Assembly (NCBI GenBank): GCA_035999765.1
Contig: CP108521.1
Location: forward strand, 5,022,001-5,086,000
DNA from: Streptomyces sp. NBC_01231
GTDB taxonomy: Bacteria > Actinomycetota > Actinomycetes > Streptomycetales > Streptomycetaceae
Reading direction: 5' to 3'
DNA: 64,000 nt
Shown here piece after piece: positions 1 through 64,000 of this stretch (its first letter is position 1; each line of letters begins with the position of its first letter). The notes below the pieces were generated by a model. It had not been told where the DNA came from, did not search any database, and saw only the letters and a program-made list of their open reading frames with translations. Both the position numbers and the translations under genes were made by a program.

Positions 1-20
1 CGAGCCGCAATCGCGGCTCG
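1..20. terminator. Perfect hairpin at window start
   Basis: Arms CGAGCCGC and GCGGCTCG pair perfectly around a 4-nt loop. There is no T-run, so this is either a GC-rich intrinsic terminator of a gene ending left of the window or simply a palindrome. Confidence 0.4.
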
Positions 21-37
21 GCTCCTCGCCGTGCGCT

Positions 38-60
38 GGTTGCAGTTTTGGTTGCGTTTA
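38..60 (+). repeat. Arm-site-like repeat, left copy
   Basis: Two GGTTGC hexamers sit 12 nt apart (GGTTGCAGTTTTGGTTGC). A near-identical copy (3 mismatches in 24 nt) lies at 3447-3470, just before a tRNA-Ser attachment scar. In Streptomyces integrative elements such doublets often lie between the tyrosine integrase gene and attP, so an integrase arm-binding site is the likely role (inference). The rest of 61-273 holds only the promoter/leader region of the next gene. Confidence 0.45.
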
Positions 61-273
61 CATACGCCCATCAAGGACATTTCGGCGAGCGGGTAGCCAG
101 TATCTTCTACTGCCGTCGGCTCGTCTCGTCGGGCTGGGCCCGCGGCGAGGAGGAGCCCCAGACTCTGTCTTCGTACGGCATCCGCGGATCATGGAACTGA
201 GCCATCCTTGACCTTGGCGCCGAAGCGGCTTCGGCCCGCCTGTCACGTTCCCTGTCTGTCGAGGTGCACCCTC

Positions 274-2703
274 ATGAAGTCCCGATCGACGCTTGCGACT
301 TGGCTGAGCGAACTCGACGGTTCCCGCCTGGCACGTGTACTCGCCATGCGGAAGGACGCAGCTTCCTCTCCGGAACCACGCTCGGTGGGGGAACTGGCGG
401 ACCGTCTCCAACGTCCGGGGTCCGTGGCACTCGTCCTGCCGCAACTCACGCTGCCGTGCTTGCAGGCCGCCGAGGCGCTGGCAGCCCTGGGAGCACGAGC
501 GACCCGGGACAGCCTCGCGGAGTTGCTCGGCTCGACATCCCCTGCGGCGGTACACGCGCTGGACGCGACCCTGGAGGCGCTGTCGGATCGGGCGCTCGTG
601 TGGCACGACGGCAACGAGACACTCCGCATGCCTACGCCCTTGCGGCAGGCGTGGAGCACGCCCCTGGGACTTGACGCCCCGCTGGAAGAGCTGCTGGCCG
701 GCACCAGCTCGGAGGAACTGCGCGGCATGCTGGCGGTCCTGGGTATCAAGCCACCCGGCACCAAGCAGCAGCGACTCGCGGCTCTGGTGGAGCATCACAC
801 TGACGCGGAACGGGTCGCCGCGTTGGTGGCGGGGGCACCGGCGGCCACACGGAAGTTGCTTGAGCAGAGCGCCAGGTCCACGCCGCGTCAGTCACTGTTC
901 GTCGTGTTCGGGGCTCCTGGCCGCGACCTCGAACCAGGCGCCCGATGGGCCCTCGACCGCGGGCTTCTGCTCCAGGACCGTCAACGGTACGGGCCCGTCC
1001 GGATGCCGGTCGAGGTGGCCTTGGCTCTGCGGGGCCCCGATTGGCACGCTCCGTTTGAACCTCTACCGCCCGTCACGCAGTTGGTGCCCCTCACCTCCTC
1101 GGAGGTGGAGCGGGAGGCCGCGGTAGCCGCCACCGCGTTCGCGGCCCATGCCGCCTCCGTCCTTTCGGCGTGCGCGACCGCTCCACCGACCCGGCTGAAG
1201 TCGGGCGGGATCGGCGCGCGTGAACTGGCCCGGCTCGGCAAGGCCGCCCAAGCGGACGACGCCGTCGTACGCATCGCCCTGGAGACCGCGTACGCCGCCG
1301 GACTGCTGGCCCGCGACGGCGATCGCGTACCTCCCACCGAGGCGTACGACGCGTGGTCCGAGCAGGAGCCCGCAGAACAACTCGCCGTACTGCTCCGGGC
1401 TTGGCGGGACCTGCCGCTCACCCCCACCCGGGCGCGCGACGAAGACGACAAGGCGCTTGCCGCGCTCGCCCGTGCGCCTGACTGCGGCGGCTGTCTGCAG
1501 GCCCGCCACGGGCTGCTCACCGCGGCAACGGGGCTCCCGGCAGGACAGGGTGTGAAGGTCGCTTCGGAGCTGGGGCCGCTCGTGGCCTGGCACCGTCCGC
1601 TCGCCGACGACGCCTCGCCCCAGGACACGGCACCGTTCAGCACCGTGATCCGCGAAGGCGAACTGCTGGGCGTGCTGGCACGGGGTGCGCTGTCCCCGCT
1701 CGGTGTCCACCTGGCGGCCGACGCCGGCGAAGAGCTCGACATCACGGCCCGGCGGCTGCTGCCCCCCGCGACCACGACGGCCCGGATCGGCGCCGACCTC
1801 ACCGCCGTCGTCACCGGCACCCCGTCCGCGCGACTCGCAGCGCTGCTGGATTCGATGGCCGACCGGGAGACCAGTGGCACGGCGTCGGTATGGCGCTTCA
1901 GTGCCGGCAGTATCCGCCGGGCCCTGGACGCCGGAGGCACCCAGGACGACATCACAGCCGACCTGGCAGCCGGCTCCGCCACGGCCCTGCCACAGCCGCT
2001 GACCTATCTCATCGCCGACACCGCACGAGGTCACGGACGGGTGCGCATCGCCCCCGCGGCCTGTGTCATCCACGGCGACGAACCCGCGCTCCTGGCCGAA
2101 CTCGCCGCGCACCGCGCACTGTCCAAGCTCGCCCTGCGGCAGCTCGCCCCGACGGTCCTGGTCAGCGGCAGCCCACCCGCGACGACTCTCGCCGCGCTCC
2201 GTGCTGCGGGCTACGCCCCGGTCGCCGAGACCGCCGGGGGAACGGTACGCATCGAAAAGCGCCTGCCGCAGCGGGCCACCGCTGCCGTCCCGCCCCCGCG
2301 AAGGAACGTCGGGCGGCGCGGCCCCGGGACCACCGCACCCCGCGCCTCGGACATGCCCACCGACGCCGGGATGGACGTCCTGGCCGACCGGCTGCTCAAG
2401 GCCCCGCCGACTGCACCGGAACCCGACCCGTTCGGCAGCGGGGTGCCTTTCGCGACGGACACCGAGGAGATCGTCGCCGGATACGCGAAGAACCTGTCGT
2501 ACAGCGACGTCCGCCAGGTCGCCCATGCCATCGACACCGGTGCGGCCATCACTGTCGAGTACATCGCCACCTCGGGCAACCGGACCGTACGCACCCTCAG
2601 CGACCTGGAACTCGACCCGCCCTACCTCGACGCCTGGTGCCACCTGCGCGAAGCGGAACGTGTCTTCACTCTCTCCCGCATCCATGGCGTGATGCCCGCG
2701 TAG
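274..2703 (+). CDS. XPB/Ssl2 N-terminal-like helicase-associated protein
   Basis: This 809-residue protein resembles the actinobacterial 'helicase C-terminal domain-containing' family, which carries an XPB/Ssl2 N-terminal-type DNA-damage-recognition/winged-helix region. The N terminus (STLATWLSELDG...) and the alternating short Ala/Leu-rich helices are typical. I see no Walker A, DEAD/DEAH box or helicase motif VI, so it probably binds DNA or a partner and does not unwind DNA itself. The ATG at 274 is chosen because GAGGTG lies 7 nt upstream; an in-frame ATG at 208 has no such site. It sits in an integrated island upstream of a VapBC pair, so it may be a mobile paralogue of the chromosomal copy that normally accompanies an XPB helicase. 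The family call is good; the function is unknown. Confidence 0.75.
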   Translation: MKSRSTLATWLSELDGSRLARVLAMRKDAASSPEPRSVGELADRLQRPGSVALVLPQLTLPCLQAAEALAALGARATRDSLAELLGSTSPAAVHALDATLEALSDRALVWHDGNETLRMPTPLRQAWSTPLGLDAPLEELLAGTSSEELRGMLAVLGIKPPGTKQQRLAALVEHHTDAERVAALVAGAPAATRKLLEQSARSTPRQSLFVVFGAPGRDLEPGARWALDRGLLLQDRQRYGPVRMPVEVALALRGPDWHAPFEPLPPVTQLVPLTSSEVEREAAVAATAFAAHAASVLSACATAPPTRLKSGGIGARELARLGKAAQADDAVVRIALETAYAAGLLARDGDRVPPTEAYDAWSEQEPAEQLAVLLRAWRDLPLTPTRARDEDDKALAALARAPDCGGCLQARHGLLTAATGLPAGQGVKVASELGPLVAWHRPLADDASPQDTAPFSTVIREGELLGVLARGALSPLGVHLAADAGEELDITARRLLPPATTTARIGADLTAVVTGTPSARLAALLDSMADRETSGTASVWRFSAGSIRRALDAGGTQDDITADLAAGSATALPQPLTYLIADTARGHGRVRIAPAACVIHGDEPALLAELAAHRALSKLALRQLAPTVLVSGSPPATTLAALRAAGYAPVAETAGGTVRIEKRLPQRATAAVPPPRRNVGRRGPGTTAPRASDMPTDAGMDVLADRLLKAPPTAPEPDPFGSGVPFATDTEEIVAGYAKNLSYSDVRQVAHAIDTGAAITVEYIATSGNRTVRTLSDLELDPPYLDAWCHLREAERVFTLSRIHGVMPA

Positions 2704-2803
2704 GACTCGGCGGCCAAGGCCGGGTGCCGGGTGCCGGGTGCGCCACCCCGCAGGCACCTCACGAGATATACCTGATCCCACATTTGATATCAGGGAGGCA
2801 CTC

Positions 2804-3019
2804 ATGAGTCGGACGGTTATCGACCTGGACGACGACCTGGTCGCGGACGTGGCGAAAGCCCTCGGGACGAACACCAAGAAGGAGACTGTCAACACCGCCC
2901 TTCGCGAGGTGCTGGAGAGTCGGCGTCGCGCCCTGGCTCTCGCCCGGCTGCGGGCCGCGGCGGGCGACGGCGCATTTGATCTGGAGCTGTTCGAGAACAA
3001 GGGGAACTACCGCCGGTGA
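2804..3019 (+). CDS. vapB: VapB-family antitoxin
   Basis: A 71-residue protein beginning MSRTVIDLDDDLVADVAKAL, followed by KKETVNTALREVLE. This is the ribbon-helix-helix DNA-binding pattern of type II VapB antitoxins. The C-terminal tail (DLELFENKGNYRR) should wrap the VapC active site. Its stop codon overlaps the GTG start of the PIN-domain toxin (GTGA), the usual antitoxin-first arrangement. The ATG at 2804 follows GGGAGG. VapB usually represses its own operon; the upstream TGATATCA palindrome at about 2785-2792 (in cattTGATATCAggg) could be an operator or -10 region (inference). Confidence 0.85.
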   Translation: MSRTVIDLDDDLVADVAKALGTNTKKETVNTALREVLESRRRALALARLRAAAGDGAFDLELFENKGNYRR

Positions 3020-3438
3020 ACGCGGCCCAGTTCCTGATCGACACCAGCGCGCTCGCGCGGTTCATGCGCGGGGAAGCGGAGCAGTACGGCTGGGACCAGG
3101 CCGCCGCGGCTGGACTCATCGCGACCTGCCCGATTACCGAGCTCGAGTTCTTCTACAACGCACGGTCAACCGCCGACCGGACGCGTGGCATCGAGGACAT
3201 GCGGCTGATCTTCGGCTGGGTTCCCGTCGACGACCGCGCCTACGACCGCGCCTGGCAGGTCCAAGAAGCCCTCACCAAACAGGGAAGGCATCGCAGTGCG
3301 GGTGCGGTGGACCTCGTCGTCGCCGCGACGGCGGAGCTGCGAGGGCTCACCCTCCTGCACCGCGACCACGACTTCGCCTGCATCGCGGCAGTGACCGGCC
3401 AGGCTCTCCAGTGGTACGGCCCGGAGAGCGGCAAATAG
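3016..3438 (+). CDS. vapC: VapC-family PIN-domain ribonuclease toxin
   Basis: A 140-residue PIN-domain protein. The acidic metal ligands expected of VapC are visible: Asp in LIDTSALARF near residue 9, Glu in ITELE near residue 42, Asp in GAVDLVVAA near residue 100 and Asp in HRDHDF near residue 117. Such toxins cleave tRNA or rRNA with Mg2+ and are held inactive by the partner VapB. The GTG start overlaps the antitoxin stop, so the two are translationally coupled. The pair lies within 200 nt of a tRNA-Ser attachment scar, so it probably stabilises an integrated element. Confidence 0.88.
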   Translation: MNAAQFLIDTSALARFMRGEAEQYGWDQAAAAGLIATCPITELEFFYNARSTADRTRGIEDMRLIFGWVPVDDRAYDRAWQVQEALTKQGRHRSAGAVDLVVAATAELRGLTLLHRDHDFACIAAVTGQALQWYGPESGK

Positions 3439-3446
3439 GTGGCGAT

Positions 3447-3470
3447 GGTTGCAGTTCTGGTTGCATTCAC
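3447..3470 (+). repeat. Arm-site-like repeat, right copy
   Basis: GGTTGCAGTTCTGGTTGC repeats the doublet seen at 38-60. It lies about 90 bp upstream of the tRNA-Ser 3' fragment, the position expected of an integrase arm-type site. Confidence 0.45.
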
Positions 3471-3562
3471 CTCCGTACAGCACCGTTCAGAAGCCCTACC
3501 CGCCACAACCGCACCGCAGGTCAGAACACTCCCGCACACCCCCGAACCCCCAGACGAACATG

Positions 3563-3617
3563 TGGAAAGCGTGTTGGGGGCAACCCCTCACGAGTTCGAA
3601 TCTCGTATCCTCCGCCA
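3563..3617 (+). other. Attachment-site scar: 3' part of tRNA-Ser(GGA)
   Basis: The sequence runs from the anticodon (GGA followed by AA) through a long variable arm (GTGTTGGGGGCAACCCC), a T-arm (CGAGTTCGAATCTCG) and the 3' acceptor strand ATCCTCCG, then CCA. The 5' half (D-arm, 5' acceptor strand GGAGGAT) is absent upstream, so this is not a working tRNA. It is the piece of tRNA-Ser copied at the end of an integrated element, with the intact gene expected off the left edge. Confidence 0.8.
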
Positions 3618-3638
3618 GTGCCTCACCGGGCACGATGT

Positions 3639-3672
3639 CGAAGGGCCCCACCGTTCGCGGTAGGGCCCTTCG
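3639..3672 (+). terminator. Terminator after the tRNA-Ser fragment
   Basis: CGAAGGGCCC and GGGCCCTTCG form a 10-bp stem around a ~14-nt loop. This is the kind of terminator that normally follows a tRNA gene, so the scar kept the original downstream flank. Confidence 0.7.
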
Positions 3673-3920
3673 TCGTTGTCCGTCTCAGTTTCCGTCTGGG
3701 GGCGCCGTACGCGGATGCCGGCCCGTCGTGGTGTGCGCGGGGAGCTCCCATCCCGACTGCCATCGACCCAGGCAGAGCCGAGCAGGCGGGATCGGGATGG
3801 GAGCTGGGGGTGAGTGGTGGATTGATCTACTAAGCACACCGGCGCCGCTAGGGTCCCGGATCCGAGCCGAATCCGGTGATCTCGGCAGCCATCCCAAACA
3901 ACACGGACCACCTGTCTCGG

Positions 3921-3963
3921 CGTGCCAGACCCGTGCCAGGTGCGACGGGGAACCACGGGGAAC
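3921..3963 (+). repeat. Paired direct repeats, candidate integrase arm sites
   Basis: CGTGCCAG occurs at 3921 and 3932, and GGGGAAC at 3947 and 3957. The 10-11 bp spacing is one helical turn. I remember similar strings beside attP in Streptomyces integrative elements. They lie ~85 bp before the tRNA-Gly fragment. No gene is visible in 3618-4046. Confidence 0.45.
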
Positions 3964-4046
3964 TGCGGGCGATCGGTCATGGAGTCGAGAGCTATCGAAG
4001 TCGCTCCGCCGCAGGCCAGCGGCCAAAATCGGCCCTAGATCACCTG

Positions 4047-4090
4047 AGCTTCCCAAGCTGAGAGTGCGAGTTCGATTCTCGTCACCCGCT
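4047..4090 (+). other. Attachment-site scar: 3' part of tRNA-Gly(CCC)
   Basis: The anticodon loop TTCCCAA, stem, T-arm (GCGAGTTCGATTCTCG) and acceptor strand CACCCGCT of tRNA-Gly(CCC) are present. No D-arm or matching GCGGGTG strand lies upstream. The 5' side of the anticodon stem (TGAGC against GCTGA) already has a mismatch, which marks the crossover point. This is a second, independent integration scar. Confidence 0.78.
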
Positions 4091-4097
4091 CCGACAC

Positions 4098-4131
4098 AAA
4101 CCCCCAGGTCACAAGCCCGGGGGTTCTTTGT
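4098..4131. terminator. Bidirectional terminator
   Basis: AACCCCC and GGGGGTT form a stem followed by TTCTTTGTT. It could serve the tRNA-Gly remnant (plus strand) and the membrane protein gene that ends at 4178 (minus strand). Confidence 0.65.
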
Positions 4132-4177
4132 TCTCCGGACGCGCCGCCGAGGCTGTCACGGTCCACGCCTGGCGCTG

Positions 4178-4582
4178 TCAACGGTTGAACCACTCGCGCG
4201 CCGGGGCGCCCAGCATCGCACTGCCGGTCAGTGCGGCGACCGCCAACCCGAGGCCCGCGGCATACACGCCCGCGACCAAGACATTGACCAGTGAGAACAG
4301 CGCGATCGCGCACTCGACGACGAGAACAGTGACCCGCACCCAGCCGAACCGCTTCCACGCGAAGACGCCGGAGACGAAGAGCACCGCCGACGCGGAGAAG
4401 GCCATGAGGACGGAGAACCGGACCAGGCCGGGATCCGCGACATCCTGATGGTGGGTGAGACGGTCGTTCATCAGGGTCCAGCCGAGCCATCCGACAAGGC
4501 CGTTGAGCACGGCCTGGCACCACACCACCACCAACGCGCCCTTGACGCCCCGCGGCATACGCTCCGACACCTGAGTGACCAT
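4178..4582 (-). CDS. Small four-helix membrane protein
   Basis: A 134-residue protein with four hydrophobic stretches: VKGALVVVWCQAVLNGLVG (near 13-31), VRFSVLMAFSASAVLFVSG (54-72), VTVLVVECAIALFSLVNV (82-99) and VAGVYAAGLGLAVAALTG (100-118). The ATG at 4582 is chosen because GGAGGG lies just upstream; the frame stays open further 5' but without a ribosome site. I do not recognise a family. It is the first gene past the tRNA-Gly scar, so it belongs to the chromosome side of the junction. It is divergent from the lipoprotein gene at 4694. Confidence 0.7.
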   Translation of the reverse strand: MVTQVSERMPRGVKGALVVVWCQAVLNGLVGWLGWTLMNDRLTHHQDVADPGLVRFSVLMAFSASAVLFVSGVFAWKRFGWVRVTVLVVECAIALFSLVNVLVAGVYAAGLGLAVAALTGSAMLGAPAREWFNR

Positions 4583-4693
4583 GAGTCCCTCCCTCTCTTT
4601 CGCCCGGCCCTCAGCTTCCCGGGGCCGTGCCGGGACCCCTCCCGACGCTGTGCCGGTAGGCAGTACCCGACACACTCGTGAAGGGGGAAGTAC

Positions 4694-5374
4694 ATGGTGC
4701 GAGCGCGCCCGGAGGCGTTCCCGGCCGTCGTGGCCCTGGTCGCCGTACTGGTGTCGGCGTGCGGCGCGGCGGCGCCGCAGACGTCGCGGGAGGAGTTGCT
4801 CCAGGACTACATCGATTCGACCCACGTGAAGAACGACTGGTTGGGCGGCCAAGGCGGGACGAGTGCGGATCGGATCGCGAACTTCGCCTCTCGCGGCACG
4901 CCGGCCGACCTGCTGGGCCAACTGCTGTCCGCCCGGCCATGCGATGCCGACGCCGACTGCCCCCCGAGCGGAGCGTCCCGCCAGGCGGTGCGGGACTTCG
5001 CGGGGCCCGCCGGGTCGGTCTTCGAACGCTCCGTTCTGGTCAAGCGTCACAACGGGGCGCTGGAGCTGATCACGCTGTACGTGGCACGCACATCCGGCAA
5101 GGTCGCGGCGCTCGTCGACTCCCGCGGCAGGACCTACCCGGCCGGCCTGGACGACTTCCGTCATCACAACGACCTGCTCCTCCCGGACGACGTGATCCTC
5201 GTGCCGGCCGACATCACCTCCGTACCGGGTGAGGGAAAGGTCGTCGCGGTCTCCGGGCACACGGCCATGAACTGGCAACCGTGGCTCATCGGAACAACCG
5301 TCGCGGTGCTGGTGCTCGGAGCCGCGATCGGCGCGCGGACGGCCCGCCGCCGTACAGCGGAGGTACGCCCGTGA
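4694..5374 (+). CDS. Lipoprotein with C-terminal membrane anchor
   Basis: A 226-residue protein. A short signal (FPAVVALVAVLVSAC) ends in a lipobox LVSAC with the modified Cys near residue 22. A mostly hydrophilic extracellular domain with a CDADADC pair follows. Near the C terminus is a helix (WLIGTTVAVLVLGAAIGA, ~195-212) and then a basic tail, so the protein may be held at both ends. The GTGA overlap with the next gene (5371-5374) indicates one operon. I do not recognise the domain. GGGGGAAG at 4684 supplies the ribosome site. Confidence 0.75.
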   Translation: MVRARPEAFPAVVALVAVLVSACGAAAPQTSREELLQDYIDSTHVKNDWLGGQGGTSADRIANFASRGTPADLLGQLLSARPCDADADCPPSGASRQAVRDFAGPAGSVFERSVLVKRHNGALELITLYVARTSGKVAALVDSRGRTYPAGLDDFRHHNDLLLPDDVILVPADITSVPGEGKVVAVSGHTAMNWQPWLIGTTVAVLVLGAAIGARTARRRTAEVRP

Positions 5375-5805
5375 CCGGCTCGCCGAACGAAGAGGGCGCG
5401 GCGGAATTCCTGCCCGAGGAGGAGATGGAGGCGGACGCCCGCAGGCCCCGCGTGATCACCGCGGCGTTCTGGCTGCTGATCGCGGCCGCGGTGCTCTGGA
5501 TGCCGGTCGCCGGGGGCGGCGACCCGGCCGCAAGGCAGACGGAAACTCAGATCCTCATCGTCTACCTCGTGTTCGCCGTGCGCATCCGACGCAGCCGGTG
5601 GAAGGCCAGGATCGCCGTCACGGCCGCCGCCGTCTGGCTCCTCGTCGTACTGGGGTCCCGGGCGCAGGGCTTCACGGCGCCGGAGTATCCGTACGGGCGG
5701 GAGTACGCCGTGTTGGACAGCATGGCGGTGGTCCTGGCCGCCACCGGCGTGGCCCTGCTCTACGGCCGCCGCGGCACCGCGTATTTCCGCCGGCGGCCAC
5801 GGTGA
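5371..5805 (+). CDS. Small membrane protein, operon partner of lipoprotein
   Basis: A 144-residue protein starting at a GTG that overlaps the previous stop. An acidic N terminus (EEGAAEFLPEEEMEADA) is followed by about four membrane helices: VITAAFWLLIAAAVLWMPV, ILIVYLVFAVRI, IAVTAAAVWLLVVLGS and LDSMAVVLAATGVALLYG. It ends in a basic tail. Translational coupling suggests it acts with the membrane-anchored lipoprotein. Its function is unknown. Confidence 0.72.
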   Translation: MTGSPNEEGAAEFLPEEEMEADARRPRVITAAFWLLIAAAVLWMPVAGGGDPAARQTETQILIVYLVFAVRIRRSRWKARIAVTAAAVWLLVVLGSRAQGFTAPEYPYGREYAVLDSMAVVLAATGVALLYGRRGTAYFRRRPR

Positions 5806-5810
5806 CGGCG

Positions 5811-6638
5811 TCAGGCGGCGTCGATCAGTGCCAGGTCCATCGGTACGAGCGTGGTCGACGCCAGCAGGGCCCGGATCAGGTGGTCGTTGAGCGCGTTGCC
5901 CACCGGCTCGCCGAGCTCCTCGCGGGTCAGCCAGGGCACCCCGTCGCGGGACAGCCGGGTGCGCACGCCGTTGACCAGGTGCTCGACGCGCTTGTCCGTC
6001 CAGCCCGCGTGCGGCTGCGAGTCGGCGAGTTCGGCGGCGGTCTGCCGCCAGGTCAGCGGCTGTGGCCGGGGCTCGTGCAGTAGGTAGCGCCGACTGAGGA
6101 CGACGAGGGCGAGCTTCTCCTGTTCGGTGAGCGCCCACATCCGGGGCGGGCGGGTGACGTCCCCGTGCCGTGGCGGCGGCCGGTCGCCCTCGGGGCCGGT
6201 GACGAAGACCTCCAGCAGGTGCTCGCGCCCCCGGGAACCGCCGACGAACAGCGGGGTGTAGCCGGTGTCGAGCGGCAGTGACTCCTCGTCCCGGAACAGC
6301 AGCCGGGCCCCCGCACAACGGATCGGCAGACGCCCGGAGTTGCTCACCCACCAGTGGCCGTCCCGGTGCCTGAGCGTGCCCTGGTGGCGACTGACCTGGG
6401 GGTCGTCCTCCCCGAGGCAGACATGCACCTCGGGGCGGTTGCGACCGAACAGGACCTCGCGGCCTTCCCCCGGCCCCAACGTCAGACCTCCGGTCAGCGC
6501 GAGCGCGAAGACGGTGCCGGGCAGCGGTGCGGACGCGCCCCGGGCGAGGCTCCCATGGGTGGCGGGCAGGTGTCGGCCACCCGGAGCGGGTATTCCCCGC
6601 TCTCCCGGCCGGCTCCGTGCCGTTCCCGGTTCGGTCAT
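5811..6638 (-). CDS. FHA-domain phosphothreonine-binding protein
   Basis: A 275-residue protein with one FHA domain at about 55-135. The expected landmarks are visible: GR in FGRNRP, the SRH triad in QVSRHQG and the Asn in WWVSNSG. FHA domains bind phosphothreonine peptides. The C-terminal part (LTEQEKLALVVLSRR... to VEHLVNGVRTRLSRDG) looks like a helical, winged-helix-type segment. The kinase stop codon lies 1 nt before this ATG (TGA-C-ATG), so the pair is almost certainly co-translated and this protein is a likely kinase partner or substrate (inference). Confidence 0.85.
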   Translation of the reverse strand: MTEPGTARSRPGERGIPAPGGRHLPATHGSLARGASAPLPGTVFALALTGGLTLGPGEGREVLFGRNRPEVHVCLGEDDPQVSRHQGTLRHRDGHWWVSNSGRLPIRCAGARLLFRDEESLPLDTGYTPLFVGGSRGREHLLEVFVTGPEGDRPPPRHGDVTRPPRMWALTEQEKLALVVLSRRYLLHEPRPQPLTWRQTAAELADSQPHAGWTDKRVEHLVNGVRTRLSRDGVPWLTREELGEPVGNALNDHLIRALLASTTLVPMDLALIDAA

Positions 6639-6639
6639 G

Positions 6640-8601
6640 TCACCGCTCCTGCGGTCGCTTCGCGATGTTCTGTACGACGACGGCTGCGAACTCCCTTGCG
6701 GAGTCGCACAGTTGCTCGGTCGGCTGCGGGGCGTACACGGTCAGCTGGAACAGTTCGGTCGTGCGGTCGCCGACGGAGTCCGTGTAGGTGCGGTGCGGTG
6801 TCCGTACGGTGCAGCTGTCGTCCTCGGCCTCGTCCGCGATGGAGTAGCTCTTGGTGCCGGCGACGTTCACCGGTGTTCCGTCGTCGGAGTCCAGCGAGTT
6901 GTCCCGGCTGAACTGGATCTCCACCTCGCGTGTGCCGTCGTCGCTCGACCAGTCGCAGGCCCAGGAACCGAAACCGCGGTCCCGGTTGTCCGCCTCGACG
7001 CCGGGAAGCCGCTTGAGTTCGGTGGCGTCGAGCAGTGCGCAGGTGTCCAGCCGGGCCAGGGAGTTCGCGGCCGGCCGCGACGAACGCCGGGGCACCGGGC
7101 CGTCGGCCAGCACGCCGACCACGTGGTCGGTGGCGGCGTCGGCCATCTGGCACGGGTCGGGCGCCGCTTCGTCGAACTGCTTCCCGATCACGCGGATCTG
7201 CTTGCCGTCGGCGGTCAGGACGGCCCGCTCGCAGGCCCTCCCGTCCCGTTTGAGGGTCACGACCGTGAGGCCGTTGGTGAGGTGGGTGGACAGGATGCCG
7301 TCGAAGTCGTCCCGGTCCGAGTCGAGGTTGACCTGGACGTCCGCGATGTCGTCACCGCTGTTGTTGCGCACCAGGACATCGCAGCGGTCGAACTCCCCGT
7401 AGTCCGGGGCGAGTACGGTGGCTCCGAAGCGGCTCAGCGATGCGACGTCGAGCAGCCCGCAGGGGTCCGCCGTACGCTCGTCGCCGATGGCACCGGCCGA
7501 CGCCGTGGCCGAGGGTTTCGCGTCGGTCGCGTCCGTACGGCCGCCCTGGTCTCCCTCGTCCTTCGAGGCCCACGGGCCGAAAAGGACCAGCCCGGCCGTG
7601 ATCGCACCCGCCGCGGCCAGCGCCACCACCGTGATCGCCAACCGGTGCCGGCGTCGGCGTACGGGCCGTGGCGGCTGCAGCATGAAGGGCGTGGAGTCTC
7701 GTGCGCGGCGTACGAGTCGCCGCAGCCGGAGTGTGGGGGACGTGAGGTCCCGCATCCGGCTGTCGTGCAACTGCTCCGCTATGTGCGGGGGCGGTGGTGC
7801 GGCACGCGTCAGCAGCTCCTGCGCCCTGGCGGCGTCGGGCCGGCGCCGGGGCTCCACCTCCAGCAGAGCGGTGAGCGGCCCCTCCAGCGGGCCGGTCCGG
7901 TGCGCGGGCTCGATGTGTCCCTCGACGGCCCGGGCCAGGTAGGCCATGAGGTGTTCGGCCTCCCCGTACGGCGACCGGCCCTCGACCGCCATGAACAGGG
8001 AGGCGCCCAGGGAGAACACGTCGGACTTCTCGCCCGCGGGCAGCCCCTTGGCCAACTCCGGGGCCAGATACCGGGGTTTGCCGCGCACACTGCCCGTCGT
8101 GCTGTGGGTGACGTCGCTCCACAGAGCCCGCGAGATCCCGAAGTCGGTCAGTCTCGCGACGCCTTCGTCGGTGACGAGGATGTTCTCCGGCGTCACATCG
8201 CCGTGCACCACGCCCTCGTGGTGGGACTTCGCCAACGCGGCCGCTATCTGGCAGCCTATCGACCCGGCATCCTCGGGCGTGAGCGGACCGCTCTCCACCA
8301 GGATCTGCGCGAGGCTGCGCGAGGGGACGTATTCCATGATGATCCAGCAGGTAGCGCCCTCGTCGACGAAGTCGAAGACGCCCACGATGTTCGGGTGGTG
8401 CAGCCGCCCGGCGTTGCGCGCCTCGCCCATGAGCCGTCGCGCTGCCCGATCGTCGTCCAGGCGTGCGCACTTGACCGCGACCTGGCGTTCGAGCCGCTCG
8501 TCCCAGGCCAGCCAGACGACGCCCATCCCGCCTCTGCCGATGGGCTCCCGCAAGAGGTACCGGCCGGCGATCTTGTCCCCGGCCTCCGGCGTCACCAGCA
8601 C
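6640..8601 (-). CDS. Membrane Ser/Thr protein kinase with two DUF3558-like sensor repeats
   Basis: A 653-residue protein. The kinase domain spans about 10-265, with the glycine loop GRGGMGVVW, VAVK lysine, catalytic loop HGDVTPEN (Gly replaces the usual Arg of HRD; the catalytic Asp is kept), DFG, and an activation loop ending in APE. A Pro/Arg-rich juxtamembrane segment precedes one helix (LAITVVALAAAGAITAGLVLF). The outer part has two similar units, each starting CGLLD or CALLD and containing a second Cys (FDRCDVL; WACDW), which recall DUF3558. The GTG at 8601 is preferred because AGGGG lies upstream and the conserved text begins there; the frame is open to 8826. It is coupled to the FHA gene. 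Confidence 0.88.
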   Translation of the reverse strand: MLVTPEAGDKIAGRYLLREPIGRGGMGVVWLAWDERLERQVAVKCARLDDDRAARRLMGEARNAGRLHHPNIVGVFDFVDEGATCWIIMEYVPSRSLAQILVESGPLTPEDAGSIGCQIAAALAKSHHEGVVHGDVTPENILVTDEGVARLTDFGISRALWSDVTHSTTGSVRGKPRYLAPELAKGLPAGEKSDVFSLGASLFMAVEGRSPYGEAEHLMAYLARAVEGHIEPAHRTGPLEGPLTALLEVEPRRRPDAARAQELLTRAAPPPPHIAEQLHDSRMRDLTSPTLRLRRLVRRARDSTPFMLQPPRPVRRRRHRLAITVVALAAAGAITAGLVLFGPWASKDEGDQGGRTDATDAKPSATASAGAIGDERTADPCGLLDVASLSRFGATVLAPDYGEFDRCDVLVRNNSGDDIADVQVNLDSDRDDFDGILSTHLTNGLTVVTLKRDGRACERAVLTADGKQIRVIGKQFDEAAPDPCQMADAATDHVVGVLADGPVPRRSSRPAANSLARLDTCALLDATELKRLPGVEADNRDRGFGSWACDWSSDDGTREVEIQFSRDNSLDSDDGTPVNVAGTKSYSIADEAEDDSCTVRTPHRTYTDSVGDRTTELFQLTVYAPQPTEQLCDSAREFAAVVVQNIAKRPQER

Positions 8602-8952
8602 CGCCCCACCCCTCGCCCCGCCGCCGATGGTCCTGCCAGACGACGGAGTGTACTCAGCCCACACCTGGCGGTGATCTCTTTCACCGGACTTCGCGCGGAC
8701 CCGCCCAGAACCCCCACAGCAGCGGGAGTGCCTCGCCTCCTGGTACCGCCGGGCCCCGGGACCCCTCCTGGACGACGAGTCGAGCGCCGAGGATCCGGGA
8801 ATCAACCTCGACTCAGCGGATGACACGGACGATCTGTGATGAGCGAGAGCCTCGGACGTCCTGTGATCGACCCTCGGCCCCGCCCAGCAGCCGGCAGCCG
8901 TACCGCAAGGGCGCTGACGTGCGGGCTCGGCTGCGATGGCCTGGCCGGGACA

Positions 8953-9288
8953 TCAGTGGCTGCGGGGCGCGTACATGATGACGGCCATGCCCGCGAGGCA
9001 GATCAGGGCTCCGGAGACGTCCCAGCGGTCGGGGCGGTAGCCGTCGGCGGCCATGCCCCAGGCGATCGAGCCGGCGACGAAGATCCCGCCGTACGCGGCG
9101 AGGATGCGTCCGAAGTTGTCGTCGGACTGGAAGGTGGCGACCACCCCGTAGAGGCCCAGGGCGATCACACCGGTGCCGATCCAGATCCAGCCCTTGTGCT
9201 CGCGGATGCCCTGCCACACCAGCCAGGCGCCGCCGATCTCGAACAGGGCGGCGACGACGAACAGGGCAACGGAACGCACAACGGTCAT
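8953..9288 (-). CDS. YnfA/UPF0060 family membrane protein
   Basis: A 111-residue protein with four helices. The family signature is clear: [20 protein letters not shown] near the N terminus, then [19 protein letters not shown] and [24 protein letters not shown]0060 proteins resemble small multidrug resistance transporters (the conserved FEIGG Glu sits in helix 1), but their substrate is poorly defined. The length is normal. It stands alone, with no partner gene. Confidence 0.9.
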
Positions 9289-9492
9289 GGCCGGTGAGGC
9301 TACCTGCGGCCCGGGGTGGTGATCCGAACCGGGTCAGGAGGGTGCGGCACGACCGAATGCCCCTGTCAGGGTCCGCTGAGCCGGCGTCGGCGGTTCCCGG
9401 GCGAGGGCCGGTCCGGTAGCCGCCCACCGCGTCAAGGCCGACGCCGACTCCCTGGCCGAACAGGAGGGCAGCACCCAAGGGACCGAAGGGCT

Positions 9493-9546
9493 GACGGGCG
9501 ACGGGCGACGGGCGACGGGCGACGGGCGGCGGGCGGCGGGCGGCGG
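9493..9546 (+). repeat. GGGCGAC heptamer tandem repeat
   Basis: About 7.5 copies of a 7-bp unit, shifting from GGGCGAC to GGGCGGC in the last copies. The surrounding interval 9289-9569 contains no convincing gene. Confidence 0.85.
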
Positions 9547-9569
9547 AGACCCTAACGCCCGCCCCGCCC

Positions 9570-10223
9570 TCAGCCGTTCAGGCCCAGCTCGCCCGCGCGC
9601 ACCCCGGCCTGGAAGCGCGAACCCGCGTCGAGGGCGTCGAGCAGTTCGGCGACGCGGCGACGGTAGGTTCGCAGGGACATGCCGAGCTCCCGTGCTGCTG
9701 TCTCGTCGGTGGCGCCCGATCCCAGCGCGCGCAGGACCGTCCGGCTTCCGGCATCGAGCTGGGGCTGCTCACCGCGGAGGAAGGTCTTGAGGTCGGTGGC
9801 GGTCTCCCAGGCGGCTTCGAACAGCGCGTACACACCGCCGACCAGGGTGGGCGCGGTGGTCAGGGTGTACTCGCGGCCGCCGGGGGCGGGCAGGCCGGCG
9901 AGGATCGCGAACCGGCGGTCGATGACGATCGTCTCGTGGGGGAGAGTGGTGGCGGCGATCCGCACCCGGGCGCCCCTGTCGGCGAGTTCGCCCAGATGCT
10001 CGCGGCTGCGCTCGCCAGCCAGCGCGGCCGGGCTGTACAGCTTGCGAACCTGGTGGGTGCCGCTGCTCCGCAGCCGGTCGCGGGTGGTCCGCCGGGCTGC
10101 GGGGCGGGGCCAGGTGTCGAGGTCGCGGGCGGCACAGACGAACTCCTCCTGGACGGAGGAGAACAACTGCTCGGTACGGGTGAGGAACTCCAGGTCGCCG
10201 CGGAGCGTCAGGATCTCTGCCAC
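9570..10223 (-). CDS. LuxR-type HTH transcriptional regulator
   Basis: A 217-residue protein. The C-terminal 60 residues have the LuxR/GerE pattern: LDAGSRTVLRALGSGATDETAARELGMS, then LRTYRRRVAELLDAL as recognition helix. The N-terminal 140 residues resemble the ligand-sensing region of TrmB/phospholipase-D-like regulators (IVIDRRFAILAGLPAPGG). It is divergent from an aldo/keto reductase with a 7-bp-arm palindrome between them, so it probably controls that gene. The ligand is unknown. Confidence 0.82.
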   Translation of the reverse strand: MAEILTLRGDLEFLTRTEQLFSSVQEEFVCAARDLDTWPRPAARRTTRDRLRSSGTHQVRKLYSPAALAGERSREHLGELADRGARVRIAATTLPHETIVIDRRFAILAGLPAPGGREYTLTTAPTLVGGVYALFEAAWETATDLKTFLRGEQPQLDAGSRTVLRALGSGATDETAARELGMSLRTYRRRVAELLDALDAGSRFQAGVRAGELGLNG

Positions 10224-10240
10224 CTCGCCATTCTGCCCGA

Positions 10241-10256
10241 TGGCAGCAAGCTGCCA
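10241..10256. promoter_or_regulatory. Candidate operator between LuxR and aldo/keto reductase genes
   Basis: TGGCAGC-AA-GCTGCCA is a perfect 7-bp-arm palindrome in the 74-bp divergent intergenic region, upstream of both starts. It is a likely site for the LuxR-type regulator (inference). Confidence 0.5.
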
Positions 10257-10297
10257 AGGGTTCGCAGCCCCAACGCCCCACAGTCCAGGCTGAGTCC

Positions 10298-11155
10298 ATG
10301 AACAACGACTTCCGCCTTGGTGGCGACCTTCTGATCAACCGGATCGGCTTCGGGGCCATGCGCCTGCCCACGAACAGCTTCCATGGTCCGGCCCGCGATC
10401 CCGAGACCGGTCGCGCCGTCCTGCGCCGTGCCGTCGAGCTGGGCGTCAACCACATCGACACCGCCGCCTTCTACGCCAGCGGCGACGGCACCGTCCGAGC
10501 CAACACCCTGATCCGCGAGGCCCTCCACCCCTACCCGGCCGACCTGGTGATCGCCACAAAGGTCGGCCCGGTCCGCACCCCCGACGGCGGCCTGGCCGCG
10601 ACCACGAACGCCGCGGACCTGCGGCCGCTGGTCGAGGAGAACCTCGAAGCCCTCGGCGTGGACCGCCTCGATCTGGTCTACCTGCGCATCGGGGGTATCG
10701 AGCCGCCGCCGCAGGGCGAGTCCGTCGGCGAACGCTTCGAGGCGCTGGCCGCGATGCGGGAGGAGGGCCTGATCCGCCACCTCGGCCTGAGCCACGTCGA
10801 CACCGGCCATCTCGCCGAGGCCCGTGCGATCGCACCCGTCGTAGCGGTCCAGAACCACTTCCACGCCGCCAAGCGCGATGACACCGAGCTGTTGGCCGCC
10901 TGCGAGGAGGCCGGTATCGCCTTCGTGCCGTACTTCCCGCTGGGCGGCGGCATCAGCGACCTCACGGACGACCGCCTGGCGAAGGTCGCGGACCGGCACG
11001 ACGCCACGGTCCCCCAGATCGCCCTGGCCTGGCTGCTTGCCTCCTCCCCCGTCACCCTGGCCATCCCGGGCACCGGCTCCCTCGCCCACCTGGAGGAGAA
11101 CACCGCCGCCGGGTCGATCCCCCTCAGCCGGGAGGATCTCTCGGACCTCGCCTGA
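10298..11155 (+). CDS. Aldo/keto reductase
   Basis: A 285-residue TIM-barrel oxidoreductase. The N terminus INRIGFGAMRLP and HIDTAAFYASGDGTV (catalytic Asp and Tyr) are typical, as are the Lys in IATKVGP and the NADPH-binding end (PVTLAIPGTGSLAHLEEN). The usual active-site His position in LVYLRIGG is occupied by Arg (LDLVYLRIG instead of LDLxxxHxG), as in several bacterial members of this subgroup. The substrate cannot be told. It is divergent from and probably regulated by the LuxR-type gene. Confidence 0.9.
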   Translation: MNNDFRLGGDLLINRIGFGAMRLPTNSFHGPARDPETGRAVLRRAVELGVNHIDTAAFYASGDGTVRANTLIREALHPYPADLVIATKVGPVRTPDGGLAATTNAADLRPLVEENLEALGVDRLDLVYLRIGGIEPPPQGESVGERFEALAAMREEGLIRHLGLSHVDTGHLAEARAIAPVVAVQNHFHAAKRDDTELLAACEEAGIAFVPYFPLGGGISDLTDDRLAKVADRHDATVPQIALAWLLASSPVTLAIPGTGSLAHLEENTAAGSIPLSREDLSDLA

Positions 11156-11176
11156 CCCGAGGACCACGCCGTCCCG

Positions 11177-11228
11177 CCTCAGCCCCGTGCAGGGCAGGCA
11201 CCGGGTCACGCCCCTCAGCCCCGTGCAG
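11177..11228 (+). repeat. 16-bp direct repeat pair
   Basis: CCTCAGCCCCGTGCAG occurs at 11177-11192 and 11213-11228, 36 bp apart, in the short gap between convergent genes. No function is evident. Confidence 0.7.
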
Positions 11229-11237
11229 CACATCGGC

Positions 11238-11657
11238 TCACGACGTCAGCACCTTCTGCTTGGCGTGCTGGAACTCCGCGTCGGTGATGTCGCCCTTGTT
11301 CCTGAGCTCGGACAGTTTGGCCAGCTCGTCGGCCTGGCCGCCCGTGCCGGCGCCTTCGGCCGTCTGCCGGATGTACGCGTCGATCGACTCCCGCTGGGCC
11401 CTGGCGTGTTCCTGGTCGCGCTTGCCCATGCCACGTCCGCGGGCGACGAGGTACACGAAGACTCCGAGATACGGCAGGACGATCACGAAGAAGGTCCAGC
11501 CCGTCTTCGCCCAGCCGCTCAGCGAGTCGTCGCGGAAGATGTCACCGATGACGCGGAACAGCAGGATGATCCACACGATCCACAGGAAGATCCACATCAT
11601 CGTCCAGAACGCACCCAACAGCGGATAGTCATAGGCCAGATACAGGGTGTTGCTCAT
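11238..11657 (-). CDS. Membrane protein with PLDc_N-like and SHOCT domains
   Basis: A 139-residue protein. Two N-terminal helices (FWTMMWIFLWIVWIILLFRV and GWTFFVIVLPYLGVFVYLV) form a phospholipase-D-nuclease N-terminal-type unit. A charged linker leads to a C-terminal SHOCT motif (LAKLSELRNKGDITDAEFQ). The family is common in actinobacteria and often stress-linked; the biochemical role is unknown. CAGGAGGA upstream supports the start at 11657. Confidence 0.85.
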   Translation of the reverse strand: MSNTLYLAYDYPLLGAFWTMMWIFLWIVWIILLFRVIGDIFRDDSLSGWAKTGWTFFVIVLPYLGVFVYLVARGRGMGKRDQEHARAQRESIDAYIRQTAEGAGTGGQADELAKLSELRNKGDITDAEFQHAKQKVLTS

Positions 11658-11716
11658 CTTCGTCCTCCTGAGGCCGTGCCTCGCGGCGCGACGGTCGTCT
11701 CCGGCCCTCTCGGCGG

Positions 11717-13117
11717 CTACGCGCTCTGTGCGGGGACCCGTCCGGTGCGCACGGCTTCCGTGAGGGCTTGGTGGTCGCGCTCGTTCTGATCGGCATAGCG
11801 TTCGGCGAAGTGGGTGAGCGCGCGGTCGAAGGTGTCGCCGGCTCCGAGGTAGGCGGCGATGGCGACGCGGTCCCCCGAGCGGGCGTGGGCCCGGGCCAGG
11901 GTGGCGCCGCAGAGTTCGCCGAACGCGCGCATGTCCTTGGGGACCATGAGCTGGGGTTCGGCGATGCCCTTCCAGTCCCGCAACTGGCGGATGTAGAAGT
12001 CGCGTTGGCGTCCGTCGATACCGACGACGCGTTCCCAGCCGAGGAAGATGTCGCTGGCGGCCTGCATCAGGCGCTGGCCGGCGACGACGCGTTGGCCCTG
12101 GTTGTCGTAGGCACTCGCCCCCACGTGCGGGGCCAGCACCGACAGGTCGGCTTCCTTGGCCTGGAGCAGCAGCGGATCCTCGTCGTCCCTGCCGAGCAGC
12201 AGGATGATCCAGCAGCGGGTACCGACGCTGCCCACTCCGACGACCTTGCGGGCCATGTCGACGAGCCGGTACTGACGCAGCAGATGGCGACGGTCGGACT
12301 GCAGGCTCTCGCTGTACCTCTCGATCAGCTCACGCAGTTGGTCTTCCATCGCATCGCGCTGAATGCCCGGCAGGAGGTCCTGCAGGGGCACGATCAGGGG
12401 CGGGTCGGGGGTGATCCGGCGTCGGCCGTCGACCACCCGCGTGAGCTTCTCGAAGGCCTGGAGGCTGTCGCGACCGCGCGCCTTGGTCATGGCCTGCCGG
12501 GTACGCTCGCGCCCCCGCGCCCCCAGCCTGCGGTCCGCCAGCTCCCGCAGGACGTCCATGTCGGCCTGGGTGTACCAGACGGCGAGGTTGCCCAGGCCGG
12601 CGAATTCGCGCATGCGCTCCCGGTAGGACCGGACGGTGGCCCGTACCACCAGGGCCCGTTCGGCCTCCGTGTAGCCGTTCTCGCGTCCGGCGATCACCAG
12701 GCTGGCGGCCAGCCTCTTGACGTCCCACTCCCAGGGGCCGGGCAGGGTCTCGTCGAAGTCGTTGATGTCGAACACCAGATGCCGTTCGGGCGAGGCGAGC
12801 AGCCGGAAGTTCAACAGGTGCGCGTCCCCGCACAGTTGTGCCGTGACGCCCGAGCGAGGGGTGTCGGCCAGGTCGCCGGCCATGATGGCGGCGGCACCGC
12901 GGTAGAAGCGGAAGGGCGACTCCAGCATCCGGCCGTAGCGGATGGGCACGAGTTCCTGCAACCGGGCCGCCGACTGCGCCTCGAGGGTGTCCACGGGGTC
13001 CGGTCGTTTCGCCGAGGGCTGGTAGTCCGCGTGCGCGGAGCGTGGTGCGTCCGCCCGGGCGGCCCGTCCCCGCGCCGCCCTCTCCTTCGGACTCCTCCCA
13101 CCGAGCTGGTCAGCCAT
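11717..13117 (-). CDS. DUF2252 family protein
   Basis: A 466-residue protein. Features of DUF2252 include a Lys/Arg-rich N terminus, ARLQELVPIRYGRMLESPFR, FYRGAAAIMAGDLA, CGDAHLLNFR, FDINDFDETLPGPWEWDVKR (written here in part) and GVGSVGTRCW. The GDAHLxN and DxNDFDE motifs resemble the catalytic loop and metal motif of kinase-like aminoglycoside phosphotransferases, so a phosphotransferase fold is likely; the substrate is unknown. AGGAGG lies 9 nt before the ATG at 13117. Confidence 0.9.
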   Translation of the reverse strand: MADQLGGRSPKERAARGRAARADAPRSAHADYQPSAKRPDPVDTLEAQSAARLQELVPIRYGRMLESPFRFYRGAAAIMAGDLADTPRSGVTAQLCGDAHLLNFRLLASPERHLVFDINDFDETLPGPWEWDVKRLAASLVIAGRENGYTEAERALVVRATVRSYRERMREFAGLGNLAVWYTQADMDVLRELADRRLGARGRERTRQAMTKARGRDSLQAFEKLTRVVDGRRRITPDPPLIVPLQDLLPGIQRDAMEDQLRELIERYSESLQSDRRHLLRQYRLVDMARKVVGVGSVGTRCWIILLLGRDDEDPLLLQAKEADLSVLAPHVGASAYDNQGQRVVAGQRLMQAASDIFLGWERVVGIDGRQRDFYIRQLRDWKGIAEPQLMVPKDMRAFGELCGATLARAHARSGDRVAIAAYLGAGDTFDRALTHFAERYADQNERDHQALTEAVRTGRVPAQSA

Positions 13118-13354
13118 GACGGCACCTCCTGGGTGGAGCGGCCCCGCGGAGCGACTGCCCCGTGCCGGGCCTGCGTCCATACCCTGTCTCCACGGTGGCA
13201 CAGTCCGCCCAGGCCGGCATCCGGGACCCCGGTGCGGCATAGGCCCGCGCACGCACCGACGCCCCAACGCCGCGACGCCGCGGCTCCATCGGTCGCGAGC
13301 CTGGGGCGGGAAGAGGACGCTGGACGCAGGGGGCGAACCCGATGGAGATGTCAC

Positions 13355-13630
13355 ATGGCTCCGACCGGCACAGACCCACAGCAGCACAGGCAGCGCACGT
13401 CCTTCTTCTCCCGGCCCGGTGTCCGCCGCGTCATGCCGTTCGTCCTGATCACCGCGATCGCTCTGGTCTTCATCTTCGAGAACCGTGCGGACACGGAGAT
13501 CCGCCTGCTGATCCCCATAGTGACCATGCCGTTGTGGGGTGCCCTCCTGATCGCCTGGGGCCTCGGCATGCTCGCATGCGTCGTCACCGTGCGGCGCCGC
13601 CGGGATCGTAAGCACCAAAAGCCCAGGTGA
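13355..13630 (+). CDS. LapA-domain small membrane protein
   Basis: A 91-residue protein with two helices (VMPFVLITAIALVFIFEN and LWGALLIAWGLGMLACVV) separated by the NRADTEIRLLIP segment, then a very basic tail. This matches the lipopolysaccharide-assembly A (LapA/YciS-like) domain found in small Streptomyces membrane proteins. GGAG precedes the ATG. Its role in a Gram-positive is unknown. Confidence 0.75.
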   Translation: MAPTGTDPQQHRQRTSFFSRPGVRRVMPFVLITAIALVFIFENRADTEIRLLIPIVTMPLWGALLIAWGLGMLACVVTVRRRRDRKHQKPR

Positions 13631-13750
13631 GCGCCGCTCCACCCGCCCCGAGGTGCGCGGTGTGCCCGACAGGTCGAGATTGGAAGTAGCTCCGACCGGG
13701 ACGGACGTGGAGTCCCGGCTGTACGGGGTCACACCAAGAAGGAGTCGGCC

Positions 13751-14194
13751 ATGGCGAGTCATGTGAGTGGGGCCAGTGGGGCGCACTCGGGTGCGACGAC
13801 GCGCAGTACCGCGCGCACTGGTGCCAGTAGCGGTTGGATCGTCTTCGCGGGCGTCCTGATGATCTTCGGCGGCCTGATGACGCTCTTCGCGGGCATCGCG
13901 GCCATCGCCGACGACGACGTGTTCATCGCCACCCGCAACTACACGTTCGAGTTCGATCTCACCGGTTGGGGCTGGGTCCATCTGGTCATGGGTGTGGTCA
14001 TCACGCTCGCCGGTCTCGCTCTGTTCCAGGGGGCCACCTGGGCGAGGGTCGTCGGCGTCGTGCTGGCCGGCCTCGCCATGCTGGCGAACTTCCTGTGGAT
14101 CCCGTACGCGCCGTTCTGGGCGATCGTCCTCATCGCGTTGTACGGCTTCGTGATCTGGGCCCTGTGCACAGCTCCGAGTCCGAGGGAGCGCTGA
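13751..14194 (+). CDS. DUF7144-type four-helix membrane protein
   Basis: A 147-residue protein. A Ser/Thr/Ala-rich N terminus is followed by four helices: WIVFAGVLMIFGGLMTLFAG, WVHLVMGVVITLAGLALFQG, WARVVGVVLAGLAMLANFLW and FWAIVLIALYGFVIWALC. The spacing and the GWGW motif fit the Streptomyces DUF7144 family. AGAAGGAG lies just before the ATG. It is convergent with the MFS gene, whose stop is 6 bp away. Its function is unknown. Confidence 0.8.
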   Translation: MASHVSGASGAHSGATTRSTARTGASSGWIVFAGVLMIFGGLMTLFAGIAAIADDDVFIATRNYTFEFDLTGWGWVHLVMGVVITLAGLALFQGATWARVVGVVLAGLAMLANFLWIPYAPFWAIVLIALYGFVIWALCTAPSPRER

Positions 14195-14199
14195 AGCCG

Positions 14200-15816
14200 T
14201 TACGGCTCCGTCGTGCGGGGCTGGGTCGTGGGGATCCGGTGGGTGAAGAACAGCGCGAGAAGAGCGGAGAGCGCGAGGATGGCGAGCGCGGCACGCAGCC
14301 CGTCGAGCCTCGCGCTCTCGTTCGCGTCGAGCGCCGCCTGCGTCACCTCAGGGCTCGTATCCGCGTCGTCGAGAGCGGACTCCAGCTGTGCGTCCGACAG
14401 GAACGGTACGCCGCTCTGGAGTTCGACGGTCGCCTGACTCTTGACGTCGGCCGGGATCGCCTGGCTCTGGTCGACGCTGGTCAGGAACGAGGTCGTGAGG
14501 GCGGCGATCAGGATCGACCCGGCGAGCGCGGTACCGATCGAGGCACCGAGGTTGGTCACGGCGTTCTGCACACCGCCGACCTCCGCGCTCTGCGATTCCG
14601 GCACCGCCGACACGGTGACCGACCCGAGCTGGGACGCCAGCGCCCCCATGCCGAGCCCGATCAGCAGGAGGGGGATGGTGACGATCTCCGCCCCGGCGTC
14701 CGCGTCCAGCGCGGCCATCAGGACCACCGCGCCGGCGAGCAACGCGAGGATCCCCAGCCGTACGACCCGGCGCGGGGAGACGTCCGGGAAGAAGCGGGGA
14801 ATCAGGACCGCGGCCGCCAGCAGGGTCACGGAGAGCGGCAGAATGCGGGCGCCCGTCGTGAGCGCGGACAGGCCCAGGGCCACCGACAGATAGAGCGGTA
14901 CGACGAAGAAGACGCCCATCTGCACCAGGTACTGGAAGAAGAACATCGTCAGCCCGCCGGTGAGCTGCTTGTTGCGCAGCATGGCCGGGTCGACGAGCGG
15001 CTCCCTGTCTCGCTCCACCATGCGGGCCTCCCAGCGGAGGAAGAGCCAGATCAGCAGCAGGCCCGCCAGCATCAGCCACACGACCAGCGAGACCCCGAGC
15101 CACGAGGGCGCGTCGGCCTTGGGCCGGAACCAGCCCCATTCGTCGGAGCGGAGCACGCCGTAGACGAAGATCCCGAGACCGAGTGCGGAGAGCACCGCCC
15201 CGACGAGATCGATGCGCCGGCGTTCGCCGGTCGGCGCGTCCGCGATGCGGCGGGCGAGCACCAGGATGCCGAGCACCATCACGACCTCGCCGGCGAAGAC
15301 CCAGCGCCAGGAGAAGTACGTCGTGGCGACACCGCCGATGAGCGGGCCGACCGCGATCGCCACGGCCCCGGCGGCGGCGACGAGTCCGTAGGCGGTGGGG
15401 CGGCGCTCCGGGGCGAAGTTGCCTGCCACGAGGGCCACGATCGCGGGCAGGATCAGAGCCGCTCCGATCCCTTCGAGGAAGGCCCAGCCGAGCAGCAGCA
15501 CGGGCAGGTTCGGTGCGAGCGCCGTCACGAGAGAGCCGCAGCCGTAGACGCAGCAGCCGATCATGAACGCCCGTCTGCGGCCGATCAGCGCCCCGATCTT
15601 GCCGCCCGGGATCATGAACATGGCCATCACGAGGGTGTAGGCCGTGATGGCGCCCTGGATGCCCGTCACCGTCGTGTCCACGTCCTCGGCGACCGTCGCG
15701 ATCGAGACGTTCATGACGGAGCTGTCGAGCGCCATCAGAAACTGCCCGGCCGCGAGCGTCGTCAGCACGATGCGCGCCGTTGCCGAGCTCCGCGCGGTGT
15801 CTACCCCGTCCGTCAT
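14200..15816 (-). CDS. DHA2-type MFS drug exporter (14 TM)
   Basis: A 538-residue protein of the EmrB/QacA type: 14 predicted helices, motif A-like GGKIGALIGRRRAF after helix 2, and motif C-like AAAGAVAIAVGPLIGG in helix 5. An extracytoplasmic loop before the last helix carries VDQSQAIPADVKSQ...LDANESARL, typical of actinobacterial members. It probably exports drugs by proton antiport. The ATG at 15816 is chosen by homology, as the frame is open to 16272. A 7-bp-arm palindrome lies ~105 bp upstream. Confidence 0.88.
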   Translation of the reverse strand: MTDGVDTARSSATARIVLTTLAAGQFLMALDSSVMNVSIATVAEDVDTTVTGIQGAITAYTLVMAMFMIPGGKIGALIGRRRAFMIGCCVYGCGSLVTALAPNLPVLLLGWAFLEGIGAALILPAIVALVAGNFAPERRPTAYGLVAAAGAVAIAVGPLIGGVATTYFSWRWVFAGEVVMVLGILVLARRIADAPTGERRRIDLVGAVLSALGLGIFVYGVLRSDEWGWFRPKADAPSWLGVSLVVWLMLAGLLLIWLFLRWEARMVERDREPLVDPAMLRNKQLTGGLTMFFFQYLVQMGVFFVVPLYLSVALGLSALTTGARILPLSVTLLAAAVLIPRFFPDVSPRRVVRLGILALLAGAVVLMAALDADAGAEIVTIPLLLIGLGMGALASQLGSVTVSAVPESQSAEVGGVQNAVTNLGASIGTALAGSILIAALTTSFLTSVDQSQAIPADVKSQATVELQSGVPFLSDAQLESALDDADTSPEVTQAALDANESARLDGLRAALAILALSALLALFFTHRIPTTQPRTTEP

Positions 15817-15919
15817 GCCCGAATCGTCCCAGCGGCTGTGAAGGGAGCGGCTGATCGACACCTTCCGATGGGCAGTTTTACGGCTATTGAGGTTGTTAGA
15901 GGGTAGTAGATAGCGAAAT

Positions 15920-15935
15920 AGACCGATGTCGGTCT
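15920..15935. promoter_or_regulatory. Candidate operator, AGACCGA palindrome
   Basis: AGACCGA-TG-TCGGTCT is a perfect 7-bp-arm inverted repeat between the divergent MFS exporter and SpoIIE-type genes. It has the size of a TetR-family site, but no TetR gene is adjacent, so the regulator would act from elsewhere. Confidence 0.45.
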
Positions 15936-16027
15936 GTGTGGCGTGCCCTCGAACGCCGCGGCGGCACGCGCCCTGGGCATGCGGGCTCAGCCCGGTGCAG
16001 AACGCGGCGAGAGTGAGATGAGAGGCC

Positions 16028-18583
16028 ATGGAGCGGTGTGTCGTCGAGGACCACGGAGGGCGTTCCGTTCGAGACGCCGCCGGTGAGGTGCTCACCGCGC
16101 GCGCCACCGTCGACGAACACGGCACCGTGACGGGGTGGAGTGAGGGCGCCGAGCGACTGCTCGGGTACACGTCGGCGCAGGTCCTCGGCCGGCCGGCGAG
16201 GTCCCTGCTCGCCGAGGAACCCCGGGCCGGCGAGCTTCCGCCCCTCTCGGAGCTGCCGAGGTGGCACGGCACCCTCGCACTGCGGCACCGTTCCGGGCAC
16301 CGCGTGGAAGCCAGGGTCCTGGCGCATCACAGGATGCCGGAGGGCGGGGCGGCGGAGGCCCGGAGCTGGCTCCTGGTCTCCGCCGTGGCCGGGACCGAAG
16401 CCGGTTCTGAATCCGTGTCCGAGGCCGAGGCCGACGCCGTTGACCAGGCCGACGCCGTGGCCGTAGCGGTGGCCGTGGCCGAAGCCGAGGCCGACGCCGG
16501 GCACCGTCACGACGACGCGCTCGTGCGGGGCGGTTTCTTCGACTCACCGTGCTGTGCGATCTCGGTGTACGACACGGACCTGCGTTTTCGCCGGTCCAGC
16601 CGGTACGGGCAGGTCGCACTGGGCCTGAGCGACGAGGACGTACGAGGGCTGCGGCTGGCGGACGTGGTCGACGATCCCGTCTCGGAGAAGGTCGAGCAGG
16701 CGATGCGGCTGGCCCTGGAGACCGGTGAGCCGCAGTACCTCGAGAACCATGCCCGGGCCCCAGGCGAAACCCGTGAGCACGCCTGGTCCATTCACCTCTA
16801 CCGCTTGCAGGGCCCGGACGGCCGCGTCCTGGGCGTGGCTTCCGCCGGGCACGACATGACGGAGCAGTACTGGGCCCGCAAACGCCTCCAGCTGATCGCC
16901 GAGGCCACCGCTCGCATCGGCGGCACGCTGGATGTGACGCGGACCGCGCAGGAGCTGACGGACGTGGTGGTTCCGGAACTCGCGGACTTCGTCAGCGTCG
17001 ATCTCCTGACGTCCCTGGACAACCTGCCCGACTGGCCGGCGGAAGCACTGACGGCGAACGGCAGCCTCACACTGCGGCGCATCGCCCACCGGTCCGTGTA
17101 CCCGGGGAGCCCCGAGGCGGTCGTGGCACCGGGCGACGTGGAGGAGTACCCGGAAGGCTCCCCGGCCGTGGAGAGCGTGCGGTCGGGGCGGGCCGTGCTG
17201 TACCAGATGAACGAGCCCGCGATCATCGACTGGGTGGCCCAGCACCCCGTCCGGTCCTCCCGGATCCGCGACTTCGGCTTCCACTCGGCGATCACCGTGC
17301 CGCTGTCGGCGCGCGGGGCCACGCTGGGCATCGTGGTCCTCGCCCGGCACCGGCATCCCGACCCGTTCCAGGCCGACGACCTGGTGCTGGCCGAGGAACT
17401 GGCCGCCCGGGCCGCGGTCTGCATCGACAACGCCCGCCGCTACACCCGCGAGCGCCGCACGGCGGTCACCCTCCAGCACAGCCTGCTGCCGCAGCGGCTG
17501 CCCGAGCAGAGCGCGGTGGAGGTCGCCTCCCGCTATCTGCCGGCCGGCGCCCGGGCCGGGGTGGGCGGCGACTGGTTCGACGTGATCCCCCTGTCCGGGG
17601 CCAGGGTCGCGCTGGTGGTGGGCGATGTGGTGGGCCACGGCATCCACGCCTCGGCGACCATGGGACGGCTGCGGACGGCCGTACGGACCCTGGCCGACAT
17701 CGATCTGCCCCCCGACGAGCTGCTCACCCACCTCGACGACATGGTGGGCCGCCTGGCCATGGAGGCGGAGGGCGCGGAACGGCCCCCGGGGGAGGGGGAG
17801 ATCGCGGGAGATGTCGGGGCGACCTGTCTGTACGCCGTGTACGACCCCGTCTCCCGTCGTTGCACGCTGGCCCGGGCCGGGCATCCGCTCCCGGTCGTGG
17901 TGAGCCCGGACGGCACCGTCGAACTGCTCGACGTTCCCACGGGACCTCCGCTGGGACTGGGCGGACTGCCCTTCGAGGCGACGGAGACCGAGCTGCCCGA
18001 GGGCAGTCTGCTGGCCCTCTACACCGACGGCCTGATCGAGTCGCGTGACCGTGATCTCGACTACGGTCTCTCCCGGCTGGGGCAGGCCCTCGCCCGTCCC
18101 GCGGCCTCCCTGGACGTGCTGTGCGACAGGGTGCTCGCCGACGTGCTCCCCCAGCAGCCCGCCGACGACGTGGCCCTGCTCGTCGCCCGCACCCGGGCGC
18201 TCAAGTCCGACCGGGTCGCCGTCTGGGACGTGGCCCCCGATCCCGCCGCCGTCGCCAACGCCCGCAAGAACGCCCTGTGCCAGCTGGAGAGTTGGGGCCT
18301 GACCGACGCCTCCTTCGTCACCGAGCTGATCGTCAGCGAACTGGTCACCAACGCCGTCCGGCACGCGGAACCGCCCATCCAGCTGCGCCTCATCCACGAC
18401 CAGAGCCTCATCTGCGAGGTCTCGGACGCCAGCAGCACCGCACCCCACATGCGCCGCGCCCGCACCTACGACGAGGGCGGCCGCGGTCTGCTCCTGGTCG
18501 CCCAGCTGAGCCGGCGCTGGGGCACGCGCCAGAACGGCAAGGGCAAGACGATCTGGGCGGAGCAGAGCGTCGATCCCGGCTGA
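16028..18583 (+). CDS. PAS-PAS-GAF SpoIIE phosphatase with C-terminal HATPase
   Basis: An 851-residue cytoplasmic regulator. Order: PAS (~22-112, GWSEGAERLLGYTSAQVLG), an Ala/Glu/Asp/Val low-complexity linker (~126-158), a second PAS (~165-280), GAF (~290-465), a PP2C/SpoIIE phosphatase (~490-700, with metal-binding GGDWFDV, VGDVVGHG and ALYTDGLIE) and an RsbW-like ATPase (~720-845, ELIVSELVTNAVRHA then GGRGLLLVAQLS). Such proteins switch alternative sigma factors through anti-sigma partners. Both the phosphatase and kinase-like ends keep key residues. No STAS partner is adjacent, so targets are distant. Confidence 0.92.
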   Translation: MERCVVEDHGGRSVRDAAGEVLTARATVDEHGTVTGWSEGAERLLGYTSAQVLGRPARSLLAEEPRAGELPPLSELPRWHGTLALRHRSGHRVEARVLAHHRMPEGGAAEARSWLLVSAVAGTEAGSESVSEAEADAVDQADAVAVAVAVAEAEADAGHRHDDALVRGGFFDSPCCAISVYDTDLRFRRSSRYGQVALGLSDEDVRGLRLADVVDDPVSEKVEQAMRLALETGEPQYLENHARAPGETREHAWSIHLYRLQGPDGRVLGVASAGHDMTEQYWARKRLQLIAEATARIGGTLDVTRTAQELTDVVVPELADFVSVDLLTSLDNLPDWPAEALTANGSLTLRRIAHRSVYPGSPEAVVAPGDVEEYPEGSPAVESVRSGRAVLYQMNEPAIIDWVAQHPVRSSRIRDFGFHSAITVPLSARGATLGIVVLARHRHPDPFQADDLVLAEELAARAAVCIDNARRYTRERRTAVTLQHSLLPQRLPEQSAVEVASRYLPAGARAGVGGDWFDVIPLSGARVALVVGDVVGHGIHASATMGRLRTAVRTLADIDLPPDELLTHLDDMVGRLAMEAEGAERPPGEGEIAGDVGATCLYAVYDPVSRRCTLARAGHPLPVVVSPDGTVELLDVPTGPPLGLGGLPFEATETELPEGSLLALYTDGLIESRDRDLDYGLSRLGQALARPAASLDVLCDRVLADVLPQQPADDVALLVARTRALKSDRVAVWDVAPDPAAVANARKNALCQLESWGLTDASFVTELIVSELVTNAVRHAEPPIQLRLIHDQSLICEVSDASSTAPHMRRARTYDEGGRGLLLVAQLSRRWGTRQNGKGKTIWAEQSVDPG

Positions 18584-18659
18584 CACCCGCTCGCGGCGTT
18601 GTACCGTCAGCCCGTCGGCATTCCAGTCGGCGATCGACGGCTCGGGAAGGATCAGCGAC

Positions 18660-18956
18660 GTGATCATCTTCGGCACCAAGGGGTACCTGTACCAGCTCGC
18701 GATACTGACGCTCGTGTGCGGGCAGTGCGGGAACCCCTCCGCTCACACGCTCAGGAAGCGGGTGACGAAGTTCAGCCTGTTCTTCGTGCCGCTGTTTCCC
18801 ATCTCGACCAAGCACGCCACCCAGTGCACCTTCTGCGGGGCGGAGGCGAGGGTGACCAAGGAGCAGGCGGAGCAGCTGCTGGCGCAGGGGACGGCCGGGT
18901 ACGGCGGTCAGGCCCAGCAGGGGCAGCCGCACCAGCAGCAGCCGTACCAGTCGTGA
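18660..18956 (+). CDS. Zinc-ribbon protein
   Basis: A 98-residue protein from a GTG start. Two CxxC pairs (VCGQCG near 19-24 and QCTFCGA near 55-61) form a zinc ribbon, with a hydrophobic stretch (TKFSLFFVPLFPI) between them. The C terminus is Gln/Gly/His-rich. This is the zinc_ribbon_15 pattern of small actinobacterial proteins; no function is known. Confidence 0.82.
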   Translation: MIIFGTKGYLYQLAILTLVCGQCGNPSAHTLRKRVTKFSLFFVPLFPISTKHATQCTFCGAEARVTKEQAEQLLAQGTAGYGGQAQQGQPHQQQPYQS

Positions 18957-19008
18957 CGTGCCGGCGCTGACGTATGGGTGAACCTGAGGGGCGGGTAGCC
19001 GCTGCCGC

Positions 19009-19131
19009 ATGGGCGAGCTACTGATCGGCACCTGTTCCTGGACCGACCGTGCCCTGGTGGGCAGCGGCTGGTATCCGGCCGGACGGCGGGACGCCGAGGG
19101 GCGGTTCGCCCGTCACCGCACTAACCCGTGA
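19009..19131 (+). pseudogene. Truncated DUF72 protein, N-terminal 35 residues only
   Basis: The reading frame starts MGELLIGTCSWTDRAL and continues GSGWYPAGRRDAEGRF, which is the start of DUF72 proteins (normally 230-300 residues). After about residue 35 the similarity stops and the frame runs into the convergent copper gene, ending at 19131. The rest of the TIM-barrel is absent, so a deletion removed the gene body. The last 11 bp overlap the 3' end of the CopC-CopD gene. Confidence 0.75.
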
Positions 19132-20983
19132 TCCGCACCTTCTGCTCCTCGCTCACCTGGTCGATGTCCGAGATCCGGACCGTCACCTTCATCATCCAGT
19201 CACCGGTGATGGGGAGCTTGAGCGAATCCGTGCCCCAGTAGCCGCCCTTGTCGGTGAGATCGGCCTGGATCGGACCGATGTCCTGGGCGGGGAACGTGAA
19301 GGAGAGACGGAGTTCCGGGACGCTGGACAGGCCGCCGTCGGGACCGTAGACGACGGCTTCGACCGAGTAGTCGCCGGCGCTGCTGCCCGGGAGGAGCGTG
19401 ATCTGCGCCTTGCCGTAGCCGCCGGGAGAGCCGGTGTCGAAGGGGACCACGGCGACGGACGCGGTGGGGATCCCGCTCGCCTGCGTCGACTGCTCGGTCC
19501 GCTGGGCCTCGGCTGCCGCGCGGCCGGGCAGAGTGCTGGAGAGCATCGTCGACAGCACCAGCACGACGACACCGACGGCGACCTCGAGCAGCACCGAGCG
19601 GCGTATTCGACGGCGGCCGGGGTCCTCGGGGGCGGGCTCGGCGACGGGTTCCGACTCAGGCACCGGGCCTTCCCCGCCCGACCCCGACGGTCCCCCCACG
19701 GGCTCCGGCACCCGCTCCCGGACGACCGCCTCCGACTCGACCTTTGCCGGCACCTCGGCCGTGACCTCCGCCTCCGCCAGCCGGGCCGTCCACTGCCGCG
19801 ACAGCGCCGCCGCCGTCAACAGCAGCACCACCGCGAGCAGTTTGAGGGTCAGCAGGCGCCCGTACGCCGTCTCGGTGAGCGCGCTCCAGGAGCCCAGGCC
19901 GCGCCAGGACTGGTAGACGCCGGTGACGACGAGGACGACCACCGAGGCGAAGGCGAGCCGGGAGTAGCGGGCGATCATGCGGGCCGGGGCCGCGGACGTG
20001 CGGTACAGGATGAGGAGCAGGGCCGCGAGGCCGCCCAGCCACACCGCCATCGCCAGCACGTGCAGCACGGCCGCCGTCATCGCCACCGGCACCTGGATCC
20101 CGGCGGAGGCGTGTTCGGCGGCGGCCCAGGTCAGCGCGAGGCCCGCGGAGAGCGCGGCCCCCGCCCCGAGCCGGAGGCGCGACCACTCGGTGCGCCGCAG
20201 CAGCCGTACGAGGAAGAACGCGATCAGGGGCAGCAGGGCCAGGCGGAGCAGCAGCATCGCGCCGAAGCGGGTCGTCACCGTGCGTTCGAGGTCGGCGGCG
20301 TCGAAGGCGGACGCCGGGCCCACGCCCGACTCGTAGGGGGCACGCAGCGCCAGCAGGACCACCGTGGCTCCGAGCAGGGTCCAGAAGCCCGCCCACAGGG
20401 GCCTGCGCAGCGGGCCGGTGTCCGGCGGACGGCACACCGCCAGGAAGACGGCCGTGCCAAGGAGCAGGGCGGCGGCGAGGTACGCGAGATACCGGGCGAT
20501 GTTGTAGAGACTGGCCGTCGCCGGGTCCTCGACCGGGCCGGAGTCGAGGACCGGCGGGTTCGGGGAGGCCTTGCCGACGGAGAAGGTGAAGGCACCCGAG
20601 ACCGGGTGGCTGTCGGCGGACACCACCCGCCAGGCCACCACATAGGTCCCCTTGGCCAGCTTCGCGGGCAGGGTCACCCGGACGCTGTCGGAGCCGTCCG
20701 GCCCCTGCCGCGCGTCCTTGACGTCCAGCTGCTGGTTGTCGGGCCCGAGGACGCGGAAGGAGTCCTTGATCAGGCCGACCGACTCGGTGAACGTCAGGGA
20801 GATGTCACGGGGGGCCGACTTGAGGACGGTTCCGTCCTTGGGGTCGGTGGCTCGGAGGGCGGCGTGCGCCGACGCGGTTCCCGCACCGCCGAAGACGAGC
20901 AGGACCAGCACGCTGCCCAGCAGCACCAGCCCTTGAAGTCGGCGGCGTCGTCGTCCCGCCCTGAGGTCACTGTCACGCTCCAC
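19121..20983 (-). CDS. CopC-CopD fusion copper protein with C-terminal YtkA-like domain
   Basis: A 620-residue protein. A signal peptide ends at ASAHAALRATDP; cleavage leaves an N-terminal His, a CopC copper ligand. The CopC domain runs to ~135 and keeps the HPVSGAF His. About eight CopD helices follow (~160-400), then a Glu/Pro-rich loop, one more helix and an outer C-terminal domain (~480-620) resembling YtkA/FixH-type domains. It probably handles periplasmic copper or its uptake. The GTG at 20983 follows GGAG; an ATG at 21043 is less likely. Confidence 0.88.
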   Translation of the reverse strand: MERDSDLRAGRRRRRLQGLVLLGSVLVLLVFGGAGTASAHAALRATDPKDGTVLKSAPRDISLTFTESVGLIKDSFRVLGPDNQQLDVKDARQGPDGSDSVRVTLPAKLAKGTYVVAWRVVSADSHPVSGAFTFSVGKASPNPPVLDSGPVEDPATASLYNIARYLAYLAAALLLGTAVFLAVCRPPDTGPLRRPLWAGFWTLLGATVVLLALRAPYESGVGPASAFDAADLERTVTTRFGAMLLLRLALLPLIAFFLVRLLRRTEWSRLRLGAGAALSAGLALTWAAAEHASAGIQVPVAMTAAVLHVLAMAVWLGGLAALLLILYRTSAAPARMIARYSRLAFASVVVLVVTGVYQSWRGLGSWSALTETAYGRLLTLKLLAVVLLLTAAALSRQWTARLAEAEVTAEVPAKVESEAVVRERVPEPVGGPSGSGGEGPVPESEPVAEPAPEDPGRRRIRRSVLLEVAVGVVVLVLSTMLSSTLPGRAAAEAQRTEQSTQASGIPTASVAVVPFDTGSPGGYGKAQITLLPGSSAGDYSVEAVVYGPDGGLSSVPELRLSFTFPAQDIGPIQADLTDKGGYWGTDSLKLPITGDWMMKVTVRISDIDQVSEEQKVRITG

Positions 20984-21068
20984 GTCACTTCTCCGTCTGT
21001 GGACTTGCCGCCTTCCGGATACGTACGGACGAGAGGCCCGCAACGCTCACCGCACCCCGTCCCGCCGC

Positions 21069-21914
21069 TCACCAGGTCGGACGCGCCGACACCCCGCCGT
21101 CCACGACCAGGTCGTGCCCGGTGATCCAGGACGCGAGCGGCGAGGCCAGGAACACACAGGCGTCGCCGATGTCCTCCGGCCGCCCCAGCCGTCCCAGCGG
21201 CGCCGCACCCCGCCACCGTCGCACCCCGTCCGGCCAGGCCTCCGCCAGCCCGTCCCGGTCGACCAGCCCGGGGGAGACCGTGTTGACGCGGATGCCGTGG
21301 GGACCGTATTCCAGGGCCGCCGCCCGGGCGTGCGCGACGACGGCCGCCTTGGACGCCGAGTAGTGGGCGTGTTCCGGCGCCGGGTGGCCCGCCTCGATCG
21401 ACGCGATGTGGGTGACGCTCCCGCCGCCCTGCTCGCGCATGACCTCCGCCGCCGCCTGCGTGCAGGCGAAGACGCTCGACAGGTTGGTGTCCACGACCGC
21501 CCGCCACTCGGCCACCGTCATCCCCGGCAGGGGCCGCGTGGGCTGCACGCCCGCGTTGTTGACCAGCGCCGTCAGCCGCCCGCCGCCCCACTCGGCGGCC
21601 TCCCCCACCAGCCGCCGGCACGCGTCCTCGTCGGTGAGGTCCGCTTCCAGTACGACGGCCCACCCGCCCGAGTCCCGTACCCGGCCGGCCACCTCCCGCG
21701 CCGACGCCACTCCCGTACGGCAGTGCACGGCGACCGCCGCGCCCGCTGCCGCGAACCGCAGCGCGATGCCCCGCCCGATGCCGCCGCCGGCGCCGGTGAC
21801 CAGGGCGGTCTGACCCTCCAGGAGTCCCGTGGAACCCTCCGACGGGCGCTGGGAAGTGTCCGGCGGTCTCATCGAACGCTCCGGCGGTCTCAGGGAACTC
21901 TCCCGCGGGTTCAT
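21069..21914 (-). CDS. SDR-family oxidoreductase with repetitive N terminus
   Basis: A 281-residue short-chain dehydrogenase/reductase. The nucleotide site TGAGGGIGRG, NNAG, catalytic Ser in THIASIEAG and YSASK (Tyr/Lys) are all present, plus the C-terminal VDGG. The ATG at 21914 overlaps the cupin stop (ATGA). That start adds an N-terminal run of three imperfect RPPE/S-type repeats (SLRPPERSMRPPDTSQRPSE) not normal for the family; a later Met is possible. The substrate is unknown. Confidence 0.88.
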   Translation of the reverse strand: MNPRESSLRPPERSMRPPDTSQRPSEGSTGLLEGQTALVTGAGGGIGRGIALRFAAAGAAVAVHCRTGVASAREVAGRVRDSGGWAVVLEADLTDEDACRRLVGEAAEWGGGRLTALVNNAGVQPTRPLPGMTVAEWRAVVDTNLSSVFACTQAAAEVMREQGGGSVTHIASIEAGHPAPEHAHYSASKAAVVAHARAAALEYGPHGIRVNTVSPGLVDRDGLAEAWPDGVRRWRGAAPLGRLGRPEDIGDACVFLASPLASWITGHDLVVDGGVSARPTW

Positions 21915-22390
21915 GGACGGCACAGTCCCGCGATCTGGTCCGCCCACGCCGGATAACGCGCCGACAACTGTGCCGCGTCCCCGTGCTCGTAGCCCTCGTA
22001 GGTGAACCCGGGGGCCATGGTGCAGCCGAAGAAGGTCCACGCGCCGCCCGCCGCGACCCGGCCGCCCATCCAGGTGCCGGCCGGGACCGTGAGCTGGAGG
22101 TGCTGGCCCGCGAGGACGTCCGGGCCCAGGACGGCGGTGCGCGAGGTGCCGTCCGGGGCGAGGAGGAGCAGGTCCAGCGGGTCGCCGAGGTAGAAGTGCC
22201 AGATCTCGTCGTTGGGCAGCCGGTGCAGGGCCGAGAAGTCGCCGGGCGCGGCGGTCAGCAGCGCGACGATCGCGGACCCCTCGGGCCGCCCGTCCGGCCG
22301 CTCGGGCCCCGCCCAGGTCCGCCGGAACAGCCCGCCCTCTCGCGGGATGGGCTCCAGGCCGTAGTGGGCGACCAACTCTTCAGGCGTCAC
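21911..22390 (-). CDS. Cupin family protein (DUF985/cupin_5 type)
   Basis: A 159-residue protein starting MTPEELVAHYGLEPIPREGG, with RLPNDEIWHFYLGDPLDLLLL, PAGTWMGGRV and WTFFGCTMAPGFTYEGYEHG (each quoted in part). This is the cupin_5 (DUF985) pattern: a single beta-barrel with a Glu-x-x-His-type metal site. It is translationally coupled to the SDR gene by an ATGA overlap, so the two may act on the same small molecule. Confidence 0.87.
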   Translation of the reverse strand: MTPEELVAHYGLEPIPREGGLFRRTWAGPERPDGRPEGSAIVALLTAAPGDFSALHRLPNDEIWHFYLGDPLDLLLLAPDGTSRTAVLGPDVLAGQHLQLTVPAGTWMGGRVAAGGAWTFFGCTMAPGFTYEGYEHGDAAQLSARYPAWADQIAGLCRP

Positions 22391-22577
22391 CAGGGCAGGC
22401 TACCGCCGCTCCAGGAACGCCGGTTGGGCGTGGTTCTCGGGCAGGTGCAGGTCGGGCAGGTACACGTCGGAAGGGCGGCGCGCGGGCCGGCTGGTCCGCC
22501 GCGCTGCCGGCGGGTCAGGGCCGGCCCGGAGCCGTACTGAGGAGCGACCCGAGGCCTCAGGGGGCATGATCGGGGTC

Positions 22578-23174
22578 ATGGACGTCACTCTTCACCTCGC
22601 CCAGGACCCCGAGGCCGACGCACTACTCGGGCGCTCCCCGCTCGCCGCGCTCGTCGGGATGCTGCTGGACCAGCAGGTCCCGATGGAGTGGGCGTTCAAG
22701 GGGCCCCGCACCATCGCGGACCGCCTCGGCGCCGACGACCTGGACGCGCACGAGATCGCCGCGCAGGACCCGGAGGCCTTCGCCGCGCTCCTGTCGGAGA
22801 AGCCGGCCGTGCACCGTTACCCGGGATCGATGGCCAAACGGATCCAGCAGCTGTGCCAGTACCTCGTCGAGCACTACGACGGCCGGGCCGAACTCGTCTG
22901 GAAGGGCGTCGACGACGGCCGGGAGCTGCTGCGGCGCCTCCAGGAGCTGCCCGGTTTCGGCAAGCAGAAGGCACAGATCTTCCTCGCCCTGCTGGGCAAG
23001 CAGCTCGGTGTGCGGCCGGAGGGCTGGCGGGAGGCGGCGGGATCCTACGGCGAACCGGAGTCCTTCCGGTCCGTCGCCGACATCACCGGACCCGAGTCCC
23101 TGACCAAGGTGCGGGCGCACAAGCAGGAGATGAAGGCGGCCGCGAAAGCGGCGAAGGCCGCCAGGACGACGTAG
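22578..23174 (+). CDS. HhH-GPD base-excision repair protein
   Basis: A 198-residue protein of the actinobacterial 'HhH-GPD-type base excision DNA repair' family. Landmarks are LVGMLLDQQVPMEWAFKGP, the helix-hairpin-helix LQELPGFGKQKAQIFLALL and an Ala/Lys-rich C-terminal tail. The usual catalytic Asp after the hairpin is not in the classical place, so glycosylase activity is uncertain. ATG 22578 (MDVTLHLAQDP) is chosen by family resemblance; ATG 22566 is the alternative. Confidence 0.85.
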   Translation: MDVTLHLAQDPEADALLGRSPLAALVGMLLDQQVPMEWAFKGPRTIADRLGADDLDAHEIAAQDPEAFAALLSEKPAVHRYPGSMAKRIQQLCQYLVEHYDGRAELVWKGVDDGRELLRRLQELPGFGKQKAQIFLALLGKQLGVRPEGWREAAGSYGEPESFRSVADITGPESLTKVRAHKQEMKAAAKAAKAARTT

Positions 23175-23254
23175 CGCCTGATCCGCCGGCCTGGGTTCAT
23201 GCGGGCGGCCCGTCCCGGGTGGCGGGGCCGTCACGCACGGTCCCAGCATGGACC

Positions 23255-23504
23255 ATGAGCGAGGCACCGACCGGCTCCGCCCCTGGCCCGGAGTACGACG
23301 ACCGCAAGGTCCACAGCAGGCGCTCCGCGAGAGTTCACGAGCCCGAACCGGCGCTGGAGGGCCCGCTGCACGCCCTGTCCCGAGCCGCCTGGCAGGTCGT
23401 CCTGTTCACCGGCGTCGCGTCCCTGGTCCTCGGGATCCTGGTCCTGGTCCGGCCGGGCGCCTCCCTCTTCGCGGCCGGCATCCTCGGTGTCTACCTCTTG
23501 AATC
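23255..23504 (+). pseudogene. HdeD/DUF308-like membrane protein, interrupted by a mobile element
   Basis: The frame starts MSEAPTGSAPGPEYDD and reaches a first long helix pair (WQVVLFTGVASLVLGILVLV, then ASLFAAGILGVYLL). HdeD-like proteins continue with four more helices. Here coding similarity ends at the junction with an IS200/IS605-like end, and the frame stops at 23518 after NPPPS. The missing part is not present beyond the element, so insertion was accompanied or followed by a deletion. Confidence 0.72.
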
Positions 23505-23816
23505 CTCCCCCCAGCTGAAGCAGGGGGATTCCTGGCTCACGCAGCCTGCGGGTCAGCGACCCGACAGGTCTTCCACGATCAACACCAGCCGGGTTGAAAC
23601 CAGCCCGGTTTGGTACGGCGAAGCTTGGAGGTGCATGTGCTGTCTTGGCTCTCGATCAACACGGTGTACGCGCTTGGTTCTCGCAACGCACGGCGTGCAG
23701 TTTACCCGGGCAGGTGCACGGTGTTTCGCCCTGCGGGTGAAATCCCGCTGCCTGCCCTGCTCCGCAGGAGTCCGATTCCTCCCCGGCCTGAAGGCCGGGG
23801 CATTCTCGGAGGGACC
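23502..23816 (-). mobile_element. Transposase-less IS200/IS605-like element (possible omega-RNA relic)
   Basis: Both ends carry hairpins of the same design: CCCCCAGCT-GA-AGCAGGGGG at 23509-23528 and CCCCGGCCT-GA-AGGCCGGGG at 23781-23800, each beside an ATTCC/CCTCC motif. The minus-strand text after the right end resembles what follows tnpB genes in Streptomyces, including GAAACCAGCCCGG- and CTGCGTGAGCCAGGAATCC-type strings. No tnpA or tnpB frame is left in the ~315 bp. It sits in the HdeD-like gene. The name and orientation are inference. Confidence 0.65.
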
Positions 23817-23916
23817 CGGTGAACCCGCGCGGTCCGGGCCAGTGATGTCCACCGAACGGGCGGTTCTGGCCCCCGGCGTGCTGAACACCCGGCGTCGCAC
23901 GGGGAGATGACCTCCC

Positions 23917-24231
23917 ATGAGCACCGCACGACGCCTTCCACGCAGCCGCGCCTGGCTGCGGGTGCTCGCGCTGCTGCTCGCCGTGCTGGTCCCGGGCGGG
24001 CCCGCCGAGGTGTCCGCGCCGCCGGCCGTCTCCATGGAGATCGTCGAGTACGACGTCCTCGACACGGTCCTGCGGCCACCGGCCCACGACGCCCCCCGTC
24101 CCGCCGTACCCCCGCGCCGCCCATCCCGCCCCGGCCCGGCGCCCGCCACCGGGCGGGGCCGCCCCCGCCCGGCGCCACCGAAGCCGCCGTACGCCCTGCA
24201 TGCCCCGCACACCGTGGTCCTGCGCTGCTGA
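23917..24231 (+). CDS. Short secreted or membrane-anchored Pro-rich protein
   Basis: A 104-residue protein with a basic start (MSTARRLPRSRAW), one hydrophobic helix (LRVLALLLAVLVPGG, ~16-30) and then a Pro/Arg-rich stretch. The end HTVVLRC and the EYDVLDT motif near residue 44 recur in Streptomyces proteins as I remember them. The first helix could be a signal peptide. Its function is unknown. TGACCTCCC precedes the ATG. Confidence 0.55.
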   Translation: MSTARRLPRSRAWLRVLALLLAVLVPGGPAEVSAPPAVSMEIVEYDVLDTVLRPPAHDAPRPAVPPRRPSRPGPAPATGRGRPRPAPPKPPYALHAPHTVVLRC

Positions 24232-24307
24232 CAGAGCCCGCCCCGAGCAAGGCCGGTCAGCACGACGTCCCAGCACGTCATCCCAGCACGACGCGAGGAA
24301 CACGAAC

Positions 24308-24433
24308 ATGCCCACTGACCCGTACGCGATCCTGCGCGCGCTGCTGCGCGCCGAGGCAGCACGCAGCACACCGAAACCACGGCTGAAGGAGACGCAACCG
24401 CAGCTGCCGCAGAAGGAACGGGGCCGCCGCTGA
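24308..24433 (+). CDS. Very small basic protein (41 aa)
   Basis: MPTDPYAILRALLRAEAARS begins a 41-residue, Lys/Arg/Pro-rich protein with a short N-terminal helix. GAGGA lies 8 nt upstream, and a strong terminator hairpin follows the stop at once, which supports a real gene. No family is recognised. Confidence 0.5.
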   Translation: MPTDPYAILRALLRAEAARSTPKPRLKETQPQLPQKERGRR

Positions 24434-24437
24434 GGTT

Positions 24438-24467
24438 CCGGCGGAGGCGGTCGGCCGCCTCCGCCGG
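24438..24467. terminator. 13-bp-stem terminator
   Basis: CCGGCGGAGGCGG and CCGCCTCCGCCGG pair perfectly around a 4-nt loop just after the stop at 24433. No T-run follows, which is common in Streptomyces. Confidence 0.75.
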
Positions 24468-24622
24468 GCGACGTCGTCCGTCGACACCGGCTTCGCGCAG
24501 GTGACTGCAACCGGATCACCCACACCCCTATGACCGGTATGGACCAAAAACCGCACGCACCGGCTCGCGCGAGCCGAGCCGGGAGGCTGCGCCCGGCGAG
24601 GCTCGCCCGGTAGGCTTTCCGT

Positions 24623-24919
24623 GTGATCTTCAAGCGCATCGGAAACGGCCGGCCGTACCCCGACCACGGCCGGGAAAGCACCCGGCAGTGGGCGGACGTC
24701 GCGCCGCGCCCGGTCCGCCTCGATCAGCTCGTGACGACCAAGGGCCAGCTCGACCTGGAAACCCTGCTCGCCGAGGACTCCACCTTCTACGGCGACCTCT
24801 TCGCCCATGTAGTGAAGTGGCAGGGTGACCTGTATCTGGAGGACGGCCTGCACCGCGCGGTCCGGGCGGCGCTCCAGCAGCGCCAGGTACTCCACGCGCG
24901 CGTGCTCGAACTCGACTGA
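24623..24919 (+). CDS. Conserved protein annotated as VapB-family antitoxin (orphan)
   Basis: A 98-residue protein starting at GTG (MIFKRIGNGRPYPDHG), with QLVTTKGQLDLETLLAEDST and DGLHRAVRAALQQRQVLHAR. Highly conserved Streptomyces copies are auto-labelled 'type II TA VapB family antitoxin', but the sequence shows no ribbon-helix-helix and no toxin gene is adjacent, so I doubt an antitoxin role. It lies next to the LytR_C gene in what I recall as core gene order. Confidence 0.8.
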   Translation: MIFKRIGNGRPYPDHGRESTRQWADVAPRPVRLDQLVTTKGQLDLETLLAEDSTFYGDLFAHVVKWQGDLYLEDGLHRAVRAALQQRQVLHARVLELD

Positions 24920-25061
24920 CGAACCCGACCGCCGAACTCGACCGACGCCGCGCCCCGGTGACGGGTCGGTCCGGTGACGGGTTGGCCCTTTCGGGTTGGA
25001 CCGCGCCGCGTCCAATGATCATCTAGTAGGAATCGTCGCCCGAGCGCACTACGCTGCGCCC

Positions 25062-25706
25062 ATGAGCATGCTGACTCCCCCCGGCATGGGCGGCAAGTAC
25101 CGGATCACGGGAGACAAGTACCCCCGGATGCGCCGATCCCGGCGGCGCGGCAGGCTCGTCCTCGCACTGGTGGCCTCCGCGGCCGCGCTCGGCCTGATCG
25201 GCTGGGGCACCCTGCAGCTCATCGACGTCTTCACGGGCGGGGGCAAGAAGGCCTCGGCGGCCGGTGCCAAGACGGACTGCGGCACCCGGGCCGCCCCCTC
25301 CGCGTCCGCCGGTTCCGTCGCCGCCGTGCCCAAGCCGGGCCGGATCACCGTCAACGTGTTCAACGCGACGCCCCGCAGCGGCCTGGCCAAGCAGACCGCG
25401 GACGAGCTGAAGAAGCGCGGCTTCAAGATCGGCGACGTGGGCAACGCGACCAAGGAGTACGACAAGAAGGTCAAGGGCGCCGGGATGCTGCTCGGCCCCG
25501 CGTCCTCCCTGAACACCTCGCTGCCCGTCCTGGCCACCCAGCTCAGCGCGGCCGAGCGCCGCACCGACGCCGCCCGCAAGGGCACGGACCTCGACCTCGT
25601 CCTCGGCAACGGCTTCAAGGCCCTCAGCACGAAGAAGGACGCCGACAAGGCCCTGGCCGAACTGGCCGAGCCCCAGCCGACGTCCATCTCGAAGAAGACC
25701 TGCTGA
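25062..25706 (+). CDS. LytR C-terminal-domain membrane protein
   Basis: A 214-residue protein. A basic cytoplasmic start (MSMLTPPGMGGKYRITGDKY) leads to one helix (LVLALVASAAALGLIGWGTL, ~38-57). The outer LytR_C domain (~100-205) carries ITVNVFNATPRSGLAKQTAD and LGPASSLNTSLPVLATQ. LytR_C domains accompany cell-wall glycopolymer ligases but are not catalytic alone. The single Cys pair (DCGTR and terminal TC) could form a disulfide. Confidence 0.87.
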   Translation: MSMLTPPGMGGKYRITGDKYPRMRRSRRRGRLVLALVASAAALGLIGWGTLQLIDVFTGGGKKASAAGAKTDCGTRAAPSASAGSVAAVPKPGRITVNVFNATPRSGLAKQTADELKKRGFKIGDVGNATKEYDKKVKGAGMLLGPASSLNTSLPVLATQLSAAERRTDAARKGTDLDLVLGNGFKALSTKKDADKALAELAEPQPTSISKKTC

Positions 25707-25752
25707 GCGGTCGTACGGAAGCAGTACGCGCCGCCGTACGGGAGGTGCGGGC

Positions 25753-26388
25753 CTACTCGGCCGCTCCGTACAGCCGGTCCCCCGCGTCTCCGAGGCCCGG
25801 GACGATGTAGCCGTGCTCGTTGAGGTGGTCGTCGACCGAGGCCGTCACGACCGTCACCGGGGTGCCCGCCAGCTCGCGCTCCAGGACCTCGACGCCCTCC
25901 GGGGCGGCCAGGAGGACCACGGCCGTCACATCGTCGGCGCCGCGCCCGATCAGCTCCCGGATCGCCGCGACCAGCGTGCCGCCGGTGGCGAGCATCGGGT
26001 CCAGGACGTACACCTGGCGGTTCGAGAGGTCCTCCGGCATGCGCGTGGCGTACGTGGAGGCCTCCAGCGTCTCCTCGTTGCGGATCATGCCCAGGAAGCC
26101 CACCTCGGCGGTCGGCAGCAGCCGCATCATGCCGTCCAGCATGCCGAGGCCGGCGCGCAGGATCGGCACCACCAGCGGGCGCGGGTGGGACAGCTTGACG
26201 CCCGTGGTCCCGGCGACCGGCGTCGTGATGTCGACCTGCTCGGTGCGCACGTCGCGCGTGGCCTCGTAGGCGAGCAGGGTGACCAGCTCGTCGGCGAGGC
26301 GGCGGAAGGTCGCGGAGTCGGTGCGCTGGTCGCGCAGCGCGGTGAGCTTGTGGGCGACCAGCGGGTGGTCGACGACGTGGAGACGCAT
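25753..26388 (-). CDS. upp: Uracil phosphoribosyltransferase
   Basis: A 211-residue enzyme converting uracil and PRPP to UMP (pyrimidine salvage). The start [20 protein letters not shown] is typical. The PRPP-binding loop is [18 protein letters not shown] (DPMLATGGT), and the uracil-binding end is [18 protein letters not shown]. The length is normal. It stands alone and is convergent with the LytR_C gene. Confidence 0.97.
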
Positions 26389-26516
26389 GGCGACAACAGT
26401 AACCGGGCCCTGTGGGACCGGTGCCCCACGGGACAGGCCCCGGGCTCGGCCGGCTCCCTGGCGTCAAACCGGCCCTCCGGGGGAAGGTGGGAGGGACGGA
26501 CTGGGGTGGTGAACCT

Positions 26517-26819
26517 ATGCCTGACCGGGAAACCCGCAAGAATCCGTCGCCGCGCACACCGCCGGGGACACACAAGCAGCCGAGCACGAGGTACGCCTCG
26601 AACGCACCGGAGACACCGGGCGCGCCGAGAAGGCCGGAGATACCCGGCGTACTGCGCGGGCCGGACGCTCCGCAGACGGATGCCGAGCGCCGACGGCGAC
26701 GCGCCCAGTTCCTGCGCGATCTCGCCGAAGCCCGCGAACTGCGCGATCGCGTCCAGCCTCGCCGGGCGAAGACCGCCCGGCTGAGGCACGCGATGCGCAT
26801 GCGGACCTTCCGTTGGTGA
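26517..26819 (+). CDS. Small basic conserved protein
   Basis: A 100-residue, Arg/Pro-rich protein starting MPDRETRKNPSPRTPPG. The ordered part is the C-terminal helix (DAERRRRRAQFLRDLAEARE, then LRDRVQPRRAKTARLRHAMR). GGGGTGGTG precedes the ATG. It sits between upp and the tadA-associated gene. No enzymatic motif is seen; a nucleic-acid-binding role is possible but unproven. Confidence 0.65.
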   Translation: MPDRETRKNPSPRTPPGTHKQPSTRYASNAPETPGAPRRPEIPGVLRGPDAPQTDAERRRRRAQFLRDLAEARELRDRVQPRRAKTARLRHAMRMRTFRW

Positions 26820-27152
26820 GGACCGCAGGGGCGAAGACACGCCGAAAGGGCGGTGTCAGGGCAAGATCACGCACCACGCGCATGTCGTGCGGGTGGCAGT
26901 GCGTGAGCGGCTGGAAAGCCGCGTACGATCCGCTGTTGGCGGCAACGGGTGCGCTGGTGAGGCCTCGACGGAACCTCTGCTGCCACGAGATCGGCGGCAG
27001 CCGGACACACAGGGAGCCGAAGACGTCCCCTGAGCGCCTTCTTTCTGCCACGATTCCGAGTGGGTGGGGCTTGGAGCACAGCTCTCCCCGCCCTACAACC
27101 TCCGCCGGGGGGACCCCCAACCGGCACGCCTATGACCAGTGGGAGAGTCACG
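26820..27152. other. Gene-free 333-bp promoter/leader region
   Basis: No convincing gene on either strand. It should contain the promoter of the tadA-associated gene and tadA. A short GGGGGGACCCCC palindrome lies at ~27107-27118; nothing else stands out. Confidence 0.6.
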
Positions 27153-27686
27153 GTGTACTTCGCCGCACTGCTCGCGCGCACCGAAGACGGGTGGAAAGCG
27201 AGCGACACGGAGCTCGACGATGTGGAGACCCTGTCGGACCTGGCCGAACTGGCCCGTGAAGCCTCGCCCGAGGACGACACGGTGCTGGTCCTGATCGAGC
27301 AGGAGGACGCCTGGTTCGGCGTCGTCCGCATCGACGGAGAGGACGACCCTCGTATCTACGTCTCGGACGCAGCCGCCGCCGCTCGCAGTTCGTACGGCGA
27401 GATCCTGCTCACCGACGAACTGCTCGGCCGGAATCCGGGTGACGACGACGTCGCCGACCTGGACTCCCTCGACCTCGACGGTACCGAGGACGGAGAGGAC
27501 GAGGACGACGACGGCGAGGACGCCGCCGGCTCCGCCGAGGCCGTGCCGCACGGCCCGGTCGGCGACGTCGGGATCCTCGACGACCTCGGCGTCGGCGAGA
27601 AGGAACTGAAGGCGCTCGCCACGGACGCGGTCACCGAGATCGCCGAGTCCCTGGGCGCCTCGGAGACCCTGGAGCTGGTCCGCTGA
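27153..27686 (+). CDS. tRNA adenosine deaminase-associated protein
   Basis: A 177-residue acidic protein conserved immediately before tadA in Streptomyces. The N-terminal domain (MYFAALLARTEDGWKASDTE in mature form, then DTVLVLIEQEDAWFGVVRID) leads to a long Asp/Glu run near 115-135 and a helical C terminus (EKELKALATDAVTEIAESLG). The GTG at 27153 is chosen because GGGAGA lies 7 nt upstream; ATG 27132 has no such site. Its stop overlaps the proposed tadA start. Its role is presumably linked to the deaminase. Confidence 0.85.
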   Translation: MYFAALLARTEDGWKASDTELDDVETLSDLAELAREASPEDDTVLVLIEQEDAWFGVVRIDGEDDPRIYVSDAAAAARSSYGEILLTDELLGRNPGDDDVADLDSLDLDGTEDGEDEDDDGEDAAGSAEAVPHGPVGDVGILDDLGVGEKELKALATDAVTEIAESLGASETLELVR

Positions 27687-28225
27687 CCGATCACCCCTTC
27701 CCAGGACCGCCGGACCCGGTACGCGACCGGTGGCGGGCCCCGATGCGGCTCGCCCTGGCCGAGGCCGAGCAGGCCGGCCGCGACGGGGACGTACCCGTCG
27801 GTGCCGTCCTGCTGTCCCCGGACGGCACGACGGTGCTGGCGGCGGGGCACAACGAACGCGAGGCCACCGGTGACCCCACGGCCCACGCGGAGGTCCTCGC
27901 CGTCCGACGGGGCGCAGCCGCACTGAACGCGGCGGCACGCAGCGCCTCCGGCAGGGGTGGCGGTGGGATATCGGCGGGCCAGTGGCGGCTGTCCGGCTGC
28001 ACGCTGGTCGTGACGCTGGAGCCCTGCACGATGTGCGCGGGCGCCCTCGTGCAGGCCCGCGTCGACCGTGTGGTCTACGGCGCCCGGGACGAGAAGGCCG
28101 GTGCGGCCGGCTCCCTGTGGGACGTCGTCCGCGACCGACGGCTCAACCACCGCCCCGAGGTGGTCGAGGGAGTACTCGCCGAGGAGTGCGCCGGGCTGCT
28201 CACCGACTTCTTCCGGTCCCGCTGA
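27683..28225 (+). CDS. tadA: tRNA-specific adenosine deaminase
   Basis: TadA converts A34 to inosine in tRNA-Arg(ACG), which is encoded in this window near 54.2 kb. The zinc site is clear: HAE in TAHAEVLA and PCxxC in LEPCTMCAGA. The family N terminus (PVRDRWRAPMRLAL) is encoded upstream of the first ATG (27743), in frame with a CTG at 27683 that overlaps the previous stop as CTGA, with GGAG 8 nt before. CTG is therefore the likely start (180 aa); ATG 27743 gives 160 aa and cuts the N terminus. An extra ~15-residue Gly/Ser/Ala insert (AARSASGRGGGGISAG) follows the HAE helix. Confidence 0.92.
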   Translation: MTDHPFPGPPDPVRDRWRAPMRLALAEAEQAGRDGDVPVGAVLLSPDGTTVLAAGHNEREATGDPTAHAEVLAVRRGAAALNAAARSASGRGGGGISAGQWRLSGCTLVVTLEPCTMCAGALVQARVDRVVYGARDEKAGAAGSLWDVVRDRRLNHRPEVVEGVLAEECAGLLTDFFRSR

Positions 28226-28292
28226 CCGGCCGTCACAGAGACCCGGGAAACGGATTTCGAACCACCCCCCGCCTTGCTGTAATGTCTCCCTC

Positions 28293-28377
28293 GGTAGCGT
28301 GTCCGAGCGGCCGAAGGAGCTCGCCTCGAAAGCGAGTGTGGCGCAAGTCACCGAGGGTTCAAATCCCTCCGCTACCG
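28293..28377 (+). tRNA. tRNA-Ser(CGA)
   Basis: Acceptor strands GGTAGCG and CGCTACC pair. The anticodon loop is CTCGAAA with anticodon CGA in stem CTCGC/GCGAG. A long variable arm and T-loop TTCAAAT follow. CCA is not encoded. It reads UCG codons. Confidence 0.97.
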
Positions 28378-28382
28378 CTTGA

Positions 28383-28412
28383 GAAGGGCCCCGTCGTAAG
28401 ACGGGGCCCTTC
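28383..28412 (+). terminator. tRNA-Ser terminator
   Basis: GAAGGGCCCCGTC and GACGGGGCCCTTC form a 13-bp stem with loop GTAA, 5 nt after the tRNA. Confidence 0.9.
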
Positions 28413-28473
28413 GTGCGATCATGTGCGCGCGTTGGGCGTGTCAGAAGCAACTTCAGTGGCAGGGGAGGCCGCG

Positions 28474-28653
28474 ATGGCGGTGAACTCGAAGAAGATCGCC
28501 GTCTATGTGGTCGTGGTCTTCGTGCTGTATGTGATCATCACGGACCCGAAGAAGGCCGCGGACTACGTCCAGATAGGCTTCGAGGGCGTATCGGACGCCG
28601 CGAAGTCCATCGGCGACTTCATGACCTGGGTCGCCCAGGGAGGGAACTCATGA
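28474..28653 (+). CDS. Single-helix small membrane protein
   Basis: A 59-residue protein: MAVNSKKIAVYVVVVFVLYV starts a short basic N terminus and one helix (~8-22), followed by an amphipathic helix (KAADYVQIGFEGVSDAAKS). AGGGGAGG lies 7 nt before the ATG. Its stop overlaps the Dabb start (ATGA), so they form an operon. Its function is unknown. Confidence 0.8.
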   Translation: MAVNSKKIAVYVVVVFVLYVIITDPKKAADYVQIGFEGVSDAAKSIGDFMTWVAQGGNS

Positions 28654-28943
28654 TCCGCCACCTGGTCCTCTTCAAGCTCGCCGAGGGCGTCGAACGCGAC
28701 GACCCCCGGGTCGTGAAGGGCGAGGAAGCGTTCCGCTCCCTTGAGGGCACGATTCCCGAGATCCGCTTCTGGGAGCTCGGCTGGAACCTCAGCGACCGGC
28801 CCATCGCGTACGACTTCGCCATCAACTCCGGCTTCGACGACGCGGCCGCGCTGCGCCGGTACGTGGAGCACCCGGAGCACCAGGCCGGCGTCACCCTGTG
28901 GAAAGAGTTCGCCACCTGGGTGATCGCGGACTACGAGTACTAG
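28650..28943 (+). CDS. Dabb (stress-responsive A/B barrel) family protein
   Basis: A 97-residue protein with the Dabb pattern: MIRHLVLFKLAEGVERD, then YDFAINSGFDDAAALRRYVE and HPEHQAG...WKEFATWVIADYEY. The His in IRHLVLF and the HP..H motif are typical. These small dimeric alpha/beta barrels are variously stress-linked or enzymatic; the role here is unknown. It is coupled to the upstream small membrane protein. Confidence 0.92.
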   Translation: MIRHLVLFKLAEGVERDDPRVVKGEEAFRSLEGTIPEIRFWELGWNLSDRPIAYDFAINSGFDDAAALRRYVEHPEHQAGVTLWKEFATWVIADYEY

Positions 28944-28959
28944 GCGACGCCACCTTCGG

Positions 28960-28991
28960 AGCCCCCCACCTGCACGATGGGGGGCTTTTTT
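28960..28991 (+). terminator. Terminator after Dabb gene
   Basis: AGCCCCCCA and TGGGGGGCT form the stem, followed by six T residues: a classical intrinsic terminator. It isolates sigF from the upstream operon. Confidence 0.92.
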
Positions 28992-29129
28992 GGGCTCTAC
29001 GCACCAATTCATCCCTCAACACGGCGTTATGCGGTGCTTGCACACAGTGCACATGTCTTGTGATGCTATGACCGCTTTTGATGGATGAGTTGACCGATGG
29101 TGAAGACCGACGAAGAGGTGGCGTTGTCC

Positions 29130-29966
29130 GTGTCGGCCAGTACTGCGCCGCCTCAGGAAGAGGCTCCCGTCCAGCCCCCGGTGCCGACCGCACCCCAACG
29201 CAGCCGCGGTGCCGACACCCGGGCCCTGACACAGGTGCTCTTCGCCCAGCTCAAGGACCTGCGCCCGGGCACGCCGGAGCACAACAGGGTGCGCGGGGCG
29301 CTCATCGAGGCCAATCTCCCGCTCGTGCGCTACGCGGCCGCCCGCTTCCGGTCCCGCAACGAGCCGATGGAGGACGTCATCCAGGTCGGCACCATCGGGC
29401 TCATCAATGCCATCGACCGCTTCGACCCGGACCGGGGCGTGCAGTTCCCGACGTTCGCGATGCCGACGGTGGTCGGCGAGATCAAGCGGTACTTCCGGGA
29501 CAACGTCCGCACGGTCCACGTACCGCGTCGGCTGCACGAGCTGTGGGTACAGGTCAACAGCGCGACCGAGGACCTGACGACCTCCTTCGGACGCACCCCG
29601 ACGACCTCCGAGATCGCCGAGCGGCTGCGCATCACCGAGGAGGAGGTGCTGTCCTGCATCGAGGCCGGACGGTCGTACCACGCCACCTCGCTGGAGGCCG
29701 CCCAGGAGGGCGACGGCATGCCGGGGCTGCTGGACCGGCTCGGCTACGAGGACCCGGCCCTGGACGGCGTCGAGCACCGGGACCTGGTCCGGCATCTGCT
29801 CGTCCAGCTTCCGGAACGGGAACAGCGAATTCTGCTGCTGCGCTACTACAGCAATCTCACCCAGTCGCAGATCAGCGCGGAACTCGGCGTGTCCCAGATG
29901 CACGTCTCGCGGCTACTCGCGCGTAGCTTCCAGCGATTGCGCTCCGCGAACCGGATCGAGGCATAA
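29130..29966 (+). CDS. sigF: SigB/SigF/SigG-family RNA polymerase sigma factor
   Basis: A 278-residue sigma factor. A Pro-rich N terminus is followed by region 2 ([20 protein letters not shown], then [19 protein letters not shown]), region 3 ([19 protein letters not shown]) and region 4 ([19 protein letters not shown], then [20 protein letters not shown]). The order tadA, tRNA-Ser, Dabb, this gene, sigN matches my memory of S. coelicolor sigF, needed late in spore maturation. GTG 29130 is preferred because GAGGTG lies 9 nt upstream; ATG 29097 is the alternative. No anti-sigma gene is adjacent. Confidence 0.9.
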
Positions 29967-29992
29967 CCGCATTCCGGATCGGGGCATAACCG
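29952..29992 (+). repeat. 18-bp tandem duplication across the sigF stop
   Basis: CGGATCG-A/G-GGCATAACCG occurs at 29952-29969 (including the TAA stop) and again at 29975-29992, with 17 of 18 bases identical. Confidence 0.85.
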
Positions 29993-30106
29993 AATACACG
30001 ATCGACGGATCACCGTGGCGAGCGAATCGCTCACCAGCGCGGATCCCTGGATTTCTGTGGTGAAAGTCCGTCAGACCCTCTCCTTACAGGGCGAATTCGC
30101 GTCTCG

Positions 30107-30143
30107 CATGTCGACATGTCTCTACAGCGTGTTGCCGACATGT
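30107..30143. promoter_or_regulatory. Palindrome and repeats upstream of sigN
   Basis: CATGTCGACATG (30107-30118) is a perfect 12-bp palindrome. CGACATGT recurs at 30112 and 30136. They lie 115-150 bp upstream of the sigN start in a 291-bp gap, suitable for a dimeric regulator (inference). Confidence 0.4.
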
Positions 30144-30257
30144 GACATTCTGCCGGAAGCGCGTTTGCCGAGGCTTCGGCTCCGGTATTCAGGTGGAGGC
30201 TGCGTTCCTCCGTGGGAACGTCCGCCACGACCGTCCTCGCGACCCAAAGGGGGTGGC

Positions 30258-31139
30258 ATGTCCGCAGACCAGGGCAGCTCGAAGGTGCTCACGCTCACAA
30301 AGAGCGAGCCTGCGCCCGCACTCGACGACGTAACGGCCGTCGAGGCCGCGCCGGCCCCGGCCCTCCCGACTTCGGGAGCTCTCGACACCCGCACCCTGTC
30401 CCGCTCCCTCTTCCTGCGGCTCGCCGCACTCGACGAGAACAGCCCCGAGCGCGCGTACGTCCGGGACACCCTCATCGAACTCAACCTCCCGCTGGTCCGC
30501 TACGCGGCCGCGCGCTTCCGCTCGCGCAACGAGCCGATGGAGGACATCGTCCAGGTCGGCACCATCGGCCTGATCAAGGCGATCGACCGTTTCGACTGCG
30601 AACGGGGCGTGGAGTTCCCGACGTTCGCGATGCCGACGGTGGTCGGCGAGATCAAGCGGTTCTTCCGGGACACGTCCTGGTCGGTCCGCGTCCCGCGCCG
30701 ACTCCAGGAACTGCGGCTCGCCCTCACCAAGGCCAGCGACGAGCTCTCCCAGAAGCTGGACCGCTCGCCGACGGTTCCCGAACTCGCCGCGGTGCTCGGG
30801 GTGTCGGAGGAGGACGTCGTCGACGGCCTCGCGGTCGGCAACGCGTACACGGCCTCGTCCCTGGACTCCCCGGCCCTGGAGGACGACGGCGGCGAGGGCT
30901 CCCTCGCGGACCGCCTCGGCTACGAGGACACCGCCCTGGAGGGCGTGGAGTACCGCGAGTCCCTCAAGCCACTGCTGGCCAAACTCCCGCCTCGCGAGCG
31001 GCAGATCATCATGCTGCGCTTCTTCGCCAACATGACCCAGTCGCAGATCGGCGAGGAGGTCGGCATCTCCCAGATGCACGTCTCCCGGCTGCTGACGCGG
31101 ACCCTCTCGCAGCTGCGGGAAGGCCTCATCTCGGACTGA
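30258..31139 (+). CDS. sigN: SigB/SigF/SigG-family sigma factor, paralogue of the preceding gene
   Basis: A 293-residue sigma factor starting [17 protein letters not shown], with region 2 [20 protein letters not shown], region 3 [20 protein letters not shown] and region 4 [19 protein letters not shown] then [20 protein letters not shown]. It is very similar to the adjacent sigF product in regions 2 and 4, so they arose by duplication. The N terminus and position fit S. coelicolor sigN, which acts in the subapical stem of aerial hyphae. AAAGGGGGTGG precedes the ATG. Confidence 0.88.
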
Positions 31140-31563
31140 GGCCGCCAGGAGACCCCGGGGAAAGAGCAGGCCCGAGCCAGTCCGGAGCAGGCCGAAGGAG
31201 CCCGGGGGCTCCTGTTCGACGGAGCGTCGGCCAGCAGGGCGCGACGCTTCGAGCGACGTGGACACATGGCCGTCGGGGCGCCTTGATCGGCGCGTCGGCG
31301 GCCGTCGTCCGTTCGCATACGGCCGCGGGCAGCGCGTTCACCGGGAGCGGCACGTCGGAACGCCCAGGCGCCTCGGGCACCGAACCCTCCGGCGGCGCAG
31401 TCGACGGCTCGCTCGCTGATCGCAGCCGGGGCACCGCCGGAGCGGACCTGGACGGTGTGCGTCGACGCGATGGGGGTACTCCCCGCTCGAGCGAAGCCGA
31501 GAGGGGGAGCGTGCCGCTGGTCGTGCACATCCCACGCGCGACGCGACCGTCCGGTGGACGTGG
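31140..31563. other. Gene-free 424-bp region with a common Streptomyces intergenic repeat
   Basis: No convincing gene. At ~31473-31512 it holds the motif GGGGGTACTCCCC followed by GCTCGAGCGAAGCCGAG and GGGGGAG, a folded repeat I have seen between many Streptomyces genes. Confidence 0.6.
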
Positions 31564-31761
31564 TTACTTCAGCGCGAGCCAGGCCACGGCGGCGACGACC
31601 GCCACCGCGACGACCACGCCGATGATGAGGCCGAGGCGGGGACCGCTGGAAGCGGCGGCCTGCTGCTGGCGGCCCTGAGGGGCCTCGTCCACGAACGCGC
31701 GGAACATCTGGGTGCTGCCGGCCGGGTCGTTGTTGCCCTGGGGGCCCTGGGTGTTAGCCAT
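31564..31761 (-). CDS. Tail-anchored small membrane protein
   Basis: A 65-residue protein: a Gln/Gly/Asn-rich start (MANTQGPQGNNDPAGSTQMF) and a C-terminal helix (LGLIIGVVVAVAVVAAVAWL) ending in LALK. It is conserved in Streptomyces as far as I recall and has no enzymatic motif. Confidence 0.7.
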   Translation of the reverse strand: MANTQGPQGNNDPAGSTQMFRAFVDEAPQGRQQQAAASSGPRLGLIIGVVVAVAVVAAVAWLALK

Positions 31762-31906
31762 GCCCCGAGACCCTAGCGAATCCGGGGGTGAGGCCCAAGT
31801 GGAGACCGTGAGCCCTCACAACACCCCCTTACCTGCACGTTTACGTTCGCAATACATGCCTTTGCCAAGTTTTTGGATGCTGCCCCCGACATTCTATTTG
31901 CCTGTA

Positions 31907-31940
31907 GCAACCAACAGCTTCTATGGTTGCCCTAAGCAAC
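31907..31940. promoter_or_regulatory. MarR operator candidate with three GCAAC half-sites
   Basis: GCAACCA (31907) pairs with TGGTTGC (31924) across 10 bp, and GTTGC (31926) pairs with GCAAC (31936) across 5 bp. The cluster ends 16 bp before the MarR start, so it overlaps the promoter or leader of MarR and its downstream exporter genes. Confidence 0.65.
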
Positions 31941-31956
31941 AAACATGGGAGGTGTG

Positions 31957-32475
31957 ATGGCAGGGCAGGCGCAGTACGAGGAGCTGATCCGTCAGTTCAG
32001 TGCCTTCGGCGCCGTACGCAGGGAGTTGGGACGCATTTTGCCGTCCGACTGCCCCAGCGGCTCCGCCGCCGTGCTGACCCTCCTCGACCGCCACGGGGAC
32101 ATGCGCATGAGCAAGCTCGCCGAGTTTCTCGCCGTGGACATGTCGGTGACCAGTCGGCATGTGGCCCACGTGGCCGACCGGGGCTGGATCGAGCGCTCCC
32201 CCGATCCGGCCGACAAGCGCTCACGCATCCTGCGCCTCACGCCGGCGGGCCGGGACCGGATGGACGAGCTGTCGCGACGGACCTCTCAGATGCTCGCCGA
32301 GCGGCTGAGCGACTGGAGTGACGACGAGGTCGGACAGCTCACCCACCTCATGGCGCGGCTCAGGTCGAGCTTCGACGACTGCCGTGTCACGACACCGGAG
32401 CCCCGGCCGCCCACCACGCACGAGCTCGAACGGTCCACGGACCGGTCCACCCGTACACCCGCGATCACCAAGTAA
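31957..32475 (+). CDS. MarR-family repressor
   Basis: A 172-residue winged-helix regulator. The HTH is MRMSKLAEFLAVDMSVTSRH and the wing is WIERSPDPADKRSRILRLTP. MGGVMAGQ gives two Met choices; the second (31957) has GGGAGG just upstream. It sits 13 bp before the MFS gene in the same direction, so it probably represses its own operon through the GCAAC half-sites just upstream. The ligand is unknown; MarR proteins usually bind phenolic or lipophilic compounds. Confidence 0.9.
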   Translation: MAGQAQYEELIRQFSAFGAVRRELGRILPSDCPSGSAAVLTLLDRHGDMRMSKLAEFLAVDMSVTSRHVAHVADRGWIERSPDPADKRSRILRLTPAGRDRMDELSRRTSQMLAERLSDWSDDEVGQLTHLMARLRSSFDDCRVTTPEPRPPTTHELERSTDRSTRTPAITK

Positions 32476-32488
32476 GAGAAGGAAGCTC

Positions 32489-35035
32489 ATGGCAACGACC
32501 ACACCAGCCGGTGTGCGGGCCCACACCAAGCACGGAGGAGGGGCCTCCGACAGCGATCCGATGACGCACCGGCAGATCATGGAGGCGCTCTCCGGGCTGC
32601 TGCTCGGGATGTTCGTGGCGATCCTGTCGTCCACGATCGTCACCAACGCGCTTCCCGAGATCATCGGCGACCTCGGCGGCGGCCAGTCCGCCTACACCTG
32701 GGTCGTCACCGCCGCGCTGCTGTCCATGACGGCGGCCACGCCCCTGTGGGGCAAGCTCTCCGACCTGTTCAGCAAGAAGGCTCTCGTCCAGATAGCCCTC
32801 GTCATCTACGTGCTCGGATCGGCCGCCGCGGGTCTGTCGCAGAACCCCGGCATGCTGATCGCCTGCCGCGTGGTGCAGGGCATCGGTGTCGGCGGTCTGT
32901 CCGCCCTCGCGCAGATCGTGATGGCCGCGATGATCTCCCCGCGTGAGCGCGGGCGCTACTCCGGCTACCTCGGCGCGACCTTCGCCATCGCCACCGTCGG
33001 CGGTCCGCTGCTCGGCGGTGTCATCACCGACACCTCGTGGCTCGGCTGGCGCTGGTGCTTCTACGTCGGTGTGCCGTTCGCGGTCATCGCGCTGATCGTG
33101 CTGCAGAAGACCCTGCACCTGCCCGTCGTCAAGCGGGAGGTCAAGGTCGACTGGGGCGGCGCGTTCTTCATCTCCGCCGCGGTCTCCCTGCTGCTGCTGT
33201 GGGTCACCTTCGCCGGTGACAAGTACGACTGGGTGTCGTGGCAGACGTACGCGATGGTCGGCGGCTCGATCGTGCTCGGTCTGCTGTTCGTGCTGGTCGA
33301 GTCCAAGGCCAGCGAGCCGATCATCCCGCTGCGGCTGTTCCGCAACCGCACCATCACGCTGTCCTCGCTCGCCTCGCTCTTCGTGGGCGTCGCGATGTTC
33401 ACCGGCACCGTCTTCTTCAGCCAGTTCTTCCAGCTGGCCCGGGACAAGTCCCCGACCATGTCGGGTGTCATGACGATCCCGATGATCGGCGGTCTGTTCA
33501 TCTCCTCGACCGTCTCCGGGCAGTTCATCACCCGGACCGGCAAGTGGAAGGTCTGGCTGGTCATCGGCGGCGTGCTGGTGACGGCCGGCCTGGGCCTGCT
33601 GGGCACCGTCCGGTACGACACGGACTACTGGAAGATGGCGATCTTCATGGCCCTGCTGGGCCTGGGCATCGGCATGATGATGCAGAACCTGGTGCTCTCC
33701 ACGCAGAACCAGGTGGCCCCCGCCGACCTCGGCTCGGCCAGCTCCACGGTCACGTTCTTCCGTTCCCTGGGCGGTGCGGTCGGCGTCTCCGCGCTGGGCG
33801 CCGTGATGGCCCACCGCATCACCGACTACGCCCAGGACGGCATCGCCGACCTCGGCCCCAAGTACGCCTCCATGGCCTCGGGTGCCGGCTCCGGCTCCAT
33901 CCCGGACATGGACAAGCTGCCCGCCCCGCTGCGCACGGTCATGGAGAGCGCGTACGGCCACGGCATCGCGGACGTCTTCCTGATCGCGTCGGGCCTGGCC
34001 CTGCTCGCCTTCCTCATCACGCTGTTCATCAAGGAGGTCCCGTTGCGGACGAAGGGCGCACTCGCGCAGACGGCCTCGGAGGAGACCCCGGACCAGGCGG
34101 CCCCGGCCGCGGCCGCGCAGACCCCCGCCGAGGTGCAGGCTCCGGCCGAGGCGCAGGCTTCCGCCCAGGCGCACGTCCCGAGCTGGGCCGTCACCGAGTC
34201 CACCACCGAGGCCGCTCCCGAGGGCACGCAGCGGCTCGCCGCGGTGGCAACGATCGCCCGTCCTGAGGGCTCGGCCGGTGTGCCGGTCGGTGGTTTCGTG
34301 CGGGGCGCGGAGGGTGTTCCGGTCGCGGGTGCGGCGGTGACGCTGATCTCACTGGCGGGTCGGCAACTGGGCCGCGCGGTCGCGCAGGCGGACGGCTCCT
34401 ACGGGCTGGACGCTCCGGGCACGGGTTCGTATGTCCTGATCGCCTCGGCGGACGGCTTCCAGCCGCAGGCGTCCACCGTCGTGGTGGGCGGCGAGCCGGT
34501 GGCGTACGACATTCTCCTGAGCGGTACCAGTGGCCTGAGCGGGCTGGTGCGGGCCGCCCACACCGGCAGCCCGGTGAAGGACGCGATGGTCATCGTCACC
34601 GACGTACGCGGGGACCTGCTGGCCACCGCCGTCAGCGGTGAGCAGGGCGAGTTCTCGTTCGCGGAGCTGGTGCCCGGTGCGGTGACGGTCGCCGTGAACG
34701 CCGCCGGATACCGGCCGCGTGCCCTGCCGGTGGAGGTCGGCGGCAGCGGGGTGACCCGCGTCGAGGTGGACCTGGATTCCGGGGCTCAGCTGCAGGGGGT
34801 CGTGCGGGCGCCGCACGGTCCGCTGGCGGACGCCCGGGTGACGCTGGTCGACGCGGCCGGCAACGTCGTCGCCACCGCCACCACCGGCACCGACGGGGCG
34901 TACGCCTTCACCGATCTGGACGGGGGCGACTACACGGTCATCGCGACCGGATACGCCCCGGTCGCGACCGCGCTGACCGTCCAGGGCCAGGGCGTCGACG
35001 GCCACGACATCGAACTCTCCCACCCCGGCGAGTAG
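32489..35035 (+). CDS. DHA2-type MFS exporter fused to three carboxypeptidase-regulatory-like domains
   Basis: An 848-residue protein. Residues ~35-535 form a 14-helix DHA2 exporter: motif A GKLSDLFSKKALVQ, motif C ATFAIATVGGPLLGGV. An Ala/Gln/Glu-rich linker (~540-590) leads to three tandem beta-sandwich units of the CarboxypepD_reg/CNA-B type (~597-670, 677-750, 757-840), each with a turn such as ADGSYGLD, EQGEFSFAEL or TDGAYAFTDL. With 14 helices both ends should be cytoplasmic, which is unusual for this domain. The downstream YceI gene carries the same kind of domain, so the two proteins may interact (inference). Confidence 0.9.
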   Translation: MATTTPAGVRAHTKHGGGASDSDPMTHRQIMEALSGLLLGMFVAILSSTIVTNALPEIIGDLGGGQSAYTWVVTAALLSMTAATPLWGKLSDLFSKKALVQIALVIYVLGSAAAGLSQNPGMLIACRVVQGIGVGGLSALAQIVMAAMISPRERGRYSGYLGATFAIATVGGPLLGGVITDTSWLGWRWCFYVGVPFAVIALIVLQKTLHLPVVKREVKVDWGGAFFISAAVSLLLLWVTFAGDKYDWVSWQTYAMVGGSIVLGLLFVLVESKASEPIIPLRLFRNRTITLSSLASLFVGVAMFTGTVFFSQFFQLARDKSPTMSGVMTIPMIGGLFISSTVSGQFITRTGKWKVWLVIGGVLVTAGLGLLGTVRYDTDYWKMAIFMALLGLGIGMMMQNLVLSTQNQVAPADLGSASSTVTFFRSLGGAVGVSALGAVMAHRITDYAQDGIADLGPKYASMASGAGSGSIPDMDKLPAPLRTVMESAYGHGIADVFLIASGLALLAFLITLFIKEVPLRTKGALAQTASEETPDQAAPAAAAQTPAEVQAPAEAQASAQAHVPSWAVTESTTEAAPEGTQRLAAVATIARPEGSAGVPVGGFVRGAEGVPVAGAAVTLISLAGRQLGRAVAQADGSYGLDAPGTGSYVLIASADGFQPQASTVVVGGEPVAYDILLSGTSGLSGLVRAAHTGSPVKDAMVIVTDVRGDLLATAVSGEQGEFSFAELVPGAVTVAVNAAGYRPRALPVEVGGSGVTRVEVDLDSGAQLQGVVRAPHGPLADARVTLVDAAGNVVATATTGTDGAYAFTDLDGGDYTVIATGYAPVATALTVQGQGVDGHDIELSHPGE

Positions 35036-35053
35036 TTCGGATCCGGCCCGGGT

Positions 35054-35082
35054 CGGGCACGCCTCCGCTCGGAGCGTGCCCG
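35054..35082 (+). terminator. Hairpin between the MFS-fusion and YceI genes
   Basis: CGGGCACGC and GCGTGCCCG form a 9-bp stem with an 11-nt loop. No T-run follows directly; it may be a partial terminator that sets lower expression of the YceI gene. Confidence 0.6.
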
Positions 35083-35137
35083 GCGCGGGCCGTTCTCTTT
35101 ATGACCAGTTTGTAATGCTTTCGCAGGGAGAAAAGGG

Positions 35138-35959
35138 ATGGGACTGACCGCGAAGATCCGTACGCGGGACGGATGGGCCGTGTCGCACGCGGTAGTCACG
35201 GTGACCGACATGACCGGCTCGCAGGTGCTGCGCGCCGAGGCCGACTCCGAGGGTGCCGTACGGGACACGACCGCGCTGGCGCCGGGCGCGTACACCGTCA
35301 TCGTCACGGCCGTCGGGTACGCGCCCGCCGCCGCGAGCGCCCTCGTCACGGCGAGCGGCCGGGCCGAGGTCGGCACCGTGACGCTGGCCCGGCAGGGCGG
35401 GACCGAGCTGCCGCCGCCGGGGCCGTGGACCGTCGACCCGGCGCACTCCAGTGTGTCCGCCGCCGCCCAGCACCTGGGTATCTCCACCGTGCACGGACGG
35501 TTCACCGAGTTCACGGCCTCGATCGAGGTCGCCCCGGACGACGTGGCCAAGTCCCGCGTGGAGGCGGTCATCCGGGCGGCGTCCATCGACACCGGCAACG
35601 GCATGCGCGACACGCACCTGAGGTCCGCGGACTTCCTGGACGTCGAGCGGTTCCCGGAGATCACGTACCACTCGACGGGACTGACGCCGGCCGGTTCGGA
35701 CCGCTGGACCGTGCACGGGGAGCTGACCCTGCACGGCGTCGCCCGACCGGTCGACCTGGACCTCGCCTACCTCGGCACCGGCTCCGATCCCTGGGGCGGC
35801 ACCCGGGCGGCCTACCGGGCGACGACGGAACTGCATCGCGAGGACTTCGCCATGAACTACAACCAGGTCGTCCAGGCGGGCATCGCCGCCATCGGCACGA
35901 AGCTGAAGGTGGAGCTGGACGTCCAGGCGGTGCAGGGCGACTCGCTGCCGCAGGCCTGA
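35138..35959 (+). CDS. YceI-family protein with N-terminal carboxypeptidase-regulatory-like domain
   Basis: A 273-residue protein. Residues 1-85 are a beta-sandwich like the three on the MFS protein (SHAVVTVTDMTGSQVLRAEA, GAYTVIVTAVGYAPAA). Residues ~95-270 are YceI: WTVDPAHSSVSAAAQHLG, DTHLRSADFLDVERFPEITY and LTLHGVARPVDLDL. YceI is a lipocalin-like barrel that binds polyisoprenoids or amides. There is no signal peptide, unlike E. coli YceI, so this one should be cytoplasmic. GCAGGGAG precedes the ATG. Confidence 0.92.
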   Translation: MGLTAKIRTRDGWAVSHAVVTVTDMTGSQVLRAEADSEGAVRDTTALAPGAYTVIVTAVGYAPAAASALVTASGRAEVGTVTLARQGGTELPPPGPWTVDPAHSSVSAAAQHLGISTVHGRFTEFTASIEVAPDDVAKSRVEAVIRAASIDTGNGMRDTHLRSADFLDVERFPEITYHSTGLTPAGSDRWTVHGELTLHGVARPVDLDLAYLGTGSDPWGGTRAAYRATTELHREDFAMNYNQVVQAGIAAIGTKLKVELDVQAVQGDSLPQA

Positions 35960-36027
35960 GGCCGGGGCTGAGGCCCGCGCCACGGGGCGCGGCGGCCCGT
36001 CGGCCCGCCGGCCAAGCCCGGCACCGC

Positions 36028-36414
36028 CTACATCAGCCCGACGACGCGGGGCGGGGCGAACAGATGGCGGGCGCGGTGTTCCTCGGCCACCATGACCGCG
36101 CCCGGCAGCAGTTCGGGGGAATCAGCCGCCCCGGCGAGGGAGTCGCGGTGGCCGGCGCAGGTCGTGCAGGAGGGGTCCCAGTCGGGCAGTGACGCGCGGT
36201 GCGCCTCGGCCAGATGACGGCTCAGGCTGACCTGCGTACCGACGACGCTGTCGGTGACGTCCCAGTCGACGCCGGGGTCCTCCGCGGCGAGCCCGGCGAT
36301 GACGGCCTGCACGTGCTTCATCGCCTCGTAGCGGCGGACGCACTCGGCGCAGTCCCACATCCAGGCGGGTGGCAGTGGCCACTGGTCCTCGGGGCTGAGG
36401 TCTTCCGCACTCAT
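36028..36414 (-). CDS. Conserved protein with two CxxC pairs
   Basis: A 128-residue protein starting MSAEDLSPEDQWPLPPAWMW. CAEC near residue 24 and CTTC near residue 88, with nearby His residues (SRHLAEAH), suggest one zinc site. No family is recognised. The frame stays open to 36591, but the ATG at 36414 begins the conserved-looking text. Confidence 0.6.
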   Translation of the reverse strand: MSAEDLSPEDQWPLPPAWMWDCAECVRRYEAMKHVQAVIAGLAAEDPGVDWDVTDSVVGTQVSLSRHLAEAHRASLPDWDPSCTTCAGHRDSLAGAADSPELLPGAVMVAEEHRARHLFAPPRVVGLM

Positions 36415-36518
36415 GCGGGCCACGGTAGGGGCTGCGGCCCCGGCCCCGCAGGCGTCCGTTCGAACTGGACGCTCCTCGGCCGCGATCCGGGCCCTCTCCA
36501 CATCCCGCTCCAGGAACG

Positions 36519-37238
36519 TCAGTTCCGTCCGGCCGAGCGGCCGGACACGCGCCCGTCGCCGCCGCTCACCCGTGCCACCAGGTCGGTGCACAGGTCCCGG
36601 AGTTTGACGTTGTGGTTCTGCGAGACCCGGCGCAGGCGTTCCAGGGCGATCCGGGCGTCGATCCGTTCCTGCGCCATGAGGATGCCGACGGCCTGGTCGA
36701 TGACGCTGCGGGAGACCAGCGCGGTGCGCACGTCGGCGACGGACTCCTGGCGACGCTCGACGCGCAGGGCGACGTTGATCGCGTCACCCACCCGGTCGGC
36801 GAAGGCCCGGGCCGCGTCCCTGCCCGGGCCCAGCGAGCCCCTTTTGACGCCGTAGAGGTTGAGGGCGGCGTCCCTCTCACCCTCCACCTCGATCGGGATC
36901 GCCAGCACACAACGCACGCCCACGGAGAGCGCGTACGACGTGTACATGGGCCAGCGGGTCTCCGCCTCCAGGTCGGGGGCGTACTTCTCGCTGGTCGTCT
37001 CGGCGGCGTCCACGCAGGGCCCCGAGCCGTTCTCGTACTGGCGCTGGTCGAGGCCACTGGGCAGGCCGTGGCTGCCTGCCAGGGTCAGCAGCCGGTCGGC
37101 GCGGCGCACCGTGATGCTGCACGCGGCCGCGCCGGGCACCGCCTCCACCGCGCGGTCGGTCAGATCGCGCAGCAGCGTGTCGAGACCGTTGCTGCGCACG
37201 ATGGCCATTTCCAGCGTGTCGGACGTCTCGGGGCTCAT
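36519..37238 (-). CDS. GAF-ANTAR regulator
   Basis: A 239-residue protein. A GAF domain (~25-150; YENGSGPCVDAAETTSEKYA, CVLAIPIEVEGERDAALNLY) is followed by an ANTAR domain (~165-225; SRSVIDQAVGILMAQERIDA, then ALERLRRVSQNHNVKLRDLC). ANTAR domains bind paired RNA hairpins to prevent termination. Together with the adjacent GAF-ANTAR gene this suggests control of unlinked leader RNAs. The signal for the GAF domain is unknown. Confidence 0.92.
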   Translation of the reverse strand: MSPETSDTLEMAIVRSNGLDTLLRDLTDRAVEAVPGAAACSITVRRADRLLTLAGSHGLPSGLDQRQYENGSGPCVDAAETTSEKYAPDLEAETRWPMYTSYALSVGVRCVLAIPIEVEGERDAALNLYGVKRGSLGPGRDAARAFADRVGDAINVALRVERRQESVADVRTALVSRSVIDQAVGILMAQERIDARIALERLRRVSQNHNVKLRDLCTDLVARVSGGDGRVSGRSAGRN

Positions 37239-37291
37239 GCACCTACGGATATCCCGTCAACGCCGGTTAACTCCCCGGGCCGCCCGGCCCG

Positions 37292-38014
37292 TCATGTGGC
37301 GTTGTTCGCATCCACGATGCGCCGGGCCAGGTCGCGCAGCTTGATGTTCTCCCGCTGCGAGGCCTTGACCAGGGAGTCGAACGCCTCCGCCGCGTCCATG
37401 TCCATCCGTTCCATGAGGATTCCGGTGGCCTGGCCGATCAGGTCCCTGGTGCGCATCGCCTCCGTCAACTGCTCCCGTACGGTGGCCGAGTCGAGGGCGA
37501 GACTGACGTGCGCGGTGAACAGCCGGCCGACCCGGGTGGCGACCTCGTCGAAGGCGCGCGGCTTGCGGGAGTAGGCCGTGAGGACGGTCAGCCGGCGGCG
37601 GTCGGCGCGCAGCCGCAGCGACAGCGCCGAGCGCAGGCCCAGCTCGGACAGGGCGGCCTCGCCGTCGTCGGCATCGCTGTCCTCCAGCCGGACGACGGGC
37701 GCGCTCCACAGGTTCTCCCAGTACGGCGCCTGCTCGCGTCCGGCGTGCCCGGACTCGGCGAAGCGCACCACCTCGTCGGTCCAGGCGACCGTACGGCGGT
37801 GCTGGGCGCGCTCTATCACGGAGATGCCGGCGTGGTCGGCGCCGGGCAGCAGGTGCACGGCCAGCCGGACCGCGGTGCGCATGGTGTTGTGCGGGGTCAC
37901 CGTGTCGTGCAGTTGCTGAGCCGCCACCGTCAGGGCCTCTGCCAGCTCGAAACCGGCAGCAAAAAGGGGCAAATCAGGAAACTCGGACGCAGCCACCACG
38001 AACCTCTTCGGCAT
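37292..38014 (-). CDS. Second GAF-ANTAR regulator
   Basis: A 240-residue paralogue of the neighbouring gene: GAF (~30-160; LLPGADHAGISVIERAQHRR, then LTVLTAYSRKPRAFDEVATR) and ANTAR (~170-235; TRDLIGQATGILMERMDMDA, AFDSLVKASQRENIKLRDLA). A GTG at 38071 would add 19 residues. Both ANTAR genes face the same way, 54 bp apart, so they may be co-transcribed. The STAS gene is divergent. Confidence 0.9.
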   Translation of the reverse strand: MPKRFVVAASEFPDLPLFAAGFELAEALTVAAQQLHDTVTPHNTMRTAVRLAVHLLPGADHAGISVIERAQHRRTVAWTDEVVRFAESGHAGREQAPYWENLWSAPVVRLEDSDADDGEAALSELGLRSALSLRLRADRRRLTVLTAYSRKPRAFDEVATRVGRLFTAHVSLALDSATVREQLTEAMRTRDLIGQATGILMERMDMDAAEAFDSLVKASQRENIKLRDLARRIVDANNAT

Positions 38015-38190
38015 GCACGCCCAAAGGACGTGCGCAGGAGAGCTCCGCAGCACATTCCTGACTGCGAGCACAGGATGGACAGAACTTTAGCTGCTTGGTT
38101 GCGTCGAAGTGACGTCCGCCTGACGGAGGTCGCGACCACTTCCGGGCGCGATGGTCGGCGTGGTGGAATGGGGGGACGTCAGGTCAGGAA

Positions 38191-38601
38191 GTGGCCTCCC
38201 CCGGAATCCGGACGATCGTCTGCCAGGTGAGTGCCGTGACCTTCCTCCCGAATCCGTGCGAGCTGTGTGATCTACGTGATCTGCCCGGCTCCACGACTCT
38301 GCTGGTCCTCCCGCCCGAGATAGACCTCGGCAACGCCGCGGGCCTGCTGCGCCGGGTCATGTCCGCAGTGGACGCCCGTGCCGGCCGGCTGCGGATCCTG
38401 GTGCTGGACCTCACCTCCACCCACTTCATGGACTCCCAGGGCGTCCGCCTCGTCGACGAGGTCCGCCTGCGGCTCCACCCCGACGTGCGGGTACGGGTGG
38501 TGGCGCTGCCCGACGGAGCCGCCAGCCGGGTCCTTGAGGTGACGGGGGCGCGGCGGGATGTCCCGGTGTACGACAACCTGCGCGAGGCGCTGACGGAGTA
38601 G
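38191..38601 (+). CDS. STAS-domain anti-sigma-factor antagonist
   Basis: A 136-residue STAS protein: LLVLPPEIDLGNAAGLLRRV, then VLDLTSTHFMDSQGVRLVDE, with the phosphorylatable Ser in MDSQG. These proteins titrate RsbW-type anti-sigma factors when unphosphorylated, and could be targets of PP2C/SpoIIE proteins such as the one at 16 kb. Start candidates are GTG 38191 or GTG 38236; both lie ahead of the domain. Confidence 0.85.
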   Translation: MASPGIRTIVCQVSAVTFLPNPCELCDLRDLPGSTTLLVLPPEIDLGNAAGLLRRVMSAVDARAGRLRILVLDLTSTHFMDSQGVRLVDEVRLRLHPDVRVRVVALPDGAASRVLEVTGARRDVPVYDNLREALTE

Positions 38602-38741
38602 GGCGCGTTGGCCGGGGCGGGTGGACGGGGCCGGTGGACGGGGGTGTACCGGGCGGCGACGCCCCGGACGGGTGTACGGGACGGGTGTCCCGCCCGGGTG
38701 TCCCGAGCGGCTGTTTCCGGCCGGGGTCCTAGGCTGACGCC

Positions 38742-39218
38742 ATGGCACCGAACATCGCGACCAACACCTCCGTATCGCTGGACGAGTTGCTGGACTTCGT
38801 ACGGCCCCGGCACCATGCGATCCTGCTGACCCGCCGGTCCGACGGTGGCCCCCAGGGGTCGCCGCTGACCTGCGGGGTCGACGACTCCGGGCGGATCGTC
38901 GTGTCCACCTACCCCGAGCGCGCCAAGACCCGCAACGCCCAGCGGGATCCGCGGGTCAGCCTGATCGTGCTGAGCGACGACTGGAACGGGCCGTGGGTGC
39001 AGGTCGACGGCACCGCCGAGGTCGTCGACTCGCCGGACTCCGTCGAGCCGCTCGTGGAGTACTACCGCAACATCGCCGGCGAGCACCCCGACTGGGACGA
39101 GTACCGGGCGGCCATGCTCAAGCAGGGCAAGTCGATCATCCGGATCACACCGGAACGCTGGGGCCCGGTCGCCACCGGTGGTTTCCCGGCCCGGCTGGTC
39201 TCCGGCGACCAGGAGTGA
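38742..39218 (+). CDS. PPOX-class F420-dependent oxidoreductase
   Basis: A 158-residue split-beta-barrel flavin/F420 enzyme: SLDELLDFVRPRHHAILLTR, then GSPLTCGVDDSGRIVVSTYP and ERAKTRNAQRDPRVSLIVLS. The pattern matches the actinobacterial 'PPOX class F420-dependent oxidoreductase' group, which reduces enones, biliverdin-like or xenobiotic substrates. The substrate here is unknown. Confidence 0.92.
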   Translation: MAPNIATNTSVSLDELLDFVRPRHHAILLTRRSDGGPQGSPLTCGVDDSGRIVVSTYPERAKTRNAQRDPRVSLIVLSDDWNGPWVQVDGTAEVVDSPDSVEPLVEYYRNIAGEHPDWDEYRAAMLKQGKSIIRITPERWGPVATGGFPARLVSGDQE

Positions 39219-39358
39219 ACGACACCCGGGGCACCGAGTCCGGCCGCATGCCCCACGAGGCGGGCAGCCGGACCGCGCCCGAGAGCTGATCCTCCGGAAG
39301 CGCACCCAAGGGGTGTCGTTCGGATCACCCGGGTCCGCGGTGGTCCGAACGACCCGCC

Positions 39359-40117
39359 CTAACCGCGCTCCACCATCGCCTCGATCCCGGCCAGCAGCAG
39401 CTCCAGCGCGAACTCGAAGTCCCGCTCCAGCATCTCCTCGACCGTGTCGCCGCCACGGGCCTTCATGATCACCGTGGACTCCTGGATGACCTCGGCGGCG
39501 TCCGGGGCCCGCGTCACCGTGCTCATGGAGTGCTGGAAGTACTCGTCCGGGGACATGCCGGCGTCGGTGACACGGGCGAAGAAGTGACCCTCGATCGTGC
39601 CGTAGCCGTACACGAACTGGAAGACCGCCGAGATGGCCCCGGTGACGCCGTGCACGGGCAGGGCGGTCTTGCGGATGACGCGCTGCACGACCCGGGAGAA
39701 GGCCAGGTTTTTGGGGCCGATGTTGAGGTAGCGGCCGACCAGCGGCGACAGCCAGGGGTGGCGGACCAGCAGGGCCCGATACACCCTGGCCAGGGCGCGC
39801 AGCTGGTCGCGCCAGTCCTCGTCGGCGTCCGGGTCGGGCAGGTCCAGCTCGCCGAAGACCGCGTCCAGGGCGAGTTCGAGAAGGTCGTCCTTGGTGTCGA
39901 CGTACCAGTAGACGGACATCGCGGTGACGTTCAGCTCGGCGGCGAGCCGGCGCATGGAGAACCGGGCCAGTCCCTCGGCGTCCAGCAGCCGCACGGTGAC
40001 CTCGGTGATCCGCTCCCGGTCCAGCCCGGACGGCTGCCCGCCACCCCGCCCGCCGCGTCGCGCCTTGCCCTCCAGCCACACACTGGTCCGCGCCGCCCGC
40101 TCGGCCGCTTTCACCAT
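39359..40117 (-). CDS. TetR/AcrR-family repressor
   Basis: A 252-residue TetR with HTH ITEVTVRLLDAEGLARFSMR then RLAAELNVTAMSVYWYVDTK, and a TetR_C domain of the tetracycline-repressor class. It lies downstream of and in the same direction as the MFS exporter stop (143 bp gap), so it probably represses that gene through the inverted repeat at 41761. The ligand is unknown. Confidence 0.9.
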   Translation of the reverse strand: MVKAAERAARTSVWLEGKARRGGRGGGQPSGLDRERITEVTVRLLDAEGLARFSMRRLAAELNVTAMSVYWYVDTKDDLLELALDAVFGELDLPDPDADEDWRDQLRALARVYRALLVRHPWLSPLVGRYLNIGPKNLAFSRVVQRVIRKTALPVHGVTGAISAVFQFVYGYGTIEGHFFARVTDAGMSPDEYFQHSMSTVTRAPDAAEVIQESTVIMKARGGDTVEEMLERDFEFALELLLAGIEAMVERG

Positions 40118-40260
40118 GGCGCACCTTCCTCGATTTTCAACGCCGGCCAGCTTAGGCGCCGCGGCAGGGGCCCGGGCCGCACCCGTACGCGACACCGCCG
40201 CGTGGGCGCGATCGGACACACCGGACCCGCAGCCGCCGGCCGAACCGGCCACCCGAACCA

Positions 40261-41757
40261 CTATGCGGAGTCTGCCCGCTCAGCCCGACGCAACAACGCG
40301 GCGGCGACCAACCCCCCGAACAGCACAGCCACCGCCCCCACCAGCTGACTCGTCTCCAGCCCGGAGGCGAACGCGTCCGTGATCTGGCGCCGCTCCTCGG
40401 CCGACCCCGCTTCGGCCAACGCCGCCGGCAGCGAAGCCGCCGCCACCGAGACCGCCGCCGCGAACCGCGAGTTCAGCACCGCGCCGAGCACCGCGACCCC
40501 CAGCCCCTGCCCGAACTCCGCCAGCGTCCCGTTGACGCCCGCGCCCACGCCCGCCTTCTCGGGCGGTATCGCGCTCATCACCGCGTTGGCCATGGCCGGC
40601 ATGGCGAAGGCGACACCGACGCCCATGATGATCAGTCCGAACAGCATTCCGCCGTAACCGTCCCCGCCGAACAGCGCGATCGACGCGAGCCCGGCCGCCA
40701 GGCACGTCATCCCGGACGCGATGGTCAGCGGCGTGCCCAGCCTCGGCAGCAGCAGCGCGCTCACCCCGGTGAGGTTGAGCGCGACGATGGTGAGCGCGAA
40801 CGGCGCCGTGTGCAGACCGGCCTCCAACGGGCCGTATCCGAGCACGAACTGGAGGTGCTGGGTGAGCAGGAAGAGCGAGCCGGCCATCCCGAAGGCGACC
40901 AGGATCGCGCCCGCGACGGCGCCGGTGAACCTCTGGTTCCGGAAGAAGTGCATGTCCAGCATCGGGTACGGGATACGCAGCTCCCAGGCCACGAACCCGG
41001 CCATCACGACAACGCCGATCGCGGCGGAGGTGAGGGTGGGCGCCGAGGTCCAGCCGTCGTCGGGCCCGGAGATGATCGCGTAGACGATGCTCGTCATACC
41101 GATCGTGGACAGCAGCGCGCCGAGCAGGTCGGGCCGATCGCCCCTGGGGTTCTTGGACTCGGGGACGAGGGCGAGCACGGCGATCAGGCCGATGGCCGCG
41201 ACCGGGATGTTGATGAGGAAGATCGCACCCCACCAGAAGTGGTCGAGCATCACCCCGCCGAGCAGCGGGCCGACGGCGAACCCGAGCGAGTTGACCGTGG
41301 ACCACAGTCCGATCGCCTTCACCCGCTCGGTGTCGTCGAAGATCTGGACCACGACGGCGAGCGTGGTGGTCATCAGGAGCGCCCCGCCGACGCCCATCCC
41401 GGCGCGCGCGGCGATCAGTTGACCGCTGGTGGTCGCGAGACCGGCCACCAGCGAGCCGATGCCGAACAGGGCCAGGCCCGCCACCAGCAGCTTCTTGCGG
41501 CCGTAGCGGTCCGCGGAGCTGCCCGCGGTGAGCAGCAGGCCCGACTGCACCAGCGAGTACGCGTTGATCATCCACTGGATGTCCGAGGTGGACGCGTCCA
41601 GCTCGCGGGTGAGCGAGGGGATCGCCACATTCAGAACGGTGTTGTCGAGCAACACCGTGAGCTGTGCCAGACAGATGACACCGAGGATCAGCCAGCGCTG
41701 GGGATGGCCGCCGACCAGTGGGGGAGCCGGGGCCAGTTCCTGGGGGGATGTCGACAT
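40261..41757 (-). CDS. DHA2-type MFS drug exporter
   Basis: A 498-residue, 14-helix EmrB/QacA exporter. Motif A is AGSSADRYGRKKLLVAGLAL and motif C is NSLGFAVGPLLGG. The helix-1 text LAQLTVLLDNTVLNVAIPSL is classical. The ATG at 41757 begins MSTSPQEL; the frame extends to 41862 but through an operator-like sequence. It probably pairs with the TetR gene just downstream. Confidence 0.93.
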   Translation of the reverse strand: MSTSPQELAPAPPLVGGHPQRWLILGVICLAQLTVLLDNTVLNVAIPSLTRELDASTSDIQWMINAYSLVQSGLLLTAGSSADRYGRKKLLVAGLALFGIGSLVAGLATTSGQLIAARAGMGVGGALLMTTTLAVVVQIFDDTERVKAIGLWSTVNSLGFAVGPLLGGVMLDHFWWGAIFLINIPVAAIGLIAVLALVPESKNPRGDRPDLLGALLSTIGMTSIVYAIISGPDDGWTSAPTLTSAAIGVVVMAGFVAWELRIPYPMLDMHFFRNQRFTGAVAGAILVAFGMAGSLFLLTQHLQFVLGYGPLEAGLHTAPFALTIVALNLTGVSALLLPRLGTPLTIASGMTCLAAGLASIALFGGDGYGGMLFGLIIMGVGVAFAMPAMANAVMSAIPPEKAGVGAGVNGTLAEFGQGLGVAVLGAVLNSRFAAAVSVAAASLPAALAEAGSAEERRQITDAFASGLETSQLVGAVAVLFGGLVAAALLRRAERADSA

Positions 41758-41760
41758 GCC

Positions 41761-41792
41761 GTACACCGTAGAACAGTTCCCATACGGCGTAC
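41761..41792. promoter_or_regulatory. TetR operator candidate
   Basis: GTACACCGTA (41761-41770) and TACGGCGTAC (41783-41792) form an inverted repeat (9 of 10 matching) around 12 bp, immediately upstream of the MFS start. Confidence 0.6.
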
Positions 41793-41815
41793 AACACAGT
41801 TTCCCGCCGTACCCG

Positions 41816-41838
41816 CGCCGTACCCGCGCCGTACGGGA
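41816..41838 (+). repeat. GCCGTACCCGC tandem repeats
   Basis: Three copies of an 11-bp unit (CGCCGTACCCG) lie just beyond the operator; the outer TTTCCCG and CGGGAAA make the block partly palindromic. Confidence 0.6.
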
Positions 41839-41839
41839 A

Positions 41840-41881
41840 AGGCGGTGGCCCGGGGTTCGCACGAACCCCGGGCCACCGCCT
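41840..41881. terminator. 20-bp-stem terminator
   Basis: AGGCGGTGGCCCGGGGTTCG pairs perfectly with the strand at 41862-41881 around a 2-nt loop, 36 bp after the GT39 stop. It ends the four-gene minus-strand operon. Confidence 0.88.
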
Positions 41882-41916
41882 GTGGTGCCACCGTCCTTGT
41901 TGTCCCGGCCGGATGC

Positions 41917-44196
41917 CTACGCCTTCTGCGTCAGGTCGTAGAAGGTGGCCGAACCGACCGTCACCTTCTTGAAGTTGGCCTCGACCCAGGTGGTGATCTG
42001 CGAGGACGTGCCGTCGCTGCCGCCGCCCATGCCGCCGCCGGTGCCGGAGGAGATGAAGTAGTGGATCCTGCCGTCCTCCACGTACTTCTTGAACTGGGCC
42101 AATGTCGGGGACGGGTCTGTGCCGTTGAAGCCACCGATCGCCATCACCGCGTCACCCGTGGCGAGTTGGTAGCTCGCGGCGTTCTGGGCGCCGATGGCCG
42201 CGGCCGCCCAGGTGTAGGTGTCGGAGTCGGCCTCCAGCAGCTTCTTGGCCTCGGAGGTGACGGAGGCGCCGTTGAGCAGGCCGCCGACCCCGCCACCGTC
42301 GCCCATCGCCGGACCGCCCTGCTGGTTCTGACCCTGGCCCTGGCCCTGGGTGGTGCCGTTGCCCTGGGGGGTGCCGTTCCCTTGGCTGTTCCCGTTGCCG
42401 TTCTGCTGGTTCTGGCTGTTTCCGTTCTGGCCCGGCATACCGCCGCCGAAGCCGCCGGCACCGCCACCCGGGAAGCCGTTGCCCTGCTGGTTCTGGCCCT
42501 GGCCCTGCGTGGTGCCGTTGCCGTTCTGCCGGCCCGGCATACCGCCGCCCCCGAAGCCACCCCGGCCGCCGCCGCCCGGACCGCCCATCATGCTCGCGCC
42601 CGCCGGACCAGCCGTGACGATGGAGCCGGTGTGGCCTTCCTCCAGAGTGCTGAGGGTGTACGCCGTCGGTCCGGCCAGCGAGGCCACGATGCCCAGGCCC
42701 ACCGCGGCGAGCGCGAGCTGCCGGCCCAGCCTGGCCACGAAGATCAGGCCGAGTGCGGCGACCAACCCCCCGACGAGGACCAGCCACTTGAGCCAGGGCA
42801 GGTAGTCGGGAGTGCGGTCGAGGAGGACGTAGCCCCAGGCGGCGCTCGCCACCACCGCCGCCGCCAGGGTGAGCGACGCCCAGATCTCGGAGCGCTTCTC
42901 CCACAGGATCCCCGCGCCCATGCCGACCACGGCGGCGACATAGGGGGCGAGGGCGATCGTGTAGTACTGGTGGAAGATCCCCGCCATGTAACTGAAGACG
43001 ACCATGGTGATCAGCAGCGAGCCGCCCCACACCAGGAACGCGCCCCGGGTCGCGGACGTCCGCTTGAGCTTCCAGGTCGCCACCAGGCCCGCGACCAGCA
43101 GGATCAGCGCGGCCGGCAGCAGCCAGGAGATCTGGCCGCCGATCTCGGAGTTGAACATCCGGTTCCAGCCGGTCTCGCCCCACATGCCGGTACCGGCGTT
43201 TCCGCCACCACCGCCACCACCGCCACCGACGCTGCCGGTCTCGTCGCCGCTCAGCCGGCCGAAGCCGTTGTAGCCGAAGGTCAGCTCCAGGAAGGAGTTG
43301 TTCTGCGAACCGCCGATGTAGGGGCGGGAGGAGGCGGGCCACAGCTCGACGATCGCGACCCACCAGCCGCCCGAGACGACCAGCGCGACCGTCGCGAGGG
43401 CCAGCTGTCCAAGACGCTTCCTCAGCTGGACCGGCGCGCAGACCGCGTACACGATCGCCAGCGGCGGCAGGATCAGGAAGGCCTGAAGGGTCTTCGCGAG
43501 GAACGCGAAACCGATCGCGACACCGGCCCACACCAGCCACTTCGTCCGGCCGTCCTCCACGGCCCGGGCGACGAAGTAGCAGGCCAGAGCCATGAGCAGG
43601 GCCAGCATGGCGTCCGGGTTGTTGAACCGGAACATCAGCGCCGCGACGGGGGTGAACGCGAGCACCACGCCCGCGATCAGACCGGCCGCGGGGCTGAACC
43701 GGCGGCGCACGGAGGCGTACACGACGGCGACCGTGCCGACGCCCATCAGGACCTCGGGGGCCAGGATCGCCCACGAGTTCAGACCGAAGATCCTGACCGA
43801 CAGCTCCATCGGCCACAGCGAGGCCGGGGGCTTGTCGACGGTGATGGCATTGCCCGCGTCCAGCGAGCCGAAGAACATCGCCTTCCAGCTCTGACTGCCG
43901 GCCTGGACGGCCGCGGAGTAGAAGGAGTTGGCGTATCCGGAGGCGCTCAGGTCGTACAGGTAGAGCACGGTGGTCACGAGGAGCAGGCCGAGGAACGCGG
44001 GACGCGCCCAGCGCGGGTCCTCGGGCCGGCCCCGCCACAGTCTCCGTACGAACGGCTGCCTGGGTTCACCGGATTCGGGACCGGTCGGCGGGGCCTCGGG
44101 AACCACCGGTTCCCGCACGGCCGTACTCGTCGTGGCTGTCGGCGGCCCCCAGGAACTGGGACCCGGTGGCGTCGTCCGGTCGGTGTGCGTGGTCAT
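41917..44196 (-). CDS. GT39-type membrane glycosyltransferase with Gly/Gln/Asn-rich insert
   Basis: A 759-residue, ~11-helix protein of the dolichyl-phosphate-mannose protein mannosyltransferase (ArnT/PMT-like) class. The acidic pair in the first outer loop (SLDAGNAITVDKPPASLWPM) is the catalytic motif, and FRFNNPDAMLALLMALA follows. Near the C terminus (~555-660) is a low-complexity insert of GGG, NGNG, GQNQQ and MPGQNGN units, then an outer domain (ASYQLATGDAVMAIGGFNGT, YFISSGTGGGMGGG). The start overlaps the GT2 stop (TGATG). It probably uses polyprenyl-phosphate sugars made by its partner. Confidence 0.9.
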   Translation of the reverse strand: MTTHTDRTTPPGPSSWGPPTATTSTAVREPVVPEAPPTGPESGEPRQPFVRRLWRGRPEDPRWARPAFLGLLLVTTVLYLYDLSASGYANSFYSAAVQAGSQSWKAMFFGSLDAGNAITVDKPPASLWPMELSVRIFGLNSWAILAPEVLMGVGTVAVVYASVRRRFSPAAGLIAGVVLAFTPVAALMFRFNNPDAMLALLMALACYFVARAVEDGRTKWLVWAGVAIGFAFLAKTLQAFLILPPLAIVYAVCAPVQLRKRLGQLALATVALVVSGGWWVAIVELWPASSRPYIGGSQNNSFLELTFGYNGFGRLSGDETGSVGGGGGGGGGNAGTGMWGETGWNRMFNSEIGGQISWLLPAALILLVAGLVATWKLKRTSATRGAFLVWGGSLLITMVVFSYMAGIFHQYYTIALAPYVAAVVGMGAGILWEKRSEIWASLTLAAAVVASAAWGYVLLDRTPDYLPWLKWLVLVGGLVAALGLIFVARLGRQLALAAVGLGIVASLAGPTAYTLSTLEEGHTGSIVTAGPAGASMMGGPGGGGRGGFGGGGMPGRQNGNGTTQGQGQNQQGNGFPGGGAGGFGGGMPGQNGNSQNQQNGNGNSQGNGTPQGNGTTQGQGQGQNQQGGPAMGDGGGVGGLLNGASVTSEAKKLLEADSDTYTWAAAAIGAQNAASYQLATGDAVMAIGGFNGTDPSPTLAQFKKYVEDGRIHYFISSGTGGGMGGGSDGTSSQITTWVEANFKKVTVGSATFYDLTQKA

Positions 44197-45788
44197 CAGG
44201 AGTTCCTCGGGTCGGTGTCGGTGGGGCGCACCGGCCGCAGGTGCGCGGTCGCGTCCCCCCGGGTGCGGTCCGCGGCTTCACCGGCGCGGAACTCGGTCGT
44301 GCGGTACGAGCTCTGGGGCCCGGTGGCGTAGGTCGGTGCGGTCGGCCGCTGCGGCAGCGGGGGCTGCTGGCCGAACTGGTGCTGGCCGTGCGGCTGTTGG
44401 CCGTACTGCTGCTGGTCGGGCTGCCGCTGTCCGGAGGTCTGCCGGCCGTAGGCCTGTTGTGCGTACGGCTGCTGGACGGGCGGCATCGTGGCGTAGGTGG
44501 GCGAGGCCGGGTTGTGCGAGACGACGACGCCGGGCGGGCCGTCGTCCTCACGCCGGTCCGAGAACACCCAGGCCCGGAAGAGCAGGAAGCGCAGCACGGT
44601 CGCGGCCAGGTTGGCGGCGATGAGGACCGCCAGCTCGGTGGAGTGCGCCGGCTCGGAGGTCGCCGCGTTCAGGGCGGCGAGGGAGCCGCTGGTCAGCGCG
44701 AGGCCGATACCGAAGACGACCAGACCCTGCGCCTGGTGTCGGACGGCGCCGCCCCGCCCGCGCACCCCGAAGGTCAGTCGTCGGTTGGCGGCCGTGTTCG
44801 CGACCGCCGAGACCAGCAGCGCGAGCGCGTTGGCCACCTGGGAGCCGCCGAACTGCCGGAAGAGGCTGTAGAGCAGCAGGTAGAAGAGGGTGGACAGCCC
44901 GCCGACCACACAGAACCCGACGAGCTGGCGGGCCAGCCCCTTCGGTACGTCCTGGATCTCGCGGTCGCGCGGGTCGTCGCCGAAGGGCCGGGTGATCCGG
45001 TCCAGCGACAGCGACCCGGTGGCCAGGGCCTTGCCGACCCGCCACACGCCCTTGAGGTCGTCGGTCGCCGTCTTCACGATGTGCACCGTGGAGTTCGGGT
45101 CGTCGACCCAGTCGACGGGGACCTCGTGGATCCGGAGTCCCGCGCGCTCGGCGAGCACCAGCATCTCGGTGTCGAAGAACCACCCGGTGTCCTCCACCAG
45201 CGGCAGCAGCACCTGCGCGACGTCGCGGCGGATCGCCTTGAAGCCGCACTGGGCGTCCGAGAAGCGGGCCTGGAGCGAGCCCCGCAGGATCAGGTTGTAG
45301 GCGCGGCTGATGAACTCGCGCTTGGGCCCGCGCACCACCCGGGAGCTACGGGCGAGCCGGGAGCCGATCGCCAGGTCGGAGTGGCCCGAGATCAGCGGTG
45401 CCACCAGCGGCAGCAGGGCGTTGAGGTCGGTGGACAGATCCACGTCCATGTAGGCGAGGACGGGGGCGTCCGAGGCGGACCAGACGGTCCGCAGCGCCCG
45501 GCCGCGGCCCTTCTGCTCCAGCCGGAACGCCCGCACCTCCGGGAGCTCCGCCGCCAGCCGCGCGGACACCTCGGGGGTGGTGTCCGTCGACGCGTTGTCC
45601 GCGATCGTGATGCGGAACGCGTACGGGAACGTGCGCTTGAGGTGCTCGTGCAGTCTCAGCACACACGGCTGGAGGTCCTTCTCCTCGTTGTAGACGGGGA
45701 TCACTACGTCCAGGACAGGCGTTCCGGCGTCTGTGGCCGGGAGGTGCTCCCGCGCCGGCAGGGTGCCGGGAGAAGAGTCGGTTCGCAT
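44196..45788 (-). CDS. Bifunctional GT2 glycosyltransferase-GtrA protein
   Basis: A 530-residue protein. The N-terminal GT2 domain (~25-250) has LDVVIPVYNEEKDLQPCVLR, the DxD-type YMDVDLSTDLNALLP and CGFKAIRRDVAQ: the polyprenyl-phosphate glucose/mannose synthase type. The C-terminal GtrA region (~300-430) has four helices (GFCVVGGLSTLFYLLLYSLF, QVANALALLVSAVANTAANR) and may flip the lipid-linked sugar. The last ~90 residues are Gln/Tyr/Pro-rich (QQPYAQQAYGRQTSGQRQPD). It should feed the overlapping GT39 gene. Confidence 0.93.
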   Translation of the reverse strand: MRTDSSPGTLPAREHLPATDAGTPVLDVVIPVYNEEKDLQPCVLRLHEHLKRTFPYAFRITIADNASTDTTPEVSARLAAELPEVRAFRLEQKGRGRALRTVWSASDAPVLAYMDVDLSTDLNALLPLVAPLISGHSDLAIGSRLARSSRVVRGPKREFISRAYNLILRGSLQARFSDAQCGFKAIRRDVAQVLLPLVEDTGWFFDTEMLVLAERAGLRIHEVPVDWVDDPNSTVHIVKTATDDLKGVWRVGKALATGSLSLDRITRPFGDDPRDREIQDVPKGLARQLVGFCVVGGLSTLFYLLLYSLFRQFGGSQVANALALLVSAVANTAANRRLTFGVRGRGGAVRHQAQGLVVFGIGLALTSGSLAALNAATSEPAHSTELAVLIAANLAATVLRFLLFRAWVFSDRREDDGPPGVVVSHNPASPTYATMPPVQQPYAQQAYGRQTSGQRQPDQQQYGQQPHGQHQFGQQPPLPQRPTAPTYATGPQSSYRTTEFRAGEAADRTRGDATAHLRPVRPTDTDPRNS

Positions 45789-45802
45789 GCCAACGACTCT
45801 GG

Positions 45803-47452
45803 TCAGGCCCCCTGTTGCACCCATATGGCGGCGCTGTGCTGGGCCTGTGAGTGCGATTGCCAGTTCGTTTCGGGCGAAGGATGCGGGATCGCGGGGCCCA
45901 GCGCGGGCAGGTGCATGGTGAACACGGTGCGCCCGGGAGCGCTGTCCACGGTCACCGCACCGCCGTGCGCGGTCGCCACGGCCTGCACGATCGCCAGCCC
46001 CAGACCGGTCGAGCCGGTGGCTCGGGAACGCGCCGAGTCGCCGCGCGCGAACCGTTCGAAGACGTGCGGGAGCAGGTCGGACGGGATGCCCTGACCGTTG
46101 TCCTCGACGTCCACGCACATCCAGGGGCCGCGCCGCTGCACACGTGCGGTGACGGTCGTACCGGGCGGCGTGTGCTTGCGGGCGTTGCCCAACAGGTTGA
46201 CCAGCACCTGCTGGATCCGGGCCGCGTCCGCGGAGACGAGGGCCGGTTCGTCGGGCAGGTCGAGGCGCCAGTTGTGGTCCATGCCGGCCGCGCGGGAGTC
46301 GCTGATGGTGTCCACGACGAGCGGTACGAGGTCCGTCTGCTCGAACTGGAGAGGCCGCCCGGCGTCGAGACGCGCGAGCAGCAGCAGGTCCTCGACGAGG
46401 AGGGTCATACGGCCGGCCTCGGACTCGATGCGCCCGAGGGCATGCCGGGTGTCCGGACCGACCTCCTCTCTGCCGCGTCTGGTGAGCTCGGCGTACCCGC
46501 GGATGGAGGCGAGCGGGGTGCGCAGCTCGTGGCTGGCGTCCGCGACGAACTGCCGTACCCGCGTCTCGCTCTGCTGCCGGGAGTGCAGGGCGCCGTGGAC
46601 GTGGTTCAGCATCCGGTTCAGCGCGGCGCCCACCTGCCCGACCTCGGTGTGCGGGTCGGTCTCGGACTCGGGCACCCGCTCGCTGAGGTTGACCTCGCCG
46701 GTGTGCAGGGGCAGTTCGGAAACCCGGGTGGCGGTGGCGGCGACCCTCCGGAGGGGGCGCGTGGCGACTCCGACGAGGACGTAGCCGGCGATGACGGCGG
46801 CGCCGAGACCGGCGGCGGTGACGCTGAGCTCTACGAGGATCAGGGTGTTGATGGTGCTGTCGGTGTTCGCGGTGGGGATGCCCACGTAGTAGGTGCCGTT
46901 GGGACCGGACGTGTACGTGACTTGATAGTCGCCGAGGCCGGGAAGCTCCACGGTGTGGTGACTGCCGTCATGGGGAACCCGGGCGAGCACCTTCCTGGCG
47001 TCCTCGCTGACCGTCCCCGGCACCATCTCGAGACTGTCGTCGGACTTCTTACCGACCTTGGCATCGGAGATGGCGCCCTTGGTGACCTTCGCTGCGATGG
47101 TGCCGATCGGCTGCGGGCCCCGCGTGACGAACCCGGAGAGGCTGGTCGCTTTACCCTTTGCCTGCTGGTCCTGTTGGGGGGTTGCCCCGGGGTTCTGTTG
47201 GGTGGCTGACGTGGAGTCGCCCTTCGGAGCGTCGGGCGGCCGGGGAAAGTTACCCGCCGCGTGCTGGGCGATCTCCTGCAGCTGCCCGTCCAACTGTTCG
47301 TACAGATGCGACCGCAGCGCCAGAGTCGTCACCGTGCCGATCACCGCGCAGACCACCGCGATCAGCACCACGGACGCGACGACGAGCCGGCTCCGCAGTG
47401 TGCGCGGCTTGGGTGCTCGCTTCTGCGCACGCGGCCGTCGTCGTCCGCTCAT
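45803..47452 (-). CDS. Sensor histidine kinase
   Basis: A 549-residue kinase. Helix 1 (~22-45), a ~150-residue extracellular sensor, helix 2 (~205-230), HAMP, then H-box SHELRTPLASIRGYAELTRR, and ATP domain motifs NLLGNARKH (N), DNGQGIP (G1) and STGLGLAIVQAVATAHGG (G2). All catalytic residues are present. It overlaps the response regulator by 4 bp (ATGA), so this is one two-component operon, and the glycosyltransferases follow within 15 bp. The signal is unknown. Confidence 0.95.
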   Translation of the reverse strand: MSGRRRPRAQKRAPKPRTLRSRLVVASVVLIAVVCAVIGTVTTLALRSHLYEQLDGQLQEIAQHAAGNFPRPPDAPKGDSTSATQQNPGATPQQDQQAKGKATSLSGFVTRGPQPIGTIAAKVTKGAISDAKVGKKSDDSLEMVPGTVSEDARKVLARVPHDGSHHTVELPGLGDYQVTYTSGPNGTYYVGIPTANTDSTINTLILVELSVTAAGLGAAVIAGYVLVGVATRPLRRVAATATRVSELPLHTGEVNLSERVPESETDPHTEVGQVGAALNRMLNHVHGALHSRQQSETRVRQFVADASHELRTPLASIRGYAELTRRGREEVGPDTRHALGRIESEAGRMTLLVEDLLLLARLDAGRPLQFEQTDLVPLVVDTISDSRAAGMDHNWRLDLPDEPALVSADAARIQQVLVNLLGNARKHTPPGTTVTARVQRRGPWMCVDVEDNGQGIPSDLLPHVFERFARGDSARSRATGSTGLGLAIVQAVATAHGGAVTVDSAPGRTVFTMHLPALGPAIPHPSPETNWQSHSQAQHSAAIWVQQGA

Positions 47453-48189
47453 GACACGGCGGGCTTGATCAGGTAGCCGGCGCCGCGCCGGGTGTGGATC
47501 ATCGGCTCACGACCGGCGTCGATCTTGCGGCGCAGGTAGGAGATGTAGAGCTCGACCACGTTGGCCTGGCCGCCGAAGTCGTACGACCACACCCGGTCAA
47601 GGATCTGCGCCTTGCTGAGCACGCGCCGCGGATTGCGCATCAGGAAGCGGAGCAGCTCGAACTCGGTGGCCGTGAGGTGGATGCCCTCCCCGGCCCGCGA
47701 CACCTCGTGGCTGTCCTCGTCCAGGGTGAGGTCCCCGACGACGAGGACGGAGTCGGAGCGCCGGTCGGCCGCGCCGGAGCGCCGGATGAGACCGCGCAGC
47801 CGGGCCACGACCTCTTCGAGGCTGAACGGCTTGGTGACGTAGTCGTCACCGCCGGCGGTGAGCCCGGCTATCCGGTCCTCGACGGCGTCCTTCGCCGTCA
47901 GGAACAGCACCGGCACGTCCGGCAGCTCACGCCGCAGCCGGCCCAGCACGGCCAGTCCGTCCATGTCGGGCAGCATCATGTCCAGGACAACGGCGTCGGG
48001 ACGGAACTCACGGGCGGTCTGAAGGGCGCCCGTGCCGTCACCGGCACTCCGGATCTGCCAGCCCTCGTAGCGAAGGGCCATGGACAGGAGTTCGGTGATC
48101 GACAGCTCGTCGTCCACCACAAGCACTCGGACGGGGCTCCCGTCCGGCCTCAGCAGTTCGGTGCGCCCCTGGGGCGAGGTCGTGGTCAT
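47449..48189 (-). CDS. OmpR-family response regulator
   Basis: A 246-residue regulator. The receiver domain (~17-130) has the acidic pocket VVDDELS, phospho-Asp in AVVLDMMLPDMDG and Lys in LFLTAKDAVEDR. The winged-helix output domain (~150-240) has LTATEFELLRFLMRNPRRVL and VVELYISYLRRKIDAGREPM. It is first in the operon with the sensor kinase and two glycosyltransferases. A 10-bp-arm inverted repeat upstream suggests autoregulation. Confidence 0.95.
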   Translation of the reverse strand: MTTTSPQGRTELLRPDGSPVRVLVVDDELSITELLSMALRYEGWQIRSAGDGTGALQTAREFRPDAVVLDMMLPDMDGLAVLGRLRRELPDVPVLFLTAKDAVEDRIAGLTAGGDDYVTKPFSLEEVVARLRGLIRRSGAADRRSDSVLVVGDLTLDEDSHEVSRAGEGIHLTATEFELLRFLMRNPRRVLSKAQILDRVWSYDFGGQANVVELYISYLRRKIDAGREPMIHTRRGAGYLIKPAVS

Positions 48190-48209
48190 GGTGAAACCAT
48201 GTCGGGGCC

Positions 48210-48274
48210 CCCTGAGAGCACCCTTTCGGCTGTCTGTGATTTCCCTGAGAAACGCACAGGTGACTCTCAGGGAA
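48210..48274. promoter_or_regulatory. Response-regulator binding cluster candidate
   Basis: TTCCCTGAGA (48241-48250) and TCTCAGGGAA (48265-48274) are perfect inverted repeats around 14 bp. CCCTGAGA also occurs at 48210, 33 bp (three helical turns) from the second copy. The cluster sits 20-85 bp before the regulator start. Confidence 0.6.
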
Positions 48275-48391
48275 GCCCTGGGAGTCCTTCATCGACGCCT
48301 CATGGTTTTCGGCCGGACGTGCTTCAGCGTCGTACCGAACCTGCCGTCGTCGTCATCGTCGTACGAGAGCGCGGAGCCCGGAGCTCGCTGG

Positions 48392-49267
48392 TCAGAACAG
48401 GCCCGACTGCACGCTCGGCGGTGCCTTGAACTGCCGTACCGGCACGGTGACTTCCTCACCCTCGACGGGTACGAGCTCCCACCCGGTGATCAGCCGCGTG
48501 TCGAGGACGACCACCACTCCGGGCCCCGTCGCCAGGTGCAGGTCCGGCCCCGCGGCCGCCACCAGCCGACCGCTCACAACGCCCCCGGCGGCAAGCTCGG
48601 CCACCTCGCCCACGGCGGCGGGAAGGTCCGTGAGCCCGAACGCGCCGACGTGATCGACGGGTTGGCAGGGCGCGGGCGCGAGCGACTCCGGCCAGCCGCC
48701 GAGGTCAAGCGCACGGCCGTGCAACTCAGTGACCTCAGCGGCCCGTTCGGCCTCCGACGTCGGCAACCGGGCACGTACCGCCCGCTTCTCGGCGTACGGA
48801 ATCCGGTCCGGCACCCCGAGCGCGGCGCGCAGCAGTTCCTCGGCACGCCGGGCGGCCATCAGCGGGCCCGTGCCCAGCCAGCTGAAGCAGACGGCGCCCT
48901 GCTCCAACAGCCGGGCCGAGCCGCGCTCTTCGGCGGTGATCCCGACCTTGACCATCCCGGGCCCGAACCACGCCAGATACACGCGGTACGGCCGCGGGTC
49001 GTCGGCAAGAGTGTCCGCGGCGACGGAGTGGGCACGGTCCAGCCGCGCGCACTCCTCGCACCGCGCCCCCGTACTCCGCCCCGAGACGGCCGCCCGCACC
49101 GGACAGGGATGCCCCCGCGCACCCACACAGGTCCGACCGCCCCCTTCCGCGACCCCGAAGGCCACCCTCTTCCCCCAGGTCAGCGCACTGCGCCGCCCGC
49201 CGTCCCACACCAGCACGGGGCCATCCGCCGCCCACCGCAGCCCCGAGCACTTCCATGCCTGTGCCAT
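48392..49267 (-). CDS. DUF2797 family protein
   Basis: A 291-residue protein. Motifs RTCVGARGHPCPVRAAVS and CEECARLDRAH suggest a zinc site; VYLAWFGPGMVKVGITAEER and RLLEQGAVCFSWLGTGPLMA fit the GIY-YIG-like DUF2797 domain. Related GIY-YIG folds are nucleases, but the function of this family is unknown. It stands alone. Confidence 0.88.
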   Translation of the reverse strand: MAQAWKCSGLRWAADGPVLVWDGGRRSALTWGKRVAFGVAEGGGRTCVGARGHPCPVRAAVSGRSTGARCEECARLDRAHSVAADTLADDPRPYRVYLAWFGPGMVKVGITAEERGSARLLEQGAVCFSWLGTGPLMAARRAEELLRAALGVPDRIPYAEKRAVRARLPTSEAERAAEVTELHGRALDLGGWPESLAPAPCQPVDHVGAFGLTDLPAAVGEVAELAAGGVVSGRLVAAAGPDLHLATGPGVVVVLDTRLITGWELVPVEGEEVTVPVRQFKAPPSVQSGLF

Positions 49268-49315
49268 CGCTTCCGAGACTAGAGGGCACCGCTGACAATG
49301 GCGGCTGCGCGAGGA

Positions 49316-49765
49316 TCACCCACCGGAGGAGGCGGTGGCAGGCTCCACCTCACCTGCGGAAACAGGCACGACACCGGACGCCGCCCCTGCCCCTGCCCCT
49401 GCCCCTGCCCCTGCCGTAGTCGTAGTCGTACCCGCAGCCGCAGCCGCAGCCGCAGCCGTACGACGAACCCCCCGCCCCGCCAGCCGGCACCCGACACACC
49501 CGGGATGCCCGGCCCGCGCTCCCGTGTCCCGCACCCGCATCCCCCACTGCTCCCTCGGCCGTTTCCCCGGCGCCTTGCCCCAGCCGGTGAGATGCAGGGC
49601 CCAGGCGACGAGGAGGCCCACGAGGTCGATGGCGGTCCCGGCCACCAGGAGCGGAGCGGACACCACGCAGACACCCAGCCCCAGTACCGCCGTCCCGACG
49701 GTCGCGATGCCGAAACCGGTCCAGCCTGCGACCGTATGCCCCTCGTCATACTGATGTGCGCTCAC
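49316..49765 (-). CDS. Two-helix membrane protein with repeat-encoded tail
   Basis: A 149-residue protein. Two helices (GFGIATVGTAVLGLGVCVVS and VAGTAIDLVGLLVAWALHLT) precede a basic segment with GCVGC. The tail is low-complexity: eight Ala, GTTTTT, then (AG)n, all encoded by hexanucleotide runs. The helical part resembles HGxxPAAT-type Streptomyces small proteins. Its function is unknown. Confidence 0.65.
   Translation of the reverse strand: MSAHQYDEGHTVAGWTGFGIATVGTAVLGLGVCVVSAPLLVAGTAIDLVGLLVAWALHLTGWGKAPGKRPREQWGMRVRDTGARAGHPGCVGCRLAGRGVRRTAAAAAAAAGTTTTTAGAGAGAGAGAASGVVPVSAGEVEPATASSGG
49384..49460 (+). repeat. Hexanucleotide microsatellite array
   Basis: Three blocks in a row: CCCCTG (5 copies), GTAGTC (2.5 copies) and CCGCAG (about 5 copies). 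They encode the Ala/Gly and Thr runs of the small membrane protein on the minus strand. Confidence 0.9.
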
Positions 49766-49803
49766 GTGCCCGCCTTCCTCTCGTACGGGTATCTCACAGC
49801 GTA

Positions 49804-49814
49804 AGTAATTTACT
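49804..49814. promoter_or_regulatory. AGTAATTTACT palindrome, MarR operator candidate
   Basis: AGTAA-T-TTACT is a perfect palindrome 40 bp before the MarR start, in an AT-rich spot unusual for this genome. Confidence 0.55.
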
Positions 49815-49854
49815 GCATGAACCTCTCACGAGCTAAGGGAAACAGGAACCCGCA

Positions 49855-50343
49855 ATGCCAGCCAAGTCGCGCCCCCCTGCCACTCCGGCCGAGGCGCTGT
49901 CGGCGATGGACTCCCTCGTCGCGGCCCATCTGCTCGGCCAACAGGAGATGGCCCAGCGACTGGGCCTGAACGTCTCCGATCTCCTGTGTTTCGCCTACGT
50001 CCTTCAGGCGGGCGAGGACCTCCTCACGGCCGGCGACATCGCCGAACGCGCACACGTCACCACCGGCGGCGTGACCGGCATCCTCAACCGCCTCGAGCGC
50101 GCCGGCTACGTCACCCGCGTACCCGACCCCGCGGACCGCCGCCGTGTCCGCGTGGCCGCCGTCCCGGACGCGGTCACCCGCGTGGTCGCCCTCTACGAGC
50201 CCCACTACGCCCGTCTGAACGGCCTCTTCGCCGACTACTCCGCCGACGAACTGGCCTCCATCACCGACTGGTTCACCCGCGCGACGGCCATGGCCCACAG
50301 CCACATCGAGGAACTCCGGGACCAGGACGCCGAGGGGAAGTGA
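49855..50343 (+). CDS. MarR-family transcriptional regulator
   Basis: A 162-residue winged-helix protein. HTH: LTAGDIAERAHVTTGGVTGI, then LNRLERAGYVTRVPDPADRR. The wing Arg residues (DRRRVRV) are typical. The AGTAATTTACT palindrome just upstream fits an autoregulated gene. It could control the GtrA gene downstream, but the 267-bp gap is large. Its ligand is unknown. Confidence 0.88.
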   Translation: MPAKSRPPATPAEALSAMDSLVAAHLLGQQEMAQRLGLNVSDLLCFAYVLQAGEDLLTAGDIAERAHVTTGGVTGILNRLERAGYVTRVPDPADRRRVRVAAVPDAVTRVVALYEPHYARLNGLFADYSADELASITDWFTRATAMAHSHIEELRDQDAEGK

Positions 50344-50439
50344 CGCAAGGGGCAGTCGGCGCGCCCCCCACACGTGGTGTAGCTGGCCATACCTCCAGTC
50401 CGGGTGGCCGCTCCATCGTTCCCGCTAGCGGACGACGGC

Positions 50440-50500
50440 ATCGTTGAACCCAGCCGATCCCAGCGGATCCCGACCGATCCCGGTCGATCCCAACTGGCCC
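50440..50500 (+). repeat. Degenerate GATCCC repeats
   Basis: GATCC-containing units (CCGATCCCAG, CGGATCCCGA, CCGATCCCGG, TCGATCCCAA) recur every ~11 bp in the 267-bp gap between MarR and GtrA genes. Confidence 0.6.
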
Positions 50501-50610
50501 CGGCTGAAGCCCGATCGAAACCCGACTGAAGGCGGACTGAAGGTCGCCTGAAGTCGGGCCGGTGTCAGGTGACGAAGCAACGAAGGCCGCCCCGTCCGGA
50601 AGGAAACGTC

Positions 50611-51159
50611 ATGGAGTCGCCGCTCCCGCCGAAGCCGCATCCGACGCGCGGCGAGCCGCGGCCCGCCCGCGACGCCTCCGCGACTCCGGGCCCCCTCACC
50701 TCCTTCATACGGTTCGTGATCTGCGGCGGCGGTGTCGGCCTCCTCGCCGGCCTCGCCGTACCGCTGCTCGCCGTGACGATGCCCTGGGCTGCCGCGAACG
50801 CGGTGATCACCGTCGCGTCCACCCTCCTGTGCACCGAACTGCACGCCCTTTTCACCTTCGGCACGGGCCGCCGCCCCGGCTGGCGCCGCCACCTGCAGTC
50901 CGCGGGCTCGGCGACGGCGGCGTACGTGGTGACCTGCGCCGCGATGTTCATCCTCCAGTCGGTGCAGTCGTCGCCGAGCCTGCTGTGGGAGCAGGCGGTC
51001 TACCTCTCCGCGTCCGGCCTCGCCGGAATCGGACGCTTCCTGGTCCTGCGCCTGTTCGTCTTCGTGGGCCCCGACCGGAAGCAGGCCGCGGCACCGAAGC
51101 CCCGCACGGCGGACGACTGGAACGTTCCGTTTGTAAGGACCGAGGCTTTTGCCGGATGA
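50611..51159 (+). CDS. GtrA-family membrane protein
   Basis: A 182-residue protein. A Pro/Arg-rich start is followed by four helices: FIRFVICGGGVGLLAGLAVP, AAANAVITVASTLLCTELHA, YVVTCAAMFILQSV and ASGLAGIGRFLVLRLFVFV. GtrA proteins help move lipid-linked sugars across the membrane. ATG 50611 follows GGAAGGA; GTG 50569 is possible. The likely partner transferases are the GT2-GtrA and GT39 genes elsewhere in the window. Confidence 0.85.
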   Translation: MESPLPPKPHPTRGEPRPARDASATPGPLTSFIRFVICGGGVGLLAGLAVPLLAVTMPWAAANAVITVASTLLCTELHALFTFGTGRRPGWRRHLQSAGSATAAYVVTCAAMFILQSVQSSPSLLWEQAVYLSASGLAGIGRFLVLRLFVFVGPDRKQAAAPKPRTADDWNVPFVRTEAFAG

Positions 51160-51432
51160 CCGACTGACCATCGTCCTGCTCGCCCCCACCGGCCTCGCCC
51201 TGTCCGCCCCCGGCGCCGCCCAGGCCACCACCACGGCCGACATCCCGGCACCCACCGCCGACGGCGTCTCGGCGACGGTTCCATGAACTTCCCGGCCGTC
51301 ACCGTGAACTGCCCCACGGGCATGACCCCGACCCAGTACGGCCTCAAGGTCAGCAACGTCAAGGTCACCATCGCCGACGACAACGTCTTCGGCCACTCGA
51401 CATGGAGCACCCCGGGCCCGTTCTACGGCTGA
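51149..51432 (+). pseudogene. Decayed secreted protein
   Basis: A TTG-initiated frame encodes a signal-like stretch (LTIVLLAPTGLALSAPGAAQ) and a short Thr/Ala/Pro segment, then stops at 51284. A -1 shift into the frame at 51283 gives MNFPAVTVNCPTGMTPTQYG and ends TWSTPGPFYG at 51432. The two parts make sense as one extracellular protein broken by a frameshift. No family recognised. Confidence 0.45.
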
Positions 51433-51485
51433 ACCGTTTCGCAGACGGCCCACTGGCCGCCCAAGGTCCTGGCCCAGGACCTGCC

Positions 51486-52088
51486 CTAGGACTGGTGGTC
51501 CTGGTCGACCGCCATCGCACGGAGGACGCTCTCGTGGAGCAGGGCACGGCGCCGCTCGTGCAGTTCCGCGGGCTCCTGGGCGGTCGCCGCGTAGACGTTG
51601 CTGACCGGTGACCAGGCCATGGACATGGCGATCACCATGGCCATCACGTCGAACGGGTCCCCCCGGCGCACCAGGCCGGCGGCCTGCGCCTCGGCGATGG
51701 CTCGCAGTTTGTTGTCGTCGAGGCGGTCGGGGTCGTCGACCAGGTGCCCTGCCGGGCGTCGCTCCAGACGCGCCCAGGTGGCCAGGCGGATGAGATCGGG
51801 GCGGCGCAGGTACTCGTCGTAGAGGCGCACGGCCCAGTCCGCGAGGTCGGTGGCGTCGATCGGGACGACGTTCACGATCCTCTCCAGGGAGCTGAAGAAG
51901 ATCGCGTCGAAGAGCCCTTCCTTGCTGCCGAAGTAGGCATAGAGCTGCGCCTTGTTGGTGCGTGCGGCGGCCACGATCCGGTCGACGCGAGCTCCGGCGA
52001 TCCCGTGCTCGGCGAACTCCTGGGTCGCCACCTCGATGATGCGCCGGTGCGTCGCAGCGCCACGCGAGGTCAGGGGCTGGTCAACCAT
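51486..52088 (-). CDS. TetR-family repressor
   Basis: A 200-residue TetR with HTH IIEVATQEFAEHGIAGARVD then RIVAAARTNKAQLYAYFGSK. The C-terminal domain is of the TetR_C group with TWARLERRPAG. It is divergent from the alcohol dehydrogenase with two inverted repeats in the 117-bp gap. A GTG at 52097 would add 3 residues. Confidence 0.92.
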   Translation of the reverse strand: MVDQPLTSRGAATHRRIIEVATQEFAEHGIAGARVDRIVAAARTNKAQLYAYFGSKEGLFDAIFFSSLERIVNVVPIDATDLADWAVRLYDEYLRRPDLIRLATWARLERRPAGHLVDDPDRLDDNKLRAIAEAQAAGLVRRGDPFDVMAMVIAMSMAWSPVSNVYAATAQEPAELHERRRALLHESVLRAMAVDQDHQS

Positions 52089-52100
52089 GCCCGCCACGCT

Positions 52101-52181
52101 ACCAAACAGAACAGTTGGTTTGCCTGATGGCTCCGTACCTCTGTAGCTTGAACAGCCAAATAGACCGAACAGTCTGTCTAT
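52101..52181. promoter_or_regulatory. Two operator candidates between TetR and alcohol dehydrogenase
   Basis: CAAAC/GTTTG (52103-52122, also ACCAA/TTGGT) lies at the TetR promoter. ATAGAC/GTCTAT (52160-52181) lies near the dehydrogenase promoter. Both contain GAACAG at the centre, which suggests a shared regulator. Confidence 0.55.
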
Positions 52182-52205
52182 CTAGCTGGAGCGGAGTGGA
52201 GTGCC

Positions 52206-53300
52206 ATGAGGACCACAGTCGGCTGGCAGGCGACGAGCACGGGCACGACATCGGAGCGGCCGTCACTGGAGATGCTGCGCCGGACACCACTGGAACGGCG
52301 TGACCTACGCCCCGCCGATCTCGCGATCCGCGTGGACTACTGCGGGGTCTGCCACACCGACCTGCACGCCGTCCGCACCCATGCCGACCTGGACGTCCAT
52401 GACGGCACGAACGGCACGGACGGCGCGCCCCTGGTGCCAGGGCACGAGTTCACAGGCGTGGTGACCGAGACCGGACCCGAGGTCACCGGCTTCGCCGTCG
52501 GCGACCAGGTGGCGGTGGGCAACATCGTCGACTCGTGCGGCACTTGTCCCATGTGCCGGGCCGGCCAGGAGAACTTCTGCCACGCCTTCCCGACCCTGAC
52601 CTACGGCGGCCTCGACCGGCACGACGGGTCGACCACCCTGGGCGGCTACTCCCGCGAGTACGTCGTCCGCGACCGGTTCGCCTACGCCCTCCCCGCCGCC
52701 CTGGATCCGGCCGCGGCGGCTCCGCTGCTCTGCGCCGGAGTCACCGTCTGGGAGCCACTGCACGCCCTGGGCGTGGGTCCGGGTACGCGCGTCGCCGTGG
52801 CGGGACTGGGCGGTCTCGGCCACCTCGCGGTCAGGATCGCCGTGGCGCTCGGCGCCGACACCTCGGTCATCAGCCGCTCACCGGACAAGATCGACGACGC
52901 CCGTCGTCTCGGCGCCGGCGACCTCATCGTCTCCACCGCCCCGGAGCAGATGGCCGACGCCCGTGAACGGTTCGACGTCGTCATCGACACCATCTCCGCC
53001 CCGCACGACCTCGCCCCCTACCTACGCCTGGTCGCCATGGACGGGACGCTCAGCCACCTCGGGCACCTCGGCCCCGTCACCGTGGAGACCACCGACCTGC
53101 TCGTGGGGCGCAAGAAGCTCAGCTCCGCAGGCAGCGGCGGCAGGCCCGCCACCGCCGCCATGCTGGAATTCTGCGCCGAGCACGGTGTCACCGCGGACAT
53201 CGAACTGCTCCCCTCGGCACAGGTGAACGAGGCCCTCGACCGCCTCCGCCGCAACGACGTCCGCTACCGCTTCGTACTCGACATGTCCGATCTGGACTGA
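52206..53300 (+). CDS. Zinc-dependent alcohol dehydrogenase
   Basis: A 364-residue MDR enzyme. The catalytic zinc ligand Cys is in DYCGVCHTDLHA, GHEFTG holds the His-Glu pair, and the structural zinc site is CGTCPMCRAGQENFC. The Rossmann site is GLGGLGHLAV. This CAD/YahK-like subgroup reduces aldehydes with NADPH. The N terminus begins MRTTVGWQATSTGTTSERPS. It is divergent from TetR, which probably represses it. Confidence 0.93.
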   Translation: MRTTVGWQATSTGTTSERPSLEMLRRTPLERRDLRPADLAIRVDYCGVCHTDLHAVRTHADLDVHDGTNGTDGAPLVPGHEFTGVVTETGPEVTGFAVGDQVAVGNIVDSCGTCPMCRAGQENFCHAFPTLTYGGLDRHDGSTTLGGYSREYVVRDRFAYALPAALDPAAAAPLLCAGVTVWEPLHALGVGPGTRVAVAGLGGLGHLAVRIAVALGADTSVISRSPDKIDDARRLGAGDLIVSTAPEQMADARERFDVVIDTISAPHDLAPYLRLVAMDGTLSHLGHLGPVTVETTDLLVGRKKLSSAGSGGRPATAAMLEFCAEHGVTADIELLPSAQVNEALDRLRRNDVRYRFVLDMSDLD

Positions 53301-53332
53301 AGAAGCCGCCGCCGCGAGCAGGTCTGCTGGAT

Positions 53333-53580
53333 TTGTACAACCCGGTGATCGACGAAATCCTGCGGGCGGATCTCGACGCGCCGCGCAAGCAGCGGCACAG
53401 GGTCATCCGTTCCTTTCACCGGCCGGTCAAGGACACGGGACGTCGTCTCCTACGGCGTGGTGCGCTACTACGTCCCCAGCCGCAAGCCCGAGATCCTGGC
53501 CGAGTCGGGCAAGGCACCGCCGGAGGCATTCGTCCCCAGACCCACCTGCCCGGCCATGAGGCCGACCGAAAGCGACTCGC
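53333..53580 (+). mobile_element. IS21-family istA transposase remnant
   Basis: The first frame reads YNPVIDEILRADLDAPRKQR, the IstA text after the HTH region. It shifts at about 53440 into another frame reading VVSYGVVRYYVPSRKPEILA then ESGKAPPEAFVP. Both fit IstA in order, but the N terminus, DDE catalytic core and istB are missing. It is a broken, immobile relic just downstream of the dehydrogenase gene. 53581-53649 holds nothing else. Confidence 0.75.
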
Positions 53581-53649
53581 ACCGCCTGACCTCTGCCGCT
53601 ACCTCCCTCGATGGTCCGCCGCCCTCACGGCCGGCGGACCATCCTTCGG

Positions 53650-54015
53650 TCAGCTCGCCAGAGTTGCCTGGTGAAAGTACATACGCCAGCCCGTTTCCGT
53701 CAGACGCCACAAGGAGCTTCGCCATGCTCGGCGCCCGCTGTCGTCGGTGAAGTACGTCAGGTGAACGATGCCGGGAGCGAGTACGACCCCGGACATCTCG
53801 CTGACCTCGACCGGAGACTCCGGGTCCACTGAACCGGCACTCGTCACGGTGAGAATCGACGTCGCGTCCCAACGCCTGCCAGACGCTCCGAACTCGGTGA
53901 ACTCCGGGTCCAGAAGCTCCGAGACCAGGCCCGGGACAGCACGCACCGCAGGGTCGAGAAGCCGCATCTCCGCCGCGATGGCCGCCTGAACGGCCCGCTC
54001 ACTCTCGTCTGCCAT
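53650..54015 (-). CDS. DUF4440/SnoaL-like (NTF2-fold) protein
   Basis: A 121-residue protein: AAIAAEMRLLDPAVRAVPGL, then SELLDPEFTEFGASGRRWDA, VVLAPGIVHLTYFTDDSG and SSLWRLTETGWRMYFHQATL. This is the small NTF2-like fold of DUF4440. Members include enzymes and ketosteroid-isomerase-like proteins; the substrate is unknown. Confidence 0.87.
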   Translation of the reverse strand: MADESERAVQAAIAAEMRLLDPAVRAVPGLVSELLDPEFTEFGASGRRWDATSILTVTSAGSVDPESPVEVSEMSGVVLAPGIVHLTYFTDDSGRRAWRSSLWRLTETGWRMYFHQATLAS

Positions 54016-54171
54016 GCATGAACCCTACGGACGGACCCCATCCCGCCAAAACGAATAGTTGACGGGCCCCTGAGCGGCCAGCAGCCGCCCCTTCAGCTGG
54101 CGTTCTGACATTGCGACCGAGACGGCCCATCACTGCCCCGAACGGCGGATGAGAGCACGGACGCAAACGCA

Positions 54172-54199
54172 AGAGGCCCCGGATCTCTCCGGGGCCTCT
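54172..54199 (-). terminator. tRNA-Arg terminator
   Basis: AGAGGCCCCGG and CCGGGGCCTCT form an 11-bp stem just after the tRNA-Arg 3' end on the minus strand. Confidence 0.85.
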
Positions 54200-54207
54200 C
54201 ACCTGTG

Positions 54208-54280
54208 TGCACTCGGCAGGATTCGAACCTGCAACCTTCTGATCCGTAGTCAGATGCTCTATCCGTTAAGCTACGAGTGC
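54208..54280 (-). tRNA. tRNA-Arg(ACG)
   Basis: Acceptor GCACTCG pairs with CGAGTGC. The anticodon loop is CTACGGA with anticodon ACG; D-arm and T-arm (GTTCGAATC) are complete. A34 is the substrate of TadA, encoded at 27.7 kb. Confidence 0.97.
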
Positions 54281-54426
54281 TTGTTTTTGTGTGCCGTTCC
54301 TGGTCCTTCTGGCCCGCTCGCGGCGACAGGAAGAACATTACATGACTGCCGCCGCCATGTGAAATCCGTTAGCCATACCCCTTGTGGCCTGCGGAAATGC
54401 TCCAGAAGAAGGACGTTGGAAGACGA

Positions 54427-54456
54427 CGAAGCCCCGGCCTGTGGACCGGGGCTTCG
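54427..54456 (-). terminator. tRNA-Ser(GCT) terminator
   Basis: CGAAGCCCCGG and CCGGGGCTTCG form an 11-bp stem, 11 bp after the tRNA 3' end on the minus strand. Confidence 0.88.
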
Positions 54457-54466
54457 TGATCTGGTG

Positions 54467-54557
54467 CGGAGGCGGAGGGATTTGAACCCTCGATGGGATT
54501 GAAGTCCCAAACCGCATTAGCAGTGCGGCGCCATAGACCGGACTAGGCGACGCCTCC
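54467..54557 (-). tRNA. tRNA-Ser(GCT)
   Basis: Acceptor GGAGGCG pairs with CGCCTCC. The anticodon loop is CTGCTAA with anticodon GCT, and a long variable arm follows. T-loop TTCAAAT is present. It reads AGC/AGU codons. Confidence 0.97.
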
Positions 54558-54723
54558 AGCACAACCTCCCGCGCGAGCGCGAGTGGTGCGTGCAGATGAT
54601 GACACAGTCGAGCGCGGTGTCACCAATCGCCTCCCACGGTACTAGGCGGGCGGGCCGCAGGGCAAAGTCCTTACCGGCGGCGGGGCGGCGCAACGTCCCG
54701 CGGCCCACCGCGTTAGTCAGGTC

Positions 54724-55299
54724 ATGACACACGTCGCCCGGTGCAGCCGGTTCGCAGGGTTCACCCGTCTCCTCGTCGCCGTCGGCTCCGCCGGCGCCGT
54801 CGCATCCGTACCTCTGGCCACCACCCTGCCCGCGGCAGCCGCCACTCCCGCCGTGCCCTTCGCCCCTGCCACTCCTTTCACTCCTTTCACTCCCGGCACC
54901 CCCGTCGGCGCCTCCGGCCCCCTCGCGCCCCCGCCCGTCCGTGACGAGGGCCGGGTGGAGCCAGTCGGTGATCACCTCACTGTCACCGTGCGGATGGCGG
55001 GTGACCGTGCCGACGGGACGTACGAGGTGAACTGTCATCCCGGTCGGGGGAGTCACCCCGACGTCAGCGGCGCGTGTGCCGTCGTCGACCGGAACACCCG
55101 GTGGGGGCAGGACGTCTTCGGGCCGGTGCCCGGGAACAGCGTCTGCACCATGCAGTACGGCGGGCCCGCGACCGCTCACGTCACCGGGACCTGGGCCGGG
55201 CGGCCCGTCGACGCGACGTTCGACCGCAGCAACGGCTGTGAGATCGGGCGGTGGGACCGGTTCGTGCCGCTGTTGCCCAAATTGAGCGCCGGCTCCTGA
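54724..55299 (+). CDS. Subtilisin-inhibitor (SSI) family protein
   Basis: A 191-residue secreted protease inhibitor. A signal peptide (~1-40) is followed by a Thr/Pro repeat (TPFTPFTPGTP). The SSI domain (~80-190) has HLTVTVRMAGDRADGTYEVN, a Cys pair, then the reactive loop CTMQYGG with Met at P1, and ATFDRSNGCEIGRWDRFVP. SSI proteins block subtilisin-like proteases, including the organism's own. The Pro/Thr-rich leader is longer than in classical SSI. Confidence 0.92.
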   Translation: MTHVARCSRFAGFTRLLVAVGSAGAVASVPLATTLPAAAATPAVPFAPATPFTPFTPGTPVGASGPLAPPPVRDEGRVEPVGDHLTVTVRMAGDRADGTYEVNCHPGRGSHPDVSGACAVVDRNTRWGQDVFGPVPGNSVCTMQYGGPATAHVTGTWAGRPVDATFDRSNGCEIGRWDRFVPLLPKLSAGS

Positions 55300-55320
55300 G
55301 CGGCCGTCCGCCCGCCAGGA

Positions 55321-55461
55321 AGACAGATGGACCGATGGACAGATGGACGGATAGTTAGACAGACAGACAGACAGACAGGCAGGCGCGCACGCGGGCACGC
55401 GGGCCCTTGGGCGTCCGAGCCGTCCCCACCTGCCGCACCTGGCCGCACCTGGCCGCACCTG
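55321..55461 (+). repeat. GATGGAC, AGAC and GCCGCACCTG repeats
   Basis: Three GATGGAC units (55326-55349), AGAC x 5.5 (55357-55378) and three GCCGCACCTG units (55432-55461) follow the inhibitor gene. The rest of 55300-55765 shows no gene. Confidence 0.9.
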
Positions 55462-55765
55462 CCAGGCCAGCTCAGCGGGGCCGCGGACCGGCCACCCGCC
55501 CCTCGGCGTTTCATGGCGGACGCCCCGGCTCCGTAAAGGTCCCGAAAAGGTTCCGCCCGGGTCACATCGAGGCGAAACGGGAGACCAGGCGTACGGGCGG
55601 GTATGCGGTCACATGTTCTACGTCACTTCGTCGTGCGACCTCCCTCTCATCCGGCGTCGCGAGCGCAACCGCTGCCCGTAGACTCCCTCGCGTGACACGT
55701 CGCGGGCCGGTTGGCAAGATGGCCCGAGCGGTCGGCAAGGTGCGGTAACAGGGAGGAAGCGTCTC

Positions 55766-58700
55766 GTGAGCAGCAGGCCATCCCGAGGCGCTGCTCGCCT
55801 CGCAGCCATACTGGATGCGCTTCCCGATGCGTTGGTGCTGGTCAACGCCAATGGGACCGTCGTCAACGCCAATACCATCGCGCTCGAGGCCTTCGAGACG
55901 CCGGGGACCGCTCTCGTCGGGCGCGGGCTGCTCGATCTGCTGCCGCAGTTCGACTCCAAGCTCATCCCCGGGTCCATGCGGCGGCCCGATCACATGGACC
56001 CGCGCGGGCGGACCAAGCCCGCCAGGATGATCGCCCGGCGGACCGACGGGACCGAGTTCCCCGTCGAGGTCACCAGCGCGAACCTCGAGAACGGCCAACA
56101 GGCCTACGACGGCTACGGCTACGGCAGCGACGAGCTGCTGATGCTCGTCGTACGGGACCTGACCGGCACCGTGGACACCGAGGCCGAACTCGCCCGCTCG
56201 CAACGCCAGACCGAGATGATCCTGCGGGCCGCGTCCGAGGGCGTCGTGGGGACGGACACGGACGGGCGGATCGTCCTCGTCAATCCGGCCGCCGCTCAGA
56301 TACTGGGCTATCGGGCCAGCGACCTCGGCGGCCGTGAGCTGCACGATCTCGTGCTGCACTCCCGTACCGACGGCACGCCCTTCCCGTACGAGGAGTCGCC
56401 GCTCGCCGACACGCTGCGCTCGGGGCGCAAGCATCGGGTGCGCGGGCAGGTGCTGTGGTCGAAGAAGGGCGACAGGGTTCCCGTCGACCTGACGACCGCG
56501 CCCGTCCGTGACGGCGACCAACTCGTCGGTGCCGTGATGACCTTCACCGACCGGCGTCCGTACGACGCGCTCGCCGACGAGAAGTCGACCGTCGAGAAGC
56601 GCCACGAGGACGAGCTGGAACGGCTCTCCGAGGAGCACGCCTCCGAGCTCACCGCGCTGCGCCAGAAGCACGTGGCCGAGCTGGAGGAGATCCGGGAGCA
56701 GCACGAGGAGGAGCTCGCGGCGGGCGAGGAGCGGTACGCGGCGCTCGGCGAGCGGGAGAAGGACCGCTACGAGGCGCTCTCCGGGCGGCACGAACAGCTG
56801 CTGACGCTGCTCGCGCAGTCGCTGCGCGGCCCCCTCGACGAACTGCGCCGTGATCTGTCGGCCCTGGCCGCCGACGACGCCGGGCAGCTGTGGCCCGAGG
56901 CGAACCAGGTACTCCATCACCTGTCGGCGGGCTACTCGCGGATCACGACCCTCATCGACAACGTCCTCGGGTACCAGCGCCTCGACACCGGGGCGGCCGT
57001 CATCACCCGTACGAAGGCGATGCTCGACGCCGTTGTCGCGGCGGGCGTCGACGGGGCCGTGGAGCTGATCGGGCCCGGGCGAGTGCAGTTCGCCGTGCAC
57101 GCGCCGCCCATCGAGGCCGAGGTCGACTCCCGGCTGCTCGCCACCGCGCTCGCCCACCTCGTCGCGGACGTCGCCGGCGTCGACGCGACCGGCAACGCGC
57201 CCGTCTCGACGGGCGGTTACATGGACAACACCGTCGTCGTGGCGGCGGCGCAGCGCGGCGAGGTCGTACGGATCGAGGTGCGCGGGCCGTACGCCGGGGG
57301 AGACCCGGTGCACGAGCCGATCGTGCGCGGGATCGTGCGGGCCCACGGTGGCGTGCTGCAGACGCACGAAGTGCCGGGCATGAGCGGTAACGCCTACGTC
57401 CTCGAAGTGCCTCTCGGTGGTGGGGCCGGTGCCGTCACGGCTTCGGGTCCGGCCGCGCTGGAGGCCGGGCCCGGCGAGGTCGCGCTGCCCGAACATGCCA
57501 CTTCCGGCGGCGGACGGCGGCGGGCCCGGCGGGCCACCACGGACGCCTTCCTGGAGATCGAGGCGCCGGACGCCGACGGCGAGGGAGCCGATCCGGAGGC
57601 CGTGGCGCCGACCGGGCGGCGCAGGCGGCGGGCCGCCGCCGCGCAGGAGCCGGCGCCCGTCCCGGCTCAGGCCCCGGGCGAGGCCGGTGAGGCGTCCGGC
57701 GGTACCGGGCGGCGCCGGGGACGGCCCGCTGAGATCGCCGGTGGCGACGCTGGTGACGCTGGGAGCGGTACGGGCGGTGCTGACGCCGGTGAGGCGGGCG
57801 GCGCCGATATCGCTGGTGGTGCTGGTGTTTCGGAAGGGGCGGTCGTCACCGCCGCCGAATACGCGGCGGGGACCGCGGCAGCCGGGACCGGTCTGGGCGG
57901 GACGGTACCGCCGCAGGGCGTGCCCACGCCCGACGGACGTCGTGCTCGCCCCGACGCCGGCGAACAGCACGCGCTGCCGCCGGCGCTGCCGGCCGTGGCC
58001 TCCGCCGATCCGGGTCAGGGTGCCGGTCCGACGGCCGACTCCGCCGAGGGTCCGCAGCAGCCGACAGGACGCCGACGGCGGGCGCTGGCCGCCGCCACGG
58101 AGCGTGCCGCAGCCGCGCAGGAGGCGGGCCCCCGCACGGTGTTCGCCCTGCCGCCCGCCGCGGCGGACCGCACGCCGGAGGGGACGACGGAGGGGACGGC
58201 GGAGGGTACGAACGGGCAGGCTGTGCCGCCTGCTCCTGCCGCCCCAGACGCCGCCACCGCCGCGGCGCCCGCGCCCGCTGCGGGCCCGGTTCCAGTCCCG
58301 GCCCCGGAGCAGGTGGAGGTTCCCGGCCAGGGGGTCCCCGGCCAGAGGGTTCCCGCTGGCTCCGGTGTGGACGACGGTCGGCACGACGCCGTGCCGCACA
58401 GCCAGGCCGAGGACCACACTCCACCGCAGCCGCACCCCGCGAACGCGCCCACGGGGCGTCGTCGGCGGGCGTCCGGCCAGCGGGCGGAGTCGGAAACCGC
58501 CGGGGCGCCCGTGCAGGAGGTCCCGGCCCAGGGTGTCGCAGCGCAGGTGGCTCCGGTCCAGGCAGGTGCGCCCCAGCCGGGTGTGCCTCAGCCGAGTGTG
58601 CCTCAGACCCACGTGGGCCAGGAGGCTCCGGTCGCCGGTCAAGGTGGCGTGGTCGGCCAGGGCGGTACGGCGGGACACAGCGGTACGGCAGGACAGCCGG

Positions 58701-60739
58701 CGCTGTCCGGTCAGCCGGTGCCGACCGGGCATGCGGGTCAGCCGAGTGCTCCGGCACCCGCGCCGAGCACGACCGTTCACGGGGTTCAGATGGCACCGGG
58801 CCACCCGATCGGGGTGCAGGCCGCGGTCGGCCCGGTCGCTCCGGCACCGTCGAGGCAGGGCCAGAGTGTCGCTGCCCCCGCGCCCACAGCCGTTCCAGCG
58901 CAGAACGGCACCGGACAAAACGGCACCGGTCAAAACGGCACCGGTCAGGTCGGCACCGGTCAGGTCGGCCTGCCCCCGAACCAAGCCGCACCGGACCAGC
59001 AGGTGCCCGGCCAGCAGGTACCCGGACAGCCCGTGCTCGGACAGCCAGGGGCGGGACAGCCAGTGCCTGGCGCTCCCATGCCTGGCGCTCCCGTACCTGG
59101 GCAGCCCGTGCCTGGACAGCCCGTGCCTGGACAGATCACGCCCGGTCAGACCGGCGTGCCCAACCCTGCCCTGCCCGCCCAGAACGTCCCGGCTCAGGGC
59201 GTCCCGGCTGCCCACGGCATGCCCAACGCCAACGGCCAGCCGCTCCCGGCCGAGGCCCCACCCGGTCAGGCCGTCCCCGGCCAAGGCGTCCCCGGCGTCC
59301 CCCAGAACTCACAAGCCGTACCGCCTACGCAGCCCGCGCCGCCGACACCACCCGCACCACCCGCACCTACGGCCACCCCCGCCCCCGGCACCCCCCTCCC
59401 CCCGGCGGCCGCAGCGCACCCCCACGTCGCCCAGCCCCTCCCCGCCGAGGCAACGGGCACTACGGGCGCAGCAGGCGCGACGGCCGCGACCGGCGCCGCC
59501 GGCACGCCCGCCGTCCCTCCCGTATCGGCACCCACCGCGCCCCCCGATCCGGCGCTCGACCCGAACTCCACGCAGGGCAGGGCCATCAGCGTCCGGACGC
59601 TCGGGCAGGGGGTGCCGTTCACGCGGCAGACCCAGGCGCCCCATCCGGTGACCGCCCCCGCCTCCGCCCTGCCGACGGCCACGCCGCCCCCGCATCAGGC
59701 AAGCGGCTCGGGTCGGCGTCGCAAGCTCGGTACGCGCACCGATCCCGCCGCCGGGCACCCGGAGCAGACGGCCCGCCCGCACCCGCAGGCCGACCAGTCC
59801 CTCGTACCCTCGCAGGCTCAGCAACCGCAACCGCAGCCGCAGCAGCCGTCGCTCGCCGGGCAGTCCCGGCTCGCGCAGGCGACCGAGGGCTCGGGGCGGT
59901 CGTATGCCATAGGGGCACCGGACGAGAACGCGGCCGAGGGCCCCGAGCCGTTGGACGGTCCGGGCGGTGCCATCGAGGTGGCGGACCCGCCACGGCAGCA
60001 GCCGATGGACGACGAGCTGCCACCGGAGCCGCTCGACAATCCGCGACGGCTGTTGGTGTGGCCGGCGCCGGACGTCACCACCCAGCAGGAGCTCAGCGAC
60101 CGCGGCTACCGGCCGGTCATCGTGCACTCGCGCGAGGAGGTCGACGCGCAGATCGCGGCCTTCCCCGCCGCGCTGTTCGTGGACCCGCTGACCGGTCCGA
60201 TCACCCGGACCGCGCTGCAGTCGCTGCGGCAGGCGGCGGTCGCGGCCGAGGTGCCGGTGCTGGTGACGGCCGGGCTCGGGCAGGCCTCACGGGAGGCGGC
60301 GTACGGCGCCGATCCCGCCGTACTGCTGAAGGCACTGGCGCCGCGTGACACCGAGCAGCACCCGCCGCGCGTGCTGTTGATCGAGGAGCACGCGGAGATC
60401 GCGCTCGCGCTGACCGCGACGCTGGAGCGGCGCGGGATGCAGGTGGCGCGGGCCGCGAGTGACGCGGACGCGGTGACGCTCGCCGGGCAGTTCCGGCCCA
60501 ATCTCGTCGTGATGGACCTGATGCAGGTGCATCGCCGAAGGGCCGGGATCCTCGACTGGCTGCGCGCGAACGGCCAGCTCAACCGCACCCCGCTGGTCGT
60601 CTACACCGCCGCCGTCGACCAGGCGGACCTGCCGCGGCTGGCGTCCGGCGAGACGGTGCTGTTCCTGGCGGAGCGGTCCACGAGCACCGAGGTGCAGTCG
60701 CGGATCGTCGACCTGCTGGCCCGCATCGGCACCAACTGA
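55766..60739 (+). CDS. PAS-PAS pseudo-histidine-kinase with long repetitive linker and receiver-like end
   Basis: A 1657-residue protein starting at GTG after GGAGGAAG. Two PAS domains (~10-140, ~145-265) precede a coiled coil (EKRHEDELERLSEEHASELT). A kinase-like dimerisation/ATPase part (~345-550) follows, but the H-box reads AQSLRGPLDELRRD (Gln replaces His) and the N/G boxes are weak. About 860 residues of Pro/Gln/Gly/Ala repeats follow (QNGTGQNGTG, VPGQQVPGQP, MPGAPVPGQP). The last ~230 residues (RVLLIEEHAEIALALTATLE, then NLVVMDLMQ) form a receiver-like fold that keeps the phospho-Asp. It probably signals by protein contacts. Confidence 0.85.
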   Translation: MSSRPSRGAARLAAILDALPDALVLVNANGTVVNANTIALEAFETPGTALVGRGLLDLLPQFDSKLIPGSMRRPDHMDPRGRTKPARMIARRTDGTEFPVEVTSANLENGQQAYDGYGYGSDELLMLVVRDLTGTVDTEAELARSQRQTEMILRAASEGVVGTDTDGRIVLVNPAAAQILGYRASDLGGRELHDLVLHSRTDGTPFPYEESPLADTLRSGRKHRVRGQVLWSKKGDRVPVDLTTAPVRDGDQLVGAVMTFTDRRPYDALADEKSTVEKRHEDELERLSEEHASELTALRQKHVAELEEIREQHEEELAAGEERYAALGEREKDRYEALSGRHEQLLTLLAQSLRGPLDELRRDLSALAADDAGQLWPEANQVLHHLSAGYSRITTLIDNVLGYQRLDTGAAVITRTKAMLDAVVAAGVDGAVELIGPGRVQFAVHAPPIEAEVDSRLLATALAHLVADVAGVDATGNAPVSTGGYMDNTVVVAAAQRGEVVRIEVRGPYAGGDPVHEPIVRGIVRAHGGVLQTHEVPGMSGNAYVLEVPLGGGAGAVTASGPAALEAGPGEVALPEHATSGGGRRRARRATTDAFLEIEAPDADGEGADPEAVAPTGRRRRRAAAAQEPAPVPAQAPGEAGEASGGTGRRRGRPAEIAGGDAGDAGSGTGGADAGEAGGADIAGGAGVSEGAVVTAAEYAAGTAAAGTGLGGTVPPQGVPTPDGRRARPDAGEQHALPPALPAVASADPGQGAGPTADSAEGPQQPTGRRRRALAAATERAAAAQEAGPRTVFALPPAAADRTPEGTTEGTAEGTNGQAVPPAPAAPDAATAAAPAPAAGPVPVPAPEQVEVPGQGVPGQRVPAGSGVDDGRHDAVPHSQAEDHTPPQPHPANAPTGRRRRASGQRAESETAGAPVQEVPAQGVAAQVAPVQAGAPQPGVPQPSVPQTHVGQEAPVAGQGGVVGQGGTAGHSGTAGQPALSGQPVPTGHAGQPSAPAPAPSTTVHGVQMAPGHPIGVQAAVGPVAPAPSRQGQSVAAPAPTAVPAQNGTGQNGTGQNGTGQVGTGQVGLPPNQAAPDQQVPGQQVPGQPVLGQPGAGQPVPGAPMPGAPVPGQPVPGQPVPGQITPGQTGVPNPALPAQNVPAQGVPAAHGMPNANGQPLPAEAPPGQAVPGQGVPGVPQNSQAVPPTQPAPPTPPAPPAPTATPAPGTPLPPAAAAHPHVAQPLPAEATGTTGAAGATAATGAAGTPAVPPVSAPTAPPDPALDPNSTQGRAISVRTLGQGVPFTRQTQAPHPVTAPASALPTATPPPHQASGSGRRRKLGTRTDPAAGHPEQTARPHPQADQSLVPSQAQQPQPQPQQPSLAGQSRLAQATEGSGRSYAIGAPDENAAEGPEPLDGPGGAIEVADPPRQQPMDDELPPEPLDNPRRLLVWPAPDVTTQQELSDRGYRPVIVHSREEVDAQIAAFPAALFVDPLTGPITRTALQSLRQAAVAAEVPVLVTAGLGQASREAAYGADPAVLLKALAPRDTEQHPPRVLLIEEHAEIALALTATLERRGMQVARAASDADAVTLAGQFRPNLVVMDLMQVHRRRAGILDWLRANGQLNRTPLVVYTAAVDQADLPRLASGETVLFLAERSTSTEVQSRIVDLLARIGTN

Positions 60740-60766
60740 CGCCCGACGCGGCCCCTCCGGCCGACG

Positions 60767-61345
60767 TCAGGGCGCGATCAGTCTGCGCGCCGCCGCCTTG
60801 ATCGACGCGCGCAGACGCTCGTGGTCGGCGTCCTCGGGGCCCGTGAGGATGCGGCGCATCTGCGGGACCGCGGCGGCCCAGTTGGCGAGTGCCGTCAGCA
60901 GGAACAGCAGGTCGCGGGGCGGGAACGCGTCCGTGATGACGCCCCGGGCCTGGCCGTCCTCGATGGCGGCGACCTTGCGGGTGTAGTGGTCCTGGCGCTC
61001 CGTCTCGTCGGGCAGCTCGGTGCTGCCGTACTCGATGCCCTCCCAGAACAGCAGGCGCAGGAGTTCGGGGTGGGCGGCGTGGTAGTCGAGCAGTCGGTCG
61101 ATCCAGCCCTCGATGTCGTCCTGGTCGACCGGGACGGCTGCGGCGAGGTCCACCATGCGCGCGCCGAGGACCTGGGTGAACAGCTCCGCCTTGTTGCCGA
61201 AGTAGGCATAGATCAACTGTTTGTTCGCCTTGGCCGCTGCAGCGATGCGGTCGATGCGGGCGCCCGCGATGCCGTGCCGGGCGAACTCGGCGACCGCCGC
61301 CTCGAAGATCCGGGCCTTGGTGGCCTCGGGGTCTCTGACTGCCAT
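60767..61345 (-). CDS. TetR-family repressor
   Basis: A 192-residue TetR: ATKARIFEAAVAEFARHGIA then RIDRIAAAAKANKQLIYAYF. It is divergent from the MFS exporter; a 10-bp-arm palindrome lies 20 bp before its start. It probably represses both genes. The ligand is unknown. Confidence 0.93.
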   Translation of the reverse strand: MAVRDPEATKARIFEAAVAEFARHGIAGARIDRIAAAAKANKQLIYAYFGNKAELFTQVLGARMVDLAAAVPVDQDDIEGWIDRLLDYHAAHPELLRLLFWEGIEYGSTELPDETERQDHYTRKVAAIEDGQARGVITDAFPPRDLLFLLTALANWAAAVPQMRRILTGPEDADHERLRASIKAAARRLIAP

Positions 61346-61364
61346 GAGGGCAGGGTACCGGGGC

Positions 61365-61388
61365 TTGCAACCAACTATTTGGTTGCAA
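61365..61388. promoter_or_regulatory. TetR operator, perfect 10-bp-arm palindrome
   Basis: TTGCAACCAA-CTAT-TTGGTTGCAA sits between divergent TetR and MFS genes. A weaker AACCAACCAGTTAGTT copy lies at ~61418-61433, nearer the MFS promoter. Confidence 0.82.
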
Positions 61389-61481
61389 GGGAATGAGGCG
61401 GAGGTGCAGACTGTTCCAACCAACCAGTTAGTTATCACCAGTCGGTTATCGCGATTCCGTTGCGAAGGAGCCTCACCCGTC

Positions 61482-62753
61482 ATGCCGTCAGCCACGCACC
61501 AGGGACGGACAACCGCCCAGGAGACGGTCACCCCCGCCCCCGCCACGGCTTCCGCCCCCGCCTCCGCTCTCCTCCTCCCCCTCATCGCCCTCTGCACCGC
61601 CGTCACGGCCGCCAACATCTACCTCGCGGCCCCGCTGCTCCCCCTCATCGCCCAGGACTTCGGCTCCACCCCCTCGGCGGTGGCCTGGGTCGCCTCGGTC
61701 GCGCAGTTCGGCTACGCGGCCGGACTGCTCGTCTTCGCCCCACTCGGCGACAGCGTCAACCGGCGCCGGCTGGTCGCCGCCCTGTCGCTCGTCACGGCGG
61801 CGGCATTGCTGGCCGGAGCGGCGTCCGCGGGCACCACCGCACTCGCCGCGGCCGTCCTCGTCGCCTCCGCCGCGACCGTCGTCCCGCAGCTGCTCGTCCC
61901 GCTGGTCGCCCAACGCGCCCCCGCCGACCGTCGGGCCCGCCATGTCGCGGCCGTCATCGCGGGCCTGTTCACCGGCATCGTGGCGGCCCGGGTACTCGGT
62001 GGCCTGATCGGCCAGGCCTTCGGCTGGCGGGTGGTGTTCGTGGGCGCGGCCGTCCTGACCGCCGTCCTCGGACTCGTGACCGCCCACGCCCTGCCCACCG
62101 AGCACCGTCCCCGCACCGGCTCCCTCCTCTCCGGCCTCACCGCCCTGCCGTCCGTCGTCCGCCGCTCACCGGATCTGTGGCGCGCGTGCGTACGCCAGGC
62201 CGGTATGTACGGTGCCTGGAGCGCCCTGTGGACCTCGCTCGCGCTGCTGCTGACGGAGGACGGCCCGATCGGCTACGGCCTGTCCACTGCGACCGCCGGC
62301 CTGTTCGGCCTCTTCGGACTGGCCGCGAGCGTCGTGGCCCCCTTGGCGGGCGGCCTCGTGGACCGCTTCGGAGCCGCCAAGGTCGTACGGTCCGCGTATC
62401 TCCTCGCGGCCGTGTCCGTACCGCTGTTCTGGCTGGGCGGGCACATCCTGTGGGCCCTGTTCGTAGCCGCGATCGCCATCCACGCGGCCCTGGTGGCGTC
62501 CCACGTGGCCAACCAGACCCTGGCCCTGACCACCACCTCCACCCCGGCCACCGCCAACACGGCGTACGTGGTGGCCGGCTTCGCGGGCGGCGCCCTCGCC
62601 TCCGCCCTGGCCGGCACGGCCTTCAGCCACTTCGGCTGGGGCGGGGTGTCCGCGGTGGCGGGCGCGTGGCTGACGCTGGGGTGGGTGAGCACGTCGGTAC
62701 GGCGGTCGGGCCGCGCTCGTACGAGGGGGGCCGCTACCTCCGTACGGCAGTGA
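61482..62753 (+). CDS. MFS transporter (12 TM)
   Basis: A 423-residue exporter of the drug:H+ antiporter type. Helix 1 is LLLPLIALCTAVTAANIYLA, motif A-like FAPLGDSVNRRRLVAALSL follows helix 2, and the later repeat has LAGGLVDRFGAAKVVRSAYL. The C-terminal tail is short and basic. ATG 61482 follows GAAGGAG. It is divergent from and probably repressed by TetR; the substrate is unknown. Confidence 0.9.
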   Translation: MPSATHQGRTTAQETVTPAPATASAPASALLLPLIALCTAVTAANIYLAAPLLPLIAQDFGSTPSAVAWVASVAQFGYAAGLLVFAPLGDSVNRRRLVAALSLVTAAALLAGAASAGTTALAAAVLVASAATVVPQLLVPLVAQRAPADRRARHVAAVIAGLFTGIVAARVLGGLIGQAFGWRVVFVGAAVLTAVLGLVTAHALPTEHRPRTGSLLSGLTALPSVVRRSPDLWRACVRQAGMYGAWSALWTSLALLLTEDGPIGYGLSTATAGLFGLFGLAASVVAPLAGGLVDRFGAAKVVRSAYLLAAVSVPLFWLGGHILWALFVAAIAIHAALVASHVANQTLALTTTSTPATANTAYVVAGFAGGALASALAGTAFSHFGWGGVSAVAGAWLTLGWVSTSVRRSGRARTRGAATSVRQ

Positions 62754-63019
62754 CGTGCGTACGGCGATGGCGTGGGCACGGCAGTGGCGTGGGCACGGCA
62801 CTGCCGTGTGTGCCCGCTTCGCCTTCCTCCGCACGGCAGTGATGTGCGCGCCCGGGCCGAGCAGGGACCGTGAGGACCCGCTCGGCACGGGCGTTGACGC
62901 GTGGGGGTCGGCGCGGCCGTTGGCGCGCGGGTCGTCCCTGCTCCGGATCGGGTCGACCGGTGAGTCGGTGGGCTGGTCGACCCGGGGGCTGCGCGCGGGT
63001 TCGTCAGAGCTCCAGAGCT
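62754..63019. other. Gap with GTGGGCACGGCA repeats
   Basis: GCGTGGGCACGGCA occurs at ~62770 and ~62787, with an inverted relative at ~62805-62815 (CTGCCGTG). No gene is visible. Confidence 0.5.

Positions 63020-64000
<981 letters not shown>

Follow-up and report, generated by a model that had tools for sequence, protein, structure and literature searches.

Why does a MarR-headed efflux pump of Streptomyces end in a soluble tail whose domain type recurs on the lipocalin encoded next to it, and do the three genes make up a new export system, as an earlier note on this DNA had proposed? The locus lies in the 31907..35959 region of a 64-kb window (the whole stretch of DNA that was analysed), taken from an 11.34-Mb genome represented by a single contig. 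Genes for a MarR repressor, an MFS pump and a YceI protein follow one another there, all on the plus strand.

The MarR gene (31945..32475, plus strand; Pfam MarR, 1.3e-13) has its likelier start at ATG 31957, behind GGGAGG, which gives a protein of 172 aa. Next comes the gene for an 848-aa MFS exporter of DHA2 type (32489..35035, plus strand; MFS_1, 1.4e-47), on which Pfam places three stretches of CarboxypepD_reg (2.8e-36). Segment counting and a structure model assign residues 1-520 to a 14-helix pump core (32489..34048, plus strand). The linker that follows (residues 521-597; 34049..34279, plus strand) is rich in Ala, Pro and Glu, with disorder predicted for 521-595 and pLDDT values of 21-36 over most of its length. 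It leads into three tail sandwiches delimited by Pfam and the model, namely D1 (residues 598-674; 34280..34510), D2 (681-761; 34529..34771) and D3 (766-838; 34784..35002), all on the plus strand. The third gene (35138..35959, plus strand) encodes YceI-1, a protein of 273 aa recognized by Pfam and by fold matching. Its N-terminal CarboxypepD_reg domain (residues 4-83, sandwich 3-83) scores 33.2 bits, just over the cut-off of 32.3, and its barrel (residues 97-264) matches YceI PF04264 at 1.4e-46, with 159 bits against a cut-off of 23.7. Pfam thus confirms the description from which the earlier proposal started, a MarR-headed cluster with three CarboxypepD_reg domains on the pump and a fourth on the YceI protein.

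Pump and YceI genes are separated by 102 nt that contain a GC-rich hairpin (35044..35092, plus strand), putatively a terminator-like or processing element according to folding. The gap folds at -56.7 kcal/mol (z -5.07), and low-energy folds were obtained in all 17 pump-YceI gaps folded, with a shuffled control for the gap of the window alone and the 16 others taken without one. A search of four loci against Rfam returned no match to this element. The strong hairpin may uncouple expression of the pump from that of YceI. Our scan for sigma-70-like promoters found none, and the single terminator-like match is no excess over shuffled sequence (mean 1.0).

Two copies of a palindrome of the form TTGC-N5-GCAA stand 5' of the MarR gene. 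The first, TTGCCTGTAGCAA (31898..31910, plus strand), and the second, TTGCCCTAAGCAA (31927..31939, plus strand; 29 bp downstream of the first), match the published SAV4189 consensus exactly. The three GCAAC/GTTGC half-sites named in the earlier note are real, but they are parts of these two 13-bp palindromes and do not stand free. A third, weaker operator-like site with one mismatch to TTGCCYKHRSCAA (31856..31868, plus strand) resembles site a of SAV4189 in layout; its case rests on position, since sites turn up about as often as chance predicts when up to two mismatches are allowed (23 vs 20). Exact copies of the doubled palindrome are confined to this one locus in the genome. Upstream of MarR genes the looser pattern TTGC-N0-8-GCAA is present at 94 of 98 loci, vs a mean of 1.57 and a maximum of 6 in single-base shuffles. 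The consensus TTGCCYKHRSCAA itself was found at 91 of the 98 loci, and 79 carry two palindrome copies. Both palindromes are kept at 47 of 60 MarR loci whose pump lacks the tail. Some more divergent tail-less pumps have no MarR match alongside.

These operators connect the locus with an established regulator. SAV4189 is the MarR repressor of the sav_4189-sav_4190 operon of S. avermitilis, where the available text describes three 13-bp sites TTGCCYKHRSCAA, release from the operators by thiostrepton and hygromycin B, and SCO4032/SCO4031 as the S. coelicolor counterparts of SAV4189/SAV4190 (PMC6036246). That operon, as far as its published description is available, shares with the window locus a MarR gene directly upstream of a co-oriented MFS efflux gene and a marR promoter with 13-bp palindromes TTGCCYKHRSCAA. 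We infer that the window MarR is the counterpart of SAV4189/SCO4032 on the strength of its operator, its place in the gene order and its size. The pump would correspondingly be that of SAV4190/SCO4031, judging from operator and gene order, with gene sizes entering at the level of the operon. According to the same text, deletion of the sav_4190 pump raised avermectin by about 56-67% in the wild type and by 15% in an industrial strain (PMC6036246). The deletion spans +104 to +2446, which suggests a gene long enough to encode the tail. The available text of that report makes no mention of YceI, sav_4191 or carboxypeptidase; tail and YceI are not discussed for SAV4189-SAV4190 as published, whereas the window locus has both. 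Regulator and pump are already published, so the system is only partly new, and many genomes with neither tail nor YceI retain the pump together with its regulator and operators. To that extent the claim of a new export system does not stand; the new part is the accessory module of pump tail and YceI. A link between tail and YceI, its one-way dependence, and a tail cassette that has a further carrier-type neighbour did not turn up among the open-licence titles and abstract openings listed.

Conservation of the gene trio, which the earlier note had named as a check, holds among near relatives: MarR, tailed pump and YceI are complete and in order at 74 of the 80 closest YceI loci, and the other 6 end at contig ends. 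This count covers near relatives because the best 80 of 527 confirmed loci were kept, all from Streptomyces except one from Kitasatospora and one from an Actinobacteria bacterium. Among 245 genomes of the order, mostly of the window's own genus, one YceI-1-like match falls outside the genus, in another genus of the family (1.7e-124). In a draw of 296 genomes of the same genus, each at least 95% complete, 213 matched YceI-1, 216 the three-domain tail and 287 the pump core. Tail and YceI occur together in 211 genomes, the tail alone in 5 (G118, G144, G235, G246 and G303), YceI alone in 2 (G163 and G169) and neither in 78. The sets were obtained by comparing the YceI-1 and tail match lists by eye, with totals that agree, and G211 is counted under neither although two G211 contigs break off within a tail. 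A Fisher test of this table takes no account of kinship, and we give it no weight. In both YceI-alone genomes the locus runs into a contig end, within the tail in G163 (its start is seen) and within the linker in G169, so YceI-1 beside a tail-less pump is seen in none of the resolved genomes. G005 has tail and YceI on a pump whose frame is broken inside the core, whether in reality or by sequencing error. At the cut-off used, the pump core was not found in 9 of the 296 genomes. A looser search of 77 genomes (the YceI-negative genomes not yet seen and the two odd ones) found it in 72 and did not find it in 5; the loci obtained were compared with those of 36 relatives. Among the genomes compared, computation shows that retention of YceI depends one-way on the tail.

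Many pumps lack the tail and yet retain the same regulator and operators, so the module is dispensable for the pump. That YceI is not found without the tail suggests that tail and YceI work together in feeding greasy molecules to the pump. In the reading that we tentatively prefer, and to which we give slightly less than an even chance, a drug-inducible MarR-DHA2 efflux operon, the SAV4189/SAV4190 pair, has gained a cytosolic module in which YceI binds a lipophile and can serve the pump only with the tail in place. The module would consist of the three-sandwich tail, held by a flexible tether at the inner face of the pump, and the soluble one-sandwich YceI protein, whose barrel most likely binds a lipophilic molecule from the cytosol or the inner leaflet. 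The five genomes that keep the tail without an intact YceI count against this explanation, as do the tail-bearing exporters with no YceI-1 match in the fetched neighbourhood, the broken pump core of G005, the sandwich-less START-like neighbour of a paralogous tailed pump (MFS2), the lack of marked closeness between the YceI N-domain and the tail, and the strong hairpin between the two genes. So does hygromycin B, one of the two known inducers of SAV4189, as far as a lipophilic cargo is concerned, this antibiotic being hydrophilic.

The model of YceI-1 (pLDDT 82) finds its fold matches in 7bwl, 1y0g, TT1927b, HP1286 and BcnA/BcnB; 7bwl was deposited as an antibiotic sequester. With YceI and other bacterial lipocalins (BcnA, TT1927b, E. 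coli YceI, 7bwl) it shares the barrel, by sequence as well as by fold. Proteins of this family bind octaprenyl pyrophosphate, vitamins E and K2 and hydrophobic antibiotics; BcnA and BcnB were found holding octaprenyl pyrophosphate, and hydrophobic antibiotics are captured by BcnA, according to the part of the source available (PMC5350466). YceI-1 differs from the lipocalins named above in its N-terminal CarboxypepD_reg fusion, in having no signal peptide and in being tied to an MFS pump. The N-terminal domain is 30-39% identical to the tail domains of its own pump, with D2 as the best single match, vs 29-36% to the tails of other tailed exporters and 34% to the N-domain of YceI-2. A marked special kinship with the tail of its own pump was therefore rejected, and the word matching, used of the YceI protein in the earlier note, is not supported in the sense of marked relatedness. 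YceI-2 (L027), encoded in the same genome, has the same domain order as YceI-1 at 43-44% identity; gene calls place no pump within 15 kb of it, and its occurrence, unlike that of YceI-1, is independent of the tail.

The tail recurs elsewhere in the genome, on two more MFS pumps with three domains and, as one domain each, on an MFS and an MMPL exporter, the single domain of the latter being D1-like. Corresponding domains are alike between pumps (D1-D1 54-62%, D2-D2 46-52%, D3-D3 57-64%), and within the window pump D1 vs D2 reaches 32% and D2 vs D3 44%. Identity in the tail vs the core is 58% vs 28% for MFS1 and MFS3, 52% vs 40% for MFS1 and MFS2, and 51% vs 31% for MFS2 and MFS3. Paralogues resemble each other more in the tail than in the core, which marks the tail as a unit that passes from pump to pump. 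The paralogous MFS2 is present in 31 of 61 relatives (own genome counted), and at 27 of 30 loci a co-oriented gene for a START-like Polyketide_cyc2 protein ('lipid transport') is found no more than about 0.6 kb upstream; the remaining 3 loci are contig ends, and the divergent MFS2 copies L152 and L153 also have the START-like gene. Two tailed pumps hence adjoin two different ligand-binding fold families, with YceI at MFS1 and the START-like protein at MFS2. As the latter carries no sandwich, matched domains are not needed at MFS2. The third tailed pump (L026) has no YceI-1 or START-like match in the 16 kb around it, and no YceI-1 match was found in the fetched neighbourhoods of the other tail-bearing exporters. 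Recurrence of the cassette on other exporters makes other partners likely. More broadly, it is conceivable, if doubtful, that a portable Streptomyces cassette of D1-D2-D3 prealbumin-like sandwiches on a disordered tether, carried by distant MFS pumps and, as single D1-like domains, by another MFS and an MMPL exporter, recruits cytosolic carriers of hydrophobic ligands (YceI lipocalin, START-like), by which greasy cargo would bypass the open cytosol.

A tail shared by such distant cores, as by MFS1 and MFS3, and found as a D1-like domain on an MMPL exporter, would also suit a regulatory or assembly module. The barrel would then sense a lipid such as an isoprenoid or menaquinone and alter the activity, oligomer state or placement of the pump, with no cargo handed over. 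The one-way dependence of YceI on the tail fits this equally, and the persistence of tail-less pumps with regulator and operator speaks for a module that modulates export rather than enables it. The roles of YceI proteins described in the available part of the source are, however, ligand capture or binding (PMC5350466), and the neighbour of MFS2 also belongs to a ligand-binding fold family; we regard a purely regulatory role as possible but, on the whole, unlikely.

We then have to ask whether tail and YceI are functionally coupled at all. They may be contiguous passengers in a deletion-prone stretch, with YceI-1 doing an unrelated job such as isoprenoid storage. Tail and YceI gene are adjacent with GC-rich hairpins between them, and large deletions recur at this stretch; one deletion could take both because they are neighbours, and the deep tail-less clades may each be single events. 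A tree of the pump core, with the tail omitted, was built by a quick method from 106 rows and an outgroup, and 39 of its 104 inner branches are open. G028, G163, G169 and the two G211 copies (contig ends) and G227 (broken frame) were left out. G102, G298 and the second G020 copy, with one tail domain left, were scored tail-less; G010, whose tail is partly masked, was scored tailed from the unmasked end, and G005 was scored as tailed with YceI despite the broken frame of its pump core. Tail and YceI are combined in 28 rows, the tail stands alone in 5, YceI alone in 0, and 73 rows have neither. The tree requires at least 11 changes for the tail and at least 12 for YceI; the tail-only rows account for 5 changes when the best tree is used, and starred branches force at least 4. 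Across six independent tail contrasts on the starred, well-supported branches, YceI follows the tail in 4-6 (mean 5.4) and never moves against it, with a median p of about 0.06 in a sign test. Taken by itself the tree test is only suggestive, and its borderline sign test, like the five genomes with the tail alone, leaves room for passengers. Together with co-occurrence across the 296 genomes it supports the coupling of tail and YceI which the earlier note had supposed.

Joint deletion is not the whole story, because several loci show separate lesions of tail and YceI. In G102, D3 is kept in frame on the pump beside a separate YceI remnant, and G298 keeps D3 and has no YceI. G030 has its last D3 residues fused in frame to the linker and, separately, a C-terminal relic of YceI, G008 keeps the end of the tail, and G179 has a YceI relic and no tail. 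The whole tail is kept with a broken YceI in G144 and G118, for the latter possibly through sequencing error. Specificity controls point the same way. The MFS2 tail is kept in 6 of 8 relatives that are tail-less at this pump (the other 2 have no MFS2 match); tail loss at this pump is local, and the idea that the tails of one genome are all lost or kept together was rejected. YceI-2 was likewise rejected as a stand-in partner, as its presence varies independently of the tail (19 of 29 tailed vs 5 of 8 tail-less genomes, p = 1). Tails are also looser where YceI is gone: the ratio of tail to core divergence has a median of 2.84 in the five tail-only rows vs 1.53 in 26 rows with tail and YceI (G005, G010 and G028 omitted; Mann-Whitney p 0.017, on rows that are not independent). 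G118, though tail-only, has no raised ratio (1.65), and values above 3 were also reached by a reciprocal pair of tailed rows that have YceI. In view of the separate lesions, of the two controls, of the looser tails and of the lack of any resolved genome with YceI alone, we consider mere passengers rather improbable.

The pump itself, with its MFS_1 domain and 14 helices, is closest to DHA2 members; its score against TIGR00711 efflux_EmrB (220.3 bits) lies under the cut-off of 230.2, and we therefore assign the pump to no curated subfamily. Its nearest solved relatives by sequence are EfpA, EmrB, the Rv1410 homologue MHAS2168 (8pnl) and QacA, and the folds nearest to its model are EmrB, EfpA and MHAS2168. 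The EfpA structure was solved with lipids. Counts of K+R in the even (inner) loops 0-12 are 3, 3, 3, 4, 4, 3 and 0, with 6 of 91 in the tail-side stretch, against 0, 1, 0, 1, 2 and 2 in the odd (outer) loops 1-11 and 4 of 54 residues in outer loop 13; the positive-inside bias is clear for the first twelve loops alone, because inner loop 12 has 0 and outer loop 13 has 4. The helix number is even, so both ends of the pump are predicted to be cytosolic, and the model (mean pLDDT 74.6) has its fourteen long helices followed by disorder at 521-595 and then by three sandwiches. The three-sandwich tail on its disordered tether of about 75 residues is accordingly predicted, from sequence and model, to face the cytosol, as the earlier note had expected from 14 helices. 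For YceI-1, likewise expected to be cytosolic, neither a signal peptide nor an earlier start codon exists in the window frame. Among 24 orthologues, 22 start with ATG at the same place, and the other 2 are matched from a few residues in. An earlier in-frame start is absent in 10 of the 24, and the remaining ones have no signal-like stretch upstream (12-residue mean hydropathy at most 0.93), which agrees with the prediction.

CarboxypepD_reg domains are mostly extracellular elsewhere, which counts for a tail and YceI outside the cell, with YceI as a secreted antibiotic-catching lipocalin. The secretion of BcnA, given in the available part of its description, counts for it too (PMC5350466). This reading is highly improbable: YceI-1 has no signal peptide, and an extracellular tail was rejected on loop charges, even helix number, the modelled 14 helices with their disordered tether and the signal-less YceI-1.

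We return to the preferred reading, a tail-dependent cytosolic binder. In its simplest form the tail would be a docking place for YceI near the inner entrance of the pump, directly or through a third partner, and the lipophile might be handed from YceI to the pump, so that the binder acts before the pump. The module would probably widen or speed the export of greasy substrates, or tune the pump. The mycobacterial triacylglyceride exporter LprG-Rv1410c (P55) offers a comparison, in which LprG is a periplasmic lipoprotein of a fold other than YceI. As described in the available part of the source, the Rv1410 MFS pump passes lipid to LprG, a dedicated binder, on the outer side, and its homologue MHAS2168 likewise works with LprG (PMC10576003). 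Both loci place an MFS pump beside a lipid-binding partner, putative in the case of YceI-1; the pump-YceI locus is conserved, and binding of lipid by YceI-1 is expected from homology alone. LprG takes its cargo outside, whereas YceI-1 is predicted to be cytosolic and the window pump has a soluble tail, so that YceI-1, with no signal peptide, is not an exported lipoprotein carrier of the LprG-Rv1410 type.

It is mostly assumed that hydrophobic cytosolic drugs and metabolites get to MFS exporters by diffusing freely or by partitioning into the membrane. If the preferred reading is true, a tail-dependent soluble carrier would provide a direct cytosolic hand-off route to an MFS exporter. Such a hand-off could be tested in S. 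coelicolor, whose regulator and pump genes have names already, and the natural losses of tail and YceI supply ready-made lineages for comparison. YceI would then be a partner gene, unmentioned in the available text of PMC6036246, beside a pump whose deletion raised avermectin yield.

Upstream of the MarR gene lies a divergently oriented gene for a small protein of 65 aa (31566-31761, minus strand), which has a single C-terminal helix and may be a counterpart of the likewise divergent sav_4188. Its C-terminal segment resembles that of SCO4033, a tail-anchored candidate in a published list (PMC3087755).

A second MarR-pump copy is present in one of the compared genomes of the genus, G020, with the palindromes and a pump tail of one domain; YceI was not found near it within the fetched stretch (L134). 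Downstream of the pump stop codon, 26 of 106 loci possess a hairpin with a GNRA-like AGGGGACG loop and variable GC stems (for example L115, L117 and L119, among others), and it occurs in loci both with and without YceI. The 2.8 Mb of fetched, partly overlapping loci contain 24 such hairpins with stems of at least 6, and between zero and two for each of six other loops. An Rfam search with the hairpins of four loci gave no match, and the window itself lacks the AGGGGACG-loop hairpin and has a different one there.

The genome that contains the window encodes a second CarboxypepD_reg-YceI protein (L027, 7358-8239, minus strand), adjoined by what we take to be an arylamine N-acetyltransferase-like gene. 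The second tailed MFS pump (L025, 4340-6793) is preceded by a START-like (Polyketide_cyc2) gene (3718-4206), an arrangement found in 27 of 30 loci (L229-L258), the remaining three being contig ends; this is another pairing of a carrier-type gene with a tailed pump. Finally, an MMPL exporter (L029, 2577-5804, start of reading frame provisional) carries a C-terminal D1-like CarboxypepD_reg domain; the tail domain occurs on a non-MFS exporter too.
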